A DNA stretch of 64,000 bases from Cytobacillus dafuensis (GTDB lineage Bacteria; Bacillota; Bacilli; Bacillales; Cytobacillaceae), in assembly GCF_007995155.1 (NCBI RefSeq), contig NZ_CP042593.1, positions 166,001-230,000 on the forward strand, given 5' to 3'. The position numbers were made by a program, and so were the translations under genes. Shown here one piece after another: positions 1 to 64,000 of the stretch (the first letter of the stretch is position 1; each line of letters starts with the position of its first letter). A model generated the notes under the pieces. The model was not told the origin of the DNA. It saw nothing but the letters and a program-made list of their open reading frames with translations, and made no database searches.

Positions 1-524
1 ATATTGCGCTTGATGTTTCATTGAAAGTCCGTGATCTCTTGCAGCAGCAGGGAGCTCTTGTCTTGATGACGAGGGAGGATGACCGGGATCTGGCTCCTGA
101 AGGGACAAGGGGTTACAGCCGCCGAAAGGTAGAGGATTTAAAGAAGAGGCTGGAAATGATTAATACATCAGGTGCAGAGTATTTTGTGAGCATCCATTTA
201 AATTCGATTCCATCCCCAAGGTGGAGCGGAGCACAAACCTTTTATGCATCGAAAAGAGAGGAAAATGCACGTTCAGCAAAATTTATTCAGGATGAACTGC
301 GGCGTAATTTGGAAAACACCACTCGAAAAGCAAAAGTGCTTGATGTATATATCCTTAAAAACGCAAAAATTCCTGGATCATTAGTTGAAATAGGATTTTT
401 ATCCAATGCAGCTGAAAAGGCTAATTTAAAGAAAGAAAAATACCAAGATAAAGTAGCGGCTTCGATTTATAATGGAATATTGCGCTATTACTCTGATGAG
501 AACGAGTTAATAGAAGAGGAATAA
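1..524 (+). CDS. cwlD: N-acetylmuramoyl-L-alanine amidase CwlD, 5' end outside window
   Basis: This is the C-terminal two thirds of an Amidase_3 family zinc amidase. It cleaves the amide bond between MurNAc and the peptide stem and is needed for muramic-lactam formation in spore cortex, together with PdaA. The frame is open to the window edge (IALDVSLKVRDLL before the first possible start), so the gene begins upstream. Visible family motifs are the SIHLNS block near the middle and VEIGFLSN near the end, which carries the catalytic Glu. The identity is supported by the following salA-gerD-kbaA-pdaB order. The N-terminal zinc-binding His and Glu are not in the window. Confidence 0.9.
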   Translation, partial: IALDVSLKVRDLLQQQGALVLMTREDDRDLAPEGTRGYSRRKVEDLKKRLEMINTSGAEYFVSIHLNSIPSPRWSGAQTFYASKREENARSAKFIQDELRRNLENTTRKAKVLDVYILKNAKIPGSLVEIGFLSNAAEKANLKKEKYQDKVAASIYNGILRYYSDENELIEEE

Positions 525-525
525 A

Positions 526-550
526 AGGTGCTATGATAGCATCTTTTTTC
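526..550 (+). terminator. Intrinsic terminator after cwlD
   Basis: A short hairpin (GTGCTATGATAGCATC) followed by TTTTTT lies directly after the cwlD stop codon. Confidence 0.6.
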
Positions 551-663
551 AATGATCGTTTTCCTTTTCCAATTAGAGTAAATAAGGTGTGATACAATTA
601 ACATTATTCATAAATCTATATGTTATACTTAAATGGAAACGAATATAAAAGGCAGGTGCTAAT

Positions 664-1722
664 ATGTTATCTGAACAAAATATAAGAGAAGTTTTAAGTG
701 GATTACAGGAGCCATTTTTACATAAATCATTAGGTGAGCTGGGAGCAATTGAGGAAATTAAGATCAAAGAAGAAAAAAATCATGTAAGTGTAAAAATCCT
801 TATTGCGAAAACAGGTACAGCTGAGCAGCTTCAGCTTCAAACTCTCATCGTTAGCCGTCTAAAAGAAGCAGGAGCGGATACGGTTGGAATTCGTTTTAGT
901 GAGCTGCCAGAATCTGTTCTGTCACAATACCGCCAAGCAGTACAAGAAGATGACAAAGGATTGCTTTCACCAGAGAGTAAAACAACATTTATTGCGATTG
1001 CGAGTGGAAAAGGTGGAGTAGGAAAGTCAACTGTATCCGTGAACCTTGCTGTCTCTTTGGCGAGGTTAGGCAAGAAGGTCGGATTAATTGATGCCGATAT
1101 TTATGGATTCAGTGTCCCAGATATGATGGGAATAACAACAAGACCTGTCGTAAGAGGAGAAAAAATTATTCCAGTCGATCGATTTGGTGTAAAAGTGATT
1201 TCAATGGGCTTCTTTGTTGAAGATAACTCTCCGATTATTTGGAGAGGGCCAATGCTAGGGAAAATGCTCAATAGTTTTTTTAATGAGGTAGAGTGGGGAG
1301 AAATTGATTATTTACTGTTAGACTTGCCCCCAGGAACGGGAGATGTTGCATTAGATGTTCATACAATGCTTCCTGCTTGTAAAGAAATCGTTGTGACTAC
1401 CCCTCATCCAACTGCAGCATTTGTAGCAGCTCGTGCTGGTGCGATGGCTATAAGAACAGAGCATGAAATATTAGGTGTTATTGAAAATATGGCATACTTT
1501 GAAAGTCAGCTTACAGGTGAGAAGGAATATGTATTCGGACAAGGTGGAGGAGAGAAGTTGGCTGATGAGCTTAGAACAACCGTTTTAGGCCAATTGCCAC
1601 TCGCGCAGCCTGATTGGAATGAAGATGATTTCGCGCCATCTGTGTATGATGCAGACCATAAGCTTGGTAAGATTTATGGAGATATTGCCCAAAAGGTTGT
1701 TAATACACTGGAAGGTAAGTAA
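664..1722 (+). CDS. salA: Mrp/NBP35-type P-loop ATPase SalA
   Basis: This 352-residue protein has an N-terminal DUF59/MIP18 domain (about residues 5-80) and a C-terminal ParA/Mrp ATPase domain. The deviant Walker A GKGGVGKS is at residues 115-122 and the DLPPGTGD motif is near 220. In Bacillus subtilis, SalA in this position represses scoC and so raises exoprotease production. Mrp relatives act as Fe-S carriers, but the C-terminal CxxC expected after ENMAYF is absent (ESQLTGEKEYVFG instead), so a classical bridging cluster is unlikely. The start ATG follows a GGCAGGTG-type ribosome site. A bidirectional terminator separates it from the convergent gerD. Confidence 0.9.
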   Translation: MLSEQNIREVLSGLQEPFLHKSLGELGAIEEIKIKEEKNHVSVKILIAKTGTAEQLQLQTLIVSRLKEAGADTVGIRFSELPESVLSQYRQAVQEDDKGLLSPESKTTFIAIASGKGGVGKSTVSVNLAVSLARLGKKVGLIDADIYGFSVPDMMGITTRPVVRGEKIIPVDRFGVKVISMGFFVEDNSPIIWRGPMLGKMLNSFFNEVEWGEIDYLLLDLPPGTGDVALDVHTMLPACKEIVVTTPHPTAAFVAARAGAMAIRTEHEILGVIENMAYFESQLTGEKEYVFGQGGGEKLADELRTTVLGQLPLAQPDWNEDDFAPSVYDADHKLGKIYGDIAQKVVNTLEGK

Positions 1723-1726
1723 AGTG

Positions 1727-1763
1727 GAAAAACCTCTTCTCGAAAAAGAAGAGGTTTTTTATT
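1727..1763. terminator. Bidirectional terminator between salA and gerD
   Basis: The inverted repeat AAAACCTCTTC/GAAGAGGTTTT with a short loop and a T run on each strand can stop both convergent genes. Confidence 0.85.
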
Positions 1764-1768
1764 CACTC

Positions 1769-2398
1769 TTACTGGCCTCCGCCGCCTCCACCTTCACTTT
1801 GTTGTCCTTGCCCTTCACCGCCGTCGCCTTTTTCTCCACCCTTTTCACCGCTCTTAACCTCATCTGCCGCTTTTAAAAGGAGGGTTTGTATTTTTGCTTT
1901 GAACAGGGGACTCTCAAAGGTTTCCTTTACGACTGTTTGTAAATACTCTCGATATTCTTTGCTTTTTAAAACTTTTATGACCTCTTTTTCTAATTCAGGA
2001 TCCTGTAAGACTTCAATCATCATGCCACGGTATTCAGGATCTTTCATTAAATCCTTTAGAAGCTTCTCATTTTCGGTCTTCATGCTTTTTGCCATGCTTT
2101 CGGCGAATTTAGGATCCTCAAATTGCTTTTTCCAAAATTCTGCTCCCTTTTCGGAAGTTAATGTCTTTTCTATTGTATCTGACACAATCTTTTGATCCAT
2201 AACAATCTGTTGCTTCATTTTATCTTCAGACATAAGTTCTTGGATAGCCTTTTTTCCATCGTCGGTTTTAAGTATATCGACAACCATCTTTTTTGTTTGC
2301 TCATAATCCAATTGATTGCCGCCAGCTTCATTTTGAGCACAGCCCGTTATGAATATGATCGGCAGTAGTGTCAGGAGCAAACGGAATTTATTTAACAT
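1769..2398 (-). CDS. gerD: Spore germination lipoprotein GerD
   Basis: The predicted protein has 209 residues. The start chosen is the ATG at 2398, preceded by AAAGGAGC; a longer in-frame ORF upstream lacks a ribosome site. It begins with a lipoprotein signal (MLNKFRLLLTLLPIIF, lipobox ITGC), so the mature protein is lipid-anchored at Cys. The middle is charged and helical (KTENEKLLKDLMKDPEYRGM region) and the tail is rich in Gly, Glu and Gln. GerD scaffolds the nutrient receptors into the germinosome at the inner spore membrane. The low-complexity Gly-rich end is usual for the family and varies in length. Confidence 0.93.
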   Translation of the reverse strand: MLNKFRLLLTLLPIIFITGCAQNEAGGNQLDYEQTKKMVVDILKTDDGKKAIQELMSEDKMKQQIVMDQKIVSDTIEKTLTSEKGAEFWKKQFEDPKFAESMAKSMKTENEKLLKDLMKDPEYRGMMIEVLQDPELEKEVIKVLKSKEYREYLQTVVKETFESPLFKAKIQTLLLKAADEVKSGEKGGEKGDGGEGQGQQSEGGGGGGQ

Positions 2399-2549
2399 AC
2401 TTGAAGCTCCTTTCAGAGAAGGTATCCTTATTTTTATGATGAAGAAAAAGAGCAATTATTATTCGCGAGAAAATACAATCCCTAGATTTTTCAAAGCTTG
2501 GTTGGTACAATCATAAGGTGAATAATTTATATTATGGAGGAAAAATAAA

Positions 2550-3188
2550 TTGACGAGCCGAAATTGGGTAAAGCTATTTTTATCCACGCTTTTGGTAGGG
2601 GGATTAACTACTGGGGTTGTTGGATTTATCGTCCGATGGAATGAATTTAAACCGTTATTTGTTCCGTTTGATTTTCTTGAAATATTATCTGTGTTATTTT
2701 GGTTAATAGGTGTTGGCTTCATTTTTAGTATTCTTAGCCAAATGGGGTTTTTTGCTTATTTAACTGTCCACCGTTTTGGTTTAGGAATATTTAAATCCCG
2801 CTCCTTATGGAATGCTGTACAAGTCCTTCTTATTGTGTTTGTATTATTCGATCTAGTGTACCTTCGTTATAATGCTTTTGCGAAGGAAGGAGAAAGCATA
2901 CTGCTGTACATCGCACTTGCTGCATTTGTATTAGTGGTAGCGCTTGTTGTTGCAGCGGTTAAGGCGAAGTTAACGAATAAGGAAGCATTTATACCAGCTG
3001 TTTTCTTTATGGTTGTTGTAACGACGATTGAGTGGGTTCCTGTATTAAGGGTCAACGAACAAAGCTGGGTTTATCTGATGATCGTTCCTTTATTAGTATG
3101 CAACACTTACCAGCTACTTATTCTACATAAGCTTAACGAAAAATCTCAACTACAAAAACAACAGAAATCAAAAAAGCCGACCAAATAA
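2550..3188 (+). CDS. kbaA: KinB-signalling pathway activation protein KbaA
   Basis: This 212-residue integral membrane protein has about six hydrophobic helices and a basic, hydrophilic C-terminal tail. KbaA is required for activity of the sporulation kinase KinB, which feeds the Spo0 phosphorelay. The start is TTG, supported by a strong GGAGG site eight bases upstream (TGGAGGAAAAATAAATTG). The call rests on membrane topology, length and the conserved position between gerD and pdaB. A terminator overlaps the last codons. Confidence 0.88.
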   Translation: MTSRNWVKLFLSTLLVGGLTTGVVGFIVRWNEFKPLFVPFDFLEILSVLFWLIGVGFIFSILSQMGFFAYLTVHRFGLGIFKSRSLWNAVQVLLIVFVLFDLVYLRYNAFAKEGESILLYIALAAFVLVVALVVAAVKAKLTNKEAFIPAVFFMVVVTTIEWVPVLRVNEQSWVYLMIVPLLVCNTYQLLILHKLNEKSQLQKQQKSKKPTK

Positions 3189-3203
3189 TGGAAGGCTTTT
3201 TTA
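3170..3203 (+). terminator. Terminator of kbaA
   Basis: AAAAAGCC pairs with GGCTTTTTT across the kbaA stop codon and is followed by a T run. Confidence 0.75.
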
Positions 3204-3221
3204 GTTAGGTTATTTTAAACT

Positions 3222-3306
3222 TCCTTGTTGATTTCCGCTGCAGGCACTTAGCGATCGCGGACGGTCCGGAAGCCTCCTCGTCACTATCGCTCCTGTGTGG
3301 TCACCC
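3222..3306. repeat. Dispersed Bacillus intergenic repeat, short copy
   Basis: The stretch begins GTTGATTTCCGCTGCAGGCA and contains TCCGGAAGCCTCCTCGTC. It matches, in the opposite orientation, the right part of the longer repeat at 11676-11875. I recognise this as a repeat seen between genes in many Bacillus genomes. This copy has lost the inverted left arm. Confidence 0.7.
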
Positions 3307-3308
3307 TC

Positions 3309-4061
3309 TTATTTAATTTCACTTGTTTTTGTTTTTGCATTTGCGATCATTTCTGATACGGTAACTAGTTCAATTCCTTTTTTATTTAATTGTTTTAAGA
3401 TATGTGGCAGTGCTTTTTCTGTTTGTTTTGCGGAATCTGAAGCATGAAGCAATACAATATCGCCTTTTTTAGCTCTAGACACATTATTGATAATTTGTTC
3501 TGTCCCTGGATTTGTCCAATCCTTTGAATCTATGCTCCAATGTATAACTGTGTAACCGAGCCTTTCAGCAATTTTTAGAGTTTTTTGGTCAAAATGACCT
3601 GTCGGAGCTCGAACTAGCTTGATGTCTTTTACATTTAATTTCTTAAATGCAACTTGAGCTTTCGCTATATCTTGTCTAATTTTCGCTTCCTCAAGCTCAG
3701 TATAGTCCTCGTAATTATAACCAAGGATTCCTATTTCATATCCTTCTTTGACTATTCGCGCTACTAAATCTGGATGACGCTCCGCCCATGAACCAGAGAG
3801 AAAAAAAGTAGCGGATTTTACATTCTCTTTTTTCAAAACATCCAGGATAGGCTCTGCTTTTTCATCCCCCCAACCAATATTGAAGGTAAGGGCAAGATCT
3901 TTTTCTCCTTTATATATCGCTTTAGGCCCATCCTTTGTTGAAAATACCGGCAAATGCACAATATTCCCGATATATAAAAACCATGCAGTAAAAAATGATG
4001 CAATAATTATTAAAGCGGTTTTTTTCATTGATTTCCCGTTTAGTACAAAAAAGTAATTCAT
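3309..4061 (-). CDS. pdaB: Polysaccharide deacetylase PdaB, sporulation
   Basis: The protein has 250 residues with an N-terminal membrane anchor (about residues 15-35) and a NodB/CE4 deacetylase domain. The start at 4061 (MNYFFVLNG) is preceded by GAGGTGAAG; the longer ORF upstream is AT-rich and has no ribosome site. The family motif that normally carries the metal-binding Asp appears as TFNIGWGDE and the second motif reads [11 protein letters not shown], so the catalytic pattern is partly degenerate, as is known for PdaB. It is made in the mother cell and needed for spores to stay dormant. Its conserved neighbours are kbaA upstream and the rrn operon downstream on the map. Confidence 0.88.
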
Positions 4062-4204
4062 TTTTCTCTTCACCTCGTCCAATACACTCCTTGTCTCAAT
4101 CCTATGCAAAGTTTTTTTTATAAATGAATACAAAATCAAATTCATAAAAAAAATAATTTGGAAAATACTACAAAAACCATATTGGAATATAAAGAGGTGC
4201 ATTT

Positions 4205-4435
4205 ATGATTGGAATATTAATTAATGATATGGAACAAAAAGAAATGCAATACTTAATAAAAAGAGAAATGGATGAAATTCTTTTTGATTTAAAGGATGAA
4301 CGAATTGATCATATTGTTAAAAGAGCAATGGAAGAGAGATATAAAATATTATTTTCTTTGTTTAAAAGAGTAGCTTCGCCGAATGACTGTCTTAAGTACA
4401 TGCGTAATAGTCAATGTAATGAACAAAAAGGGTAA
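4205..4435 (+). CDS. Small conserved hypothetical protein
   Basis: A 76-residue soluble protein rich in Glu, Lys, Met and Ile, probably all helical, with KREMDEILFDL and HIVKRAMEERY as its most regular stretches. It has a good ribosome site (AAAGAGGTG) seven bases before the ATG, and it is divergent from pdaB. Similar short proteins sit beside pdaB in other Bacillus genomes, to my recollection. I know of no function. Confidence 0.7.
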   Translation: MIGILINDMEQKEMQYLIKREMDEILFDLKDERIDHIVKRAMEERYKILFSLFKRVASPNDCLKYMRNSQCNEQKG

Positions 4436-4464
4436 AAGGTTTTGAAAAAAATACGAATAAATGA

Positions 4465-4569
4465 TTGACTTATTTATAGTTTGTTGATATATTAATAAAC
4501 GTCGCTGCTGACATGATAAAAAACAACTTAAAAAAAGTTGTTGACGTCAAAAGCGAAGGATGATATATT
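4465..4569 (+). promoter_or_regulatory. Tandem rrn promoters P1 and P2
   Basis: P1 has TTGACT at 4465-4470 and TATATT at 4488-4493 with a 17-base spacer. P2 has TTGACG at 4541-4546 and TATATT at 4564-4569, also with 17 bases. Twin sigma-A promoters 76 bp apart are typical of Bacillus rrn operons. The GTTCTTTGAAAACT element at about 4609-4622 recurs in the 16S-23S spacer and is probably a boxA-like antitermination site. Confidence 0.85.
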
Positions 4570-4690
4570 AATAAAGTCGCCTCTGAGCGATAAACATGAA
4601 AAACATTGTTCTTTGAAAACTGAGCGAACAAAAACGTCAACGTTAATTCTAAGTCTTTTTATAAGACATTTTTAAGAGCTAATCTTACTC

Positions 4691-9391
<4,701 letters not shown>

Positions 9392-9459
9392 AATTGATTA
9401 CTCGAATTCTTCTTCAACATTATCTAGTTTTGAGGGAACAAAACCTCAATTTTATACAG

Positions 9460-9576
<117 letters not shown>

Positions 9577-9587
9577 TAAAGAATTAT

Positions 9588-9662
9588 TCCGCAGTAGCTC
9601 AGTGGTAGAGCTATCGGCTGTTAACCGATCGGTCGTAGGTTCGAGTCCTACCTGCGGAGCCA
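9588..9662 (+). tRNA. tRNA-Asn (GTT)
   Basis: Cloverleaf with acceptor TCCGCAG/CTGCGGA, anticodon loop CTGTTAA and genome-encoded CCA. Confidence 0.96.
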
Positions 9663-9699
9663 TTTTTCTAGAAGATCTATTTGAGCAGGTAGTTTTTAT

Positions 9700-9772
9700 G
9701 CTTCCATAGCTCAGCAGGTAGAGCACTTCCATGGTAAGGAAGAGGTCAGCGGTTCGAGCCCGCTTGGAAGCT
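9700..9772 (+). tRNA. tRNA-Thr (GGT)
   Basis: Acceptor GCTTCCA/TGGAAGC and anticodon GGT inside the stem CTTCC/GGAAG. No CCA is encoded, so it must be added after transcription. Confidence 0.95.
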
Positions 9773-9792
9773 TACCATAATATTATTTAAAT

Positions 9793-9867
9793 GGCCCGTT
9801 GGTCAAGCGGTTAAGACACCGCCCTTTCACGGCGGTAACACGGGTTCGAATCCCGTACGGGTCACCA
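9793..9867 (+). tRNA. tRNA-Glu (TTC)
   Basis: Acceptor GGCCCGT/ACGGGTC with anticodon TTC in the loop CTTTCAC and an encoded CCA. Confidence 0.95.
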
Positions 9868-9871
9868 ATAT

Positions 9872-9947
9872 GGAGGATTAGCTCAGCTGGGAGAGCACCT
9901 GCCTTACAAGCAGGGGGTCGGCGGTTCGATCCCGTCATCCTCCACCA
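9872..9947 (+). tRNA. tRNA-Val (TAC)
   Basis: Acceptor GGAGGAT/ATCCTCC, anticodon TAC in CTTACAA, encoded CCA. Confidence 0.96.
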
Positions 9948-9957
9948 TGATTTAAAT

Positions 9958-10033
<76 letters not shown>

Positions 10034-10150
10034 TGCTTCTAACTTCCATGAGAAACTTCAGTGGAAGCATGCGAAAAATCCCGGAAGGGATTTTAAGCAG
10101 AAGTTTTAAATAGAAGTATAATTTATTAAGAAGCAACACAACTTACAAAC
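10034..10150 (+). other. Structured spacer inside the tRNA cluster
   Basis: This 117-bp spacer, larger than the others, holds ATGCTTC/GAAGCAT pairing and then a tight hairpin AAAATCCC-GGAA-GGGATTTT at about 10074-10094. It has no T run, so it is more likely a processing or stabilising element than a terminator. Confidence 0.4.
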
Positions 10151-10235
10151 GGTGGGGTAGCGAAGTGGCTAAACGCGGCGGACTGTAAATCCGCTCCCTG
10201 TGGGTTCGGCGGTTCGAATCCGTCCCCCACCACCA
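10151..10235 (+). tRNA. tRNA-Tyr (GTA)
   Basis: An 85-base class II tRNA with a long variable arm, acceptor GGTGGGG/CCCCACC, anticodon GTA and encoded CCA. Confidence 0.96.
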
Positions 10236-10315
10236 TTTTTTATAAAAACTTTAAAAATGGACAAGATAGTATTAGTCCTTTTTATTTTATTCGTAGAAGT
10301 ATTTCATGAATTCAT

Positions 10316-10390
10316 TGGGCTATAGCCAAGCGGTAAGGCATCGCACTTTGACTGCGACATGCGTTGGTTCGAATCCAGCTAGCCCAGCCA
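10316..10390 (+). tRNA. tRNA-Gln (TTG)
   Basis: Acceptor TGGGCTA/TAGCCCA with anticodon TTG in the loop CTTTGAC and encoded CCA. Confidence 0.96.
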
Positions 10391-10408
10391 TTTTTTTTGA
10401 ATTAATAT

Positions 10409-10481
10409 GAGCCATTAGCTCAGTCGGTAGAGCATCTGACTTTTAATCAGAGGGTCGAAGGTTCGAGTCCTTCATGGCTCA
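10409..10481 (+). tRNA. tRNA-Lys (TTT)
   Basis: Acceptor GAGCCAT/ATGGCTC and anticodon TTT in CTTTTAA. CCA is not encoded. It is the last tRNA of the operon. Confidence 0.95.
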
Positions 10482-10489
10482 CTCATATT

Positions 10490-10533
10490 AAATAAAGAAG
10501 ACTTTTAGGGATCCCTAAAAGTCTTCTTTATTT
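10490..10533. terminator. rrn/tRNA operon terminator, perfect 44-bp palindrome
   Basis: The stretch is a perfect palindrome centred between 10511 and 10512 (GGGATCCC at the centre). It contains a GAAGACTTTTAGGG arm and ends in TTTATTT. It lies 9 bases after tRNA-Lys and is the end of the rrn transcript. Confidence 0.85.
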
Positions 10534-10746
10534 GTGTTTATAACATCTTGAATTTTCTAAAGTCATTGAAGTTAACTTTGATAGAATGTGGGAGTTTTCA
10601 GTTAGTTGATTTTATAAAGACCTTAGTAGTAAAGTAAGGAATGACTCTCGCATATATATTCACGGTTTTGTCGAGTTGAGTCATTTCTTTAAAAGGGGTT
10701 AAAATAAAGTTAGAAATGATTTAGGGGTTGAAGGAGGATTTTTTTT

Positions 10747-11643
10747 ATGAAGAAGCTGGCGATTATTGGCATGCCTATGGATTTAGGGCAAATGAGACGT
10801 GGGGTAGATATGGGGCCAAGTGCCATTCGATATGCAGGTGTGACGGAGCGTTTAAAAGAGTTATTCGATGAGGTACATGATAAAGGGGATATTGCGGTTG
10901 GAAGACCTGAAGTAGAAGTGGACCCTGTTTCAAATCTCCGTAATTTAAATCTAATCGCTGAAAAGACTGAGTTATTAGCGAATGAAGTAGATAAAGCAAT
11001 TGAAGATAAAGCGTTTCCACTTGTTCTTGGAGGAGACCATAGCATCGCCATTGGAACATTAGCTGGTGTAGCGAAGCATTATAAAAACCTAGGTGTGATT
11101 TGGTATGATGCCCATGGAGATTTAAATACAGCTGAGACCTCTCCAACAGGTAATATACATGGAATGCCGCTTGCTGTGAGTATTGGCTTAGGTCACCCAT
11201 TATTAACAAATGTAGGCGGATATGGTCCAAAAGTGAAGGCCGAAAATATTGTCATAATTGGTGCACGTTCTTTAGATGATGGTGAGCGCGAGCTTATTAA
11301 GAAGCATGGAATTAAAGTATATACGATGCATGAAATTGATCGTCTAGGAATGACAAAAGTGATGGAAGAGGCGATTGAATATTTATCGGAAAAAACAGAT
11401 GGTGTTCATCTATCTCTTGATTTAGACGGTTTAGATCCACATGATGCACCAGGAGTGGGAACGCCAGTCATTGGTGGAATTAGCTACAGAGAAAGCCATT
11501 TAGCAATGGAAATGCTGGCTGAATCAGGAATTATCACGTCTGCAGAATTTGTTGAAGTCAATCCTATATTGGATGATAAAAATAAAACCGCATCCGTCGC
11601 AGTAGCTTTAATGGGATCATTATTTGGCGAAAAGCTTTTATAA
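10747..11643 (+). CDS. rocF: Arginase
   Basis: This 298-residue ureohydrolase hydrolyses arginine to ornithine and urea in the arginine catabolic pathway. The manganese-binding motifs are all present: GGDHS at residues 95-99, DAHGD near 120-124, and SLDLDGLDP near 224-232. A strong site, GAAGGAGG, precedes the ATG. It stands alone here, between the tRNA cluster and spo0E/sigW. I found no clear sigma-54 promoter upstream, but an imperfect inverted repeat AATGACTC/GAGTCATT at about 10640-10687 could be an operator. Both ends and all active-site motifs are intact. Confidence 0.95.
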   Translation: MKKLAIIGMPMDLGQMRRGVDMGPSAIRYAGVTERLKELFDEVHDKGDIAVGRPEVEVDPVSNLRNLNLIAEKTELLANEVDKAIEDKAFPLVLGGDHSIAIGTLAGVAKHYKNLGVIWYDAHGDLNTAETSPTGNIHGMPLAVSIGLGHPLLTNVGGYGPKVKAENIVIIGARSLDDGERELIKKHGIKVYTMHEIDRLGMTKVMEEAIEYLSEKTDGVHLSLDLDGLDPHDAPGVGTPVIGGISYRESHLAMEMLAESGIITSAEFVEVNPILDDKNKTASVAVALMGSLFGEKLL

Positions 11644-11675
11644 AATAAGTCTGTGTTAAAGCACAGTGTTGAAAA

Positions 11676-11875
11676 TGCTATTTTGTTGTTGATTCTCGCT
11701 GCAGGCGCGAGATCCTCGAAAATGCTAACGCATGATCATTCTAGGAAGCTTATTCAATGTCCTGCGGGAGAAGCAAGTCAAAGGGAGACCCCGCAGGAGC
11801 GATAGCGACGAGGAGGCTTCCGGACTGCCCGCGATCTGCCTGCAGCGGAAATCAACAGGGAAGTTTAACATGGCC
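11676..11875. repeat. Dispersed Bacillus intergenic repeat, full copy
   Basis: The outer arms are TTGTTGATTCTCGCTGCAGG on the left and CCTGCAGCGGAAATCAACA on the right. The interior has CCTGCGGG/CCCGCAGG pairing, and the right arm matches the shorter copy at 3222-3306. I see no coding potential. It fills most of the 275-bp space after rocF. Confidence 0.75.
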
Positions 11876-11882
11876 TAAAATA

Positions 11883-11931
11883 AAAAAACTAAGCAGACAC
11901 TTTTAATAAGGACATTGCTTAGTTTTTTTTC
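11883..11931. terminator. Bidirectional terminator of rocF and the Spo0E-like gene
   Basis: AAAAAAACTAAGCA pairs with TGCTTAGTTTTTTTT. On the minus strand it overlaps the last codons of the gene at 11919-12077. Confidence 0.8.
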
Positions 11932-12077
11932 ATATGATTTTCATATAAATTTAGCAATTGATCTAATTTTTTACTCATGTCTAATACTTGCTTATCAGAT
12001 AATGAAGAATGAGAGGCTAACTTGATCATTTCCTTTCTGCAATCTTCAATGTCTTTTAATAATACATTTTTACACAT
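11919..12077 (-). CDS. Spo0E-like aspartyl-phosphate phosphatase, 52 residues
   Basis: This is a short complete gene on the minus strand, beginning MCKNVLLKDIEDCRKEM and ending in ENHMKKN. The sequence ASHSSLSDKQVLDMSKKLD fits the Spo0E family signature (Ser-x-x-Ser-Asp ahead of a second helix, then Leu-Asp-x-Leu-Leu-Asn). Members dephosphorylate Spo0A-P and so hold back sporulation. Length (about 50-60) and two-helix character fit. AAAGGACG precedes the ATG by eight bases. A role in sporulation timing is inferred from the family; the exact target cannot be read from sequence. Confidence 0.8.
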   Translation of the reverse strand: MCKNVLLKDIEDCRKEMIKLASHSSLSDKQVLDMSKKLDQLLNLYENHMKKN

Positions 12078-12189
12078 GAAAATCGTCCTTTTCTATGTTT
12101 TACGTACTATCATTCCCGATATGGGAAAATATTAAACCAAGTAAGTAAAAATTTGTTAAAATAGATATATTAAGTATTTTTATTACTAG

Positions 12190-12215
12190 TGAAACCTTTT
12201 TCACTATAGATCGTA
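12190..12215 (+). promoter_or_regulatory. SigW autoregulatory promoter
   Basis: TGAAAC (12190-12195), a 16-base spacer and CGTA (12212-12215) match the SigW consensus exactly. It lies 38 bases before the sigW start codon. Confidence 0.88.
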
Positions 12216-12252
12216 ATATCAATTAGCCGCATAGAGCGGAGGTAAAATAAAA

Positions 12253-12816
12253 ATGGAAGCAATCGTAAAGAAAAGGATAAAGCAAGTACTTGTAGGGGAT
12301 CAGGATGCGTATGCAGAAATAGTTGAAATATATAAAGATAAAGTATTTCTCATTTGCTACAGAATGCTAGGGAATAGACATGAAGCAGAGGATATTGCAC
12401 AGGAAGCTTTTTTAAGAGCTTATGTTAACATTCACAGCTTTAATATAAATTTGAAATTCTCTTCATGGCTTTATCGAATTGCCACGAATCTTTGCATCGA
12501 TCGTATTAGAAAGAAAAAGCCAGATTTTTATTTAGATGCTGAGGTTGCAGGTACAGATGGGTTAACGATGTACTCACAAATTGCCGCCGATACGAGCCTC
12601 CCAGAGGAGGATGTCGAAAGTCTGGAGCTACAGGAAACGATTCAAAGAGAAATATCCAAGCTCCCAGAAAAATACCGTACCGTTATTGTTTTGAAATATA
12701 TTGAAGAGCTCTCATTGAATGAAATAAGTCAAATATTAGATCTTCCATTAGGTACGGTTAAAACAAGAATTCATCGGGGAAGGGAAGCATTAAGAACCCA
12801 ATTACGATATGTATAA
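12253..12816 (+). CDS. sigW: ECF sigma factor SigW
   Basis: The 187-residue protein has sigma region 2 (about residues 20-90, with GNRHEAEDIAQEAFLRAY) and region 4 (about 130-182, with PEKYRTVIVLKYIEELSLNE and a helix-turn-helix ending LGTVKTRIHRGREAL). SigW drives the envelope-stress and antimicrobial-peptide response. It is cotranscribed with its anti-sigma gene, whose frame begins at the sigW stop. GGAGG precedes the ATG. Autoregulation is shown by the promoter at 12190-12215. Confidence 0.95.
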   Translation: MEAIVKKRIKQVLVGDQDAYAEIVEIYKDKVFLICYRMLGNRHEAEDIAQEAFLRAYVNIHSFNINLKFSSWLYRIATNLCIDRIRKKKPDFYLDAEVAGTDGLTMYSQIAADTSLPEEDVESLELQETIQREISKLPEKYRTVIVLKYIEELSLNEISQILDLPLGTVKTRIHRGREALRTQLRYV

Positions 12817-12835
12817 TTTGAAGAGGGTGAGAACT

Positions 12836-13483
12836 TTGAAGTGTCCAGCAGAAGTGGTTCTTTATATGCACGAATATTTAGATGAAGAGATCTCAGCCGA
12901 TCATGAACAGGAATTAAGAGCACATCTGCAAAGCTGTAAAGATTGTCAGGCGCATTTTCATGAATTGAGAAAGACAATTGCTCTTGTTCAAAGCATTTCA
13001 CATATACAGGCGCCATCTAATTTCACTGCAAATGTGATGGCTAAGTTGCCTAAGGAGAAGCGTAAGGTTGGATTTCAGCGCTGGATCAGGCAGCATCCGA
13101 TGTTTACGGCAGCTTCTCTGTTCCTTGTATTAATGATAGGGAGTTTTTTCTCCTCTTGGGAACAGGATCGTCAATTATCCGTTTCAAAGCAGCCAAACCT
13201 TGTCGTTCAAAATGATACAGTGATTGTCCCTGAGGGTGAAGTCGTGAAGGGAGACGTCGTTGTAAAAAATGGAAAACTGCAAATAGAAGGCCAAGTAGAA
13301 GGAAATGTGACCGTTATTAACGGTGAAATTAACGGTGAAAAATATTTGGCTTCGGCTGGTCATGTGACTGGAGAAATTAATGAGGTGAATGCTGTTTTTG
13401 ATTGGATGTGGTATCATATCAAAAATACTGCGAAAGAAATAATAAGTGTATTCGAAGGCAGCGAGCCTGAAACAGTTAAATAA
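12836..13483 (+). CDS. rsiW: Anti-sigma-W factor RsiW
   Basis: The predicted protein has 215 residues. I chose the TTG start at 12836 because GAGGGTGAG lies just before it and the protein then begins MKCPAEVV like known RsiW; an in-frame ATG at 12809 would overlap sigW. The N-terminal zinc anti-sigma domain shows the H-x3-C-x2-C pattern (HLQSCKDC). A transmembrane helix lies at about residues 85-107, and the extracytoplasmic part carries polymer-forming-like repeats (VVVKNGKLQIEGQVEGNVTV). It is expected to be cleaved by PrsW and RasP to release SigW. Confidence 0.92.
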   Translation: MKCPAEVVLYMHEYLDEEISADHEQELRAHLQSCKDCQAHFHELRKTIALVQSISHIQAPSNFTANVMAKLPKEKRKVGFQRWIRQHPMFTAASLFLVLMIGSFFSSWEQDRQLSVSKQPNLVVQNDTVIVPEGEVVKGDVVVKNGKLQIEGQVEGNVTVINGEINGEKYLASAGHVTGEINEVNAVFDWMWYHIKNTAKEIISVFEGSEPETVK

Positions 13484-13489
13484 TACGAA

Positions 13490-13529
13490 TAACGGAATCT
13501 TGCTTAAAAGGCAGGGTTCCGTTTTTTTA
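13490..13529 (+). terminator. Terminator of sigW-rsiW
   Basis: ACGGAATC and GGTTCCGT form a stem with a GC-containing loop, followed by TTTTTTT. Confidence 0.8.
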
Positions 13530-13617
13530 TTAAAAGGCACTTAGTCAATTCGAGCGGTATCTAATTCATTTATGTTATAATATTGACGTTACTTAGAAAC
13601 AATGAATTTTTTTTTCT

Positions 13618-13722
13618 AAATGTCTAGCGATAGCGTCTACCCCTCGAGGGAAATACTTTTAATAATCATCACAGGATCAATCTAAATGTTGATCGTTCAG
13701 AAGGCGCCTGTGCTTTTCTTAG
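13618..13722. repeat. Dispersed Bacillus hairpin repeat
   Basis: The stretch has AATGTCTAGCGATAGCGTC, CCCCTCGAGG and AAGGCGCCTGTGCTTTTCTT. This is the layout of a repeat I recognise from many Bacillus intergenic regions (TGTCTAGC...GCGCC...CCCTCGAGG...AAGGCGC...GCTTTTCTT). Internal pairing CACAGG/CCTGTG and GATCAA/TTGATC would make a long stem-loop. Confidence 0.55.
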
Positions 13723-14252
13723 CTAAAAGGAAAGTTTAAGTTTATTAACGTACTAAAGCAAAAAGTGATTTCAATTAAATACTGCTAATAAGATCGCATA
13801 AGTAAAACTAAGGCCTTCGCCGATAGGACTTGGCGAACGCCAAGTTTTTCTAAGCTAATAAGAAATTTTAAGTTTATTAACGTACTAAAGTAAAAATGTG
13901 TTTTCATTTTAATATCTGCTAACAAGATCGCATAAGTAAAACTAAGGCATTCGCCGATAGGACTTGGCGAACGCCAAGTTTTTCTAAGCTAATAAGAAGT
14001 TTTAACTTTATTAACGTACTAAAGTAAAAATGTGTTTTCAATTAAATATCTGCTAATAAGATCGCATAAGTAAAACTAAGGCATTCGCCGATAGGACTTG
14101 GCGAACGCCAAGTTTTTCTAAGCTAATAAGAAATTTTAAGTTTATTAAAGTACTAAAGCAAAATGTGTTTTCAATTAAATACTGCTAATAAGATCGCATA
14201 AGTAAAACTAAGGCCTTCGCCGATAGGACTTGGCGAACGCCAAGTTTTTCTA
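13720..14252 (+). repeat. Four tandem copies of a 134-bp repeat with terminal hairpins
   Basis: Each unit has TTTATTAACGTACTAAAG, then AAGATCGCATAAG, then TTCGCCGATAGGACTTGG, and ends in the hairpin CTTGGCGAACGCCAAG plus TTTTTCT. The hairpins are at 13829-13844, 13963-13978, 14097-14112 and 14229-14244, giving periods of 134, 134 and 132. A fifth, isolated copy is at 53948-54080. The array fills the space before cdaA. Each hairpin looks like an intrinsic terminator, and TTCGCC upstream could pair with GGCGAA to break it. No open frame runs through the array. Confidence 0.85.
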
Positions 14253-14278
14253 ATAAAAATTATATGGAGGAAAGGATA

Positions 14279-15106
14279 ATGTCGTTTTCAGATTTCTCTA
14301 TAATGAAATTTTTAGCTAATACTGTTGACATTCTCCTTGTATGGTACGTCATCTATAAACTCATTATGATTGTGAGAGGAACGAAAGCTGTTCAATTATT
14401 AAAAGGAATCTTTGTCATACTCCTTGTTAAAGTGATCAGTGATAAATTCCACCTCCAAACATTAGGGTGGATGATGCAACAAGTACTTATTTGGGGATTT
14501 TTAGCAATTGCCATAATTTTTCAGCCTGAGTTAAGAAGAGCCCTTGAACAACTGGGAAGAGGAAGATTCTTTTCAAGAACTAGTAATCAAGAAACAGATG
14601 AACAGGAAAAATTAATAGAATCGGTTGTAAAGGCCGTCGATTATATGGCAAAACGTCGTATTGGGGCGCTTATTTCGATTGAACGGGAAACAGGAATGGG
14701 CGACTATATTGAGACAGGCATTCAGCTTGAATCAAAAATTTCATCTGAATTACTCATTAATATATTTATTCCCAATACACCTCTCCATGACGGGGCAGTG
14801 ATTTTACAAAAAAATCATGTTGCAGCAGCTGCATGCTATCTTCCATTATCGGAAAGCCCATTTATTTCTAAAGAGCTTGGGACACGTCACCGGGCGGCAT
14901 TAGGCATTAGTGAGGTGACAGATAGTATTACAGTTATTGTCTCAGAAGAAACAGGAAATATTTCCTTAACGAAAAATGGAGAGTTGCATCGTGATTTAAA
15001 ATTGAATGCATTTAAAGAGATGCTTTCGAAAGAGTTAGTATCTCAAAACAAAGTGAAATCGACTTCTTCAGCTCGTTGGAATTGGAGGGCGAAGAGAAAT
15101 GGATAA
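14279..15106 (+). CDS. cdaA: Diadenylate cyclase CdaA
   Basis: The protein has 275 residues, with the start at 14279 chosen because GGAGGAAAGG lies just before it. It has three N-terminal transmembrane helices (about residues 10-85) and a DAC domain. The catalytic DGA motif is at 171-173 and RHR at 203-205. It condenses two ATP into c-di-AMP, which controls potassium and osmolyte transport. It overlaps cdaR by 8 bases and heads cdaA-cdaR-glmM. CdaR and GlmM are known to bind and modulate it. The unusual feature is the repeat array directly upstream. Confidence 0.96.
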   Translation: MSFSDFSIMKFLANTVDILLVWYVIYKLIMIVRGTKAVQLLKGIFVILLVKVISDKFHLQTLGWMMQQVLIWGFLAIAIIFQPELRRALEQLGRGRFFSRTSNQETDEQEKLIESVVKAVDYMAKRRIGALISIERETGMGDYIETGIQLESKISSELLINIFIPNTPLHDGAVILQKNHVAAAACYLPLSESPFISKELGTRHRAALGISEVTDSITVIVSEETGNISLTKNGELHRDLKLNAFKEMLSKELVSQNKVKSTSSARWNWRAKRNG

Positions 15107-16367
15107 ATTTGATAAGCTTGTAGAAACACGATGGTTTATGAAAATTGTTGCGTTAATTCTAGCATTACTGCTATTCGACTCTGTTTATAACCCTGACAAG
15201 GATGTTTCGAATATTAATGTTCCAAGCGATCAAGACTCGGTCGTTCTATCTGATATTCCGGTGAAAACCTATTATGATACAGATAATCTCGTTGTCACAG
15301 GTGTTCCAGAAACTGTAGACGTAACCTTAACGGGTCCAATAAACGTTCTTCAACAGGCGAAAGCACAAAAAAATTTCGAAGTATATGTTGATTTGTCGGA
15401 TGCGGAAATAGGCACTGAAAGAGTTCCGATCAAGGTTCGAAATCTTTCTGATAAGCTGAAGGCAACAGTGGATCCTGCTAATGTGGACATAAATGTACAA
15501 GAAAAGGTAACAAAGGATTTCAAGGTGGATGTAGAATTTGATCAAGCGTTATTAGAGGATGGTTATATCTCTGAACCACCTGAAGCAGAGCCGAAGTATG
15601 TAACAATCACTGGTGGAAAAGATGTGATTGAAAGAATCAGCTATGTGAAAGCTGTTGTGAATGTAAAAAGGCCAATTAAAGAAACAGTTAGAAGAGAAGC
15701 CCAAATCCAAGTATTAGATCGAGACATGAATAAGCTTGATGTTATGTTGAATCATGATACGGTCGATGTGATTATCCCTGTCAAAAGCTTAAGCAAAACA
15801 GTACCGATAAGGATCATCGAAAAGGGAAGTCCACCAGAAGGCGTCACGATTAATAATATCTCACTTGATGTAAATGAGGTAAAAATTTTCGGAAGCCAAG
15901 AAGCTTTAGACCGGACGGAAAATGTTAGAGTGGAAGTGGATGTTAGCCAGATAAATGGAGATACAGAACTGACGGTGCCTGTTATCATCTCAGATGGAAT
16001 CAATGAAGTGAATCCGAAAGTTGTGAAGGCAACAATTAGTACTAGTGTGAATCAATCAGATACGGGCCAAGATGAAGAGAAAGTTGAAAGCAAAACATTT
16101 TCAAATCTCCCTATTCATCTAACGGGCCTTTCCAATCAGTTTGAGGCATCCGTTCAATCACCTCCTAATGGTGTTAGTCTAACGGTTACAGGAAAAAGCG
16201 GGTTGATTGAGCAGCTAAAAGCAAGTGATTTCCAAGTTTTTCTTGATTTATCTAATTTAACTGAAGGCGACCATGATGTAAAAATTAAAGTAAATGGCCC
16301 AGAAGATGTGCAGTGGAAGCTGGCAACGGAAGTAGCAAAAGTATCAATTACACAAAAGGAAGTCTAA
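15099..16367 (+). CDS. cdaR: CdaA regulator CdaR (YbbR-domain protein)
   Basis: A 422-residue protein with one N-terminal membrane helix (about residues 13-27) followed by extracytoplasmic YbbR repeats. About four copies of an 80-residue beta-rich unit can be seen, each with a VDLSDAEIG, VNVKRP, VDVSQING or LDLSNLTEG type turn. It binds CdaA in the membrane and alters c-di-AMP synthesis. The coding region starts inside the end of cdaA. The spacing to glmM (37 bases, with its own GGAGAG site) keeps the three genes in one operon. Confidence 0.93.
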   Translation: MDKFDKLVETRWFMKIVALILALLLFDSVYNPDKDVSNINVPSDQDSVVLSDIPVKTYYDTDNLVVTGVPETVDVTLTGPINVLQQAKAQKNFEVYVDLSDAEIGTERVPIKVRNLSDKLKATVDPANVDINVQEKVTKDFKVDVEFDQALLEDGYISEPPEAEPKYVTITGGKDVIERISYVKAVVNVKRPIKETVRREAQIQVLDRDMNKLDVMLNHDTVDVIIPVKSLSKTVPIRIIEKGSPPEGVTINNISLDVNEVKIFGSQEALDRTENVRVEVDVSQINGDTELTVPVIISDGINEVNPKVVKATISTSVNQSDTGQDEEKVESKTFSNLPIHLTGLSNQFEASVQSPPNGVSLTVTGKSGLIEQLKASDFQVFLDLSNLTEGDHDVKIKVNGPEDVQWKLATEVAKVSITQKEV

Positions 16368-16404
16368 TATATAGAACACAAAAGGATAAGGAGAGAATAA
16401 TCAA

Positions 16405-17757
16405 ATGGGAAAATATTTCGGTACCGATGGGGTGCGTGGAGTTGCTAATAGTGAGCTCACACCTGAATTAGCTTTTAAATTAGGCCGTTTTGGAGGATAT
16501 GTTCTGACAAAGGATAAAAGTCGTCCAAAGGTGTTAATTGGGCGTGATACTCGTATTTCTGGTCATATGCTTGAAGGGGCACTCGTTTCAGGATTATTAT
16601 CGATTGGTGCGGAGGTTATGCGTTTAGGCGTGATTTCAACACCAGGAGTTGCATTTTTAACAAAAGCCCTAGGAGCGGAAGCAGGTGTCATGATTTCAGC
16701 ATCCCATAACCCTGTGGCAGACAATGGGATTAAATTTTTCGGTCCGGATGGATTTAAGCTTTCTGATGAGCAAGAGGCTGAGATTGAAAGTTTTATGGAT
16801 TTAGAAGAAGATCAGCTTCCACGACCTGTTGGAGCAGAGATTGGACAAGTGAATGATTACTTCGAAGGCGGACAGAAATACCTTCAATTTTTGAAGCAAA
16901 CCGTTGATGAGGATTTCTCTGGCATTCATATTGCATTAGATTGTGCGCACGGTGCCACTTCCTCTCTTGCTTCTCACTTGTTTGCTGATTTAGATGCAGA
17001 TATATCCGTGATTGGAGCTTCTCCAAATGGATTAAATATTAATGATGGGGTAGGAAGTACTCATCCAGCGACACTTGCTGCCTTCCTAAAGGAAAAGGGA
17101 GCGGATGTTGGTTTATCCTTTGATGGGGATGGCGATCGCCTCATTGCGATTGATGAAAATGGAGAAATAGTCGATGGCGACCAAATTATGTATATTTGCG
17201 GAAAATACTTGAAGGAACAGGGCAGATTAAGACATAGTACCGTTGTTTCCACTGTGATGAGTAACCTTGGTTTTTATAAAGCATTGGAAGCAAATGAAAT
17301 TCAAAGTATCCCAACTGCCGTCGGCGATCGTTATGTTGTAGAAGAGATGAAGAAGAATGGCTATAATCTTGGAGGAGAGCAATCAGGCCATATCATTTTC
17401 CTTGATTATATTACTACAGGTGATGGACTTCTTACTGGCCTTCAGCTCGTTAACATTATGAAAATGACCAAGAAGTCATTATCAGAGCTAGCGAAAGAGA
17501 TGAAGAAATTCCCGCAAAAGCTCGTTAATATTCGTGTAACGGATAAACATCATGTAACAGATAATGAAAAAGTAAGTGCCGTCATTTCTGAAGTAGAGAA
17601 GGAAATGAATGGAAATGGACGAATTCTAGTTCGCCCTTCTGGAACGGAGCCGCTTGTTCGGGTTATGGCTGAAGCTCCAACTGAAGAGCTATGCAACTCC
17701 TATGTAGAAAGAATAGCAGCTGTCGTCGTAGAGGAAATGGGTTTAAAGGAAGAGTAA
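16405..17757 (+). CDS. glmM: Phosphoglucosamine mutase GlmM
   Basis: A 450-residue alpha-D-phosphohexomutase that converts glucosamine-6-phosphate to glucosamine-1-phosphate for UDP-GlcNAc synthesis. The phosphorylated serine is Ser100 in SASHNP (98-103), the metal loop is DGDGDR near 240-245, and the phosphate-binding RPSGTEP lies near 410. All are intact. The start [12 protein letters not shown] and length are typical. The protein also binds CdaA and inhibits it in Bacillus, which fits the operon. A terminator follows. Confidence 0.97.
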
Positions 17758-17762
17758 ACAAG

Positions 17763-17807
17763 CTATGCATAAGGGAACGAAATGGTTCTCTTATGCATAT
17801 TTTTATA
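17763..17807 (+). terminator. Terminator of cdaA-cdaR-glmM
   Basis: TATGCATAAG and CTTATGCATA form a 10-bp stem (with GAAC/GGTTC extension inside), followed by TTTTTAT. Confidence 0.85.
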
Positions 17808-17914
17808 GTAGGAATCATTTCCGCATTTCTTAGTTGACTTAAGAGTTTTGCTTGTTGTATGATATTAATGTTTTTCACCTCTTCATGTTGAAAGGAAAGG
17901 TGGGCAGAGGTTTA

Positions 17915-18130
17915 ATCAAATATAAGCGCCAGGACTAATCCGCGGACGACAAATGGATTAGTTGACGAGGTGGGGGTTTATCGAAGTTTTCGGCGGATGC
18001 CTCCCGGTTTCAAGCAAACCGATATCTCATCTTTAAAACATTAGGGTAACCTAATGCACAAAGGGATGGGAATGCTAGTAGAGGAGCCGGATGCAAAGCA
18101 TTCTGGTATTGAAAAACTAGAAAAATGAAT
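17915..18130 (+). ncRNA. glmS ribozyme (GlcN6P-responsive self-cleaving riboswitch)
   Basis: The conserved core is present: AGCGCCAGGACT, GACGAGG, GGGTTTATCG, TTCGGCGGATGCCTCCCGG, then the P3 and P4 arms (ATTAGGGTAACCTAAT at about 18039-18054). The expected cleavage is between A17925 and G17926. Glucosamine-6-phosphate acts as the catalytic cofactor, and cleavage destabilises the glmS mRNA, so glmS is turned down when its product is plentiful. Confidence 0.95.
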
Positions 18131-18148
18131 TCATTACATTACAGAGAT

Positions 18149-18190
18149 AAGGGGCAAGAATGTCCCTTTGGCTTCTTGCCCCTTCTATTT
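18149..18190 (+). terminator. Hairpin between ribozyme and glmS
   Basis: A perfect 12-bp stem AAGGGGCAAGAA/TTCTTGCCCCTT followed by CTATTTT ends just before the glmS ribosome site (AGGAGG). It looks like an intrinsic terminator or a leader-stabilising stem. Which applies cannot be told from sequence. Confidence 0.55.
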
Positions 18191-18206
18191 TAGGAGGAAC
18201 AGAAGT

Positions 18207-20009
18207 ATGTGTGGTATCGTAGGATATATTGGAAATAATGATTCGAAAGAAATTTTGCTAAAAGGCTTAGAAAAGCTTGAATATAGAGGGTATGATTCAG
18301 CAGGAATCGCTGTTTTGAATGAGAGTAAAGTCCAAGTTTTTAAAGAAAAAGGCCGCATTGCCGATTTACGCAATACTGTAGATTTTGATGTTCTTGCCCA
18401 TGTAGGGATTGGTCATACTCGTTGGGCAACACACGGAGTGCCAAGCACGGTAAATGCTCACCCGCATCAAAGTACATCTGGCCGTTTTACCCTTGTTCAT
18501 AATGGTGTCATCGAAAACTATGAAAGCTTAAAGCGTGAATACCTGCAAGGCGTTTCTTTTATTAGTGATACAGATACAGAGGTTATCGTTCAGCTGATTG
18601 GATTATTTGCTGGCGAGGGATTGGCAACTGATGAAGCGTTCCGTAAAACGCTGACACTATTAAAAGGCTCCTATGCACTTGCGCTTTTAGACGAGCAGGA
18701 CAATGAAACGATTTACGTTGCAAAGAATAAAAGCCCGCTTCTTGTTGGCTTAGGTGAAACATTTAATGTTGTCGCATCAGACGCAATGGCTATGATTCAA
18801 GTAACAGATCAGTATGTTGAACTAATGGACAAGGAACTGGTCATCGTGAAAGAAGATAAGGTAGTCATCCAAAATTTAAATGGCGAGATCATTACTCGTG
18901 ATCCATATACGGCGGAATTAGACGCAAGCGATATTGAAAAAGGCACATATCCTCACTATATGCTGAAGGAAATTGATGAGCAGCCTTTAGTGATGCGTAA
19001 GATCATTCAAAATTACCAAGATGATCAAGGGAACTTAACCATTGACCAAGAGATCATTGATGCAATGAATGATGCCGACCGTATTTATATTATTGCTGCG
19101 GGAACATCTTATCATGCTGGATTAGTTGGGAAACAGTTCATCGAAAAGATGGCTAAAATTCCAGTGGAAGTCCATATTTCCAGTGAGTTTGGCTATAATA
19201 TGCCTTTACTTCCTGAGAAGCCGCTATTTATCTTTATTTCTCAGAGCGGAGAAACAGCTGACAGCCGTGCGGTTCTTGTGAAAGTGAAGGAAATGGGCTA
19301 TAAAGCCATCACCATTACGAACGTACCAGGTTCTACATTATCACGTGAAGCGGATTACACGCTATTGCTTCATGCAGGCCCGGAAATTGCAGTTGCTTCT
19401 ACAAAGGCTTATACAGCTCAGCTGGCCGTTTTAGTCATTTTGGCAGAGGTAACAGCAAAGCGCCGTGGAATGAAGCTAGGACTTGATCTAGTTCATGAGC
19501 TAGGAATCATCGCAAATGCTATGGAAGTGCTTTGCAATGAAAAAGAAGAATTTGAATCCATTGCCCGTGAATTTTTAACAGTTACCCGCAATGCATTCTT
19601 CATCGGCCGTGGATTAGACTTCTACGTTGGCCTTGAAGGTGCACTTAAACTGAAAGAAATCTCTTATATTCAAGCTGAAGGATTTGCTGGCGGCGAATTA
19701 AAGCACGGTACGATTGCTTTAATCGAAGAAGGCACTCCAGTAATCGCCTTAGCAACACAAGAAAGTGTTAATTTAGGTATCCGCGGCAACGTACAAGAAG
19801 TAGCTGCCCGTGGAGCATACGCGTGCATTATCTCCATGAAAGGACTGGAAGCGGAAGGAGATACCTTTGTGATTCCAGAAGTGCACGATCTATTAACACC
19901 TCTTATCTCTGTTATTCCATTACAACTCATTTCTTACTATGCTGCCTTACACCGTGATTGTGATGTTGACAAGCCAAGGAATTTGGCGAAGAGTGTTACG
20001 GTGGAGTAG
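18207..20009 (+). CDS. glmS: Glutamine-fructose-6-phosphate aminotransferase GlmS
   Basis: The protein has 600 residues and makes glucosamine-6-phosphate from fructose-6-phosphate and glutamine. The start is the ATG at 18207, with AGGAGG before it, giving MCGIVGYIG, where Cys becomes the N-terminal nucleophile after Met removal. An earlier in-frame start at 18168 lies in the leader hairpin and is rejected. The glutaminase domain is at 2-220, and two SIS sugar-binding domains follow (for example SQSGETADS and STKAYT). It ends [13 protein letters not shown], the conserved stretch whose DNA is the Tn7 TnsD target. The Tn7-like element starts 26 bases after the stop. Confidence 0.97.
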
Positions 20010-20029
20010 GGTGTAGTGTGGGAAAGATT

Positions 20030-20034
20030 ATTTT
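20030..20034. repeat. Target-site duplication, left copy
   Basis: ATTTT here equals ATTTT at 42621-42625 on the far side of the element, the 5-bp duplication expected of Tn7 family transposition. Confidence 0.88.
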
Positions 20035-20104
20035 TGTGGATTTTAATATAAAATGTCACAAGTTTTAACTTAAAATGACACAAGATTTTAACATCGTGTG
20101 ACAT
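20035..20104 (+). repeat. Element end next to glmS with three TnsB-type sites
   Basis: After TGTGG the motif TTTTAA-(n)-ATG(T/A)CA recurs three times: 20041-20058, 20063-20081 and 20086-20104. The starts are 22-23 bases apart, about two helical turns, so all sites would face the same side of the DNA. Confidence 0.85.
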
Positions 20105-20130
20105 AATAAATAAATCCATCTATGTAATTT

Positions 20131-20178
20131 AGAATCGTGATAAGTGCCTTGGCACTTTATCACGATTCTTTTTTTGTT
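20131..20178 (+). terminator. Strong terminator just inside the element
   Basis: AGAATCGTGATAA pairs with TTATCACGATTCT, with an inner GTGCC/GGCAC stem, followed by seven T. It would stop glmS transcription before it reaches the cargo. Confidence 0.88.
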
Positions 20179-20228
20179 TAAAAAATCTAACTGAGGAAAG
20201 AAGCTACACAATAAATTCGATAAAAATA

Positions 20229-20277
20229 AAAAACTGGGCATTTGAATTAACTATTCTTCTCATTGCTCAGTTTTTTA
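20229..20277. terminator. Terminator facing the Cys-rich gene
   Basis: AAAAAACTGGGCA pairs imperfectly with TGCTCAGTTTTTT. T runs on both strands suit the minus-strand gene that ends at 20295. Confidence 0.65.
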
Positions 20278-20294
20278 TTTCAGCAAAAGTACAT

Positions 20295-20471
20295 CTATAT
20301 AATTTTGCCTAGCCTAGTACCACCGCTATTGCAGTTAGGGCAATTAGTTGAAAAGAAACCAGAGTTTGCACATACATTACAATATGTTTTATTGCAATCA
20401 TAACACTTGTATACCTCTACATCTTCTTCATTACAACCACAGTTCATACACATAGCAAAGGTTGATGCCAT
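20295..20471 (-). CDS. Small cysteine-rich zinc-ribbon-like protein, 58 residues
   Basis: A complete short gene. It begins MASTFAMCMNCGCNEEDV, then has CYDC, CNVC and CPNC pairs, and ends TRLGKII. The four CxxC-type knuckles suggest two treble-clef or zinc-ribbon zinc sites. A near-perfect ribosome site (AAGGAGGAG) precedes the ATG, which makes the gene credible despite its size. It is the cargo gene nearest glmS. The function is unknown to me; a nucleic-acid or protein adaptor is possible. Confidence 0.7.
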   Translation of the reverse strand: MASTFAMCMNCGCNEEDVEVYKCYDCNKTYCNVCANSGFFSTNCPNCNSGGTRLGKII

Positions 20472-20936
20472 AGTAATCTCCTCCTTAAATGGTATTGGTT
20501 TTTATTTTCATTAAAATTATTTCCAATAAAAACGCTGAAATATCCCTTTTAGTAATTCATACACTTTTCCCTTCCATGCTTCAAATTTGTTGAATCCCTA
20601 TTCAGTTTGGATAGGGATTTTTTTCTTGATTCTCAATTCTGAATTCATATTTCTGAATCTGTATTCACCTTCCACCGTGGATTATATTAATATCTATAAA
20701 TGCTATGAAGTCGTTTAATGTGGATATTGTCGAACTGAATATGGATAATCACCTTTAAAAGATATAATCAACATTAAGCTATTAATACCTTTATTGCGGT
20801 GTAAAAAATGACAACAATAGCAATTTTGAGTTACTGTTTTTAATTTAGGTAAATTATTACCAAAAGCTGAATTTTACTGTACAATTATATTTATATTTGA
20901 CACTGCAAGAGTAGGATTGACTAGGAGGATATACAT
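20472..20936. other. Gene-free stretch before hsdM
   Basis: It holds a hairpin terminator AATCCCTAT/ATAGGGATT plus TTTTTT at about 20593-20625 and repeated GAATTC/TTCTGAAT words at 20625-20665. The rest is AT-rich with no open frame. A promoter for hsdM is likely within 20850-20920 but none matches consensus well. Confidence 0.5.
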
Positions 20937-22457
20937 ATGGCAACAGCAAATATTGGTTTTGAAGAACAATTATGGAGTATGGCGGATAAATTACGTGGTT
21001 CAATGGATTCGGGTGAATATAAAAACGTTGTATTAGGATTATTATTTTTGAAATATGTATCAGATGCATTTGAAGAAAGACATGCGGAACTTGAGGCTGA
21101 TGAATTTGCAGATGCAGAAGACCGAGATGAATATGTGATGGACAATATCTTCTGGGTTCCAAAAGAAGCACGCTGGTCATTCATTAAAGATAACGCAAAG
21201 AAGCCGGAGATTGGGCAGATTATTGATAAAGCTATGATTGCAATAGAGAAAGAGAATGCTTCTTTGCAAGGTGTTTTACCAAAAGATTACGCACGTCCAG
21301 CACTAGATAAAGTACGTCTTGGAGAAACAATTGACTTATTTTCTTTCAAAGTAGGGGATGAAGAAAGTCGTTCAAAAGATGTATTAGGACGAGTATATGA
21401 ATATTTCTTGAGTAAGTTTGCGAGCGCTGAAGGGAAAAATGGCGGTGAGTTCTATACACCATCCTCAGTTGTTCGTCTGTTGGTTGAAATGCTAGAGCCA
21501 TATAAGGGACGTATTTATGACCCTTGTTGTGGTTCAGGTGGGATGTTCGTGCAAAGTGAAAAATTCGTTGAAGAACATCAAGGTAAACTAGGGGATATTG
21601 CAGTTTATGGTCAAGAATCAAATCCTACAACGTGGAAGCTTTGTAAAATGAATTTAGCTATTCGTGGTATTGATGGAAACATTGGTACGCACAATGCTGA
21701 TACTTTCCATAATGATTTACATAAGGGCTTAAAGGCAGATTATATTTTAGCCAATCCACCATTCAATATTAAAGATTGGGGTGGGGATAAATTACGTGAA
21801 GATGTTCGATGGCAATATGGTACACCGCCAACAAGCAACGCGAACTATGCATGGATTCAGCATATGGTTTCAAAGTTAGCACCAGCAGGAACAGCAGGTT
21901 TTGTGTTAGCAAATGGTTCGATGTCTTCTAATACTTCTGGTGAAGGCGAAATTCGAAAAAACTTAATTGAAGCTGATTTAGTGGAGTGTATTGTAACGTT
22001 ACCAGGGCAATTGTTTTATTCCACACAAATTCCTGTTTGTATTTGGTTTGTATCGAAAAACAAATCAAAAACAGGCAGGCGTGCTCGTAACGGGGAGATT
22101 CTATTTATTGATGCGCGGAAACTTGGCTTCATGGCAGACCGCACCCATAAAGAATTTACTGGCGAGGACCTCAAGAAAGTTACTAATGCCTTCCATTCAT
22201 GGCGTGGAACGGTGGATGAACAATATGAAGATGTTCAAGGTTTTTGCAAAGCAGCAACGCTTGAAGAAGTACGAAACAATGATTACATCTTAACGCCTGG
22301 TCGTTATGTAGGATTAGAAGAAGCAGGAGAAGATGGGGAACCATTTGAGGAAAAAATGGCTCGTTTAACAAATGAGTTATCAGAGCTATTTGTGAAATCA
22401 AAAGAGCTAGAAGACCAAATTCGCCAAGCTTTAGGGGGAATTGGGTATGTCATTTGA
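20937..22457 (+). CDS. hsdM: Type I restriction-modification DNA methyltransferase subunit HsdM
   Basis: The 506-residue protein has an N-terminal HsdM_N helical domain (about 5-140) and an N6-adenine methylase domain. The AdoMet motif DPCCGSGGM is near residues 195-203 and the catalytic NPPF near 272. It methylates adenine at sites chosen by HsdS and forms an M2S core with it. GGAGG precedes the ATG. The 3' end overlaps hsdS by 11 bases, so translation is coupled. All motifs are intact. Confidence 0.95.
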
Positions 22458-23724
22458 AGTATATGAATTAGGTGACTTATGTGATATTCGTTCAAGTAAA
22501 CGAATTTATATGAAAGATTATGTAGAAGATGGTATCCCTTTTTATCGTTCTAAAGAAATTATTCAAAAAGCTAATCAAGAAAATATCTCTACAGAGTTAT
22601 TTATATCAGAACAACAATTTTTAAGTATTAAAGCAAGGTATGGAGTTCCGATTGAAGGTGATATTTTACTTACTTCAGTAGGGACATTAGGCATCCCTTA
22701 TTTGGTGGATGCTTCAGATAAATTTTATTTTAAAGATGGAAATTTAACATGGTTTTCTAATTTTGATAAAAAGTTAAATAATAAATTTTTGTATTATTGG
22801 TTTACCTCTAATGTAGGAAAATCTGAAATTGATAGAATTACGATTGGTTCCACTCAAAAGGCTTTAACAATGGTTAATCTTAAAAAAATTATGATTTCTA
22901 TTCCACCATTAAATATACAAAATACTATTGTTCATACTTTAGAAAGTATCAGTAGAAAATTAACGAATAATTTATCAATTATTCGAAATTTAGAAGAGGT
23001 TTCACAAACCATCTTCAAACGCTGGTTTATTGATTTTGAGTATCCGAATGAGGAAGGGCAACCCTATAAATCAAGTGGTGCCAAGATGGTGGATAGTGAG
23101 CTAGGGGAGATACCAGAGGGATGGCAGCTTGGAACTATAGGTGACATAGGTTCTATAATAGGTGGGGGAACTCCGTCTAAAAAGGAAGAGTCTTATTATA
23201 CAGAGAATGGTATTAGCTGGATTACACCAAAAGATTTATCAAATAATAAATCGAAATTTATTTATCGTGGAGCTATTGATATTACAGAATTAGGCTTGGC
23301 TAAAGGTAGTGCTAAATTAATGCCAGAAGGTTCTGTGTTATTTAGCTCTAGAGCACCTATTGGTTATATTGCTTTTGCGGGTAAAGAAGTTACAACGAAT
23401 CAAGGCTTTAAATCCGTTGTATGTGATAAAGGATATTCTAATTATTTTATATATTTTGTTTTACATCAGATGTTACCAACAATTGAAGCCAACGCTGGGG
23501 GTTCAACATTCAAGGAAATTTCTGGTCAAGGTTTAAAGTCAATTGCAATAGTTCTTCCACCAGTTAATTTAGTTCGAGAATATACTAATGTTGTAAAGGC
23601 TTTTTTTGAACAGATTAAAAGTACAGAATTTGAGAATTTTAATTTAATAAATATTCGAAATTCTCTACTTCCAAAACTCCTCTCAGGAGAGATTGAAATA
23701 CCAGACGAAAGTGTGGTGGTTTAG
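22447..23724 (+). CDS. hsdS: Type I restriction-modification specificity subunit HsdS
   Basis: The predicted protein has 425 residues; I chose the ATG at 22447, but a TTG two codons earlier is possible. It shows the classic two target-recognition domains: the first at about 1-170, and the second begins after [18 protein letters not shown] near residue 215. Conserved helical spacers ([17 protein letters not shown] and [14 protein letters not shown]) follow each. It reads a bipartite DNA target and positions HsdM and HsdR. The stop directly abuts the hsdR start. Recognition sequence cannot be predicted here. Confidence 0.93.
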
Positions 23725-26700
23725 ATGTTTAAGTATCTAGAGTCGGATTTAGAGGAAGCCACTTTAGAATGGCTAGCTGAGTTGGATTATTCCATCTTAG
23801 CTGGTCCAGATATTGCTCATGATGGTGAGTATCCGGAACGGGACAGTTATCAAGATGTAGTGCTATATGAACGATTAACGGAATCACTTCGACGGATTAA
23901 TCCGAATGTCCCGATGAATGCTATTGAGTTGGCAGTTCAGAGAATTGCAGCGAACGATTCACCGAGTTTGGTTGTGAACAATGAAAAATTTCATCGTATG
24001 GTGACAGAAGGATTAGATATTGAATTGCAAGGCACAGATGGTTACAATCCAACGGAAAAAGTATGGTTGTTTGATTTTATACGTCCTGAAAATAATGATT
24101 TTTTGGCAGTGAATCAGTTCACAATTATTGAAGGAAATCAAAATAAACGTCCTGATGTGCTTGTTTTCGTAAATGGTTTACCTTTAGTAGCGATTGAGTT
24201 AAAGAATGCAACAAATGAATCAACAGGCATTTCAGAGGGCTATAATCAGCTTCAAACCTATAAGCAAGCCATTCCTTCTTTATTCCGTTACAATGCTTTT
24301 TTAGTATCGAGTGATGGGGTAAACGCTCGTGTCGGTTCTTTAACGGCAAATGAAGAACGTTTTATGAAATGGCGGACAATTAATGGACTTGAACTTGCTC
24401 CAACATCTCTTTCACAATTAGAGGTTTTGTTAAAAGGAATGCTCGAACCAAGTCGGTTTATGGATATCTTACGCAACTTCATTTTGTTCCAAACAGATGG
24501 AGAGAATACATACAAAATTTTAGCTGCTTATCATCAATTCCATGCTGTGAATAAAGCGGTAGACAAAGCGAAAGTAGCAGTACAAGGAGACCATAAAATT
24601 GGGGTTGTGTGGCATACACAGGGCTCTGGAAAGAGTTTATCGATGGTGTTCTATGCTGGAAAGCTTATCCAAGCTATGAACAATCCAACGATTGTGGTGT
24701 TGACTGACCGTAATGATTTAGATGACCAACTGTTTAATACGTTCTCGATTTCGAATGGGATTTTACGTCAAACACCGAACCAAGCAAATAGTCGTGATGA
24801 ACTTCGAAAATTACTGTCGGTCGAATCGGGAGGTATTATTTTTACTACGCTACAAAAGTTTTCCCCTGATGAAGATACAGGCATCATGCCTTGTTTAACG
24901 GACCGTTCGAACGTCATTGTCATGGCGGATGAAGCCCACCGTTCCCAATATGGATTCGGGGCAACTATTCGTGGGAACGACGCGGAAACGAAGTATGGAT
25001 TTGCGAAATATGTTCGTGATGCTCTTCCGAATGCTTCGTTTGTGGGCTTCACTGGAACACCTGTGGAGGCAACAGATAAAAATACACCTGCTGTTTTCGG
25101 TGAATACATTGATATTTATGATATGACGCAAGCTGTTGAAGATGGTTCAACAGTGAAAATCTTTTATGAGAGTCGTATTATTCCACTGGATTTACCGAGT
25201 GACCTTCGATTAGATGATGAGTATGAAGAAATCACTGAAGACCAAGAGCAATCCGTAAAAGAACGTTTGAAGTCGAAATGGTCAAGACTTGAAGCATTAG
25301 CTGGAGCTGAATCAAGAGTAAAACGTTTAGCTGAGGATATTGTAAAACATTATGAAGAACGACAACAAGCGATGTTCGGGAAGTCGATGGTGGTCGTGAT
25401 GTCTCGTCGCATTGCGATTGATTTGTATAAAGAGATTGTGGCATTGCGTCCAGAGTGGCATTCCGATGACGATGACAAAGGCGTGATTAAAATTGTCATG
25501 ACAGGAGCTTCAAGTGACCCTGTAGAATGGCAACCGTTCATTGGGAATAAAAAGAGGCGTGAGTATTTAGCAAGACGTATGAAAGATATTGAAGACCCGT
25601 TACAAATCGTCATTGTGCGTGATATGTGGCTGACAGGATTTGATGTTCCAGCAATGAACACTATGTATATCGACAAGCCAATGAAAGGACATAATTTAAT
25701 GCAAGCCATTGCTCGTGTAAATCGTGTGTTCAAGGACAAGCCTGGTGGATTAATTGTTGATTATATTGGTATAGCAGAAAGCTTGAAAGAAGCGTTGCAT
25801 CAATACACGGAAAGTGACAAAAATACTGCCGGTGTGGATACATCTGTTGCGGTGAATATCTTGCTAGAGAAGCATGAAGTGCTTATTGAAATGTTGTATG
25901 AACATGATTATAGTGGCTATTTATCTGATAAGGCAACGGTCCGAATGAATGCCATTATTTCAACGATGGACTTTGTTCTCGGTCTGGGTGAAGAAGAAAA
26001 GAAACGTTTTTTAACGACGGTAACAGAACTTTCTAAAGCGTTTGCTTTATGTGCCACTACACCAGAAGCACAGGAACTAAATGCAGTAATTGGATTCTTT
26101 AAGGCTGTAAAAGCAAGTCTAGTAAAGAGCATTGGCGACGGTAGCAAGAAGAAAACGAACGCTCAAATGGAAGCAAGAATTAATCAGTTGATTTCGAGGT
26201 CGGTCATTTCAGAAGAAGTAGTGGATATTTACGAATCACTTGGCTTAGAGAATCCGGATATTTCAATTTTATCAGATAAGTTCTTAGAAGATGTGAAGGC
26301 AATGCCTCATAAGAACTTAGCGGTTGAGTTACTGAATCGTTTGTTAAACGGGAAAGTGAAAAGTGTGCAGCGAACGAACTTAATACAGGCTCGTAAATTT
26401 TCCGAAATGCTTGAAGGAGCACTCAACAAATACAATAAGAGAGCGATTGAAACGTCAAGGGTTATTGAAGAATTGATTGCATTGGCTAAGGAAATGGATG
26501 GGGCATATAAACGAGGAGAGCAAACAGGTCTTGTTAAAGAAGAAATTGCCTTTTATGATGCACTAGCATCACATGAAACAGCAGAGCAAGTATTAGGCGA
26601 TGATACACTTAAACTCATCGCACACGAGCTTTCAAAGTCGATTAAAGTGAATATGAGCATTGACTGGAACCTACGTGAATCCGCAAGAGCTAAAATGCGA

Positions 26701-26823
26701 GTAACTGTGAAGAGACTCTTAAAGAAATACGGTTATCCACCAGATTTACAGAAGGAAGCAGTAGAGACAGTAGTTAAGCAGGCTGAGTTGATGGCACAAA
26801 TGGAGTTTGAACTAAATATCTGA
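23725..26823 (+). CDS. hsdR: Type I restriction endonuclease subunit HsdR
   Basis: The 1,032-residue protein starts with no gap after hsdS. The N-terminal PD-(D/E)xK nuclease shows PDVLVF near residue 140 and ELKN near 158. Two RecA-like helicase domains follow, with Walker A TQGSGKS near 297, DEAHRSQYG near 401 and GFTGTP near 438; a helical C-terminal region binds the methylase core. It translocates DNA and cuts unmethylated DNA at a distance. The size and motif order are complete, so the system should be active. Confidence 0.95.
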
Positions 26824-26923
26824 GTTAATAACTACTTAAAATCAAACAGTGTTAAGATGGGTGAAAAGAGTATTGTTTGTTTACCAATATCTTCTAATGT
26901 TTATATGTGGAATACCCGCAAAT

Positions 26924-26963
26924 AAAAAAGCAATGCGCTTCCCTTAGAACGCATTGCTTTTTT
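26924..26963. terminator. Bidirectional terminator after hsdR
   Basis: AAAAAAGCAATGCG pairs with CGCATTGCTTTTTT across a 12-base loop. It serves hsdR and the convergent gene that ends at 27041. Confidence 0.88.
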
Positions 26964-27040
26964 ATTATTATTTATGTAACTTACCTTTAATCTGTCTTAT
27001 AAACTGCATTTCTTTTCGGTCAAAGAGTAACTGTAAACAA

Positions 27041-28069
27041 TTATTGATAATTCTTCAAACGTTCTTTTACCCAAATTAAAACATCTTCGGTCATTCGAAG
27101 ACATAATAAAGCATCATTTAACGATGTCCTTTCAGGGAACAAAGCCCCACCTATTTTAGGCGCTTCAGTAATATGTGGTCCTAAGTCTGAAGTTAACGAG
27201 TAAAGATGGTATATAAGTTTGAATCTCGGATATTTAAATTCGTTATCAGTTTCAAAAGGAATATTTTTATTAGCACTTCCTTGCATAATATTATTAGGCA
27301 CTGTTATATTTTCGATATTAGTGTCTGTGCTAAGTTTTTGTAATCCCTTAACCCATGATTTATTTCCATCTTCTTTAAAGTGACTAAATAAACCCGTAAT
27401 TATATTTCTACAGTTGGAAATACAAGAAACAGATTCACCCTTTATATAATTTTCTATTGCTTCCTGATACATCTCCCCAATTGAAGAATAGTTATCACTT
27501 AGCCAATCCACTAATAAAGAAGAATTTCTTGGAATCTTGTTAGATTCCTGGGTAAAAGGTAATAATTTCAGCTTTCCTTTTGAATATGTAACATCAAAAT
27601 TCAAAACATTTAAGTTGTTGATTAATACCTGGAAATCGGGTTTTGATTTTTCTTTAATAAAATCTAAACATGCTTCATCTGCTTTTTCCTCAAGGAATTC
27701 ACTTAAAGTATAGTATCTTCTCGGTAATATGTTTTCAATGTCACCTTCAAAAATATCCTGAATATCAATTTCTTCTATTAGGGAACTAATAAGCAGGATA
27801 AATTCCTCAGTGTTTTCTCCATTAGCATATACAATTTTTAATATACTTTTAATAGCTGAATAGAATTCATCGAATCCATTATTAGCATTTTGCCATGAAC
27901 CATTATAAATATAGGGATTCAAGGAACTTCTAAATCTATTATAAAGTTCACTTTGCCCTGCATTTGATAAAATTCGTTCCCAACAAGAATTGTTGTTAGT
28001 TCTAATGATAGATTGCTTATCCAATATTGAGGCTATTCGTGATAAAGAGATTTCATCTAACCTATCCAT
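27041..28069 (-). CDS. Unrecognised 342-residue protein, defence-island cargo
   Basis: I do not recognise a family. The sequence is soluble, acidic in the middle and mostly helical. A stretch around residues 205-235 (EAIENYIKGESVSCISNCRN) resembles the C-terminal helical domain of some abortive-infection proteins, and a HEPN-type fold is possible, but no clean R-x4-6-H motif is visible. It has its own terminator downstream and lies 184 bp after the nuclease-like gene on the same strand. Its placement between hsdR and the Hachiman-like pair suggests anti-phage work; that is inference. Confidence 0.6.
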   Translation of the reverse strand: MDRLDEISLSRIASILDKQSIIRTNNNSCWERILSNAGQSELYNRFRSSLNPYIYNGSWQNANNGFDEFYSAIKSILKIVYANGENTEEFILLISSLIEEIDIQDIFEGDIENILPRRYYTLSEFLEEKADEACLDFIKEKSKPDFQVLINNLNVLNFDVTYSKGKLKLLPFTQESNKIPRNSSLLVDWLSDNYSSIGEMYQEAIENYIKGESVSCISNCRNIITGLFSHFKEDGNKSWVKGLQKLSTDTNIENITVPNNIMQGSANKNIPFETDNEFKYPRFKLIYHLYSLTSDLGPHITEAPKIGGALFPERTSLNDALLCLRMTEDVLIWVKERLKNYQ

Positions 28070-28253
28070 TTGTAATATCCCCCCATAATATAACTTACTG
28101 CCTTTAACAATATATATTTTACATAAATCATATCGAAATCGATACGTTAGGATGCAAGAAATATATCGGCATTTGACAAAATCTAGCTGACAAAGAACTC
28201 ACACTTTAAGTTCCACAATATACAAGCAATAATTATTTTAAAGTTATCGGCAT

Positions 28254-28913
28254 CTAGACTGTTTTATGTATTTTTAAACTTAAACTTTCATTAAGTTCGT
28301 TAAGGAACTTTTTATTGTTATTCTCAAGGATTAAGAATTGATGCCAATTGAACTTATTATGAATCAAATTAATAGCTTTGCGGTGTCTTTGGGGTACATC
28401 AGAAAAAATTACCGTAATGGATTTAAAGTTATTGTTTGGACCATACCTAATATTTTTTATCCTAAAAATATCTTGGATAGCGGTGGTGCAAACACCATTT
28501 TCTTTGATAAGTTCCTGGACTAAAGGACTTTCAACTTCATTTTTTGTTGGTGTAACAGTGCTCATAACATTCTTTATTGAGACAAGATATTTGAGTATAT
28601 TAGTCTCCTCAATAACGATATCCGGTTCTTGTATTTTTCCATTACTGCCAATGTATCTCTTTCCAATAAATAAACTATGAGTTTTATTGTGTGCGGATTT
28701 ATATTCTACTTTTTCAGTCAACCCAAGTGAATGATAAAGAAAACGGAAAATCAGTAATTCCGTGATACCTGTTAAATTTGCTGTACTTCCGCAAAGGTTC
28801 TGAACTATCGAGTAAAAGTCTTCTTTAATCTGGAAAATTTTATTACAAGTTATTGAATCTAAGTTGTTTTTTATGAAACTATCCATTTCATTAAATGCTT
28901 CTGAAAACCTCAT
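28254..28913 (-). CDS. Predicted PD-(D/E)xK-like nuclease, 219 residues
   Basis: The start at 28913 is preceded by GAGGGG; an ORF extension of seven residues is less likely. The middle of the protein has EPDIVIEE followed 9-10 residues later by YLVSIKN, spacing that fits a PD-x-(S/E)xK restriction-fold core. An upstream helix (TGITELLIFRFLYHSLG) resembles the N-terminal Glu helix of such enzymes. I cannot assign a target. It lies between two known defence systems. Confidence 0.5.
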   Translation of the reverse strand: MRFSEAFNEMDSFIKNNLDSITCNKIFQIKEDFYSIVQNLCGSTANLTGITELLIFRFLYHSLGLTEKVEYKSAHNKTHSLFIGKRYIGSNGKIQEPDIVIEETNILKYLVSIKNVMSTVTPTKNEVESPLVQELIKENGVCTTAIQDIFRIKNIRYGPNNNFKSITVIFSDVPQRHRKAINLIHNKFNWHQFLILENNNKKFLNELNESLSLKIHKTV

Positions 28914-29109
28914 TTTATTACCCCTCAACATCATTGTTTAAATTAAACCTCATGATATTTTCAAAGACTATTCTCCTAGAGTGTTATTATTTATTAAATT
29001 TAGTTGGTATAATTATGAGATAAGGATAGTATAAACAAATTTATAAAAAATTTGAAGTTAAAAGCGAATTGCAATATTTAAGATAACAGGTGTAATGGGG
29101 GGTTAGAGT

Positions 29110-29955
29110 ATGTCTGATTCAATATCAAACCAATGTAAACTTCTGGGAAATCATCCTGAAAAGTCTCTTTTTGCTGAATGGTTACAACATGAAGATTTGC
29201 CTGCTTCTCAGAATAAATTACATAGAAAATTAATAGAAATCGAAGGTATGCGAGACTATGCTATTGAGCAGATTTCCGATTGGATAATCAAACATCATAT
29301 TTCAGAGTCGACAATTGAAAGATTAAAAAGAAAGAGAGAAATGATTATAAAAAAATATGGTTTAGAAGAATATTTAAGCCAACAACAAATGCTTCCAGTT
29401 GCAGAAAAGACAATGAGAGGAAATGGGGCAGAGATAGTTTTGGCAGAGTATCTCCAAGAATCAACACAGCTTAATTTTTTATTATATAAACTAAGATATA
29501 ACCCAAATGTAAGTCAATCTATTAAAGGTGACGATGTTCTTCTCTTTAATAAAGAAAATCTGAGGGAAAAGGTTATTCTAGGTGAATCGAAATTTAGAAA
29601 AACTCCAAATAAGGCTGTGGTCGAGGAAATAATGGATGAGTTTGGGAAAAAGCTTAAGCTGCCATTATCTATTCTTTTTGTTGCCAATAGGCTTAGTGAC
29701 TTAGGTGAAGAAGAACTGGCAGATGAATTGGAAGAATTAAATTTAGAGGTCCAACACGGAAAAGTTCCTATAATCAATGTTGGTTTCCTCTTAAGCAATC
29801 ATAATACTGCTGCTAACGTAGAAAATCATATGTATTCAGAGAACGATAGGTTTATCTTCTTATCTTTGGGAGTAGATAAGCCGGAAGAACTTATTTCCCA
29901 AAGTTTTACCCTTGCACACGAGAAGTTGAAAAGAGGGCTTAGCCATGAAGACTGA
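29110..29955 (+). CDS. HamA-like protein (DUF1837) of a Hachiman-type defence system
   Basis: The 281-residue protein has a C-terminal nuclease-like domain with GNGAEIVLAEYL near residue 105, KGDDVLLF near 140 and ILGESKFRK near 156. The latter Asp...Glu-x-Lys series is a PD-(D/E)xK pattern as in DUF1837. It overlaps the helicase gene by 11 bases. Hachiman couples such a nuclease (HamA) to an SF2 helicase (HamB), and DNA damage sensed by HamB releases HamA. The call rests on motif layout and gene pairing; family membership is not verified. A GGGGGG site precedes the ATG. Confidence 0.55.
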   Translation: MSDSISNQCKLLGNHPEKSLFAEWLQHEDLPASQNKLHRKLIEIEGMRDYAIEQISDWIIKHHISESTIERLKRKREMIIKKYGLEEYLSQQQMLPVAEKTMRGNGAEIVLAEYLQESTQLNFLLYKLRYNPNVSQSIKGDDVLLFNKENLREKVILGESKFRKTPNKAVVEEIMDEFGKKLKLPLSILFVANRLSDLGEEELADELEELNLEVQHGKVPIINVGFLLSNHNTAANVENHMYSENDRFIFLSLGVDKPEELISQSFTLAHEKLKRGLSHED

Positions 29956-32900
29956 TAAAGCAAAGGCGATATTAGAAAGGTTGGAAGCGGATTCGCTTAT
30001 ACAAAACTTTATAGCCCAAAGTGATTCACGTTTCATTCTTTTTAATGTCCAAGAACCGATTGAAAATTTCCCCAAATACTCGCAAGGGTTAGATGAAAAA
30101 TTAACTAGTACAGCATTGTCTTATTTGTCTGTTGGTTGTTCGTACGCTGAACAGGGAATCATAGGAGAGTCTATTTTTCCTTTAGAAAAGGGCGCAACTA
30201 TATTAGAAAATATTTATAGCCCAAGCGCCAATAGGAATGATTATAGTTCTTATTTTGTGCTTGCAAGTTCTTTAGCATTTTATGCAGCTAATCAGTATTC
30301 GAAGTCATATACATTATTGAAGAATATTAGTGTAGATACCGTAATTGGGGACGTTATTTCAAAGTTTTTGAGAAGACAGTATACCGAGTTGGATAAATCT
30401 CTTTCAGAAATTTTATTGAGCAATGATTATGTAGATAAAACAATTGCTGCCATAGATGAGGAAGCGGTTGCTAATAATCGTATATATATTCTCATTTTAT
30501 CCAAGTCTTTTGCCAGCCTTCTTGAGTTCATTTTCTCAGGGAAAGATGAATGGCTTAATAAAGCTAAAGAGTATTTAAAAGACTTACTAGAGCTATTATC
30601 CATTGATTTAGAACCATCTTTATGGTGGGTTGTTAGACTATTATTATTAATATTTGAAGGTTTTCAGGAAAATTCTTTGTGGAAAGTAATACCTCCATAT
30701 ATTGGGGAAGATACGTTAGTAGATAACTATATTGCATCACTAGCCTTTCAAAAAAATCCGGTAGTCGAGCTGTTTTATTCTCAAAAAATTGCCTTACCAT
30801 CTGTAGTAGATAAAAAAGGTGCTGTTGTAAGTCTCCCAACAAGTTCGGGTAAGACAAGAGTAGCGGAGCTTTCAATCTTAGATTGCTTAGCAAGTGGAAC
30901 TGATAACAAAATACTTTATTTAGCTCCATTTCGCTCTTTAGCATATGAAATAGAGGATTCAATTACAAAGGTATTTGAACCATTAGGTTTTGAAATTTCC
31001 CACTTATACGGAGGTACACAATTTAGTAAGCTAGATGAAATGGTCATTCAGGAATCAAATATTATTATCGCAACTCCGGAGAAGGCGAAGGCTATATTGC
31101 GTAGTAACTCAGAGGTCAAGTCAAAAATAAATCTGGTAATAATTGATGAAGGTCATTTAATTGGTCCAGAAGACCGTCAAATTCTAAGTGAAGTTCTAAT
31201 TGAAGAATTAAGAAAATATATGGAAAATAATCAAGGGAAAATGATGCTTCTATCAGCTGTATTACCAAATTCAGCAGAGATAGCTAAATGGATAGCTGGC
31301 AGTGAAACAAGGGCAGTAAACTCAGATTGGAGACCCTCATCCCAAAGATTAGGTCTTCTCGAATACAATGGGAGTAATGTGACAATTACTTGGAAAGGTG
31401 ATATTGAATCGTATAATCGGAATTTCATAAGTCCATTTAAGGTAGTTAGACCACGCTCGGAATATACCTTTCCAAGGGATAAAAAACAGGCTGTGGCTTC
31501 AGCAGCTTTAAAGTTAAGTTACTCTGGTTCAGTATTAATATTTGTTTGTAGAAAGAATATGGTAATGTCTCAAGCTGAAGAAGTGATTCAGGCAATGGGT
31601 CATGATAAAGAAGAACATGTATGGTCCTGTATAGATGATTGGAATATATTTGAATTATCATGTTCCGAAGCCTATGGTGAGGAATCAAAGGTATATAAAT
31701 GTGCAAAATACGGAGTATTGTGCCACCATGCAGGTCTACCTACCGAAGTGAGACTCTCAATGGAAAGGTTAATAAGAAAAAGTAATCCCAAAATAATTGT
31801 AGCTACTTCTACATTGGGTCAAGGGGTTAACATTGGAGTATCAACCGTCATTTTTTCGAATGTTTGGTACGATGGAAGTAATAGAATTAGCATAAATGAC
31901 TTTTGGAATATTGCTGGACGAGCTGGGAGAAGTTTTGTTGACAGAGAAGGTAAAATTCTGTTTTTAGTGGATGCAAGCAGAGGGTCCCGCATAGCCAGGA
32001 GAGATAGAAGTTTAGCAAGGGAATACTTTGAGCATAGAAATCAAGATGATGCAATAAGTGGTTTACTTTTTATTGTCCATCATGTTTATGAGGTTGCAAA
32101 TGAGGTTGATATCAGTTTTGAAACATTACTACAAATGATTGCAGAAAATAACTATTCAGCTTTAAAAAAAGAACATATAGATGAGTTTTCTACTATTTTT
32201 GATTTAATTGATGACACTTTATTGGCATTAAATTTAGAAGTGGAAAGCTATAAAAATGAAAACCCATCTGCTTGGATAGACGATTATTTTAGAACTTCTC
32301 TAGCATATATCCAAGCCGAACGCTTTGAGAATGTAGATGGGAATGATGTTATTTCTTTCTTAAAGGCTAGAAATGAGGGAGTATTAAAACTTGCAGGAGA
32401 ACCAATTTTATGGAAGGGATTAGTTTCTTCCAGCATTCCTTTCCGTTCCGGATTATTTATTAGAAATGAGATATCAGTTGTATTAGACTATTTTCATGAA
32501 TATCAAAATTCTAATAAAGATATGAACGATTTTCTAACATTAATAAGGCATACTGAAAAGTTTATTTCTAAATTTCCGTCTGAACAATTTGAAATTAATG
32601 AAGTTGCTACAGCTTATATGGAATTATGGATATCTGGACAATCAATAAGTTCCCTTGATGAAAGTATAAAGATGGAGTGTAACAATTATTTTACCTTTAA
32701 GCTTCCGTGGGGAATTCATGCAATCTCCAGAATGTTAGCAACTTTAGATTTTGAAACAGAAGCTAAAGAATTTGAGTCTTTAGCTGTATTGGTTCAAATG
32801 GGGGTACCTAATATGTTTGCCGCTAAGATATACCTCGCTGGTATACAATCACGAGTAGCAGCAACCGAGTTGAGCACTATTTTGAATCCGCGTTTCGAAG

Positions 32901-33283
32901 AACTAAGTTTAAGAATGTTGAAGCGCATTATTATGAAATTATCGGATGAAATCGCAAGTAAAGCTCAGCCAAATACTATTCAGTGGGTAAATTTGTTGGA
33001 GAAGACTTACACAAAAGCTTTGGATTATTTGGAAAGAATTCCGTCCTTTTCGTTTACAGACAATCTTAAATTGGATTGTGATGTATTGATGGCTAAGTAT
33101 TTTAATGGTGAAACATATATGTGTAGTCCCGATTATACTTATAAAGTAAAAGTTAAAGTGGATGATAAATTCCATTTTGATAAATATGCAAATAACTTGG
33201 GTATTGTATTTATAAACCGAGAAGATGAATGGTTTATGGAATCGAGGAACCCAAATCATAAATTAAATCCCTTTGAAATTTAA
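29945..33283 (+). CDS. HamB-like SF2 (Ski2-type) helicase of a Hachiman-type system
   Basis: The 1,112-residue protein has a helical N-terminal 290 residues, then an SF2 helicase. Motif I PTSSGKT lies near residues 297-303, motif II IDEGH near 399-403, motif III LLSAVLP near 433 and motif VI IAGRAGRSF near 655. The QGVNIG block near 624 is typical of Ski2-like enzymes. The C-terminal 400 residues are helical and unrecognised. It follows the HamA-like gene with overlapping coding ends and has its own terminator downstream, making a two-gene unit. Confidence 0.7.
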   Translation: MKTDKAKAILERLEADSLIQNFIAQSDSRFILFNVQEPIENFPKYSQGLDEKLTSTALSYLSVGCSYAEQGIIGESIFPLEKGATILENIYSPSANRNDYSSYFVLASSLAFYAANQYSKSYTLLKNISVDTVIGDVISKFLRRQYTELDKSLSEILLSNDYVDKTIAAIDEEAVANNRIYILILSKSFASLLEFIFSGKDEWLNKAKEYLKDLLELLSIDLEPSLWWVVRLLLLIFEGFQENSLWKVIPPYIGEDTLVDNYIASLAFQKNPVVELFYSQKIALPSVVDKKGAVVSLPTSSGKTRVAELSILDCLASGTDNKILYLAPFRSLAYEIEDSITKVFEPLGFEISHLYGGTQFSKLDEMVIQESNIIIATPEKAKAILRSNSEVKSKINLVIIDEGHLIGPEDRQILSEVLIEELRKYMENNQGKMMLLSAVLPNSAEIAKWIAGSETRAVNSDWRPSSQRLGLLEYNGSNVTITWKGDIESYNRNFISPFKVVRPRSEYTFPRDKKQAVASAALKLSYSGSVLIFVCRKNMVMSQAEEVIQAMGHDKEEHVWSCIDDWNIFELSCSEAYGEESKVYKCAKYGVLCHHAGLPTEVRLSMERLIRKSNPKIIVATSTLGQGVNIGVSTVIFSNVWYDGSNRISINDFWNIAGRAGRSFVDREGKILFLVDASRGSRIARRDRSLAREYFEHRNQDDAISGLLFIVHHVYEVANEVDISFETLLQMIAENNYSALKKEHIDEFSTIFDLIDDTLLALNLEVESYKNENPSAWIDDYFRTSLAYIQAERFENVDGNDVISFLKARNEGVLKLAGEPILWKGLVSSSIPFRSGLFIRNEISVVLDYFHEYQNSNKDMNDFLTLIRHTEKFISKFPSEQFEINEVATAYMELWISGQSISSLDESIKMECNNYFTFKLPWGIHAISRMLATLDFETEAKEFESLAVLVQMGVPNMFAAKIYLAGIQSRVAATELSTILNPRFEELSLRMLKRIIMKLSDEIASKAQPNTIQWVNLLEKTYTKALDYLERIPSFSFTDNLKLDCDVLMAKYFNGETYMCSPDYTYKVKVKVDDKFHFDKYANNLGIVFINREDEWFMESRNPNHKLNPFEI

Positions 33284-33302
33284 GAGAAAGAGAAACCTCC
33301 GT

Positions 33303-33336
33303 TAAGGCTAGTTGAGTTATTTCAACTAGCCTTAAG
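33303..33336 (+). terminator. Hairpin after the HamB-like gene
   Basis: A perfect 14-bp stem, TTAAGGCTAGTTGA/TCAACTAGCCTTAA, lies 20 bases after the stop. The T run is weak, so it may act as an mRNA-stabilising stem. Confidence 0.6.
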
Positions 33337-33492
33337 TAAGAAGTTAACATAGCGTATTTGAACAAATGATTTGGAGCTGGATACCTGATTCTAATGTAGA
33401 CGGAAAGGTATCTATAAACCCTAAAATGTTCCTCTTTATATAACGAATTAGAAAATTATGGTATAATACTGCTGTTTGAGAGGGGGGACATT

Positions 33493-33885
33493 ATGAGGAA
33501 AGTGCTGTTTATTGCAAGCCTTGTTTGTTTTGTATTGGGTATCTTACATGTTTTTGGTTTTAGTTATTCTATTATTGATTTTATGTATAATGATATTACC
33601 TTAGATACTGATACGGAAAAAAGTATAAACAAGATAACAACTAGAGTAGTTGAAGGGTTAACAGTCATGGCTTTTAGTTTAACTGGATTTTTAGTTTGGG
33701 AGCAGAGAAGTCATGAGAGTCAAGAAGCTGCTTTTAAAGAATCTCTTGTATCTCTTCTAGATGAGATTAAAGAACAACAGGGGAAAACTCAAAGTCAAAA
33801 TGCTAAATTAGAAGAGAAGATAGACGAAGCAAAACATAAGATATTATCCTACAATGGGAAAAAGAATAAAAAGCACAGTAAATAA
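33493..33885 (+). CDS. Small membrane protein with coiled-coil tail, 130 residues
   Basis: Two hydrophobic segments are visible (about residues 4-28 and 52-72), followed by a charged coiled-coil of about 45 residues (EIKEQQGKTQSQNAKLEEK) and a Lys-rich end. GAGAGGGGGG precedes the ATG. A terminator follows at 33897. I do not recognise the family. It could be a membrane effector of a neighbouring defence system or independent cargo. Confidence 0.6.
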   Translation: MRKVLFIASLVCFVLGILHVFGFSYSIIDFMYNDITLDTDTEKSINKITTRVVEGLTVMAFSLTGFLVWEQRSHESQEAAFKESLVSLLDEIKEQQGKTQSQNAKLEEKIDEAKHKILSYNGKKNKKHSK

Positions 33886-33896
33886 TAATATGAAGT

Positions 33897-33930
33897 AGAG
33901 GTTCCTATGCATTTAGGAGCCTCTTATTTT
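33897..33930 (+). terminator. Terminator of the small membrane protein gene
   Basis: GAGGTTCCT pairs with AGGAGCCTC around a 7-base loop and is followed by TTATTTTT. Confidence 0.8.
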
Positions 33931-34105
33931 TATTATAGTTTTTCATAAATATTATTGGAGTTAAGAGTATGTGCTCTTAGGGTAGATAAGATAATGCAAT
34001 ATAAACTCATTGCTGCTGTCCATTTTGGCGAATCTTTTTGGTCATCATATCTTGAAACTGTTTGAAATCATTCTGCATAGGTTGGTCAAATGACCAAATT
34101 TACAC

Positions 34106-34660
34106 TTATTTATTTGTATTTGTTTTATGATATTCAAGTATTAACGATTTGAAATCGTCCCAAGTTACACCGTTTTCTTTTATCTTTTCATAGGTGTCAT
34201 TAATATTTATATATCCTGCGAGTATGGCTAGACGCTGTTCTGAAATATGGGATAGCAAAATTTCATTAACAAAATCCGTAATGGTAATTATTTCAGTATT
34301 TGAACTGAATTCTAAAACCTCAATTACCTTTTCATTTGATAAATCGAATACAGCCCCCCAACTGTAAAACTCAGCGTATGTCCTAGATGAATGCCCCATA
34401 ACTATTGTAAAATCCTCAAAATTAATAGCCATCTGTATATGATGTTCAAATGGTACTTTATCGGGTGCAGCTACCAATTCAGATATATCCATATCTAATG
34501 CATCAGCGATTTTCAAGACTAATCCAAATGTAACATCTCTTTTTCCGGATTCTATTTGACTTATACCCGAAATACTTGTTTTACAGAGTTCCGATAGTTC
34601 TTTTATTGTAAGTCCCTTTTTTTTTCTATACCTCTTAATATTTTCTCCTATGTAACTCAT
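34106..34660 (-). CDS. Xre-family regulator divergent from tnsA
   Basis: The 184-residue protein has an N-terminal Cro/C1-type helix-turn-helix (about residues 4-62: IKRYRKKKGLTIKELSEL, then TSISGISQIESGKRDV) and an unrecognised 115-residue C-terminal domain that could sense a signal. It is transcribed away from tnsA, and an inverted repeat overlaps both -35 boxes in the shared control region. By position it is the likely repressor of the transposition operon and of itself. AAGGTGA lies before the ATG. Confidence 0.85.
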   Translation of the reverse strand: MSYIGENIKRYRKKKGLTIKELSELCKTSISGISQIESGKRDVTFGLVLKIADALDMDISELVAAPDKVPFEHHIQMAINFEDFTIVMGHSSRTYAEFYSWGAVFDLSNEKVIEVLEFSSNTEIITITDFVNEILLSHISEQRLAILAGYININDTYEKIKENGVTWDDFKSLILEYHKTNTNK

Positions 34661-34700
34661 TTAATCACCTTCACTCTTAGACTCTGTACTCTCTATTTTG

Positions 34701-34772
34701 ATTATACATAAATTTTACTATAATGCAAAAAAATAATTAAATTTGCATTTCAGTGAAATAATTGTATATACT
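34701..34772. promoter_or_regulatory. Divergent promoters with shared inverted-repeat operator
   Basis: Toward tnsA: TTGCAT (34743-34748), an 18-base spacer and TATACT (34767-34772). Toward the Xre gene: TTGCAT (34723-34728 on the minus strand), 16 bases and TATAAT (34701-34706). The 8-bp repeats AATGCAAA (34722-34729) and TTTGCATT (34742-34749) enclose both -35 boxes. Confidence 0.65.
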
Positions 34773-34831
34773 CATGTTAACTAATCCGTGAATCCACTAT
34801 TATCAATCTCTGCTAGGATGTGAGAAAAATT

Positions 34832-35593
34832 TTGAATTGGAAACATAAAGAATGGTCTAAAGAGGACGAATTATTTGCCCCAAAACGAAAAGTGGATAAC
34901 AAACAAAGTAAATATATCCACCACAATATTGGGTCATTCCACAGCAATAAGATGGGGAGAGCGGTGTATTACGAATCGTTATGGGGAGAATGTCTTTTTT
35001 ATTATATCCTGGAACTGGACCCGAATGTGATAAGGTACTATGAACAGCCTGTACAAGTTCCCATTTTTCACTATGATAAGGATGGACAACTCGACAGTTG
35101 GATACATATACCGGATGTATTGATATTTAGACAAGGCGAAAAGCCGATTCTTGCACAGGTTAAGGTAGAAACTCCAGTCGAAAAAATTGATAAGGTAATT
35201 GAGCTTCGATGCTTGGAATTTTGCAAAAAGCAAGATTGGAAATATCAAACCATAGTGACCAAAGAGATTCCAGAAGTTGTGAAAAAGAACTTGATGTTTA
35301 TTTGGAATTTTAAAAAAGAGAGGTCGCATTATAGTGGGTTAATTCCTTTAATTCAGGAAGTAATGAACAAGAATCAAGAAGTTACGGTTAGGGCATTAGC
35401 CAATTCAATTAATGGCACTGATTATCGGTTTGTAATCCCGGCAATTTATTACATGATATCTATCAGTTTACTATCCGCTGATTTATCTCAAATTATTGGG
35501 ATTGATAGCAAGGTTAGACAAGGAAGTATTATGAATCAACTTACTATTAAAGGTGATGAAAATGTCGTTTTTGAGGTTGGTAGTCGGAGATGA
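34832..35593 (+). CDS. tnsA: Transposase endonuclease subunit TnsA
   Basis: The predicted protein has 253 residues. I prefer the TTG at 34832, because AGGATGTGA (one mismatch to the ideal site) lies nine bases before it; a GTG at 34820 would overlap that site. TnsA cuts the 5' ends of the element, making Tn7-type transposition cut-and-paste. The restriction-fold catalytic residues are visible: Glu48 in ESLWGE, Asp95 in IPDV, and Gln109 and Lys111 in AQVK. The C-terminal half carries a winged-helix-like region. Its coding end overlaps tnsB. Confidence 0.92.
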   Translation: MNWKHKEWSKEDELFAPKRKVDNKQSKYIHHNIGSFHSNKMGRAVYYESLWGECLFYYILELDPNVIRYYEQPVQVPIFHYDKDGQLDSWIHIPDVLIFRQGEKPILAQVKVETPVEKIDKVIELRCLEFCKKQDWKYQTIVTKEIPEVVKKNLMFIWNFKKERSHYSGLIPLIQEVMNKNQEVTVRALANSINGTDYRFVIPAIYYMISISLLSADLSQIIGIDSKVRQGSIMNQLTIKGDENVVFEVGSRR

Positions 35594-37652
35594 ATTTGAA
35601 TGGTACGGAGTGAAATATGCCGTCTTTGCAGTTGAGCCACCCAATATTAGAATTCAAAGGTTAGATGGGATAATGGTTGTAACTGATATTGGGTACATTG
35701 ATTTAATTACTTCACCAAGTTTCAATCCATTAAAAGTATTAAGAAATAAAATTATTAAACAAGAGGATGGAACTGAAACAACACTTCGGTCTGTTGTTGA
35801 TAATCTGACTGACAAACAAAAGGAAGTCATTCAGAAGCGTTTTGAGATGATAAAACCAGTTCTTCTGCTTGAAAAAATTAAACAAGGTGATTTAAAATCT
35901 GTTGCTGTTTTTAATGAATATTATTCTGACCTGTTAATTGAAGGCGAATGTATCACTACTCTTACAAAGGAAAAGCTCCTAGAAGCAATTAAGGCTAAAT
36001 ATAAAAAATCTGTAAGGCAACTCAAAAGATACCTGTCTAGTTATTTGAAGGAGGAACTTAATTCCCCCAAAAATGGATTAGAGGGACTTGTACCGGATGG
36101 ATATAAAACGGATGTAATTCGAAATGATGAAACAGTGATACAAATTTGTCATCCTCATAATAAGAATTTGGTGTTAGATACAATAAAGATTAGGTTAAAT
36201 GGGGAATATGGCAACTTAATAAAAAATGTAATTGAAAATTACTATTTAAAAAAGCGGAGACCTAATATCAGTAGTACGCATCAACAACTAGAAATCCTTT
36301 GTTATAAAAATGGATTGAAACCTATTCCATATGAAACGCTGTATCACATTATTACACATAGATTAAGCGTGAAAGTAATGGAAAGGATGAGATTGGGGAA
36401 AATTGCGGAGCAAAAATATGACCCAATCACAAGAGGATTCACAAATGAAATAGCTATTGCTCCTTTACATATCGTTGAGATTGACCATACACCACTCGAT
36501 ATAAAATTAATCGATGAAAGAACTGGTCAGTTGCTCGATAGATGCTATATTACACTAGGAATTGATTTGAAAACTCGAATGATTTGGTGCTTACATGTAG
36601 CTTTTGAACCACCATCCGCAAACAAAGTTCAGAAAGCTATACTTCATGGAATCCTAACAAAAAAGACAAAGAAAAGATACAATACCTTAAATGAATGGGA
36701 TATGTTTGGAATACCAAGCATTTTCTATTTAGACAATGGGAAAGAGTTTTTTAATTCTCATGTTAGAACCATAATTGAAGAATATCTAGGGGCTCAAGTA
36801 ATGCATAGACCTCGTGAAACACCGAATTATGGTGGGACCATTGAACGTGTATTTGGAACAATAAATGCCCAATTAATCCATAACCTTGCTGGAACAACAA
36901 AAAGTAATGTACATGAACTTGGAGACTATGACGCATCAAAAGAGGCTATTTTTACACTTAAGGATATAGAGGAATTGCTAACAGTATATATTACGGACGT
37001 TTATCATCATAAACCTCACTCTGAGCTGCCGCTAGAATTTCCTACTCCAACATTAATGTATTACCAGGGTATAGAAATTACAGGATATCCTGAAATCATT
37101 GAGGAGCAGGACGAGGAGGAATTTGCTGTTAAATTACTACCTAAAGTAATTAGGACATTTTCAAGAGATGGGATACAATTTGGAAACGTGTTATATAATT
37201 CTTCATTTGCATCTAAATATATTGGGAAACAAAAAAAATATACAATAAAGCATAATGATGATGACATATCTTCGATTTATTTGCTTGACCCAGACACTTC
37301 AGAATATGTATCAATACCTGCCCAAAATCCGAAATATGAGGACTTAAAAGGTATGAATAGATACTTATACAATGATTTACTTAAAACGCTAAGAGAAACT
37401 GGAAAAATGAACATAAAGGCAATTCCAGGCTCTAGGGATTTGGTAAAGGGAATTGCTCTACTAAAAGAAAGATATGAAGCCAAAATGAAAAACAACTCAA
37501 GCATGAAACGAAAGGCTATAAGAGCTGGTTTTACACTGGTAACAAATCAGGAATTAGAACAATTAACTGTAAATAAACCAACAATTAAAAGTAGTACCGA
37601 CCTAGAAGACTTAATAAATGAGTTTAATCAGGAGTTGTTGGAGGGGAAATAA
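35562..37652 (+). CDS. tnsB: DDE transposase subunit TnsB
   Basis: The predicted protein has 696 residues; the ATG at 35562 has AAAGGTGATG before it, inside the end of tnsA. The integrase core shows catalytic Asp308 (EIDHTPLD), Asp391 (LDNGKEF) and Glu428 (GGTIERV), with 36 residues between the last two. The N-terminal 290 residues contain helical DNA-binding domains that should read the repeated end sites. It makes the 3' cuts and joins them to the target. The C-terminal tail probably contacts TnsC. The DDE triad is intact. Confidence 0.95.
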   Translation: MSFLRLVVGDEFEWYGVKYAVFAVEPPNIRIQRLDGIMVVTDIGYIDLITSPSFNPLKVLRNKIIKQEDGTETTLRSVVDNLTDKQKEVIQKRFEMIKPVLLLEKIKQGDLKSVAVFNEYYSDLLIEGECITTLTKEKLLEAIKAKYKKSVRQLKRYLSSYLKEELNSPKNGLEGLVPDGYKTDVIRNDETVIQICHPHNKNLVLDTIKIRLNGEYGNLIKNVIENYYLKKRRPNISSTHQQLEILCYKNGLKPIPYETLYHIITHRLSVKVMERMRLGKIAEQKYDPITRGFTNEIAIAPLHIVEIDHTPLDIKLIDERTGQLLDRCYITLGIDLKTRMIWCLHVAFEPPSANKVQKAILHGILTKKTKKRYNTLNEWDMFGIPSIFYLDNGKEFFNSHVRTIIEEYLGAQVMHRPRETPNYGGTIERVFGTINAQLIHNLAGTTKSNVHELGDYDASKEAIFTLKDIEELLTVYITDVYHHKPHSELPLEFPTPTLMYYQGIEITGYPEIIEEQDEEEFAVKLLPKVIRTFSRDGIQFGNVLYNSSFASKYIGKQKKYTIKHNDDDISSIYLLDPDTSEYVSIPAQNPKYEDLKGMNRYLYNDLLKTLRETGKMNIKAIPGSRDLVKGIALLKERYEAKMKNNSSMKRKAIRAGFTLVTNQELEQLTVNKPTIKSSTDLEDLINEFNQELLEGK

Positions 37653-37664
37653 GGGGTGCTTTTT

Positions 37665-38588
37665 ATGGTGAATCCATATGAATCATTTCAATTAAAAGTC
37701 ATTAGTATTTATGTAGAACATCCAGATATTAAAGAGGTATGGAATATATTAGATAATAGGAGAACTATTAGGAGATTATCTCTAAATATAGAGACTAATG
37801 AATCCCCGCTAAATCTTTTTATAATGGGGAAATCGAGGGTTGGCAAAACTCAAGCTATGAAACGATATGCTGCTGCCAATCCTTCTTATATTTTAATTGA
37901 AAATGAGGAAGAAAAGGATATTGTACCAGTTGCTTATGTTTTATTGCCAGAACCGTTCACAAAGAAAGGATTTTATTTAAGGATTATAAAGGCATTAGGT
38001 GCTCCGAGAATGGATGAGAGTAAGACTGTTGAGTTTTTACAGGATAAAGCATTTGGGTTAATAAAAAAACAAAAGGTTGAAATGATAATTTTAGACGAAT
38101 TGGACTATATCCTTACTTCAACCCATGTTAGTAAAAAGGTGGCAATGGAGCTTATAAAGGATTTATCCAATTCAACCAATGTAGCTGTTGTGTGTGTTGG
38201 AACTACAGCAACTGATGAGCTAAGAACAATAAATGCGCAAATTATGGGGAGATTCCCTCCACGGACATTGAAACATTTTAGTGAATGTGATGATTCCTTC
38301 ATTGACCTTTTAAAGCTAATCGATGAAAAATTAGGTGTTCAAGACATATTTCAGTTTGCAAAAGAGGGTAGTAAATTACCAATACTTTTACATCGAATGT
38401 GTTCTGGGTTAGTTGGTTGGTTAGTGCCCATAATTACAGAGACATTTCAATTAGTTGGTGTTTTTGAGTCTGATTTCAATGATTTTTCAATTTTAAAGAA
38501 AATAGATGGTCACGTTTTATTGAAAGCAAGGCAAAATGTCATAGGGGAAATGACAGAGGAAGATATTAATAAGATTTTAAATAAATAA
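37665..38588 (+). CDS. tnsC: AAA+ ATPase target-selection regulator TnsC
   Basis: A 307-residue protein beginning MVNPYESFQ, preceded by AAGGGGTG. Walker A is GKSRVGKT at 55-62 and Walker B is IILDELD with Asp144-Glu145. In Tn7 the TnsC ring passes the signal from the target-binding protein to TnsA/TnsB. It lies between tnsB and the first TniQ gene in one transcript. It is shorter than E. coli TnsC (about 555), close to the length of compact TnsC/TniB forms. Confidence 0.93.
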   Translation: MVNPYESFQLKVISIYVEHPDIKEVWNILDNRRTIRRLSLNIETNESPLNLFIMGKSRVGKTQAMKRYAAANPSYILIENEEEKDIVPVAYVLLPEPFTKKGFYLRIIKALGAPRMDESKTVEFLQDKAFGLIKKQKVEMIILDELDYILTSTHVSKKVAMELIKDLSNSTNVAVVCVGTTATDELRTINAQIMGRFPPRTLKHFSECDDSFIDLLKLIDEKLGVQDIFQFAKEGSKLPILLHRMCSGLVGWLVPIITETFQLVGVFESDFNDFSILKKIDGHVLLKARQNVIGEMTEEDINKILNK

Positions 38589-38636
38589 TCTTTAAATTAT
38601 ATTTGTAACAAGCTAATTCGTAAAGGAGTAGGAACG

Positions 38637-40655
38637 GTGACAGAAAGATTCACAATTCGTCCTGTTTTAGGTGCTGAAGAAAGCCTTACGGGTTATTTAC
38701 TCAGAGTATGTAGCAAAAATTTCGTAGATATTCCTACCATTTGGAGAATATGTCAAAATGATAGTATTTATAAGGTGGATATGAATTTTAGCTTTAATTT
38801 TGATATTTATCCTGAAGATATCGTTAAAGTAGATAAGTTAACTAGAATGTGTAAGCTTCCACTTGAAAAGATGCAATATCATACTTTTAAATCTATTCTC
38901 CAAAATTATTATGGTATTGGTTCATCCGGTAAAAAGTTAATTGGTAAGGAAATTGAAAAGAAAAATCGTAAATATTGTTCCATGTGTTTGAAGGAGAATG
39001 GTCAATTTAATATTCTTTGGCAGGTAAAGGAAATTACAATGTGTGATAAACATTTCACTTCTTTAACTGACTCTTGTACTAAATGTTCATCTAAACAAAA
39101 ATATCTTCATAACAACCTTATTTACTATAAATGTTCAGATTGTAATGCATTGTTGACTAATCAAATCCAGTCGGTTATATCTGATGCTACAATTCAAACA
39201 CAATTAAGGATTTATGAAGATTGGAGAAGTTTATTCCGAATACCAAGAAATCTTTTATCAAGAAAGAAAGGGTTAATTTTAAACCATAGAAAGTTAGCTC
39301 TAATATTACTATACTTAACACACCCATCTCCAAAGATATCATCCAGAAATCATAACAATAATAATATTTCCCCTTCACAAATGCGTAAGTTTGTAAAATT
39401 AGTAAAAGGTGATATTGACGAAACCATTTCCTTACGGAATTGTTTAAGCATTATACGAAAAGTAAATATTACATTTAAACAATTGTCTGAGGTTAAAGTA
39501 CCGTTATCCTATGTACGTAAGATTTTAAAGAGTAACAAAAAGGAGATAGGTGATTGTTTAACTCCCTGGTGTAAGTATCAGGGAACTAAAGAAAAGTTAA
39601 AACTGATATCAGAACATGCAAAAGGTAAATCAATTCTGGGGAAAAATCTATATTCTCGAATCTCGGTATGTACAGAATGCTGGATGAAGTTTGGTTTTTG
39701 TAAAAAGGAAAAGAAGTGGGAATGTCTTCATGGTGACGTAGACATAATAAATGGATTAATAACCTTATTCAACAAGGGCTATCCTAAAGCTGTAATTTCG
39801 AGAAAAAGTGGCTTATCTTATTACACGCTAGAGTATTATTTAGGCTACCTTACATATAATAACTTATTATCAAAAAATGCTATGGAGAAATTTATCGATT
39901 ATTTAAACTCGCATGAAAATGAATTAATTCAGAGTTTTAAGCTATTACGTAATTTTGAAAGAAATCGTGAAACATTAGCCCAAAAAGCTAAGGAGTTATT
40001 TGGTTGGAAAAATGAAGAGGTCTTTACCGCCTATTGGCATTCAAAGGTTCAGGAATACATTATATTCCAATCTAATGAAAGGAATGTTAGGCTAGAAAAT
40101 AAGGAGTTACTTGAAGCTAAGACAAAAGAAGTTCTTGATAATTTAAAAAGCGTAGACGCTGAAGTATCTATGGAAGAGGTTGCAAGCTATGTACAAATAA
40201 ATCCAAGAACTTTAAATTACCATAATATTAATAAAGCTATCCAAGAGCATAATGATGAAAAAAGGAAAGCCTTGTCAAATATCGAAGAGAATGAAATTAA
40301 AAAAAGCATAAAAGTGTTTGTTGGTTTGAAAGGCAAATCTCAGGAACAAATTTTTGTTAAACAAATATACAAACATATTGGGAAAACACCCAAATATATA
40401 AGAAATCATTATCCCATGATTTATAAATATATATCCAAAGTTGCAAAGGAAAGTAAGGAAAAGCAAAGGGTTTTTAAATCCCAGAAACTAAAGGAAGTTA
40501 TTATTTATTTATATACTAATAATTTGGAAGTAAATTTCGAAAACATTGCTCTCTATATGAATGTATCAGTTTGGTATATATCGTCATATAGAGGAGTCTT
40601 TAAAGGTATAGGTGAGTTAATAAGAACTACTATTGATGAATTAGAATCGGAATAA
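38637..40655 (+). CDS. TniQ/TnsD-family target-selection protein 1
   Basis: The 672-residue protein starts at a GTG with AAAGGAG before it. The TniQ domain is at the N-terminus (TIRPVLGAEESLTGYLLR), with a zinc knuckle of Cys114, Cys117, CDKH and CTKC. A second Cys pattern (LTPWCKYQ, then CTECWMKF) lies near 305-365. The C-terminus has at least three short helix-turn-helix-like repeats (VQINPRTLNYHN, GKTPKYIRNHYP, MNVSVWYISSYR). This long form resembles TnsD, which reads the glmS end, but which of the two paralogues does so here is unknown. Confidence 0.85.
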   Translation: MTERFTIRPVLGAEESLTGYLLRVCSKNFVDIPTIWRICQNDSIYKVDMNFSFNFDIYPEDIVKVDKLTRMCKLPLEKMQYHTFKSILQNYYGIGSSGKKLIGKEIEKKNRKYCSMCLKENGQFNILWQVKEITMCDKHFTSLTDSCTKCSSKQKYLHNNLIYYKCSDCNALLTNQIQSVISDATIQTQLRIYEDWRSLFRIPRNLLSRKKGLILNHRKLALILLYLTHPSPKISSRNHNNNNISPSQMRKFVKLVKGDIDETISLRNCLSIIRKVNITFKQLSEVKVPLSYVRKILKSNKKEIGDCLTPWCKYQGTKEKLKLISEHAKGKSILGKNLYSRISVCTECWMKFGFCKKEKKWECLHGDVDIINGLITLFNKGYPKAVISRKSGLSYYTLEYYLGYLTYNNLLSKNAMEKFIDYLNSHENELIQSFKLLRNFERNRETLAQKAKELFGWKNEEVFTAYWHSKVQEYIIFQSNERNVRLENKELLEAKTKEVLDNLKSVDAEVSMEEVASYVQINPRTLNYHNINKAIQEHNDEKRKALSNIEENEIKKSIKVFVGLKGKSQEQIFVKQIYKHIGKTPKYIRNHYPMIYKYISKVAKESKEKQRVFKSQKLKEVIIYLYTNNLEVNFENIALYMNVSVWYISSYRGVFKGIGELIRTTIDELESE

Positions 40656-40708
40656 GATAATGTATGTCTCCTTCATATTTTGGCGAAAATTTTGAAGGAG
40701 GTTTTTTT

Positions 40709-42514
40709 ATGGAGCAACCTAAATTAACTATAAGAATAAAACCAAATTCTTGTGAGTCGTTAACAAGTTATTTAATAAGGTTATCTAATTGTAACGAAAT
40801 TGCACTTTTATCCTTACTAAATTACTTAAGGGTTAAAAAGGGATATTTTCAAATGTCTGAATTCAATTTACTTGATTTAACCCCAGTGAATAATATTGAT
40901 ATTGATAAATTAGCGTATTTGACAAATTTAAATAAAGAAATTCTATTAAGTAATACATTTTTTCATAGTTTAAATTTGTTTTCCGATAGTGATAATCTTG
41001 AACGGGCAAGGTTAATGTCTGGAGTTTTTCGTAGTTTCTTAAGTTATTGTCCTTGTTGCTTGAAGGAGAAAAGGTATTATAACTTATTATGGAAGATTGA
41101 TGAAATAAATGTTTGTATGGAACATTCCACTAAATTGCAAGAAAGCTGCCCACGTTGTTTCAAAAAGATGCACTTTAAGGATATTAAGGCAATCGGTAGC
41201 TGCCCATACTGTTACCATTCTTTAATTGATGCAGACATTGAAAAAGTAGTTCCCAATGACAAAGACAAGTGGCTAACAACATTTTGGAGTGAAGTAAGAA
41301 AACCAAGAAGTGATATTATCTTTCCAGATGAGCTGGCTATTAAGATTTTGTTTATTTTATCAAACAAAAATAGTGAATTTGATAAAAAGCAATTACTAAA
41401 AAAATTGAAAAATCCGGGCAAAATACCTGTAATTTTACAACATGCACGGGGGTCTTTATCTAATAAGCGGACATTGCACCTTTCTTTTATTAAAGAAGTG
41501 TTGTGTGAGTACAGAATTGATATTAATGAGTTAATTACTTTGCAAGTTCCGGATACATTTAAACAATCAATATTAATGAAGAAAAAAATAAAGTTAGCTT
41601 CGATTTCATGTATTGCCCCTTGGTGTAGTAATTTTGAAAAAACTGGTTGTCTTGAAAAGTTGGTAACTAACTTTAAAAGAAGAGCAGATTCAAATGACCT
41701 ACTGTACTATATGTATTGTCCTTCTTGTTTCTGTGAATATGCTCTTAATGTTAACGGAGAGACTGTGGAACGGACAAATTTTATAATGGGCTACAATGCA
41801 CTAAAAGATTTAAAACATGTTAATTTCCACGATATTTCATACAAAAGTGGTTTGTCAATAGACCAATTAAAAAGGTGTATTGGATATTTTTCAACGCGGA
41901 ATGTTTTTGAAATTAATATAAATCATGCCATTTGTAAAGAAAGTTTGCTAAACCTTTTTGAAGCAGCAATAAAAGATGGTACTAATATTAACGTAATAAA
42001 AAAATGGTCAATCTGGAACAATTATCAAGAATTCTTATCTTATCGTTACCATCATGCTGTTCTTGCAGTTGAAAAAAGTAAAGTAAAAAAACAAAAAGAT
42101 GCTCCAGTAGAAAAATCAAATAAAATCAATCAATTAACAACAGTAGAGGATACTTTAAAACAATTCCTAACTAACGATAAAGATATTACAATCAATAATG
42201 TGTGTAGTGAACTCAAGGTAAGCCCTGAAACTATTCGGTCTTGGGGAGGAAATGAATTAATTTCTACTTATAAGAATATGCAAAAAGAGAGTCGTCTGGA
42301 GAAACAAAAAAATGAATTAAACTCAAGGGCTAAGTCCTTTTTCAAAAGCAATGATAAGAAGAAAATTCTTAACGGTGATTTATACAATTACTTGGGGGTT
42401 GGAAGGACAATAGTTTGGAGAAATCATCCGGAACTTGCATATCTTTTTTCAGAAATGCGAAAGGAACATAATACCTTGGTACAGTCTCAGGAGAAAAGTG
42501 ACATTGGATATTAA
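40709..42514 (+). CDS. TniQ/TnsD-family target-selection protein 2
   Basis: The predicted protein has 601 residues; the ATG at 40709 is preceded by GAAGGAGG. The layout parallels the first TniQ gene: TIRIKPNSCESLTSYLIR at the start, a zinc knuckle (CPCCLKEK, CMEHS, CPRC, CPYC), a second site (IAPWCSNF, CPSCFCEY) and two helix-turn-helix-like C-terminal repeats (LKVSPETIRSWG, LGVGRTIVWRNHP). It ends inside the last end-binding site of the element. It takes the place of TnsE in the gene order but has no resemblance to it. Confidence 0.82.
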   Translation: MEQPKLTIRIKPNSCESLTSYLIRLSNCNEIALLSLLNYLRVKKGYFQMSEFNLLDLTPVNNIDIDKLAYLTNLNKEILLSNTFFHSLNLFSDSDNLERARLMSGVFRSFLSYCPCCLKEKRYYNLLWKIDEINVCMEHSTKLQESCPRCFKKMHFKDIKAIGSCPYCYHSLIDADIEKVVPNDKDKWLTTFWSEVRKPRSDIIFPDELAIKILFILSNKNSEFDKKQLLKKLKNPGKIPVILQHARGSLSNKRTLHLSFIKEVLCEYRIDINELITLQVPDTFKQSILMKKKIKLASISCIAPWCSNFEKTGCLEKLVTNFKRRADSNDLLYYMYCPSCFCEYALNVNGETVERTNFIMGYNALKDLKHVNFHDISYKSGLSIDQLKRCIGYFSTRNVFEININHAICKESLLNLFEAAIKDGTNINVIKKWSIWNNYQEFLSYRYHHAVLAVEKSKVKKQKDAPVEKSNKINQLTTVEDTLKQFLTNDKDITINNVCSELKVSPETIRSWGGNELISTYKNMQKESRLEKQKNELNSRAKSFFKSNDKKKILNGDLYNYLGVGRTIVWRNHPELAYLFSEMRKEHNTLVQSQEKSDIGY

Positions 42515-42620
42515 AAATATCCGGTTTTATGCCATTTGATGTTAAAAATAATGTCACTTTTATATTAAAAAAATGCCCCTTTTTGGGGCATTTTTGTGTC
42601 ATTTCATATTAAAATCCACA
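42498..42620 (-). repeat. Element end away from glmS with four TnsB-type sites
   Basis: Read on the minus strand from 42620, the end begins TGTGGATTTTAATAT. Sites of the form TTTTAA-(n)-ATG(A/T)CA are at 42596-42614, 42551-42570, 42529-42547 and 42498-42516. The innermost overlaps the stop of the second TniQ gene. Site starts are 31, 22 and 45 bases apart, unlike the even spacing of the other end. Confidence 0.82.
42570..42596 (+). terminator. Terminator of the tns operon, inside the element end
   Basis: AAATGCCCC pairs with GGGGCATTT around TTTTT, followed by a T run. It lies between the first and second TnsB-type sites. Confidence 0.85.
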
Positions 42621-42625
42621 ATTTT
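42621..42625. repeat. Target-site duplication, right copy
   Basis: ATTTT directly after the terminal CCACA equals the five bases at 20030-20034. Confidence 0.88.
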
Positions 42626-42661
42626 GTCTTATTGAAAGTAAGTTGTACTCTAGAAAATCAA

Positions 42662-42694
42662 AGGGAATGTCTCGATTTTGGAGACATTCCTTTT
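42662..42694 (+). terminator. Displaced original glmS terminator
   Basis: GGAATGTCTC and GAGACATTCC form a 10-bp stem followed by TTTT. It lies 37 bases beyond the right duplication, so before insertion it would have stood about 60-65 bases after the glmS stop. The reading as the ancestral glmS terminator is inferred. Confidence 0.65.
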
Positions 42695-42926
42695 GACTAA
42701 CTAGAAATATTTAATTTCCATCTTAAACAAAAGCACCCTTTCGTAATATAAGGTTAGCCAGATTTCTGGTTGACCTTTTTCTATATGATCTTATTATTAC
42801 GGTAGTCGGGGTAGAACGCCGCACCCGTGGAAGTAAATCCCGTCAGCAGCAATAAAAGCTCCATAAAGAAAATCGGCTGTATCCAATGGGGATAGCTGAT
42901 TTTAATAATATTTAGAAAATCCAGTT
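42695..42926. other. Gene-free stretch after the element
   Basis: It contains a terminator-like hairpin (AAGGTTAGCCAG/CTGGTTGACCTT plus TTTTT, 42749-42778). The sequence at 42795-42890 changes to a more GC-rich character. No credible gene is seen. Confidence 0.4.
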
Positions 42927-43150
42927 GACAGTCCGTTCTACTACGTGTTACGATATACTTGTAGTAGGTCACACTGGATACCAACACCACTGAATAGTGA
43001 GATTGCATAAATATTTTTAAGAAAAATAGTTGACACCCCTACTACTCAGTGTTACAATGTACATGTAATAAGCAATACTGAATAGCGTGATTCCAAAAAG
43101 CTATTCAGTAAAAATTTCCCTTAGTACTATGTTATACTGAATATAAGTCA
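42927..43150 (+). promoter_or_regulatory. Duplicated promoter region and PadR-type operator
   Basis: Two promoters share a repeated plan: TTGACA...CTACTAC...GTTAC...TGTAGTA (42927-42980) and TTGACA...CTACTACT...GTTACAAT...TGTAATA (43030-43076). A 10-bp inverted repeat ACTGAATAGC (43077-43086) and GCTATTCAGT (43100-43109) follows the second. A half copy, ACTGAATAG, is at about 42989. They fit autoregulation by the PadR protein encoded next. Confidence 0.65.
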
Positions 43151-43182
43151 GACAAAATAGGGAGGTAAAGGAGAATCTGAAC

Positions 43183-43503
43183 ATGGAAAATTTAACTGAA
43201 ATGCTGAAAGGTTCGCTGGAAGGCTGCGTGTTGGAAATCATCAGCCGTCATGAAACCTATGGCTACGAGATTACCCGCCGCCTGAACGAGCTTGGGTTTA
43301 CCGAAGTTGTGGAAGGGACGGTCTACACCATTCTCGTGCGATTAGAAAAGAAAAAACTGGTGACCATTGAAAAGAAACCGTCAGATATGGGGCCGCCCCG
43401 CAAGTTTTACTCACTTAATGAGGCTGGCCGCCAGGAACTTGAATTGTTTTGGAAAAAATGGGATTTTGTATCATCAAAAATCAACGTCTTAAAGTCAATC
43501 TAG
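43183..43503 (+). CDS. PadR-family transcriptional regulator
   Basis: The 106-residue protein has a winged helix (about residues 5-80, MLKGSLEGCVLEIISRHETY, then EGTVYTILVRLEKKKL) and a short C-terminal dimerisation helix. PadR repressors of this small class control drug-efflux pumps. It heads a gene set encoding a DUF1048 protein and an ABC exporter. AAAGGAG precedes the ATG, and the control region is at 42927-43150. Codon use is more GC-rich than the neighbouring element. Confidence 0.9.
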   Translation: MENLTEMLKGSLEGCVLEIISRHETYGYEITRRLNELGFTEVVEGTVYTILVRLEKKKLVTIEKKPSDMGPPRKFYSLNEAGRQELELFWKKWDFVSSKINVLKSI

Positions 43504-43574
43504 CTTCATAAGATATTCCGTACGATATTTTTGAAGTGTCTTGTTCAGCTTTATAAAAAAGGAGGAAAAATAAC

Positions 43575-43919
43575 ATGTTGGAAATGTTTAAAAAAATGAT
43601 TGGTGATAAAAAAGAGTACAAAATGATGATGGCACGGGTTGAAGCCCTGCCAGAGGACTACCAGTTTGTATTTAAGAAAATTCAAAACTACATGTGGAGT
43701 TTCTCAGCAGGGGGCAGCGGGATGGATATGCTGCACATGCAGTATGAATTAATCGAGTTGTTCGAAGCAGGTGCGGCGGAAGGTAGACAAGTGCTGGAAA
43801 TCACTGGGGAAGACGTGGCGTCCTTTGCCGACGAACTAGTGGCAAACGCTAAAACCTATGTCGCCAAGTATCGTGAAGATTTGAATAAGAGTATCATGAA
43901 GCGATTGGGAAAAAAATAA
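43575..43919 (+). CDS. DUF1048 family protein
   Basis: A 114-residue, probably all-helical protein with the DUF1048 look (EMFKKMIGDKKEYKMMMARV, then EDYQFVFKKIQNYMW). Proteins of this type are usually found beside PadR regulators, as here. GGAGG precedes the ATG. Its role is not known; in context it is a partner of the regulator or transporter. Confidence 0.85.
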   Translation: MLEMFKKMIGDKKEYKMMMARVEALPEDYQFVFKKIQNYMWSFSAGGSGMDMLHMQYELIELFEAGAAEGRQVLEITGEDVASFADELVANAKTYVAKYREDLNKSIMKRLGKK

Positions 43920-44057
43920 ATTCAATAGATAATACCGACTGATTAGCTGGTTATAAATGTGAATTGCCACCTTTGCTATTCAGTTATATTTTTAGCTTAG
44001 TAATAAGTAATACAGATTATCAGTCAGACTAAATAGTTTTATAAGGAGGAAAAAAGT

Positions 44058-44819
44058 ATGGGCAATGCAGCGATTTCTGTAAAAGGGTTAAAAAAATCCT
44101 TTAAAGACAAGGAAGTCTTAAAGGGGGTGGATTTTGAGGTGCGACCTGGCGAAATTTTCGCACTGCTGGGCTCAAATGGAGCGGGCAAGACGACGACGGT
44201 CAACATCCTCTCGACACTGATGAAGCCCGATGGCGGCGAAGTAGGTATTTGCGGCTTTGACGTCCAGCGTCAACCGGATCATGTTCGCCAGAGCATCAGC
44301 CTGACAGGGCAGTTCGCAGCATTAGACGGTATACTCACAGGAAGGGAAAATCTGATGATGATCGCCAAGTTGCGGGGAGTTTCCAATCCCGCTCAAGTCG
44401 CCGACAATCTGCTTGCAAGATTCAGCCTGACTGATGCGGCTAACCGCCGGGCGGATCAGTATTCCGGCGGGATGAAGCGCCGGCTTGACATCGCCATGAG
44501 CCTGATCGGGACGCCAGCAGTCATTTTTCTCGACGAACCGACGACAGGGCTTGACCCTGAAGCGCGGCTTGAAGTCTGGGATACCGTCAAGGAGCTTGCT
44601 GGCGGCGGCACGACCATCTTGCTGACGACCCAGTACCTGGAGGAGGCCGAACAACTGGCGGACCGTATCGCCATCCTGCATGGTGGAAAAATCATCACGA
44701 CCGGTACCCTTACCGAACTCAAAGAGATGTTCCCGCCAGCGAAAGTGGAGTATATCGAGAAGCAGCCGACATTGGAGGAAATTTTCCTCGCGATTATCGG
44801 CAAAAAGGAGGAGATGTAA
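44058..44819 (+). CDS. ABC transporter ATP-binding protein, drug-export type
   Basis: The 253-residue protein has Walker A GSNGAGKT, signature YSGGMKRRLDIAMS and Walker B VIFLDEPTTGLDP. It resembles the DrrA class of multidrug exporters and partners the permease, whose ATG follows directly. The C-terminal extension is shorter than in full DrrA. The gene is markedly GC-rich, about 55 percent by eye, against the AT-rich chromosome, a sign of transfer. A GGAGG site is present. Confidence 0.92.
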   Translation: MGNAAISVKGLKKSFKDKEVLKGVDFEVRPGEIFALLGSNGAGKTTTVNILSTLMKPDGGEVGICGFDVQRQPDHVRQSISLTGQFAALDGILTGRENLMMIAKLRGVSNPAQVADNLLARFSLTDAANRRADQYSGGMKRRLDIAMSLIGTPAVIFLDEPTTGLDPEARLEVWDTVKELAGGGTTILLTTQYLEEAEQLADRIAILHGGKIITTGTLTELKEMFPPAKVEYIEKQPTLEEIFLAIIGKKEEM

Positions 44820-45569
44820 ATGAAAAGCAAAACAGGGGTATTACTAGGGCGTTTAATGCGCAACATCATGCGTAGCCCGGATACGATTATCACGGTGGCG
44901 ATTACGCCGATTATGATGATGCTGCTGTTTGTCTACGTATTTGGCGGCGCCATAGAGACAGGCACGGACAACTACGTCAATTATTTATTGCCGGGAATCT
45001 TGCTGATGGCTATCGCATCCGGCGTCGCTTACACTTCCTTGCGGCTGTTTAACGATGTAAAGAGCGGGCTGATGGCACGTTTCATTACCATGCCCATCAA
45101 GCGCTCGTCGGTATTGTGGGCTCACGTGTTGACCTCGCTTGTTTCCAATGTGCTTACTGTCGTGGTGGTTATCCTTATCGCGCTCTTGATGGGCTTCCGT
45201 TCCAGCGCTGATATCCTGGATTGGCTCGCGGTAGCTGGGATACTCGTGCTGTTTACGCTGGCGCTGACATGGTTGGCGGTCATTCCTGGATTGACAGCTA
45301 AGTCTATGGAAGGGGCGACTGCTTACTCGTACCCGTTGATTTTCCTGCCGTTTATCAGTTCGGCCTTTGTCCCAACCGAAACCATGCCTAAAATTGTCCG
45401 TGCGTTCGCTGAGAACCAGCCCGTGACTTCAATCGTGAATGCGATTCGTGCCCTCTTGTATGAAGGGTCTGTTGGCAACGATATCTGGATCGCGCTTGCC
45501 TGGTGCGTCGGCATCATGGTCATCGCTTACTTCTTCGCCAGTAATACATTTAAACGCCAGTTAGGGTAA
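44820..45569 (+). CDS. ABC-2 type transporter permease
   Basis: A 249-residue membrane protein with about six hydrophobic helices, of the ABC-2 drug-export permease kind (PIMMMLLFVYVFGGAIETG, then YVNYLLPGILLMAIASG). It starts one base after the ATPase stop codon and shares its GC-rich character. The substrate cannot be told. Together they form a one-ATPase, one-permease exporter under PadR control. Confidence 0.9.
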   Translation: MKSKTGVLLGRLMRNIMRSPDTIITVAITPIMMMLLFVYVFGGAIETGTDNYVNYLLPGILLMAIASGVAYTSLRLFNDVKSGLMARFITMPIKRSSVLWAHVLTSLVSNVLTVVVVILIALLMGFRSSADILDWLAVAGILVLFTLALTWLAVIPGLTAKSMEGATAYSYPLIFLPFISSAFVPTETMPKIVRAFAENQPVTSIVNAIRALLYEGSVGNDIWIALAWCVGIMVIAYFFASNTFKRQLG

Positions 45570-45579
45570 GGACATCATT

Positions 45580-45786
45580 ATGGGATTTGCCGTATCAATA
45601 GTCAGCCGCTGCGATGAATCCATTTGCTATCACATGGAAGGCTGCTTAAATGCTGGGGAAACCATCGACGAAATCATGGAAACCCTCAAAATTGTTGTGA
45701 TTGGTGGCGGCTCAATCACTTATCCCAACGCGAGGTTTGCCATGCATGCTTTAGAAGAATTTACAGGGGGTAGTGCTCTTTCGTAG
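45580..45786 (+). pseudogene. N-terminally short carboxymuconolactone decarboxylase-like protein
   Basis: The 68-residue product resembles the C-terminal half of AhpD/CMD proteins (RCDESICYHMEGCLNAGET, then KIVVIGGG and MHALEEF). The usual Cys-x-x-Cys-x-x-x-His pattern is distorted and the first helices are missing, so it is likely a truncated remnant carried with the transporter genes. A weak ribosome site (AAGGACA) allows translation of a short form. Confidence 0.55.
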
Positions 45787-45787
45787 G

Positions 45788-45833
45788 GAACTATGGATTA
45801 CATTTCAGTTGGAATGTGATTCATAGTTTTTTT
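45788..45833 (+). terminator. Terminator of the PadR/ABC gene set
   Basis: AACTATGGATTACATT pairs with AATGTGATTCATAGTT and is followed by TTTTTTC. Confidence 0.85.
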
Positions 45834-46069
45834 CGCTTGAAGGAAAAAATTCTTAAGGCAGCACGAAAAGAAAGAATTTTTCTCCCTTAAATCGGATTTT
45901 AAAACGATCAAAAATGTACATATTTAGGTTGACGTTTATAATTTTGTTAGTTGTCTACTTTTTTGATACCTAACTTAGTTAATATAATAAAACATATATT
46001 ATTATTTATCGACGTACTGATAATATGAAATATCATAAAGAATATGTATCAATGATAAAGGAGAGTATA

Positions 46070-46864
46070 ATGTACACAATTGGACAAGTAGCTAAATTTT
46101 TAGGTGTATCTAGAGATACCTTAAAATTTTATGAAGAAAAGGAATTAGTTAAGCCTAAGCAAAATATTGAGAATGGGTATAGAAAATATAATCGTTTTGA
46201 TATATATGATATAACCACAGTAAATTTCTATAGAGAAATGGATATTGAAATAAAAAAAATCCAGGAATTAAGAAAAAGCAAGAGTATAGAGGGAATAAAA
46301 TCATTATTAGAAGAGAAAGAACAAGAGGTTTTAGAAGAAATAGAATATAAAAAGCTTCTTTTAAAAAAGCTTCAGATCGTAAAAGAAGATTGCGAAAAAA
46401 TTAAACAATACTTAGGAGAGTACACAGTAAAAGAAATGAAGCCTTTAGAAATAAAAGGAGAAATAGAGCATTTCACTGCGTATGATGAATATGAAACTCT
46501 TAAAGAGAACACGGACAGCTTGAAAAAAGCAGTTACTCTAACCTCTTTAAGAAGAGTCATAAGATTCAATGACGAAGGTATTCTAGAAGATAAGTTTATC
46601 ATTGTAAGAAAAGTAGAAGACTTTCATAAAGAAATTGAAGGTGAAATTCTATCTCATCCAAAATGTATGTATACCGTTATTGAAGATGGAAGATGGTCAA
46701 CTGGTGGAAACAACACTGACCATAAAGTGGAAGCTAGTTTAAGAAAAGCAGCAATAGAAAATGGGTATGAACTTTTGGGGCTAGTTTATATAAATCTATT
46801 ACTTACCACTTATGAAGATGGACTTGAACGTGTATTTTTAGAAATGTATGCACCTATAAAGTGA
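46070..46864 (+). CDS. MerR-family regulator with effector-binding domain
   Basis: The predicted protein has 264 residues; the ATG at 46070 is chosen because AAAGGAGAG lies directly before it and the protein then starts MYTIGQVAKFLGVSRDTLKF, the MerR DNA-binding helices. A coiled-coil dimer helix (about 75-125) and a GyrI-like ligand-binding domain (about 140-260, with MYTVIEDGRW and LERVFLEMYAPIK) follow. Such proteins often control multidrug transporters. The target is not evident; the CPBP protease gene lies downstream. Confidence 0.85.
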   Translation: MYTIGQVAKFLGVSRDTLKFYEEKELVKPKQNIENGYRKYNRFDIYDITTVNFYREMDIEIKKIQELRKSKSIEGIKSLLEEKEQEVLEEIEYKKLLLKKLQIVKEDCEKIKQYLGEYTVKEMKPLEIKGEIEHFTAYDEYETLKENTDSLKKAVTLTSLRRVIRFNDEGILEDKFIIVRKVEDFHKEIEGEILSHPKCMYTVIEDGRWSTGGNNTDHKVEASLRKAAIENGYELLGLVYINLLLTTYEDGLERVFLEMYAPIK

Positions 46865-46879
46865 AACTTTAATCAGTGG

Positions 46880-46972
46880 GGATTTTTCGACGCACAGGAT
46901 GTGCTAGTGCCGACGTTGCCACAGGACGTGGCGATCTTAGTCGGCGTCATCCCCCGCTGATTATTAGTTGAA
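46880..46972. repeat. Dispersed repeat with CACAGGACGTGG core
   Basis: It contains ACAGGATGTGCTAGTGCCGA, then GTTGCCACAGGACGTGGCGA and TAGTCGGCGTCATCC. A related copy is at 61800-61900. This matches a repeat I recognise from intergenic regions of Bacillus genomes; GCCAC-AGGAC-GTGGC is a small hairpin. Confidence 0.65.
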
Positions 46973-46987
46973 CGAATCGGGCTTTTA

Positions 46988-47066
46988 CGGGCAGTTGATT
47001 TCCACCTACCATCTTGGCTTTCGCTGAACTTTAAGGTGGGAGTCTTACTGCCCGTTAATGCGGGAC
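46988..47066. other. Large stem-loop, possible relict RNA structure
   Basis: CGGGCAGT (46988-46995) pairs with ACTGCCCG (47047-47054), and CCACCT pairs with AGGTGG inside it, leaving a large apical loop. CCCG/CGGG continues after. It resembles end structures of some IS200/IS605 relatives, but no transposase is nearby. It fills most of the 318-bp space before the protease gene. Confidence 0.4.
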
Positions 47067-47182
47067 AAAATAATGCAGATACGTATTGACCTATGAGTAA
47101 CCCCTAGGTTTAAGCTGAAGGTATTCGTAAATATGAGCGTTATTATATTTACAAAATACTTAGTTTGAAGAGGGGATTATAC

Positions 47183-48019
47183 ATGAACAGAGAAAAGAAA
47201 CTTAAAAATCCAATAGCAAGTTTTATTCTACTAACCAATATCATCTTTTTGCCACTTTTTTTTCTTGTAGGAGCCACAAGGATGTTAGGATTTCCTGCAT
47301 GGGTCTTTGATGTTATGCACTGTATATCAGCTTGGTCCTCAACCTTTGCTTTTGCAGCGTTATTTAAAAAAATCTATCCTGGGCAGCGTTTTATACAATT
47401 TGTAAAAGATAAATTCAAGAATAAACTTAAATTTTCTGTGATTCTCACGGTAAGTATGATTCAAGCTTTCATATTTTTGATAATTATGTTTCTCGTATCT
47501 AATAACAGTGAAGCAGACTCAATTTTTACGATATCTTCATGGGGAATGCTGATATATTTCTTTTTGAAAAATCTTCTGTCAGGCCCACTAGGAGAAGAAA
47601 TAGGGTGGAGAGGTTTCGCTCTAATGGAGCTTCAAAAGAAGAATTCGCCATTAAAAACTTCGATCATCATCGGATTTTGGTGGGGGATGTGGCATCTTCC
47701 TATATGGTTTACTACAGGGTATGTGGGCATTGATTTAATCAAATATATTCTATTCTTTATGATTTCAATCCTATCCACTACGATCATCATGACCGCATTT
47801 TATAACTTAAATCAGAATTTAATCATCCCCATTACCATCCACCAATTCTTTAATTTCTTTATTGGCATCATAAAGGGAAACTTAATCGATTTAATCATGT
47901 ATAGCGCAATTTTTTATTTCGCAGCAGCTGTTTTAATCATCATTATAAATCCAAAGAAAGTATTGTATGGAAAGGAAGATACAAACAGTATTAATGAAAA
48001 GCATTCCATGATTCCATGA
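47183..48019 (+). CDS. CPBP family intramembrane metalloprotease
   Basis: The predicted protein has 278 residues; the ATG at 47183 follows AGAGGGG. About seven to eight transmembrane helices are present. The Abi/CPBP motifs are clear: PLGEEIGWRGFAL (EExxxR) near residue 140 and WGMWHLPIWF near 170, with a His in the later helix (ITIHQFFNF). These enzymes resemble prenyl-CAAX proteases and are often linked to bacteriocin immunity. No peptide gene is seen nearby. Confidence 0.88.
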   Translation: MNREKKLKNPIASFILLTNIIFLPLFFLVGATRMLGFPAWVFDVMHCISAWSSTFAFAALFKKIYPGQRFIQFVKDKFKNKLKFSVILTVSMIQAFIFLIIMFLVSNNSEADSIFTISSWGMLIYFFLKNLLSGPLGEEIGWRGFALMELQKKNSPLKTSIIIGFWWGMWHLPIWFTTGYVGIDLIKYILFFMISILSTTIIMTAFYNLNQNLIIPITIHQFFNFFIGIIKGNLIDLIMYSAIFYFAAAVLIIIINPKKVLYGKEDTNSINEKHSMIP

Positions 48020-48094
48020 TTTAGTGATAGTTTTACAGCTATACTTGTCCACACCTAAAAAACATTGTCCTTAGATAAAAAAGTATGATCAAGA

Positions 48095-48140
48095 TCGAAG
48101 GAAAATCGGGTGAAATGCCTGGTTATCCTTCGGTTTTTTT
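48095..48140 (+). terminator. Terminator after the CPBP gene
   Basis: CGAAGGA and TCCTTCG form a stem around a GC-containing loop, followed by TTTTTTT. Confidence 0.75.
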
Positions 48141-48202
48141 GAATGGAAAAAGCGGGAAGATTCCTATTCCACTTATTAATATTATGCTAAAAACTATATT
48201 AA

Positions 48203-48394
48203 ACTTTTTCATATAACCAATCCTTTAAAAATCATACGATACCAGATGAGTTAATTATCGAATTCCATACGGGTGTAATTGCAACGTTAAGCGCATGGTG
48301 GTTACAGAATAGAAAAAGTGTTTCAGCAGAAGAAATGGATAGATACTTCCGTCAGCTAATTAATCAAGATATTTTTCAATTTGAAAGGGAATGA
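48203..48394 (+). pseudogene. TetR regulator remnant, C-terminal part
   Basis: An open frame without a start codon ends at 48394. It reads IPDELIIEFHTGVIATLSAW, then ...EEMDRYFRQLINQD. This is the C-terminal ligand-binding end of a TetR-family protein, and the DNA-binding half is missing. An in-frame TAA lies at its 5' edge. It is a decayed gene in a 550-bp space otherwise free of genes. Confidence 0.65.
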
Positions 48395-48436
48395 AAAGAG
48401 AGGTTGTTGGTGTTAGAAATTTATGAGGTTTGAACA

Positions 48437-48485
48437 TAAGAAAAAGCGTGTTTTAAAAAAAGATTGATCAAAACACGCTTTTTCT
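48437..48485. terminator. Hairpin terminator after the TetR remnant
   Basis: AAAAAGCGTGTTTT pairs with AAAACACGCTTTTT around a 17-base loop with T runs on both strands. Confidence 0.8.
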
Positions 48486-48568
48486 ATATTCAATTGAAAC
48501 ATTCTTCTATAAAAAAGTTTGATAATTTATGACCCTGCTCAATTAAAGCGACCGATTGTTGCGTTAAC

Positions 48569-49039
48569 TCAATTTTTTTCTCTTGCCCTCTGTGTATCTC
48601 TTATATTTTTCTGAACCGTTATAGCTGCAAATAAACTAAGAACAAATGCCATACCATAAAATCCTTTTTCGCTTAAAACAATACTTCCTGCATTGTATAA
48701 ACCGATGGCCATTAATGAAATAGATACAATAAGTGCGAACCAACTAATACCATAATAAATAGGAGTAACTGGTATTCCCTCATCTTTATCTCGAACTGCT
48801 TTTTGTAAAGATATCGCCGAATAAAGTCCGAATACTAAAACTGCAAAGTAATATCCTTTTTCGTTCAATTGCATATTTGCGTTAAACAAACCTATAAGAT
48901 AAGACGCAACACCTATTAATAGCGCTGCCCAAGAAGCCCCTTTGAAGGCTGAAGTCGGTTCTCCCTCTTTCCTTTCTTCTTTCACTTTTAAATCATTTCG
49001 TTTTCCTTTTTCTAATAAAACTTCATTTTCATTGGACAT
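48569..49039 (-). CDS. YiaA/YiaB-type two-helix membrane protein
   Basis: The 156-residue protein has four hydrophobic helices arranged as two similar pairs: [18 protein letters not shown] with [18 protein letters not shown], and [18 protein letters not shown] with [14 protein letters not shown]. That is the yiaA/B two-helix domain in tandem. The charged N-terminus (residues 1-28) is cytosolic by the positive-inside rule. GGAGGCG precedes the ATG. The function is unknown. Confidence 0.8.
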
Positions 49040-49431
49040 TCAATGTTTCGCCTCCATCTTTTAATCTAAGAATAATAGAGCACTAGATACACTGTAGTGC
49101 TCCTATTTGCATCTATTATATAGAAATTCTTACAAATAATACATAATTTTATCCTTAATTTCCATTTAGGATTTCTGAACTCACGACTTGCAAACTAACC
49201 TGCCATTAAGTTGAACAAGAAAAAGCGATCTTCGTTATTGAAGTATCGCACCTGTACTTATAATAAGGTCATCCAGATATTTAAAGTGTACCCTTTGTAA
49301 AAATTAGAATATTAAAAAAACTATATATATTTACCATTATCTCATAATGGTGTAATATTACACTTGTGTGATTATTTTTTTCAAGTCAATCAGTACAAAC
49401 CTTTGAAAAGTAAGACAAGGGAGAGATGAAT
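49040..49431. other. Gene-free stretch
   Basis: It has a hairpin GAGCACTA/TAGTGCTC (49078-49102) and another GCGAT-CTTC/GAAG-ATCGC-like pairing near 49228-49249. No open frame is credible. Promoters for both divergent genes should be here, but none is certain. Confidence 0.4.
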
Positions 49432-49740
49432 TTGAAAAAAAGTATAATAATAATAATAATAACTTTATTTCTTATTTTTTTTTGGACATTTTGGTTTATA
49501 AAAATACCAAAAAAAGAAAAAATGGAGATTTTAGAACGTAGGGTCGTCCAACATTTGGAATACAAAGGCATAGGGATACCTGATATTAAACTTATAGAGG
49601 TTTATTATAATCCTAAATTTAAAAGGGGACCAACTGCGTATATGTGTGTTGTAATATTGAAAAATAATCAGAAAATAAAATATCTATATTATATATCCAG
49701 AAATAATGAACTTATTGAAGAGGTTCATACCGTTCAGTAA
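49432..49740 (+). CDS. Small DUF3139-like membrane-anchored protein
   Basis: A predicted 102-residue protein. A TTG at 49432 lies eight bases after the AAGGGAG site; an ATG at 49426 is only two bases from it. A run of hydrophobic Ile/Leu/Phe residues (about 3-23) is followed by an exported basic domain with EILERRVVQHLEYKG and YMCVVILKNNQ. The layout fits DUF3139, whose function is unknown. Confidence 0.6.
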   Translation: MKKSIIIIIITLFLIFFWTFWFIKIPKKEKMEILERRVVQHLEYKGIGIPDIKLIEVYYNPKFKRGPTAYMCVVILKNNQKIKYLYYISRNNELIEEVHTVQ

Positions 49741-49819
49741 CTTTTTTGTCTTATAACACTTGAAGGATTGTACCCTTTACACGTAAATGAGAAAAAGCAA
49801 AAATTCTTTAATGATAAAA

Positions 49820-50005
49820 CTAGTCTTTAATAAGTCTTTCGAATATTATTTCATAAGACATAGGTTTTCCGTGTCCATTATATTCCAATGGCAAGACCTG
49901 GACTAATCTCCAACCCTCGGATGCATAAGCATTAATGGTTTCTCTATGTGTTGGAGAAGAAAAAAATCCCCCCAGAGAAGTCTCTACAAACTTATATTCA
50001 TACAT
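49820..50005 (-). CDS. DUF4177 family protein
   Basis: The 61-residue product has the typical start YEYKFVE, then EGWRLVQVLPLEYNG and EIIFER. DUF4177 proteins are small soluble alpha-beta proteins of unknown role. GGGAGGTGA precedes the ATG, a strong site that supports expression. Confidence 0.8.
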   Translation of the reverse strand: MYEYKFVETSLGGFFSSPTHRETINAYASEGWRLVQVLPLEYNGHGKPMSYEIIFERLIKD

Positions 50006-50191
50006 ACAATTTCACCTCCCAGTTCTCATATTTTAAGTACGTTTTTACCCTTAGAAATGTTTCAACTTCTTTCTTTAATAGATTTATGAAACTTTATTAC
50101 TATTTTGCAATGATATTCAAACCGTTTACAGCCTCCCTTCGTTTCCTTTAATAGTACTGGTAATAATCAATTATGAAATGGAGGAAGAATT

Positions 50192-50995
50192 ATGAAGAAG
50201 ATCGTGTTTCTATCAGCTCTACTACTCTTTGTCATTACGGCTGCCGGATTTTTAGCTTATGCAAAAATGGACCGTAAACCGGTGTCCCAGGCAACAACAA
50301 TTTCCAGTCAAAGTGATCATGTCATCCGGGTGTACGGACCGGGCGGACCACTTGGACCGATCAAGGAAGCTGCTGAACATTTTTCAGCTGAAACGGGTAT
50401 CAAGGTGGAGGTAACAGCCGGACCAGAGGGCAAATGGATCGACCAGGCAAAGCAAGATGCAGATATTATTTTCGGTGGCTCCGAGTATATGCTGCAGGAC
50501 TTCATCTTTAACCACCCCGAAATGATTGACACGAAATCACGAACGGAGCTTTACCCGCGTGCTGCAGGAATATTGGTGAGGAAAGGGAATCCTAAGAAGA
50601 TTGAAAGCCTGGAGGATTTAACGAAAAATGGAGTGAAAATACTCGATGTGAATGGGGCTGGCCAGCTTGGCCTGTGGGAAGACATGGCAGGCAGAAAAGG
50701 GCTAATCGAAGGAATTTCCCAAAATATTACCCTTTCTGTAAAGTCGAGTGCCGAAGCCATTGAACTATGGAAATCGAATTCCAGCCTGGATGCCTGGATT
50801 ACCTATGAATCGTGGCATTACCGGCTCCAGGATGTGACCGACCTGGTCGAACTGCCCGAAGAAGAAAAGCTCTATCGTGGAACGCCGATCGCCCTGACGA
50901 AAATCACCGATCAGAAAAAAGAGGCACAGCAATTCATAGATTATTTAAAAACGGATAAATCTCACCAAATCTTTCAAAAATGGGGCTGGAAGTAA
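50192..50995 (+). CDS. AcfC-like periplasmic-type substrate-binding protein
   Basis: The 267-residue protein has an N-terminal signal or anchor helix (about 1-25) and a type II solute-binding fold. The phrase IRVYGPGGPLGPIKEAAEHF, the DIIFGGSEYML region and LYPRAAGILVRKGNP fit the AcfC/molybdate-binding-like family. GGAGGAAG precedes the ATG. No permease or ATPase is linked, so its partner is unknown. Base composition is higher in GC than the surroundings. Confidence 0.8.
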   Translation: MKKIVFLSALLLFVITAAGFLAYAKMDRKPVSQATTISSQSDHVIRVYGPGGPLGPIKEAAEHFSAETGIKVEVTAGPEGKWIDQAKQDADIIFGGSEYMLQDFIFNHPEMIDTKSRTELYPRAAGILVRKGNPKKIESLEDLTKNGVKILDVNGAGQLGLWEDMAGRKGLIEGISQNITLSVKSSAEAIELWKSNSSLDAWITYESWHYRLQDVTDLVELPEEEKLYRGTPIALTKITDQKKEAQQFIDYLKTDKSHQIFQKWGWK

Positions 50996-51077
50996 GGACG
51001 AGCCTAGGCACGGTAACTATTCATTATTGTTATTTCTAATCAATTTTTATTATTAAAGAATGTAGATGGGGAGTTTT

Positions 51078-51123
51078 AGAAATATTATCTATATATCTTA
51101 AGGATATATAGATAATATTTTTG
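51078..51123. terminator. Long AT-rich hairpin
   Basis: AAATATTATCTATATATC pairs perfectly with GATATATAGATAATATTT across TTAAG. It ends in TTTG and separates the AcfC-like gene from the convergent oxidoreductase gene. Confidence 0.75.
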
Positions 51124-51201
51124 TTATATATACAGTTATTTATATTTGCTAAACACTTTCTGGACTACTTTTCTGAAAGGGAACATTCACTTGTGTTCTT
51201 A

Positions 51202-53211
51202 CTACCACTTTCCTATATTCACAAACGTATCATAAAAGGCAACGTTGTTTTCCCCCATATCTGTCCTTAAAATGTGAACCAATCGATTTACATTAACTTC
51301 GGATTGGGGATACCAGCCTTGGTAAACCAAAAGAACGTCTTTTGGTACTTTATTACTATATACAGCCATAATTTCAATAGTATCTTGAGCGTTAAAGATT
51401 TTTATGACTTCTCCATCAAGAATCCCCAGAGTTTTTGCAACTTCTGAATTAATTTCTATGTATGCTTCTTCTTCAAAATAATCAAGATAATGGAATTGAG
51501 AATTTAGCCTATAGGGATGGTGAGGTGTTATCAGCCAAAAAGGATATTCCGCCGACGGTGCTTCTCCTTTTTTGTATATTGGTATTGGTGGAAGACCGTT
51601 TTGTTCGGCTTCTGTTGAGTAAAATTGGTACTTGCCTGTTTCAGTGGCAAATTTTCGGTCCATCCAGGCCACTTTTGGCTTATACTTTGTTATTGGCTTT
51701 TCAGTCAAATCAGCAATTGACCGAATATTGTATAGCTCAAACACCTGTTCATTAAATTGTGCATTTAGATACTCTTCTTCTGAAGATAAAATAGGGAAAG
51801 AACAGATTCCATCCCGATATTGATTAAGTCGTATGGCTAATTCGTTCATTATATTCCATTCACTGATACTCTCGTAGTATGGAGAGATCGCCTTTTCATT
51901 TAATGCGATAGCCTTATGCCAGGAGTTTGTAACAATATCAAGCTCCTCAAACTGTGTCGTAGTAGGCAAAATTAGATTCGACATTTGTGCTGTAGGGGTT
52001 AAAAATTGATCAACTGTCACAACGAATGGAATATTTTTGATAAACTGCTTAGTAAATCTTGAATCTGGATCTTGTGTGATAGGATTTGCACAGGAAATCC
52101 ACATCATTTCAATAGGTGGCTGCAGGTTTGAGAATTGTAGTTGATTTAAAGATACTATTTGGTTTTTCGTATCTCCAGATTGTTGATTTTTAAATAACAA
52201 TGATTCTCCCTGTTTAAAAAAAATTCCACCGCCAGTCCTACCTATGTCTCCGCAAATCGCAGCTAAAGCCTCTATAGCTCGAACCGTTTGTCCGCCATTG
52301 GAATGTTTTTGTAAGCCACAACCAATTATGTGTGAAACAGATTTGGCATTTTTAAAATAGCTAAGCATTAAGTTGATGGCTTCGTTGGAAACACCACACT
52401 TTAGTAAATATTCCTCTGTATCTATACTTCTCATTGACTCTACAAACGCATCAAATCCAAAGGAGTGATTTTCCAGAAAATCATGGTCAATCAAATCCGC
52501 CTCTATTATTCCTTTCATTAGTACATTAGCAAATGCTCCATCTGTACCAGGAACGATCTGAATATATACATCAGCTATTTCAGCAGTTTGTGTATAGATT
52601 GGATCGATAACGATAATCTTGGTCCCCTTTACTTTTGCTTCCATTAAATTAGGAATGAGATGATTATTAGTGGCAGCAGGATTGGAGCCCCAAATCATAA
52701 TCATAGAAGCAAATCTAATCATAATAGGGTCTGACATTTGAACTGCTCCCATATCATATTGCATTGCTTTTGTCCCAGTAGTGGGGAACGGTGAACCATT
52801 CACTCTCGTTGATTTACCAATACTTGAAAAAAAATTATCTGTCACATAATGATGTACACCTGTATTTCCCGAACCTTTATATAATGCTAGAGGAAGAAAG
52901 TTTCCGAAATACTCATTTATTTTGATCATTTCACTCAATATAAGTTCAAAGGCTTTGTTCCAAGTAATTTGTTTAAGATTACCTGAACCTTTTACTTCTT
53001 GATAATAAGGAAATTTTAACCGATCACGATGATAGTTTTTTTCAATATAAGAAAATCCTTTTGAACACAAATACCCTTTTGAATATGGATTACGAGGATC
53101 ACCAGTTATGTGAACAAGATGGTTATTTTCGACATGAGAAATCATTGTACAAGAACTTGGGCAGTTGACAGGACAAACGTTTTTATACGTTTTAGAACCG
53201 AAACCATTCAT
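51202..53211 (-). CDS. Molybdopterin-dependent oxidoreductase
   Basis: The 669-residue protein belongs to the DMSO reductase superfamily. The N-terminal Fe4S4 cluster has the pattern C-x3-C-x3-C (VCPVNCPSSC) with a later Cys in GYLCSKG. The molybdopterin domains follow, for example GSNPAATNNHL, then VVTVDQFLTPTAQMSNLILP. Nothing in the sequence gives the substrate. No signal peptide is seen, so it is likely cytoplasmic. It is divergent from a four-cluster ferredoxin gene, with an FNR-type box between them. AGGAGGAG precedes the ATG. Confidence 0.88.
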   Translation of the reverse strand: MNGFGSKTYKNVCPVNCPSSCTMISHVENNHLVHITGDPRNPYSKGYLCSKGFSYIEKNYHRDRLKFPYYQEVKGSGNLKQITWNKAFELILSEMIKINEYFGNFLPLALYKGSGNTGVHHYVTDNFFSSIGKSTRVNGSPFPTTGTKAMQYDMGAVQMSDPIMIRFASMIMIWGSNPAATNNHLIPNLMEAKVKGTKIIVIDPIYTQTAEIADVYIQIVPGTDGAFANVLMKGIIEADLIDHDFLENHSFGFDAFVESMRSIDTEEYLLKCGVSNEAINLMLSYFKNAKSVSHIIGCGLQKHSNGGQTVRAIEALAAICGDIGRTGGGIFFKQGESLLFKNQQSGDTKNQIVSLNQLQFSNLQPPIEMMWISCANPITQDPDSRFTKQFIKNIPFVVTVDQFLTPTAQMSNLILPTTTQFEELDIVTNSWHKAIALNEKAISPYYESISEWNIMNELAIRLNQYRDGICSFPILSSEEEYLNAQFNEQVFELYNIRSIADLTEKPITKYKPKVAWMDRKFATETGKYQFYSTEAEQNGLPPIPIYKKGEAPSAEYPFWLITPHHPYRLNSQFHYLDYFEEEAYIEINSEVAKTLGILDGEVIKIFNAQDTIEIMAVYSNKVPKDVLLVYQGWYPQSEVNVNRLVHILRTDMGENNVAFYDTFVNIGKW

Positions 53212-53254
53212 GATGATTCTCCTCCTAAAAAGTCAGTGTTTAAGGTGTAAATTC

Positions 53255-53270
53255 TGTGAAAACATTCACA
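53255..53270. promoter_or_regulatory. FNR-type box between divergent molybdoenzyme genes
   Basis: TGTGA-AAACAT-TCACA is a perfect match to the FNR/CRP half-sites with six bases between. It can serve both divergent genes and suggests oxygen-controlled expression. Confidence 0.75.
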
Positions 53271-53375
53271 AGATTGTCGCTAAAAGTATAAGAAATATTA
53301 TATTTTCATTATAAACTATTGTTAAACAGATGGAAATATGAGGAATCTGCAATAAGACGAGAGAAGGAATGTTAG

Positions 53376-53927
53376 ATGATAAGTCAGGTTATATTCTCTG
53401 TAGATCTAAGTAGATGTATCAATTGCAAGACATGTGAGATGGCCTGTAATGAATATCATGGTTTGACAGATATGCACAGGAGAAATGTAGTTTCTTATAA
53501 AACGGAAGAGAAAGAATGGGTTCATTTGTCTATTTCTTGCAATCATTGTGCAAATCCTGTGTGTGTTTCAATTTGTCCAGAGAACAATTTTAAAAAACGA
53601 AGAGATGGCATTGTGGTTCATCACGCGGATAATTGCCGTGCTTGCATGCGTTGTATAAAGGCTTGTCCTTTTCATGCTCCTAAATTAAATCCAAGAAAAA
53701 AAAGGGCTGATAAATGTAACTTGTGCGTTGAAAGAATTGATAGAGGTCTAAAGCCTGTCTGTGTGGAAAACTGTATTACTAAGGCTCTTGGTATCATAGT
53801 TGTTAACCCTGATGATATAAACAACTATGCTTTTAATAACACTGATATTCCTATTAAGGATTATACAAAACCATCAATTTTTGTTACAAAAAAACAAACC
53901 GGGAAGACATTTCTAAGGGAATGCTGA
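53376..53927 (+). CDS. Four-cluster 4Fe-4S ferredoxin-like subunit
   Basis: The 183-residue protein has cysteine groups CINCKTCEMAC, CNHCANPVCVSIC, CRACMRCIKAC and CNLCVERIDRGLKPVC...C, the DmsB/NrfC-like layout for four [4Fe-4S] clusters. Such subunits wire a molybdoenzyme to a membrane quinol anchor. It is divergent from the oxidoreductase at 51202-53211 and probably its partner. No membrane subunit is in this set. AGAAGGA precedes the ATG. Confidence 0.9.
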   Translation: MISQVIFSVDLSRCINCKTCEMACNEYHGLTDMHRRNVVSYKTEEKEWVHLSISCNHCANPVCVSICPENNFKKRRDGIVVHHADNCRACMRCIKACPFHAPKLNPRKKRADKCNLCVERIDRGLKPVCVENCITKALGIIVVNPDDINNYAFNNTDIPIKDYTKPSIFVTKKQTGKTFLREC

Positions 53928-53947
53928 TATTTTGTATGGAATTTTTT

Positions 53948-54080
53948 AGCTAATAGGAAAATTTAAGTTTATTAACGTACTAAAGTAAAGTGTGTGTTCA
54001 ATTAAATATCTTCTAATAAGATCGCATAAGGAAAACTAAGGCACTCACCAAAAAGGACTTGGCGAACGCCAAGTTTTTCT
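53948..54080 (+). repeat. Isolated fifth copy of the 134-bp repeat
   Basis: It shares TTTATTAACGTACTAAAG, AAGATCGCATAAG and the hairpin CTTGGCGAACGCCAAG with TTTTTCT (54058-54073) with the array at 13720-14252. The TTCGCC word upstream of the hairpin has changed to CTCACC here. It lies directly after the ferredoxin gene and could act as its terminator. Confidence 0.85.
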
Positions 54081-54210
54081 AATAAGTAATTAAATCTCAA
54101 CACATACCTTAACTTTTACCCTTTCGAAATGTTCTCCGACCATCCGTTTTTATGTAGGACAATATTACAAATACATATGAAATTTTTTAAAAAAAGGATG
54201 AAATCTCACC

Positions 54211-55779
54211 ATGAAAAATTCGTTACAAGACATATTACTTACTCTTCCACTCAACCAGCTAAGTTTTGTTACCCATTTACCCAAGGAAAAGGTTTATTAT
54301 AAAACAATTATAGAAGATGTTCCTGATGGCTGGCTTCAGGAACCAACTTTACTTATGATTAAATGTCACGAATGTCTAAATGAGATTAGAACATATAAAA
54401 TATTCAATACATTAATGCAGGATTCAAATTTTGTTGGCCTAGTGATATGTTCTTATAACCCAGTTTTTATTCCAACCCAAATGCAATCCCTTTTTCAACA
54501 ATTCCAATTACCTATTATCATTCTATATGATCCTTCTTTATCTTCATTGTTTCAGAAAGTAGATGAAAAACTTTATAACCATAATCAATTAAGTCTGGAA
54601 TTAAGTGGATTTATCCAAAAAGGTTTTGTGAATATTGCATCGGAACTTGTAAAGGCATTAGATACACCTATGTTGTATTTGGATAGTCGTGATCAGTTAG
54701 TTTGGCAGAAGGGAAAGGAAGATAGTTTAAAGGAGGCTAATCGCTGGTTAAATGTTTTCTATAGAAATCTAAAAAATGACACTTCTTTGAATACCCCCTC
54801 CAATGATAGTGGTAAATCAAAAGAAGAAGCGCATTTTTTTAAACCCTACTTTATTAATATAGGGGGTTTATCCCAACAAACTTTAATTGTCTCCGGAGAT
54901 CTAGTGGATTGGCAAAAAGAAATGATTGATAAATTCATAGGCTTAACAGCTCTCTTATTGCAAATCGAAGAATTATTTCAGGCACAGCAAGAGCAAATTC
55001 AAGATATTTTTGTTTATGAACTTCTTTATAGTAAATTTGAATCGAGATCGTTTATGATCAAACAAGGAAAAATATGGGGTTGGAACTTAGAGAGGCCACA
55101 TTATTTATTAATAGTAAATATGAAACTTTTAGATGATTGTAAAGAGGTAAATTCGTTGGAAGTAATTTCGTCTTTCATAAAGGAGCATAATGAATCATTA
55201 ATCGTATTTCCATTTCAAGGTGAAATCGTTGTATTAGTCGAAGCTATGGAAGCCCAGTTAAAGGGAGAAATCAAAAGATATATTGTAGAAATTGGAAACC
55301 AAATAGAAGAGGCCCTATCAGCTAATTGGACTGGTTATGAATTTTATATTGGGATAGGGGAATTGTATGAAGATTCTACTTATTTAAATAAAAGTTATCA
55401 GGAAGCAAAAATGGCTATGAGATTTGGGAAAAATTGGTTTGAGAATAAGAAAGTTATTCATATTCAAGACCTAGGGATTCTTCAGCTTATTATCAATTTA
55501 GATAATGACTTCCTTTACGATTATATTGAAAGGTATTTAGGCGCATTAATTGACTCTAATCAGAAAAATGAAACTGACTATCTTTATACATTAAAGGTAT
55601 ATTTTCAAAATCACAGAAGAATTAATGAACTTTCTGAAATTTTATACATCCATCCTAACACAATACGGTACCGCTTAAAAAAGATTGAGGATACAACGGG
55701 ACTCCAACTAAATGATACAAATGATGCAATGAATCTAGAGATAGCTGTAAGATTATTTTATTTTCTTAAGGATGTGTAG
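54211..55779 (+). CDS. PucR-family transcriptional regulator
   Basis: The 522-residue protein has an N-terminal PucR-type sensor domain (about residues 5-125), a middle GGDEF-like PucR/CdaR domain (about 250-410) and a C-terminal helix-turn-helix (about 455-515, INELSEILYIHPNTIRYRLK). Family members control catabolic and purine-use operons. It lies between two molybdoenzyme gene sets and could regulate either; a link to molybdopterin use is inference. AAAGGATGA precedes the ATG. Confidence 0.85.
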   Translation: MKNSLQDILLTLPLNQLSFVTHLPKEKVYYKTIIEDVPDGWLQEPTLLMIKCHECLNEIRTYKIFNTLMQDSNFVGLVICSYNPVFIPTQMQSLFQQFQLPIIILYDPSLSSLFQKVDEKLYNHNQLSLELSGFIQKGFVNIASELVKALDTPMLYLDSRDQLVWQKGKEDSLKEANRWLNVFYRNLKNDTSLNTPSNDSGKSKEEAHFFKPYFINIGGLSQQTLIVSGDLVDWQKEMIDKFIGLTALLLQIEELFQAQQEQIQDIFVYELLYSKFESRSFMIKQGKIWGWNLERPHYLLIVNMKLLDDCKEVNSLEVISSFIKEHNESLIVFPFQGEIVVLVEAMEAQLKGEIKRYIVEIGNQIEEALSANWTGYEFYIGIGELYEDSTYLNKSYQEAKMAMRFGKNWFENKKVIHIQDLGILQLIINLDNDFLYDYIERYLGALIDSNQKNETDYLYTLKVYFQNHRRINELSEILYIHPNTIRYRLKKIEDTTGLQLNDTNDAMNLEIAVRLFYFLKDV

Positions 55780-56160
55780 AATGTTTTTAATCAGTTTGGC
55801 TGAATTATGTTTATATAAAACCCATCTTTATCCTATATTCAAAGAAAATACATATATTTGTGGAATTCAAGATTCAGTATCTCAATTATTTCATTAACTT
55901 AAGAAATTTGTTGCCTAAATGAAATCAAATATCAATTTTCATAAGTTAGTCACTTCTCTTCTATAAGTTTTGAAGAATAGTACAATTTGAGGACGATTAA
56001 AACTGTTTAGGTCTCCAATATGCGATTTGTACAACTAAATATAGAATGAATTATGAAAGGGGATTTTTGTTATAGTAATTCTCGGATTTATTGTGAAGTT
56101 ATTCACAAATCTGTAACAAGAGAATCTCTTTGACCAAAATAAAAGAAGGGAAGTATCAGC
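55780..56160. other. Leader region of the reductase operon
   Basis: AT-rich, 381 bp and free of genes. Apart from the FNR-type box at 56092-56107 I see no hairpin of note. Confidence 0.5.
56092..56107 (+). promoter_or_regulatory. FNR-type box upstream of the TtrA-like operon
   Basis: TGTGA-AGTTAT-TCACA fits the FNR consensus exactly. Its centre is 61 bases before the start codon, and a weak -10 (CAAAAT, 56135-56140) lies about 38 bases from the centre, as for class II activation. Confidence 0.78.
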
Positions 56161-59100
56161 ATGAAGCGTAGAGCTTTCTTGAAATTATCAGCGGTTACCG
56201 GGATAGTAGCAGTGGATCCACTTGGGATTTCTTCATCGTTCACTTTTGCAGGTGATCCACCAAAATTTGAGCCTAAGAAATCTAAAGTTAAAGAATTAGA
56301 AGCGATCATCGATACTAAAACAGGAAAAGTAGAAGTTAACCCAAACATTTTTATGAGGAATAGTAATTGTGTGGCCTGTTATGGTAACTGTGGAAACAGA
56401 ATTAAGGTAGATCGTAAAGGCAAGATTCTTAGCGTAACGGGAAATCCTTACAACCCGGAAAATGCCGAATATCCACTTGGTATGGACGAGCCATTAGAAA
56501 ATGCTTATCTAGCTTTCAGCCAATATAAGGGTATGGGCAATAAGAATCGTGCTACTGTCTGTCAACGGGGGAATGCAACAATAGATGCACATTACGATCC
56601 AGATCGGATACTCGTCCCCTTAAAACGTACAGATAAAAGAGGAAAAGGAAAGTGGAAACCGATTACGTGGGAAGAGGCAGTTACTGAAACTGTCGAGGGT
56701 GGACAACTTTTTTCTGATATAGGAGAAACTCAGAAAATTGAAGGATTCCGTCAAGTGTATGATACTAAAACTTTAATTGATCCAAAACAGCCGGAATTTG
56801 GTCCGAAATCCAATCAATTAGTCCTATTTGGCGGGCGCGGCGATGGACGGAATCAAATTTATAGCAGATTTTCCGACGCATTTAGTTCGGTCAACTACTA
56901 TGGTCATGGCTATTCATGAGGAGGTTCTAAAACTCCCGGTTCGGGGGTCAATAAAGGAGCAATTCTTAAGCCTGACATGAATCATGCTGAGTATATTCTG
57001 TATGTTGGAGCTTTTCCAGGTCATAGTGGAAAGCCAACGCAAACGATAGCACGACGGGCTGTAGGTGCTACTACTGATGGAGTACTGAAGTTTACTGTAG
57101 TAGACCCAGTGATGTGTGGGGGTGCTGTTGGACCTATAGGAGATAAAGCGAAGTGGGTTCCGATAAAGCCGACTACAGATGGTGCCTTTGTCATGGCACT
57201 CATTCAATGGATATTTGAAAATAAAAAGTATAATGAAGAATTTTTATCTGCACCATCATTAGACAAAGCCAGACTTCTTGGCTACAACAGTTGGACAAAT
57301 GGTTGTCAACTTGTCATAACAGATCCGGAGCATCCTAATTATAGAAAAATGCTTCGCCCTGCTGATTTAGGGATGCCTGCTTCAGATGAAGAGGAAATAT
57401 TCATCGTGATTGATAAGAAAACAGGTCAACCTGCGCTCCATACAGCGGTAGATGAAGCAGAGATTCTCTATAATGGAAAAATAAAAACAATTGATGGGCA
57501 AACAATAACAGTTCGCACAAGTTTAGACTTCCTTAAGGAAAGCGCTTATGCACATGATATGGAAACATATTCGAAGGAATGTGGCATTCCTGTACAAACA
57601 ATTGAGGAAATAGCGAAGAAATTTACTTCCCACGGAGTTAAAGTTGGAGCGGAGGGTGGTTTTGGCGGAACTTCTGCTTCAAACGGTGTTCAATTGGCAT
57701 TCGCAATGCAAATCCTTCCAGCTTTAATTGGCAGCTATAATAAAAAAGGCGGAATGATGGATAGACGGAAAATGTTTGCCAGTTTTGTAGATGGTCCGAG
57801 ATACAACATGAAAACGATTGAAGGAGCAACTAAGACATCAGGTGTCGTCATAAGTCGTACTGGTGTTCGATATGAGGACACTACAGAATATAAAAATATA
57901 GTTGCTCGCGGTGAAAACCCTTATCCGTCAAAATTTCCGTGGCATCCTGTAGGAAGCGCTTCAGATAACCAAGCCATTTTTTCGATTATTAATCAATATC
58001 CATATCAAGCAAAAATCGTCATGAACTGGATGTTTAACCCGTTATTATCGACACCTTCTGCTGCTAGAAAAGAAGTGATCGAGAAGCTGTGCGATGTAAA
58101 TATCGTTCCTTTGTTTATTTCGTCTGATGCTTTTATGGGCGAAATGACAGCGATAGCAGATTATGTTATTCCTGACACAACTCAGTTTGAGAACTGGGGA
58201 ATAGGTTTTTCAGAGGGTACTATTCCTGTGAAATTGAGTAAAGTCCGCTGGCCGGTAGTAGAGCCAATGACAACGAAAATCTCTGATAACAGATATGCTT
58301 GTATAGAAAACTATCTTATCGATGTATGTAAAAAGGTTGGTATTCCTGGATTTGGTGATAAAGCATTTTCAGACAAAGATGGTAATGTCTATGCAGTTAA
58401 TAATCCAGAGGATTTTTTCCTTCCTGTAATCGCAAACGTAGCTTTTGATGAAGAGCCTGTACCAGATATTAGTGATCATGAGATTGAGCTACAGGGCTTA
58501 AAATCTAAAATGGAAAAATGGAAATCAAGTCTTAAACAAGAAGAGCTTCGAAAAGTAGCCTATGTCATTTCCAGAGGTGGAAGATTTGAAAACCTTGAGA
58601 ATGGGTATGTCGGAGAGGATAAAAGCAATTTCAAATACCCGTTTGAGGGCTGCTTCAAGATTTATGCTGAAGAAGCGGGCTCAGCAAAAGACAGCTATAC
58701 AGGTGAATATTATTCTGGGGTACCTGGCTGGTATCCAGAAACCTTTGCTGATGGAACGCTTCTGACAGAAAAATATTCTGAAACAGAATGGCCGTTTAGA
58801 GGAGCTAATTATAAGCCAAAATTCAGAAGTGTAACTATGTTAGCAAACACAAGACTAAGGGATCTAAGTAAAACAAACTATTTAGAAATAAATACAGATG
58901 ATGCAAAAAAATTAGGACTAAAAACTGGAGACAAAGTGAAGCTAATTGCTGCAACCGGAGGAGAAGTTACAGGAGAGCTGCTTGTTCGTCAAGGTGTTTC
59001 AAAAGGTACTGTAGCTGTAGAATTTGGCTATGGACACTGGGAATATGGTGCAAAAAAACACAAATTAGGGGATAAAACGATTGGTGGAGTTAAGGATATT

Positions 59101-59229
59101 GGAGATGGAGTGAATTTAACTGAAATAAGTTTAATGGATCCTACTTTCGAATATCCATTTGCTTTAAGTGAAATGATGACAGGTAGCGTTAGCCGTAACG
59201 GCGGGCTCTACCGTATTGAGAAAGCGTAG
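56161..59229 (+). CDS. TtrA-like molybdopterin oxidoreductase with in-frame TGA, candidate selenoprotein
   Basis: Read through one TGA (56917-56919), the frame gives 1,022 residues. A twin-arginine-type signal opens it (MKRRAFLKLSAVTG). The Fe4S4 cluster pattern is C-x2-C-x3-C (NCVACYGNCGNR) with CQRG later. The TGA is codon 253, within NYYGHGYS-(TGA)-GGSKTPGS, where TtrA/PsrA/PhsA relatives carry the Cys or Sec that binds molybdenum. The frame is intact on both sides and a SECIS-like hairpin follows. If translated, it is a reductase of the tetrathionate/thiosulfate/arsenate type; the substrate is unknown. The alternative is a nonsense mutation, giving two useless fragments. Confidence 0.8.
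56920..56955 (+). promoter_or_regulatory. Candidate bacterial SECIS element
   Basis: Directly after the TGA, ACTCCC (56932-56937) pairs with GGGGGT (56943-56948), with a 5-base loop GGTTC at 56938-56942. The loop begins GGU, as in E. coli fdhF, and starts 18 bases after the TGA, in the range seen for bacterial SECIS loops. Confidence 0.55.
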
Positions 59230-59239
59230 GTGTGGCGCC

Positions 59240-59914
59240 ATGAATCTGACGACAAATGATCAAGAAACCCTTGCAAGACAAAATACGTATGGATTTCTTG
59301 CCAGCCTATTTTTACAGGAACCTGAAAAGGAAAATATCGAGGAAATTCAACAAAAACTAAACGATTTAATAAATAATATGGATCAAGTATTGATAACGTC
59401 CTCAGAAGAAGTGGATGATTTAATTCAGGAATATTATGACCTGTTCTTTGTCCCATCTTCAGGACAATATGTACCTCCTTTTGAATCAGCTTTGAGAAAC
59501 TATCAGCCAAAGAAAAAGAAGCCGTATGGGAAGCTTTTTAGCAATGATGCTATCCATGTACAATCTTGCTATGATGCTGTTGGCTTTAAACCTTGGAAAT
59601 TGAAAATCTTCAAACCATTAGAGGATGTAAAGTTCCCAGACCATATTGGTTTTGAACTGGCCTTCATGTCTGTATTATGCGCAAACGAGTTTGCTTCCAG
59701 AAATGAGGAAGATAAAGCTTTTCAATGGCAGATGCTTGAATACGAGTTTCTATCTGAGCATCTCAGCGAGTGGATTGGAAATTTCTCATTAGCTATTTCT
59801 AATAATTCAGCTGGCTTTTATCATAAGTGCGCAAGTGCAACACACAAAGTGGTTTTAGAAGATCTTAAGATTTTAGAGGAATTGGCAAATCAAAAGAGAG
59901 GAGAGTTATCATGA
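59240..59914 (+). CDS. TorD-family molybdoenzyme chaperone
   Basis: The predicted protein has 224 residues; the ATG at 59240 is chosen because AGGTG lies before it. It is all helical with the TorD/DmsD pattern, including EYYDLFFVPSSGQYVPPFES and DHIGFELAFMSVLC. It binds the signal peptide of the large subunit and helps cofactor insertion. It follows the TtrA-like gene and overlaps the ferredoxin gene by four bases (ATGA). Confidence 0.88.
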   Translation: MNLTTNDQETLARQNTYGFLASLFLQEPEKENIEEIQQKLNDLINNMDQVLITSSEEVDDLIQEYYDLFFVPSSGQYVPPFESALRNYQPKKKKPYGKLFSNDAIHVQSCYDAVGFKPWKLKIFKPLEDVKFPDHIGFELAFMSVLCANEFASRNEEDKAFQWQMLEYEFLSEHLSEWIGNFSLAISNNSAGFYHKCASATHKVVLEDLKILEELANQKRGELS

Positions 59915-60516
59915 GTACAAACCCAAGATATGCAATGGTCATAGATTTAAGAAAATGTGTAGGATGTCATGCTTGTTCAATTACATGTAAAATGGAAAAT
60001 GATGTGCCAGAAGGGCATTTTCGTTCTTGGGTAGTTGAGGCGGATGTTGGTGTATACCCGAATGTAACAAGAGCAAAATTGCCAAGACTATGTAATCAAT
60101 GTGATGAAGCACCTTGTGCAACAGTATGCCCTGTTGTGGCAACGAAAAAGAATGAAAACGGAATTGTTACTGTTGATAAGGATAAGTGTATTGGCTGTCG
60201 CTATTGTATCGCTGCCTGTCCGTATGACGCACGCTATTTGGATCCAGAGACAGGTATAGCAGATAAATGTGATTTCTGTTTTGATAGAGTAGAAAGTGGA
60301 TTAATGCCAGCCTGTGTTAGTACATGTATTGCTCATTCACGTATATTCGGGGATTTAAATGATCCAAATAGTGAAGTAAGCAAATTATTGAGTGAGAATT
60401 CGATTCAAACCTTAAATCCGGAATATGGAACGAAGTCAAAAGTATATTATATTGGCCTTGATAAAGTCTTTGCAACTCCAGATTTTCAAATCTTAAGAGA
60501 CAAGGAGGCCAATTAA
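59911..60516 (+). CDS. TtrB-like four-cluster 4Fe-4S electron-transfer subunit
   Basis: The 201-residue protein has CVGCHACSITC, CNQCDEAPCATVC, CIGCRYCIAAC and CDFCFDRVESGLMPAC...C groups, giving four [4Fe-4S] clusters. No signal peptide is present, so it would be carried across the membrane with the large subunit by the Tat system. GGAGAG precedes the ATG. It lies between the chaperone and the membrane anchor, as is usual. Confidence 0.95.
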   Translation: MSTNPRYAMVIDLRKCVGCHACSITCKMENDVPEGHFRSWVVEADVGVYPNVTRAKLPRLCNQCDEAPCATVCPVVATKKNENGIVTVDKDKCIGCRYCIAACPYDARYLDPETGIADKCDFCFDRVESGLMPACVSTCIAHSRIFGDLNDPNSEVSKLLSENSIQTLNPEYGTKSKVYYIGLDKVFATPDFQILRDKEAN

Positions 60517-60517
60517 A

Positions 60518-61567
60518 ATGAACGAAACTATCATACTAGACATTCAACACCAAATTCCATTTGGTATGGTTATTGTTTTCTATATTTTTATAGCAGGGAT
60601 GAGTGCAGGGCTATATTTTTTTTCAACCCTCGGTCCCGTATTTGGAATAAAGAAAATGGAGCCCCTTGCAAAACCAGCTAGTGTTATGGCGTTAGCTGCA
60701 GTTATACCTGGTGTCCTTGCATTAATTGTTGATTTAGGTCAGCCTTTAAGATTCTATACTTTATTGTTCAGGTTTAATCCAAGCTCTGCGATGAGCTGGG
60801 GAACCTATATCTTAACAATATTTTCGATTTTGACTCTATTCTATATTTTCTTTTTATGGAAAAAAGACAGTAAGAAAGCTAAGTATTTTGGAATCGCAGG
60901 TCTTGTGTTTGCAATAGCATTAGGTTTGTATACAGGATTTTTGATTGCATTAGCGCCCGCACATCCGTTATGGAATTCAGCGATTATACCAGTTCTATTC
61001 TTGGTATCAGGATTGATCTCAGGATTAAGCATAATTAGTGTATGTGCGGTATTCTTCCCTAAGCTGACCGGGTTAAGTGACAAGAATTCGGAAGAGGTAA
61101 TGCACCATCTTAAAACTTGGTTTATTCTACTTGAATTGACTTTATTAGGAGCACATTTGCTTACATTATTTGTTTCAGATTCAGGCAAAGCGGTATTCAC
61201 TCATTTAGCCACAGGCGATAGAATGGTTTCATTCTTAGTCATTCAAATTGCAATTGGAATGGTGTTACCGTTAATCCTATTGTTAATAAGCAATTCGAAA
61301 ATAATTATGGGTATTTCAAGCTTCTTAAGTTTAATTGGTGTTTTCTTCTTACGTCTCAATATCATTATTGGCGGACAGGAACTTCCTAAAACTGGATCTA
61401 TGATGAATATACCCGAAAATGGTACACACGCGATGATTTTATCGTCTATTTTCATTGTATTAGCTGTTCTACTAATACTATTCTTACCTAAAATTGTTGA
61501 TATAGTATTAAATAGATTCATTACACCAAAACAATATGGAAATAAATCTAAACCACATGCAGGCTAA
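60518..61567 (+). CDS. NrfD/PsrC-like membrane anchor subunit
   Basis: The 349-residue protein has nine to ten transmembrane helices in the NrfD/PsrC pattern (FYIFIAGMSAGLYFFSTLG near the start, DLGQPLRFYTL and RFNPSSAMSWGTYIL). It carries quinol to the ferredoxin subunit. It starts two bases after the ferredoxin stop with GGAGG before the ATG. It completes the catalytic, chaperone, electron-transfer and anchor set. Confidence 0.93.
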   Translation: MNETIILDIQHQIPFGMVIVFYIFIAGMSAGLYFFSTLGPVFGIKKMEPLAKPASVMALAAVIPGVLALIVDLGQPLRFYTLLFRFNPSSAMSWGTYILTIFSILTLFYIFFLWKKDSKKAKYFGIAGLVFAIALGLYTGFLIALAPAHPLWNSAIIPVLFLVSGLISGLSIISVCAVFFPKLTGLSDKNSEEVMHHLKTWFILLELTLLGAHLLTLFVSDSGKAVFTHLATGDRMVSFLVIQIAIGMVLPLILLLISNSKIIMGISSFLSLIGVFFLRLNIIIGGQELPKTGSMMNIPENGTHAMILSSIFIVLAVLLILFLPKIVDIVLNRFITPKQYGNKSKPHAG

Positions 61568-61642
61568 CATTTCAGTGGAAATTAGTCGGTAACCGAATTG
61601 TGAAAAGGAATAGAGTCTAAGCGAAATATTAAACAAAATGTT

Positions 61643-61677
61643 GAGAGGATTTCTACTTTGTAGGAGTCCTCTTTTAA
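61643..61677 (+). terminator. Terminator of the reductase operon
   Basis: GAGGA pairs with TCCTC around a partly paired arm (TTTCTAC/GTAGGA), followed by TTTTAAT. Confidence 0.7.
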
Positions 61678-61794
61678 TATAAAGAGATCATGAAAATACG
61701 AGATATTCTCAAAAAAATAATGTGTTGTCTCGCTTCTTTTTTACACGTTAAGTATAAATTGTCAGCGCAGAAGATGATTCGACGCAGTTGCCAA

Positions 61795-61935
61795 TTTTAG
61801 GAATTAAGTACAACGGGCAGGATGTCCTAGTCGGGCGAATGCCACAGGACGTGGCATGTATGAGAGCGATAAGTTCAACTACGCCTCTGTCTTCGCCTTT
61901 CCAAGGCTCGCCAATCGGCGAGTTTTCTTTATTTG
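61795..61935. repeat. Dispersed repeat related to 46880-46972
   Basis: It shares GGATGT-CTAGT and TGCCACAGGACGTGGCA with the first copy. It continues into TTCGCC/GGCGA pairing with AAGGCTCGCC and CGGCGAGTTTTC at the end, which resembles a terminator. Confidence 0.6.
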
Positions 61936-61953
61936 CCTGAAAACGTTTTTATT

Positions 61954-61977
61954 TTTTAATCAAACGTTTGATTAAAA
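61954..61977. promoter_or_regulatory. Perfect 24-bp palindrome, TetR-type operator
   Basis: TTTTAATCAAAC and GTTTGATTAAAA meet exactly at 61965/61966 with no loop. Operators of TetR-family repressors of the ATCAAACGTTTGAT type look like this. No regulator gene is next to it in this window. Confidence 0.6.
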
Positions 61978-62301
61978 GCAGGAAAAAGCTAATATCAATG
62001 ATAAAAGTGGAATGAAAAGGAAGAAAAAGACTGTATACCAGCATTTGAATCGGATTCAAGCAGGAGGATAAAGCGGGGAAGAACTTAATTTCTTAAAGCT
62101 TCATTTACGGGAAATATTGAACATCTATAGACAGATGGTTGAATAGGATAGAGTTATCTATATATGAATAGGTTTTGATTTAGAAATTGTTAAACTTTAA
62201 GGATTTTGTGAAAAAATTGTAAAAAATTCGTAGAAGTATTATTAGTCAAGTAATATGTAAAAAGAGGAGATAATTTACGAAGCCTAGATGTAAAAATTAA
62301 A

Positions 62302-62493
62302 TTGTCAGTGAGGAGTTTTATAAGAAGTCTTACTCCTAAACTTAAATATGGCTTGAGACTATCAACTTTACAAGATTCTATTGATACATTGATATATGCT
62401 GCTTTGGTGTATGAAATAGGAGAAGATATCGAAGCAAGTTGGGTGCCTATCGAGAAAAATGTAAGTTTTTCTTATAGATTCAACCCGAATTGA
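62302..62493 (+). CDS. Uncertain short ORF, 63 residues
   Basis: It would start at TTG and read RSLTPKLKYGLRLSTLQDS, then DTLIYAALVYEIGED. No good ribosome site lies before the start, though AAAGAGGAGA is about 30 bases upstream. The translation looks protein-like but I do not recognise it. It may be a fragment. Confidence 0.3.
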   Translation: MSVRSFIRSLTPKLKYGLRLSTLQDSIDTLIYAALVYEIGEDIEASWVPIEKNVSFSYRFNPN

Positions 62494-62563
62494 TGATCAT
62501 TATGCTTTTATTTCCTATTCATGTCGTAAATTTGTTTTTATTCATTTTATATGGGAGCTATCT

Positions 62564-63052
62564 ATGGAAATCAATAAGAGGTTTTTGTATTTAGGAGTTG
62601 CATGGACATTATTATTTGCTTTCTTGAGTTTCTATTGGGCAATGGGGGGAATGTTTGGCGTTAGATCCCTAGGAGGTTCAATTTATGAAATGGCATTAAA
62701 TCCATCACAATCGTTTTTAGCAATTGTTTGGATGACTGGATTCATAAAATTGCTCGGAGCAGTATTGCTGACAATGCCGTTAATGAAATGGAGAAATTCT
62801 CTTATTCAAAAGTCACTCTATTTTGGAATAAAAATTTGTGGAATATTACTTTTTTTATATGGTTTGTTCAATTTCATAACAATCTCCTTGAATGCAATTG
62901 GTGTTTTAGACTTTACATTAGACAGATACTCTGCCTTCTGGAGATTAGTTTTTTGGGAGCCTTACTGGATGCTCGGAGGTTTATGCTACTTTTTTTCTAT
63001 TAAAAAATTTCGGAATGTAGAGTTACAAGATACAATTTCATCTAAACAATAA
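62564..63052 (+). CDS. DUF3995 membrane protein
   Basis: A 162-residue protein with four transmembrane helices, of the DUF3995 pattern (FYWAMGGMFGVRSLGG near residue 25, VLDFTLDRYSAFWRLVFWEP near 120). The first helix has the typical WTLLFAFLSFYWA. GGGAG precedes the ATG. Its function is unknown. Confidence 0.8.
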   Translation: MEINKRFLYLGVAWTLLFAFLSFYWAMGGMFGVRSLGGSIYEMALNPSQSFLAIVWMTGFIKLLGAVLLTMPLMKWRNSLIQKSLYFGIKICGILLFLYGLFNFITISLNAIGVLDFTLDRYSAFWRLVFWEPYWMLGGLCYFFSIKKFRNVELQDTISSKQ

Positions 63053-63122
63053 CTAGGGTCGTAATTTAAAATGATAGCAATTGTATGAATTTTGAGCCTC
63101 CACAATTGGGTCCTGGATTTAA

Positions 63123-63152
63123 TAGAAAGCTCAGGGCAACACTGAGCTTTCC
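63123..63152 (+). terminator. Terminator between convergent genes
   Basis: GAAAGCTCAG pairs with CTGAGCTTTC around GGCAACA. It lies between DUF3995 and the convergent pterin dehydratase gene. Confidence 0.75.
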
Positions 63153-63177
63153 ATATTATTAAAAGTTTAAATCTCAT

Positions 63178-63468
63178 CTACTCCGCATCAAATAAATCTT
63201 CAATCTCCCGAGCAAGCTTGAAATCCAACTCCGTCAAACCATTTTCACTCCAGGAGGTGAGGGAGACAATCACCATTTTGTATTGAATATTGAAAAAAGG
63301 GTGATGGTTTTCCTTTTCCGCAAGGGATGCGATTTGATTAACGAAAGCGATCCCGTCTAAGAACTCTTTGAAACGAAAGCGGCATTCAATCCATTTGCTG
63401 TCGATTCTTTTCCACTTAGGTAGTGTGGTTAGTTGCAGGGATACTTCTTCTTCACTTAATAGTGTCAT
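63178..63468 (-). CDS. phhB: Pterin-4a-carbinolamine dehydratase
   Basis: The 96-residue protein has the PCD signature: AEKENHHPFFNIQYKMV, with the two His and Pro, then LTSWSENGLTELDFKLA. It recycles the pterin cofactor of aromatic amino acid hydroxylases. Its start overlaps the stop of the upstream hydroxylase gene by four bases (ATGA), so they form one operon. Confidence 0.93.
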   Translation of the reverse strand: MTLLSEEEVSLQLTTLPKWKRIDSKWIECRFRFKEFLDGIAFVNQIASLAEKENHHPFFNIQYKMVIVSLTSWSENGLTELDFKLAREIEDLFDAE

Positions 63469-64000
63469 ACGGTTACATTCCTCCGATCGAAGATGACATC
63501 TAATCCATTTTTAATTAGTCGGACGTAGCGATCCTCCTTACTCAATTTTTTAAGCTGATCTAGTATTCGCTGTTTAAGTGATGATTCCCTGTCATGCTTT
63601 TCTAATAGTTCAAGGACTTCAAGCTGAAGAAGCCATTCTTCTGGGAATTCATCGAGAACTTTTCCTGCAATGATTTGGATGTGATGTCCATCCGTGAAAT
63701 TTGTTTCCCGAATTTGCCTTACTTCTGCATATAAATCTTCAAGAGGAGTATGAGTTTTTCCTTCTTGTTCATCGCATTCGTTTATTATTGGTTCACCATG
63801 GAATGACAGGTAATCGGCCGCGGTTGGGCGCGCAGATATGACTTGGCTACCCACCGCTAAATCATACGTACCCCAGGTTGGATGGAATAATACTTCATCC
63901 CCGTGTGTAACAAAGCATTCCGCTAAAGTGATTAAGACAAGTGAACCCTGATGAAAAACTAGGTCGGTCACATGACCAGAAACTTCAATACCACTTTCGA
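63465..64000 (-). CDS. Aromatic amino acid hydroxylase, C-terminal part, runs off the window
   Basis: The frame is open to the window edge (ESGIEVSGHVTDLVF before the internal GTG), so this is the 3' end of a longer gene. I see no hydroxylase core in this part. The segment HPTWGTYDLAVGSQVISARP and the helical end resemble the C-terminal extension of the roughly 580-residue Bacillus phenylalanine 4-monooxygenase-like enzymes. The linked pterin dehydratase strongly supports that call. It may start translation at the GTG at 63971 only if the gene were broken, for which there is no sign. Confidence 0.75.
   Translation of the reverse strand, partial: ESGIEVSGHVTDLVFHQGSLVLITLAECFVTHGDEVLFHPTWGTYDLAVGSQVISARPTAADYLSFHGEPIINECDEQEGKTHTPLEDLYAEVRQIRETNFTDGHHIQIIAGKVLDEFPEEWLLQLEVLELLEKHDRESSLKQRILDQLKKLSKEDRYVRLIKNGLDVIFDRRNVTV

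Follow-up and report, generated by a model that had tools for sequence, protein, structure and literature searches.

The window, the whole 64,000-nucleotide stretch of DNA analysed here, occupies positions 166001-230000 of the single contig (4,916,069 bases) that makes up the host genome. It contains an operon in which the gene for a molybdopterin-dependent catalytic subunit (A) is followed by genes for a chaperone (D), a 4Fe-4S electron-transfer subunit (B) and a membrane subunit (C), and it is preceded by a regulator gene (Table 1). The A gene carries an in-frame TGA at codon 253, in the context NYYGHGYS-(TGA)-GGSK.

Table 1. Features of the operon region; positions are those of the window
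Feature	Position	Strand	Description
PucR/CdaR-type regulator, upstream of A	54211..55779	+	PF13556, PF17853
Catalytic subunit (A)	56161..59229	+	1,022 residues with a putative Sec at 253; PF00384, PF01568
Putative Sec codon at the Mo/W ligand	56917..56919	+	In-frame TGA aligned with Cys of homologues
SECIS-like hairpin	56932..56948	+	Six pairs (one T-G), possible seventh; loop GGTTC
TorD/NarJ-type chaperone (D)	59240..59914	+	PF02613, 71 bits; TIGR03482, 39 bits, below the cut-off of 152
4Fe-4S electron-transfer subunit (B)	59911..60516	+	PF13247, 88 bits; TtrB NF011569, 237 bits, below the cut-off of 416
NrfD/PsrC-type membrane subunit (C)	60518..61567	+	PF03916, 136 bits

Examination of the A gene agrees with the original prediction of a lone TGA in an otherwise intact frame of 1,022 codons: the frame ends in a TAG stop and is open at every other codon. 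The molybdopterin and dinucleotide-binding domains PF00384 and PF01568 both exceed their gathering scores, and by domains as well as by fold the protein is a member of the DMSO reductase (MopB) superfamily. Its N-terminus, MKRRAFLK, looks by eye like a twin-arginine leader, and the cysteines of the motif C70-x2-C73-x3-C77...C134, as read from the sequence, would fit an N-terminal Fe-S site, as expected for such a protein. Codon 253 aligns with a Cys of the arsenate reductase ArrA (6cz7). The partner genes, previously described as an intact set of chaperone, ferredoxin and anchor, are indeed all open, and TtrB is the best curated family for subunit B. The PucR/CdaR-type gene possibly regulates the operon, to judge from its position. 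The region contains four terminator-like sites, including one at 61903-61926, which is weak evidence since shuffled sequences yield nearly as many (3.7).

In order to follow codon 253 in related genes, it was mapped by tblastn in 67 of 67 sequences (66 loci and the window). Ten of them have TGA, representing nine distinct loci because one (L035) is the window again, and the other 57 have TGT or TGC. A phylum sample of 398 genomes contributed five more TGA loci, of which L103 is identical to the Fuchsiella locus L096. Together with the window this gives 13 distinct TGA loci from the Bacillota and Thermodesulfobacteriota, the other twelve being L065, Tissierella praeacuta (L081), Tissierella sp. 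P1 (L083), a Sedimentibacter MAG (L082), Fuchsiella alkaliacetigena (L096), a Geobacter MAG (L084), Desulfuromusa kysingii (L085), a Firmicutes MAG (L087), and the phylum-sample loci L101, L102, L104, and L105. Cys is also encoded in nine further loci (L106-L108 and L111-L116), the last six having entered the codon check only (Cys in 6/6). Every mapped relative thus has either TGA or Cys at this position and nothing else, which is the pattern of a selenoprotein gene, an in-frame UGA where relatives encode Cys. The A gene had been taken as a single case; it belongs instead to a clade of TGA genes. The earlier argument that random decay would rarely hit this codon alone is strengthened, since the same TGA recurs in 12 other distinct loci and the remaining mapped relatives have Cys. 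In two genomes (G920 and G958) both kinds coexist, the TGA form at 55% and the Cys form at 42%.

The proteins are conserved on both sides of the TGA. Residues 60-252 are 56-66% identical to the other 12 TGA proteins (over just 77 residues for L087), and residues 254-1022 are 49.5-59% identical to them, so the part of the gene after the TGA is not decaying. Among 95 database homologues, residue 253 is covered by 57, and all 57 have Cys, in agreement with the proposal that the TGA occupies the metal-ligand codon of the family. The other 38 (within P0002-P0096), the window's own protein included, begin no earlier than query residue 260. Start residue aside, four of these are identical to the portion of a TGA locus that follows the TGA: P0002 (the window), P0012 of Rubeoparvulum massiliense (L065), P0026 of F. 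alkaliacetigena (L096), and P0074 of Neomoorella glycerini (L105). The remaining 34 late-starting proteins are presumably clipped at a TGA as well.

The genes A, D, and B lie next to one another both in the window and in 12/12 other TGA loci. An NrfD-type relative of C was not found beside the operon in any of the five named TGA loci (6-kb flanks, E 1e-8), and electron transfer may therefore follow different routes within the clade. At the same threshold a C relative is present in TGA locus L065, where it is cut by the locus end, and among the Cys relatives it is found nearby in L088, L089, and L093 and is missing from L086 and L090. Several other genes were noted in the surroundings. A ModA-like binding protein (SBP_bac_11) is encoded at window positions 50192-50995 (+), some 5 kb before the A gene, and L081 and L083 have weak relatives of it (22-23% identity) upstream of their TGA genes. 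A neighbouring molybdopterin oxidoreductase of 669 codons at 51202-53211 (-) has Phe (VNGSPFPTTG) where formate dehydrogenases have their metal-ligand Cys/Sec, in an alignment that may be off by one or two residues. In the Sedimentibacter locus (L082, 10656-14670) the A-D-B genes are followed by those for a ferredoxin-like protein, an ABC-type binding protein, and a histidine kinase, all recognized by eye; in Tissierella (L081) ORFs of similar size come next.

Phylogenetic trees of 64 and 60 rows were built by a quick method with SH-aLRT support only and a midpoint root, without rows for formate dehydrogenases and characterised SrdA. The first tree omits L103, L066, L069, and L079 and includes 23 of the 95 database proteins, hand-picked; for the second, near-copies and long branches (L097, P0011, L072, P0085, P0083, P0090, L108) were removed and three rows were added. 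In both, all 13 TGA rows fall into one clade with SH-aLRT 100, together with 11 (64-row tree) or 10 (60-row tree) Cys rows that form two separate nested groups, one with a Christensenella MAG and one with Eggerthellaceae. The TGA/Cys label needs three changes on the tree, and the starred branches force three; within the clade, TGA rows (L105 and L104) branch off first (forks 83-99). The simplest reading of this topology would be one gain and two losses of Sec within the clade. The members of the two nested Cys groups (L090, L093, L100, L086, P0008-P0011) suggest two Sec-to-Cys reversions; of their hosts, Slackia equolifaciens lacks a selB over the cut-off, and Eggerthella sinensis and the Christensenella MAG have one. 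The host genome also encodes a Cys paralogue at C1:1148357-1150993, which we take to be SrdA-like from its B-C-A gene order. It is 35% identical to the A protein, has Cys at codon 253 and falls outside the TGA clade in the 60-row tree.

Among curated families, TtrA (NF011567) scores best with the A protein, at 781 bits, below the equivalog cut-off of 1750. The ArrA score of 96 bits is likewise under its cut-off (1600), at 23% identity to 6cz7, which also differs from the A protein by the putative Sec, and the formate dehydrogenase models TIGR01591 and TIGR01553 give 77 of 666 and 33 of 814 bits. Similarity to TtrABC extends to the size of the A protein and to the 4Fe-4S and NrfD-type partners, and annotated TtrA on plasmids is 35% identical to it over 94%. 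These likenesses raise the possibility that the enzyme is a tetrathionate reductase in function that uses Sec. We consider this doubtful given the shortfall in the TtrA score, the placement of the two annotated TtrA rows (from Citrobacter and Pseudomonas plasmids) in a separate clade of the 60-row tree, supported by SH-aLRT only, and the gene order A-D-B-C in place of ttrB-ttrC-ttrA. Moreover, TtrA has Cys where the A protein would have Sec, and the Citrobacter ttr locus has ttrS-ttrR regulators, in contrast to the PucR-type gene upstream of A. In published trees the SrdA-type and TtrA proteins belong to the same family (PMC7331816 and PMC10100899, in the parts available). We judge the TGA lineage to be a new selenoprotein family, a Sec variant of this known enzyme lineage.

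A second alternative retains Sec and gives the enzyme another chemistry, so that it would oxidize a reduced substrate or act on an organic compound instead of reducing sulfur, selenium or arsenic compounds in respiration. The score contrast between TtrA and the formate dehydrogenase models and the TtrB-like and NrfD-type partners render this unlikely, even though no curated substrate family is reached and those superfamily members with Sec that the available parts of the literature name act on formate or CO2 (PMC13188914, PMC7331816, PMC10100899). The trees do not bear on the question, as they contain no formate dehydrogenase rows. Structural modelling is equivocal in this respect. Of two AlphaFold models with hand-picked input alignments, the first (22 rows) was set aside for a pLDDT under 50 at residues 250-267; the second (65 rows) reaches 90 there, and in a fold comparison with this predicted model the scores of formate dehydrogenase and acetylene hydratase lie no more than 1 Z from that of ArrA. 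The Sec-containing formate dehydrogenases of the FdhA/FdnG type and FwdB resemble the A protein in having Sec as the Mo/W ligand, which in the A protein is putative, and differ from it in their formate/CO2 chemistry; its scores with the formate dehydrogenase families are low. The motifs differ too: UHxP-type in the table of PMC13188914, as far as available, and UH in the host's own pair of such enzymes, compared to U-GGSK in the A protein.

A hairpin with a GGU loop, predicted to begin 12 bases past the TGA, was confirmed. Positions 56932-56937 pair with 56943-56948 after 12 unpaired bases, enclosing the loop at 56938-56942, which begins with GGT; a further G-C pair is possible, which would reduce the loop to GTT. 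The hairpins of the host's two TGA-containing formate dehydrogenase genes (FdhA and FdnG-like) lie at the same distance from the TGA and in the same register, their loop at +19 to +23 being GGTCT versus GGTTC in the window. Single-sequence folding z-scores of TGA and Cys loci overlap and do not separate the two groups; hence fixed-register, synonymous-shuffle, and covariation tests were used. All of the folding, shuffle and covariation tests exclude L036-L064 (29 Cys rows of the tblastn set) and the repeated window L035, and the latter two tests also exclude L103 (identical to L096), L066, L069, and L097.

In the bacterial SECIS register a hairpin score of at least 6 is reached by 13/13 TGA loci and by 1/28 Cys loci. 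When the best of three registers is taken for every locus and G-T counted as a full pair, TGA loci form at least five of the six pairs and Cys loci between two and five; all six pairs form in 10/13 TGA and 0/28 Cys loci, and five in 3/13 and 5/28, respectively. Shuffling of synonymous codons with the protein kept gives p from 0.0005 to 0.11 for individual TGA loci, the window having the value of 0.11. The combined p is 5e-13 for the TGA loci, a figure that overstates their independence and is not a true probability because these loci are related, and 0.73 for the Cys loci. Taken alone, the window hairpin is mildly unusual (folding z of -1.55 in addition to the shuffle p) and not significant, and the support comes from the set of loci.

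This set displays covariation. With partners aligned on the loop centre, 84/91 cells pair (shuffle mean 57, maximum 68), although the structure is favoured in this test because the centre was picked locus by locus (20, 21 or 23); slid partners, as a control, pair in just 23 to 42 cells. Changes on both sides occur at all seven pair positions, in 26 cells compared to a mean of 6.4 and a maximum of 15 in 2,000 shuffles, and the 16 extra pair types are a count reached by 5/2,000 shuffles. A SECIS-like hairpin just after the UGA is therefore kept by compensatory change, as is characteristic of selenoprotein genes.

The host genome has the genes for Sec synthesis and insertion, the lack of which (selB or selC) would have spoken against a selenoprotein. 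SelA (555 bits, cut-off 268), SelB (372, cut-off 242), and SelD (400, cut-off 125) all exceed curated cut-offs, and a tRNA-Sec of 93 bases with the anticodon loop CTTCAAA matches its family model with 60.5 bits (gathering score 47). The tRNA line of evidence is weaker than the protein lines, as the model also passes in 5/14 control genomes. PF00384 has 12 matches in 11 genes of this genome, three of which contain one in-frame TGA: the A gene and two formate dehydrogenases, which when read through score 809 bits with TIGR01591 (cut-off 666) and 1291 bits with TIGR01553 (cut-off 814). Among the best 120 of 6,656 matches, the nearest named SelA proteins are those of Bacillus sp. FJAT-49705 (95%) and Bacillus sp. 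FJAT-29790 (77%), and Cytobacillus SelA is found among others at 73% and less. SelB itself is ordinary in the family of the host, with 170/193 genomes over the cut-off. Relatives of the A protein at E 1e-60 or better occur in 34 of these 193 genomes, the host's own included, and at this threshold the TGA form is found in the own genome and in none of the other 192.

SelB exceeds the cut-off in all 12 other TGA genomes (13 handles, two of which are one genome), the match in G971 spanning 272 of 581 positions. It does so also in 10 of the 12 Cys-only handles but not in G279 and G980 (S. equolifaciens); two of the 12 (G241 and G977) coincide in position and probably represent a single genome. The presence of selB alone thus does not single out the TGA form. 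Some further features of the Sec loci deserve mention. The selD gene, on the minus strand at C1:2281085-2282011, has one in-frame TGA itself (KAG-TGA-GCKIGP), as in Sec-type selenophosphate synthetases. Between selD and selA, near C1 position 2282000, a short frame (L020, 2597-2833, +) with the sequence CMM-(TGA)-NYAPKA looks by eye like a SelW-like CxxU selenoprotein, and a hairpin follows its TGA. Just after the tRNA-Sec gene (L017, 9695-9787), a tyrosine-recombinase-like gene, also assigned by eye, lies in two frames on the minus strand (9908-11024), perhaps the remnant of an element with selC as its attachment site.

Two readings of the TGA without Sec can be set aside on these data. Decoding as another residue by suppression or a changed code, or bypassing of the codon, could be invoked in that the Sec reading is drawn from sequence, and it is very improbable for a frame with one TGA only, at a position aligned with Cys, in a genome with Sec genes and two TGA formate dehydrogenases. 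A nonsense mutation, a sequencing error or a recent pseudogene of a Cys enzyme would require the change of a single base from TGT or TGC and would fit the weakness of the window's hairpin when taken alone and the restriction of the TGA form to one genome of the family sample, but it is hardly credible in view of the recurrence of the same TGA, the covarying hairpin after it, 769 further codons that are open and conserved, and the open partner genes.

The above analysis suggests, with a probability of about 0.9, that the product of the A gene is a Mo/W reductase of the TtrA/SrdA/ArrA kind, exported and linked to quinol, with Sec decoded from UGA 253. The candidate selenoprotein is thus supported by the Sec genes, by homologues that have TGA or Cys only, and by the covarying hairpin that the TGA orthologues share. 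Sec insertion at codon 253 is very likely from the sequence evidence, and the respiratory reductase class of the protein appears likely. SelB carrying Sec-tRNA(UCA) would recognize the hairpin that lies just past the UGA and bring about Sec insertion, and Sec 253 would coordinate the bis-pterin metal (Mo or W) from the protein side. The chaperone may hold the A subunit until the cofactor is in place, after which the putative Tat leader would direct export of the subunit or complex. Electrons from quinol could then pass through the NrfD-type and 4Fe-4S subunits to an external acceptor. Family scores, trees, and neighbours singled out no substrate; a sulfur, selenium or arsenic compound, for example polythionate, selenate or arsenate, is the most likely one. 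F. alkaliacetigena, host of a TGA gene, uses nitrate, selenate, AQDS, and traces of thiosulfate according to the available part of its description (PMC9387241), an acceptor range that is suggestive only.

The TtrA/SrdA lineage is given as Cys-ligated in two family surveys (PMC7331816 and PMC10100899, as far as available). A 2026 review (PMC13188914) tabulates 119 selenoprotein families or subfamilies; in the part of its table available, the molybdopterin-dependent catalytic subunits are limited to formate dehydrogenase and FwdB. The entry 'tetrathionate reductase family octaheme c-type cytochrome' in the same source is by name and model a cytochrome and does not correspond to the A protein. 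No report of Sec in the TtrA/SrdA lineage was found in the available parts of PMC13188914, PMC7331816, PMC10100899, PMC3306737, PMC2500031, PMC11574389, PMC5029168, and PMC9387241, a scope that leaves aside supplements, preprints, and most subscription papers. Similarly, searches for selenoproteins of Desulfuromusa, for selenocysteine in Cytobacillus, and for selenocysteine together with molybdopterin-dependent oxidoreductases and UGA found no literature.

It is conceivable, if rather improbable, that the clade is a separate respiratory lineage with a Sec-held metal, some members of which respire selenate. If so, a selenium-oxyanion reductase would itself need selenium, and its substrate would feed the making of its own catalyst. 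In the literature considered, as far as available, formate dehydrogenases and FwdB are the only enzymes given with Sec as the ligand of Mo or W. A clade of Sec enzymes within or next to the TtrA/SrdA lineage would widen the possible roles of Sec-containing Mo/W enzymes and would bear on the debate over the ancestral ligand found in the accessible part of PMC7331816. It would also explain a set of N-terminally clipped database proteins. Finally, the two nested Cys groups and the genomes with both forms together would offer natural Sec-to-Cys pairs.
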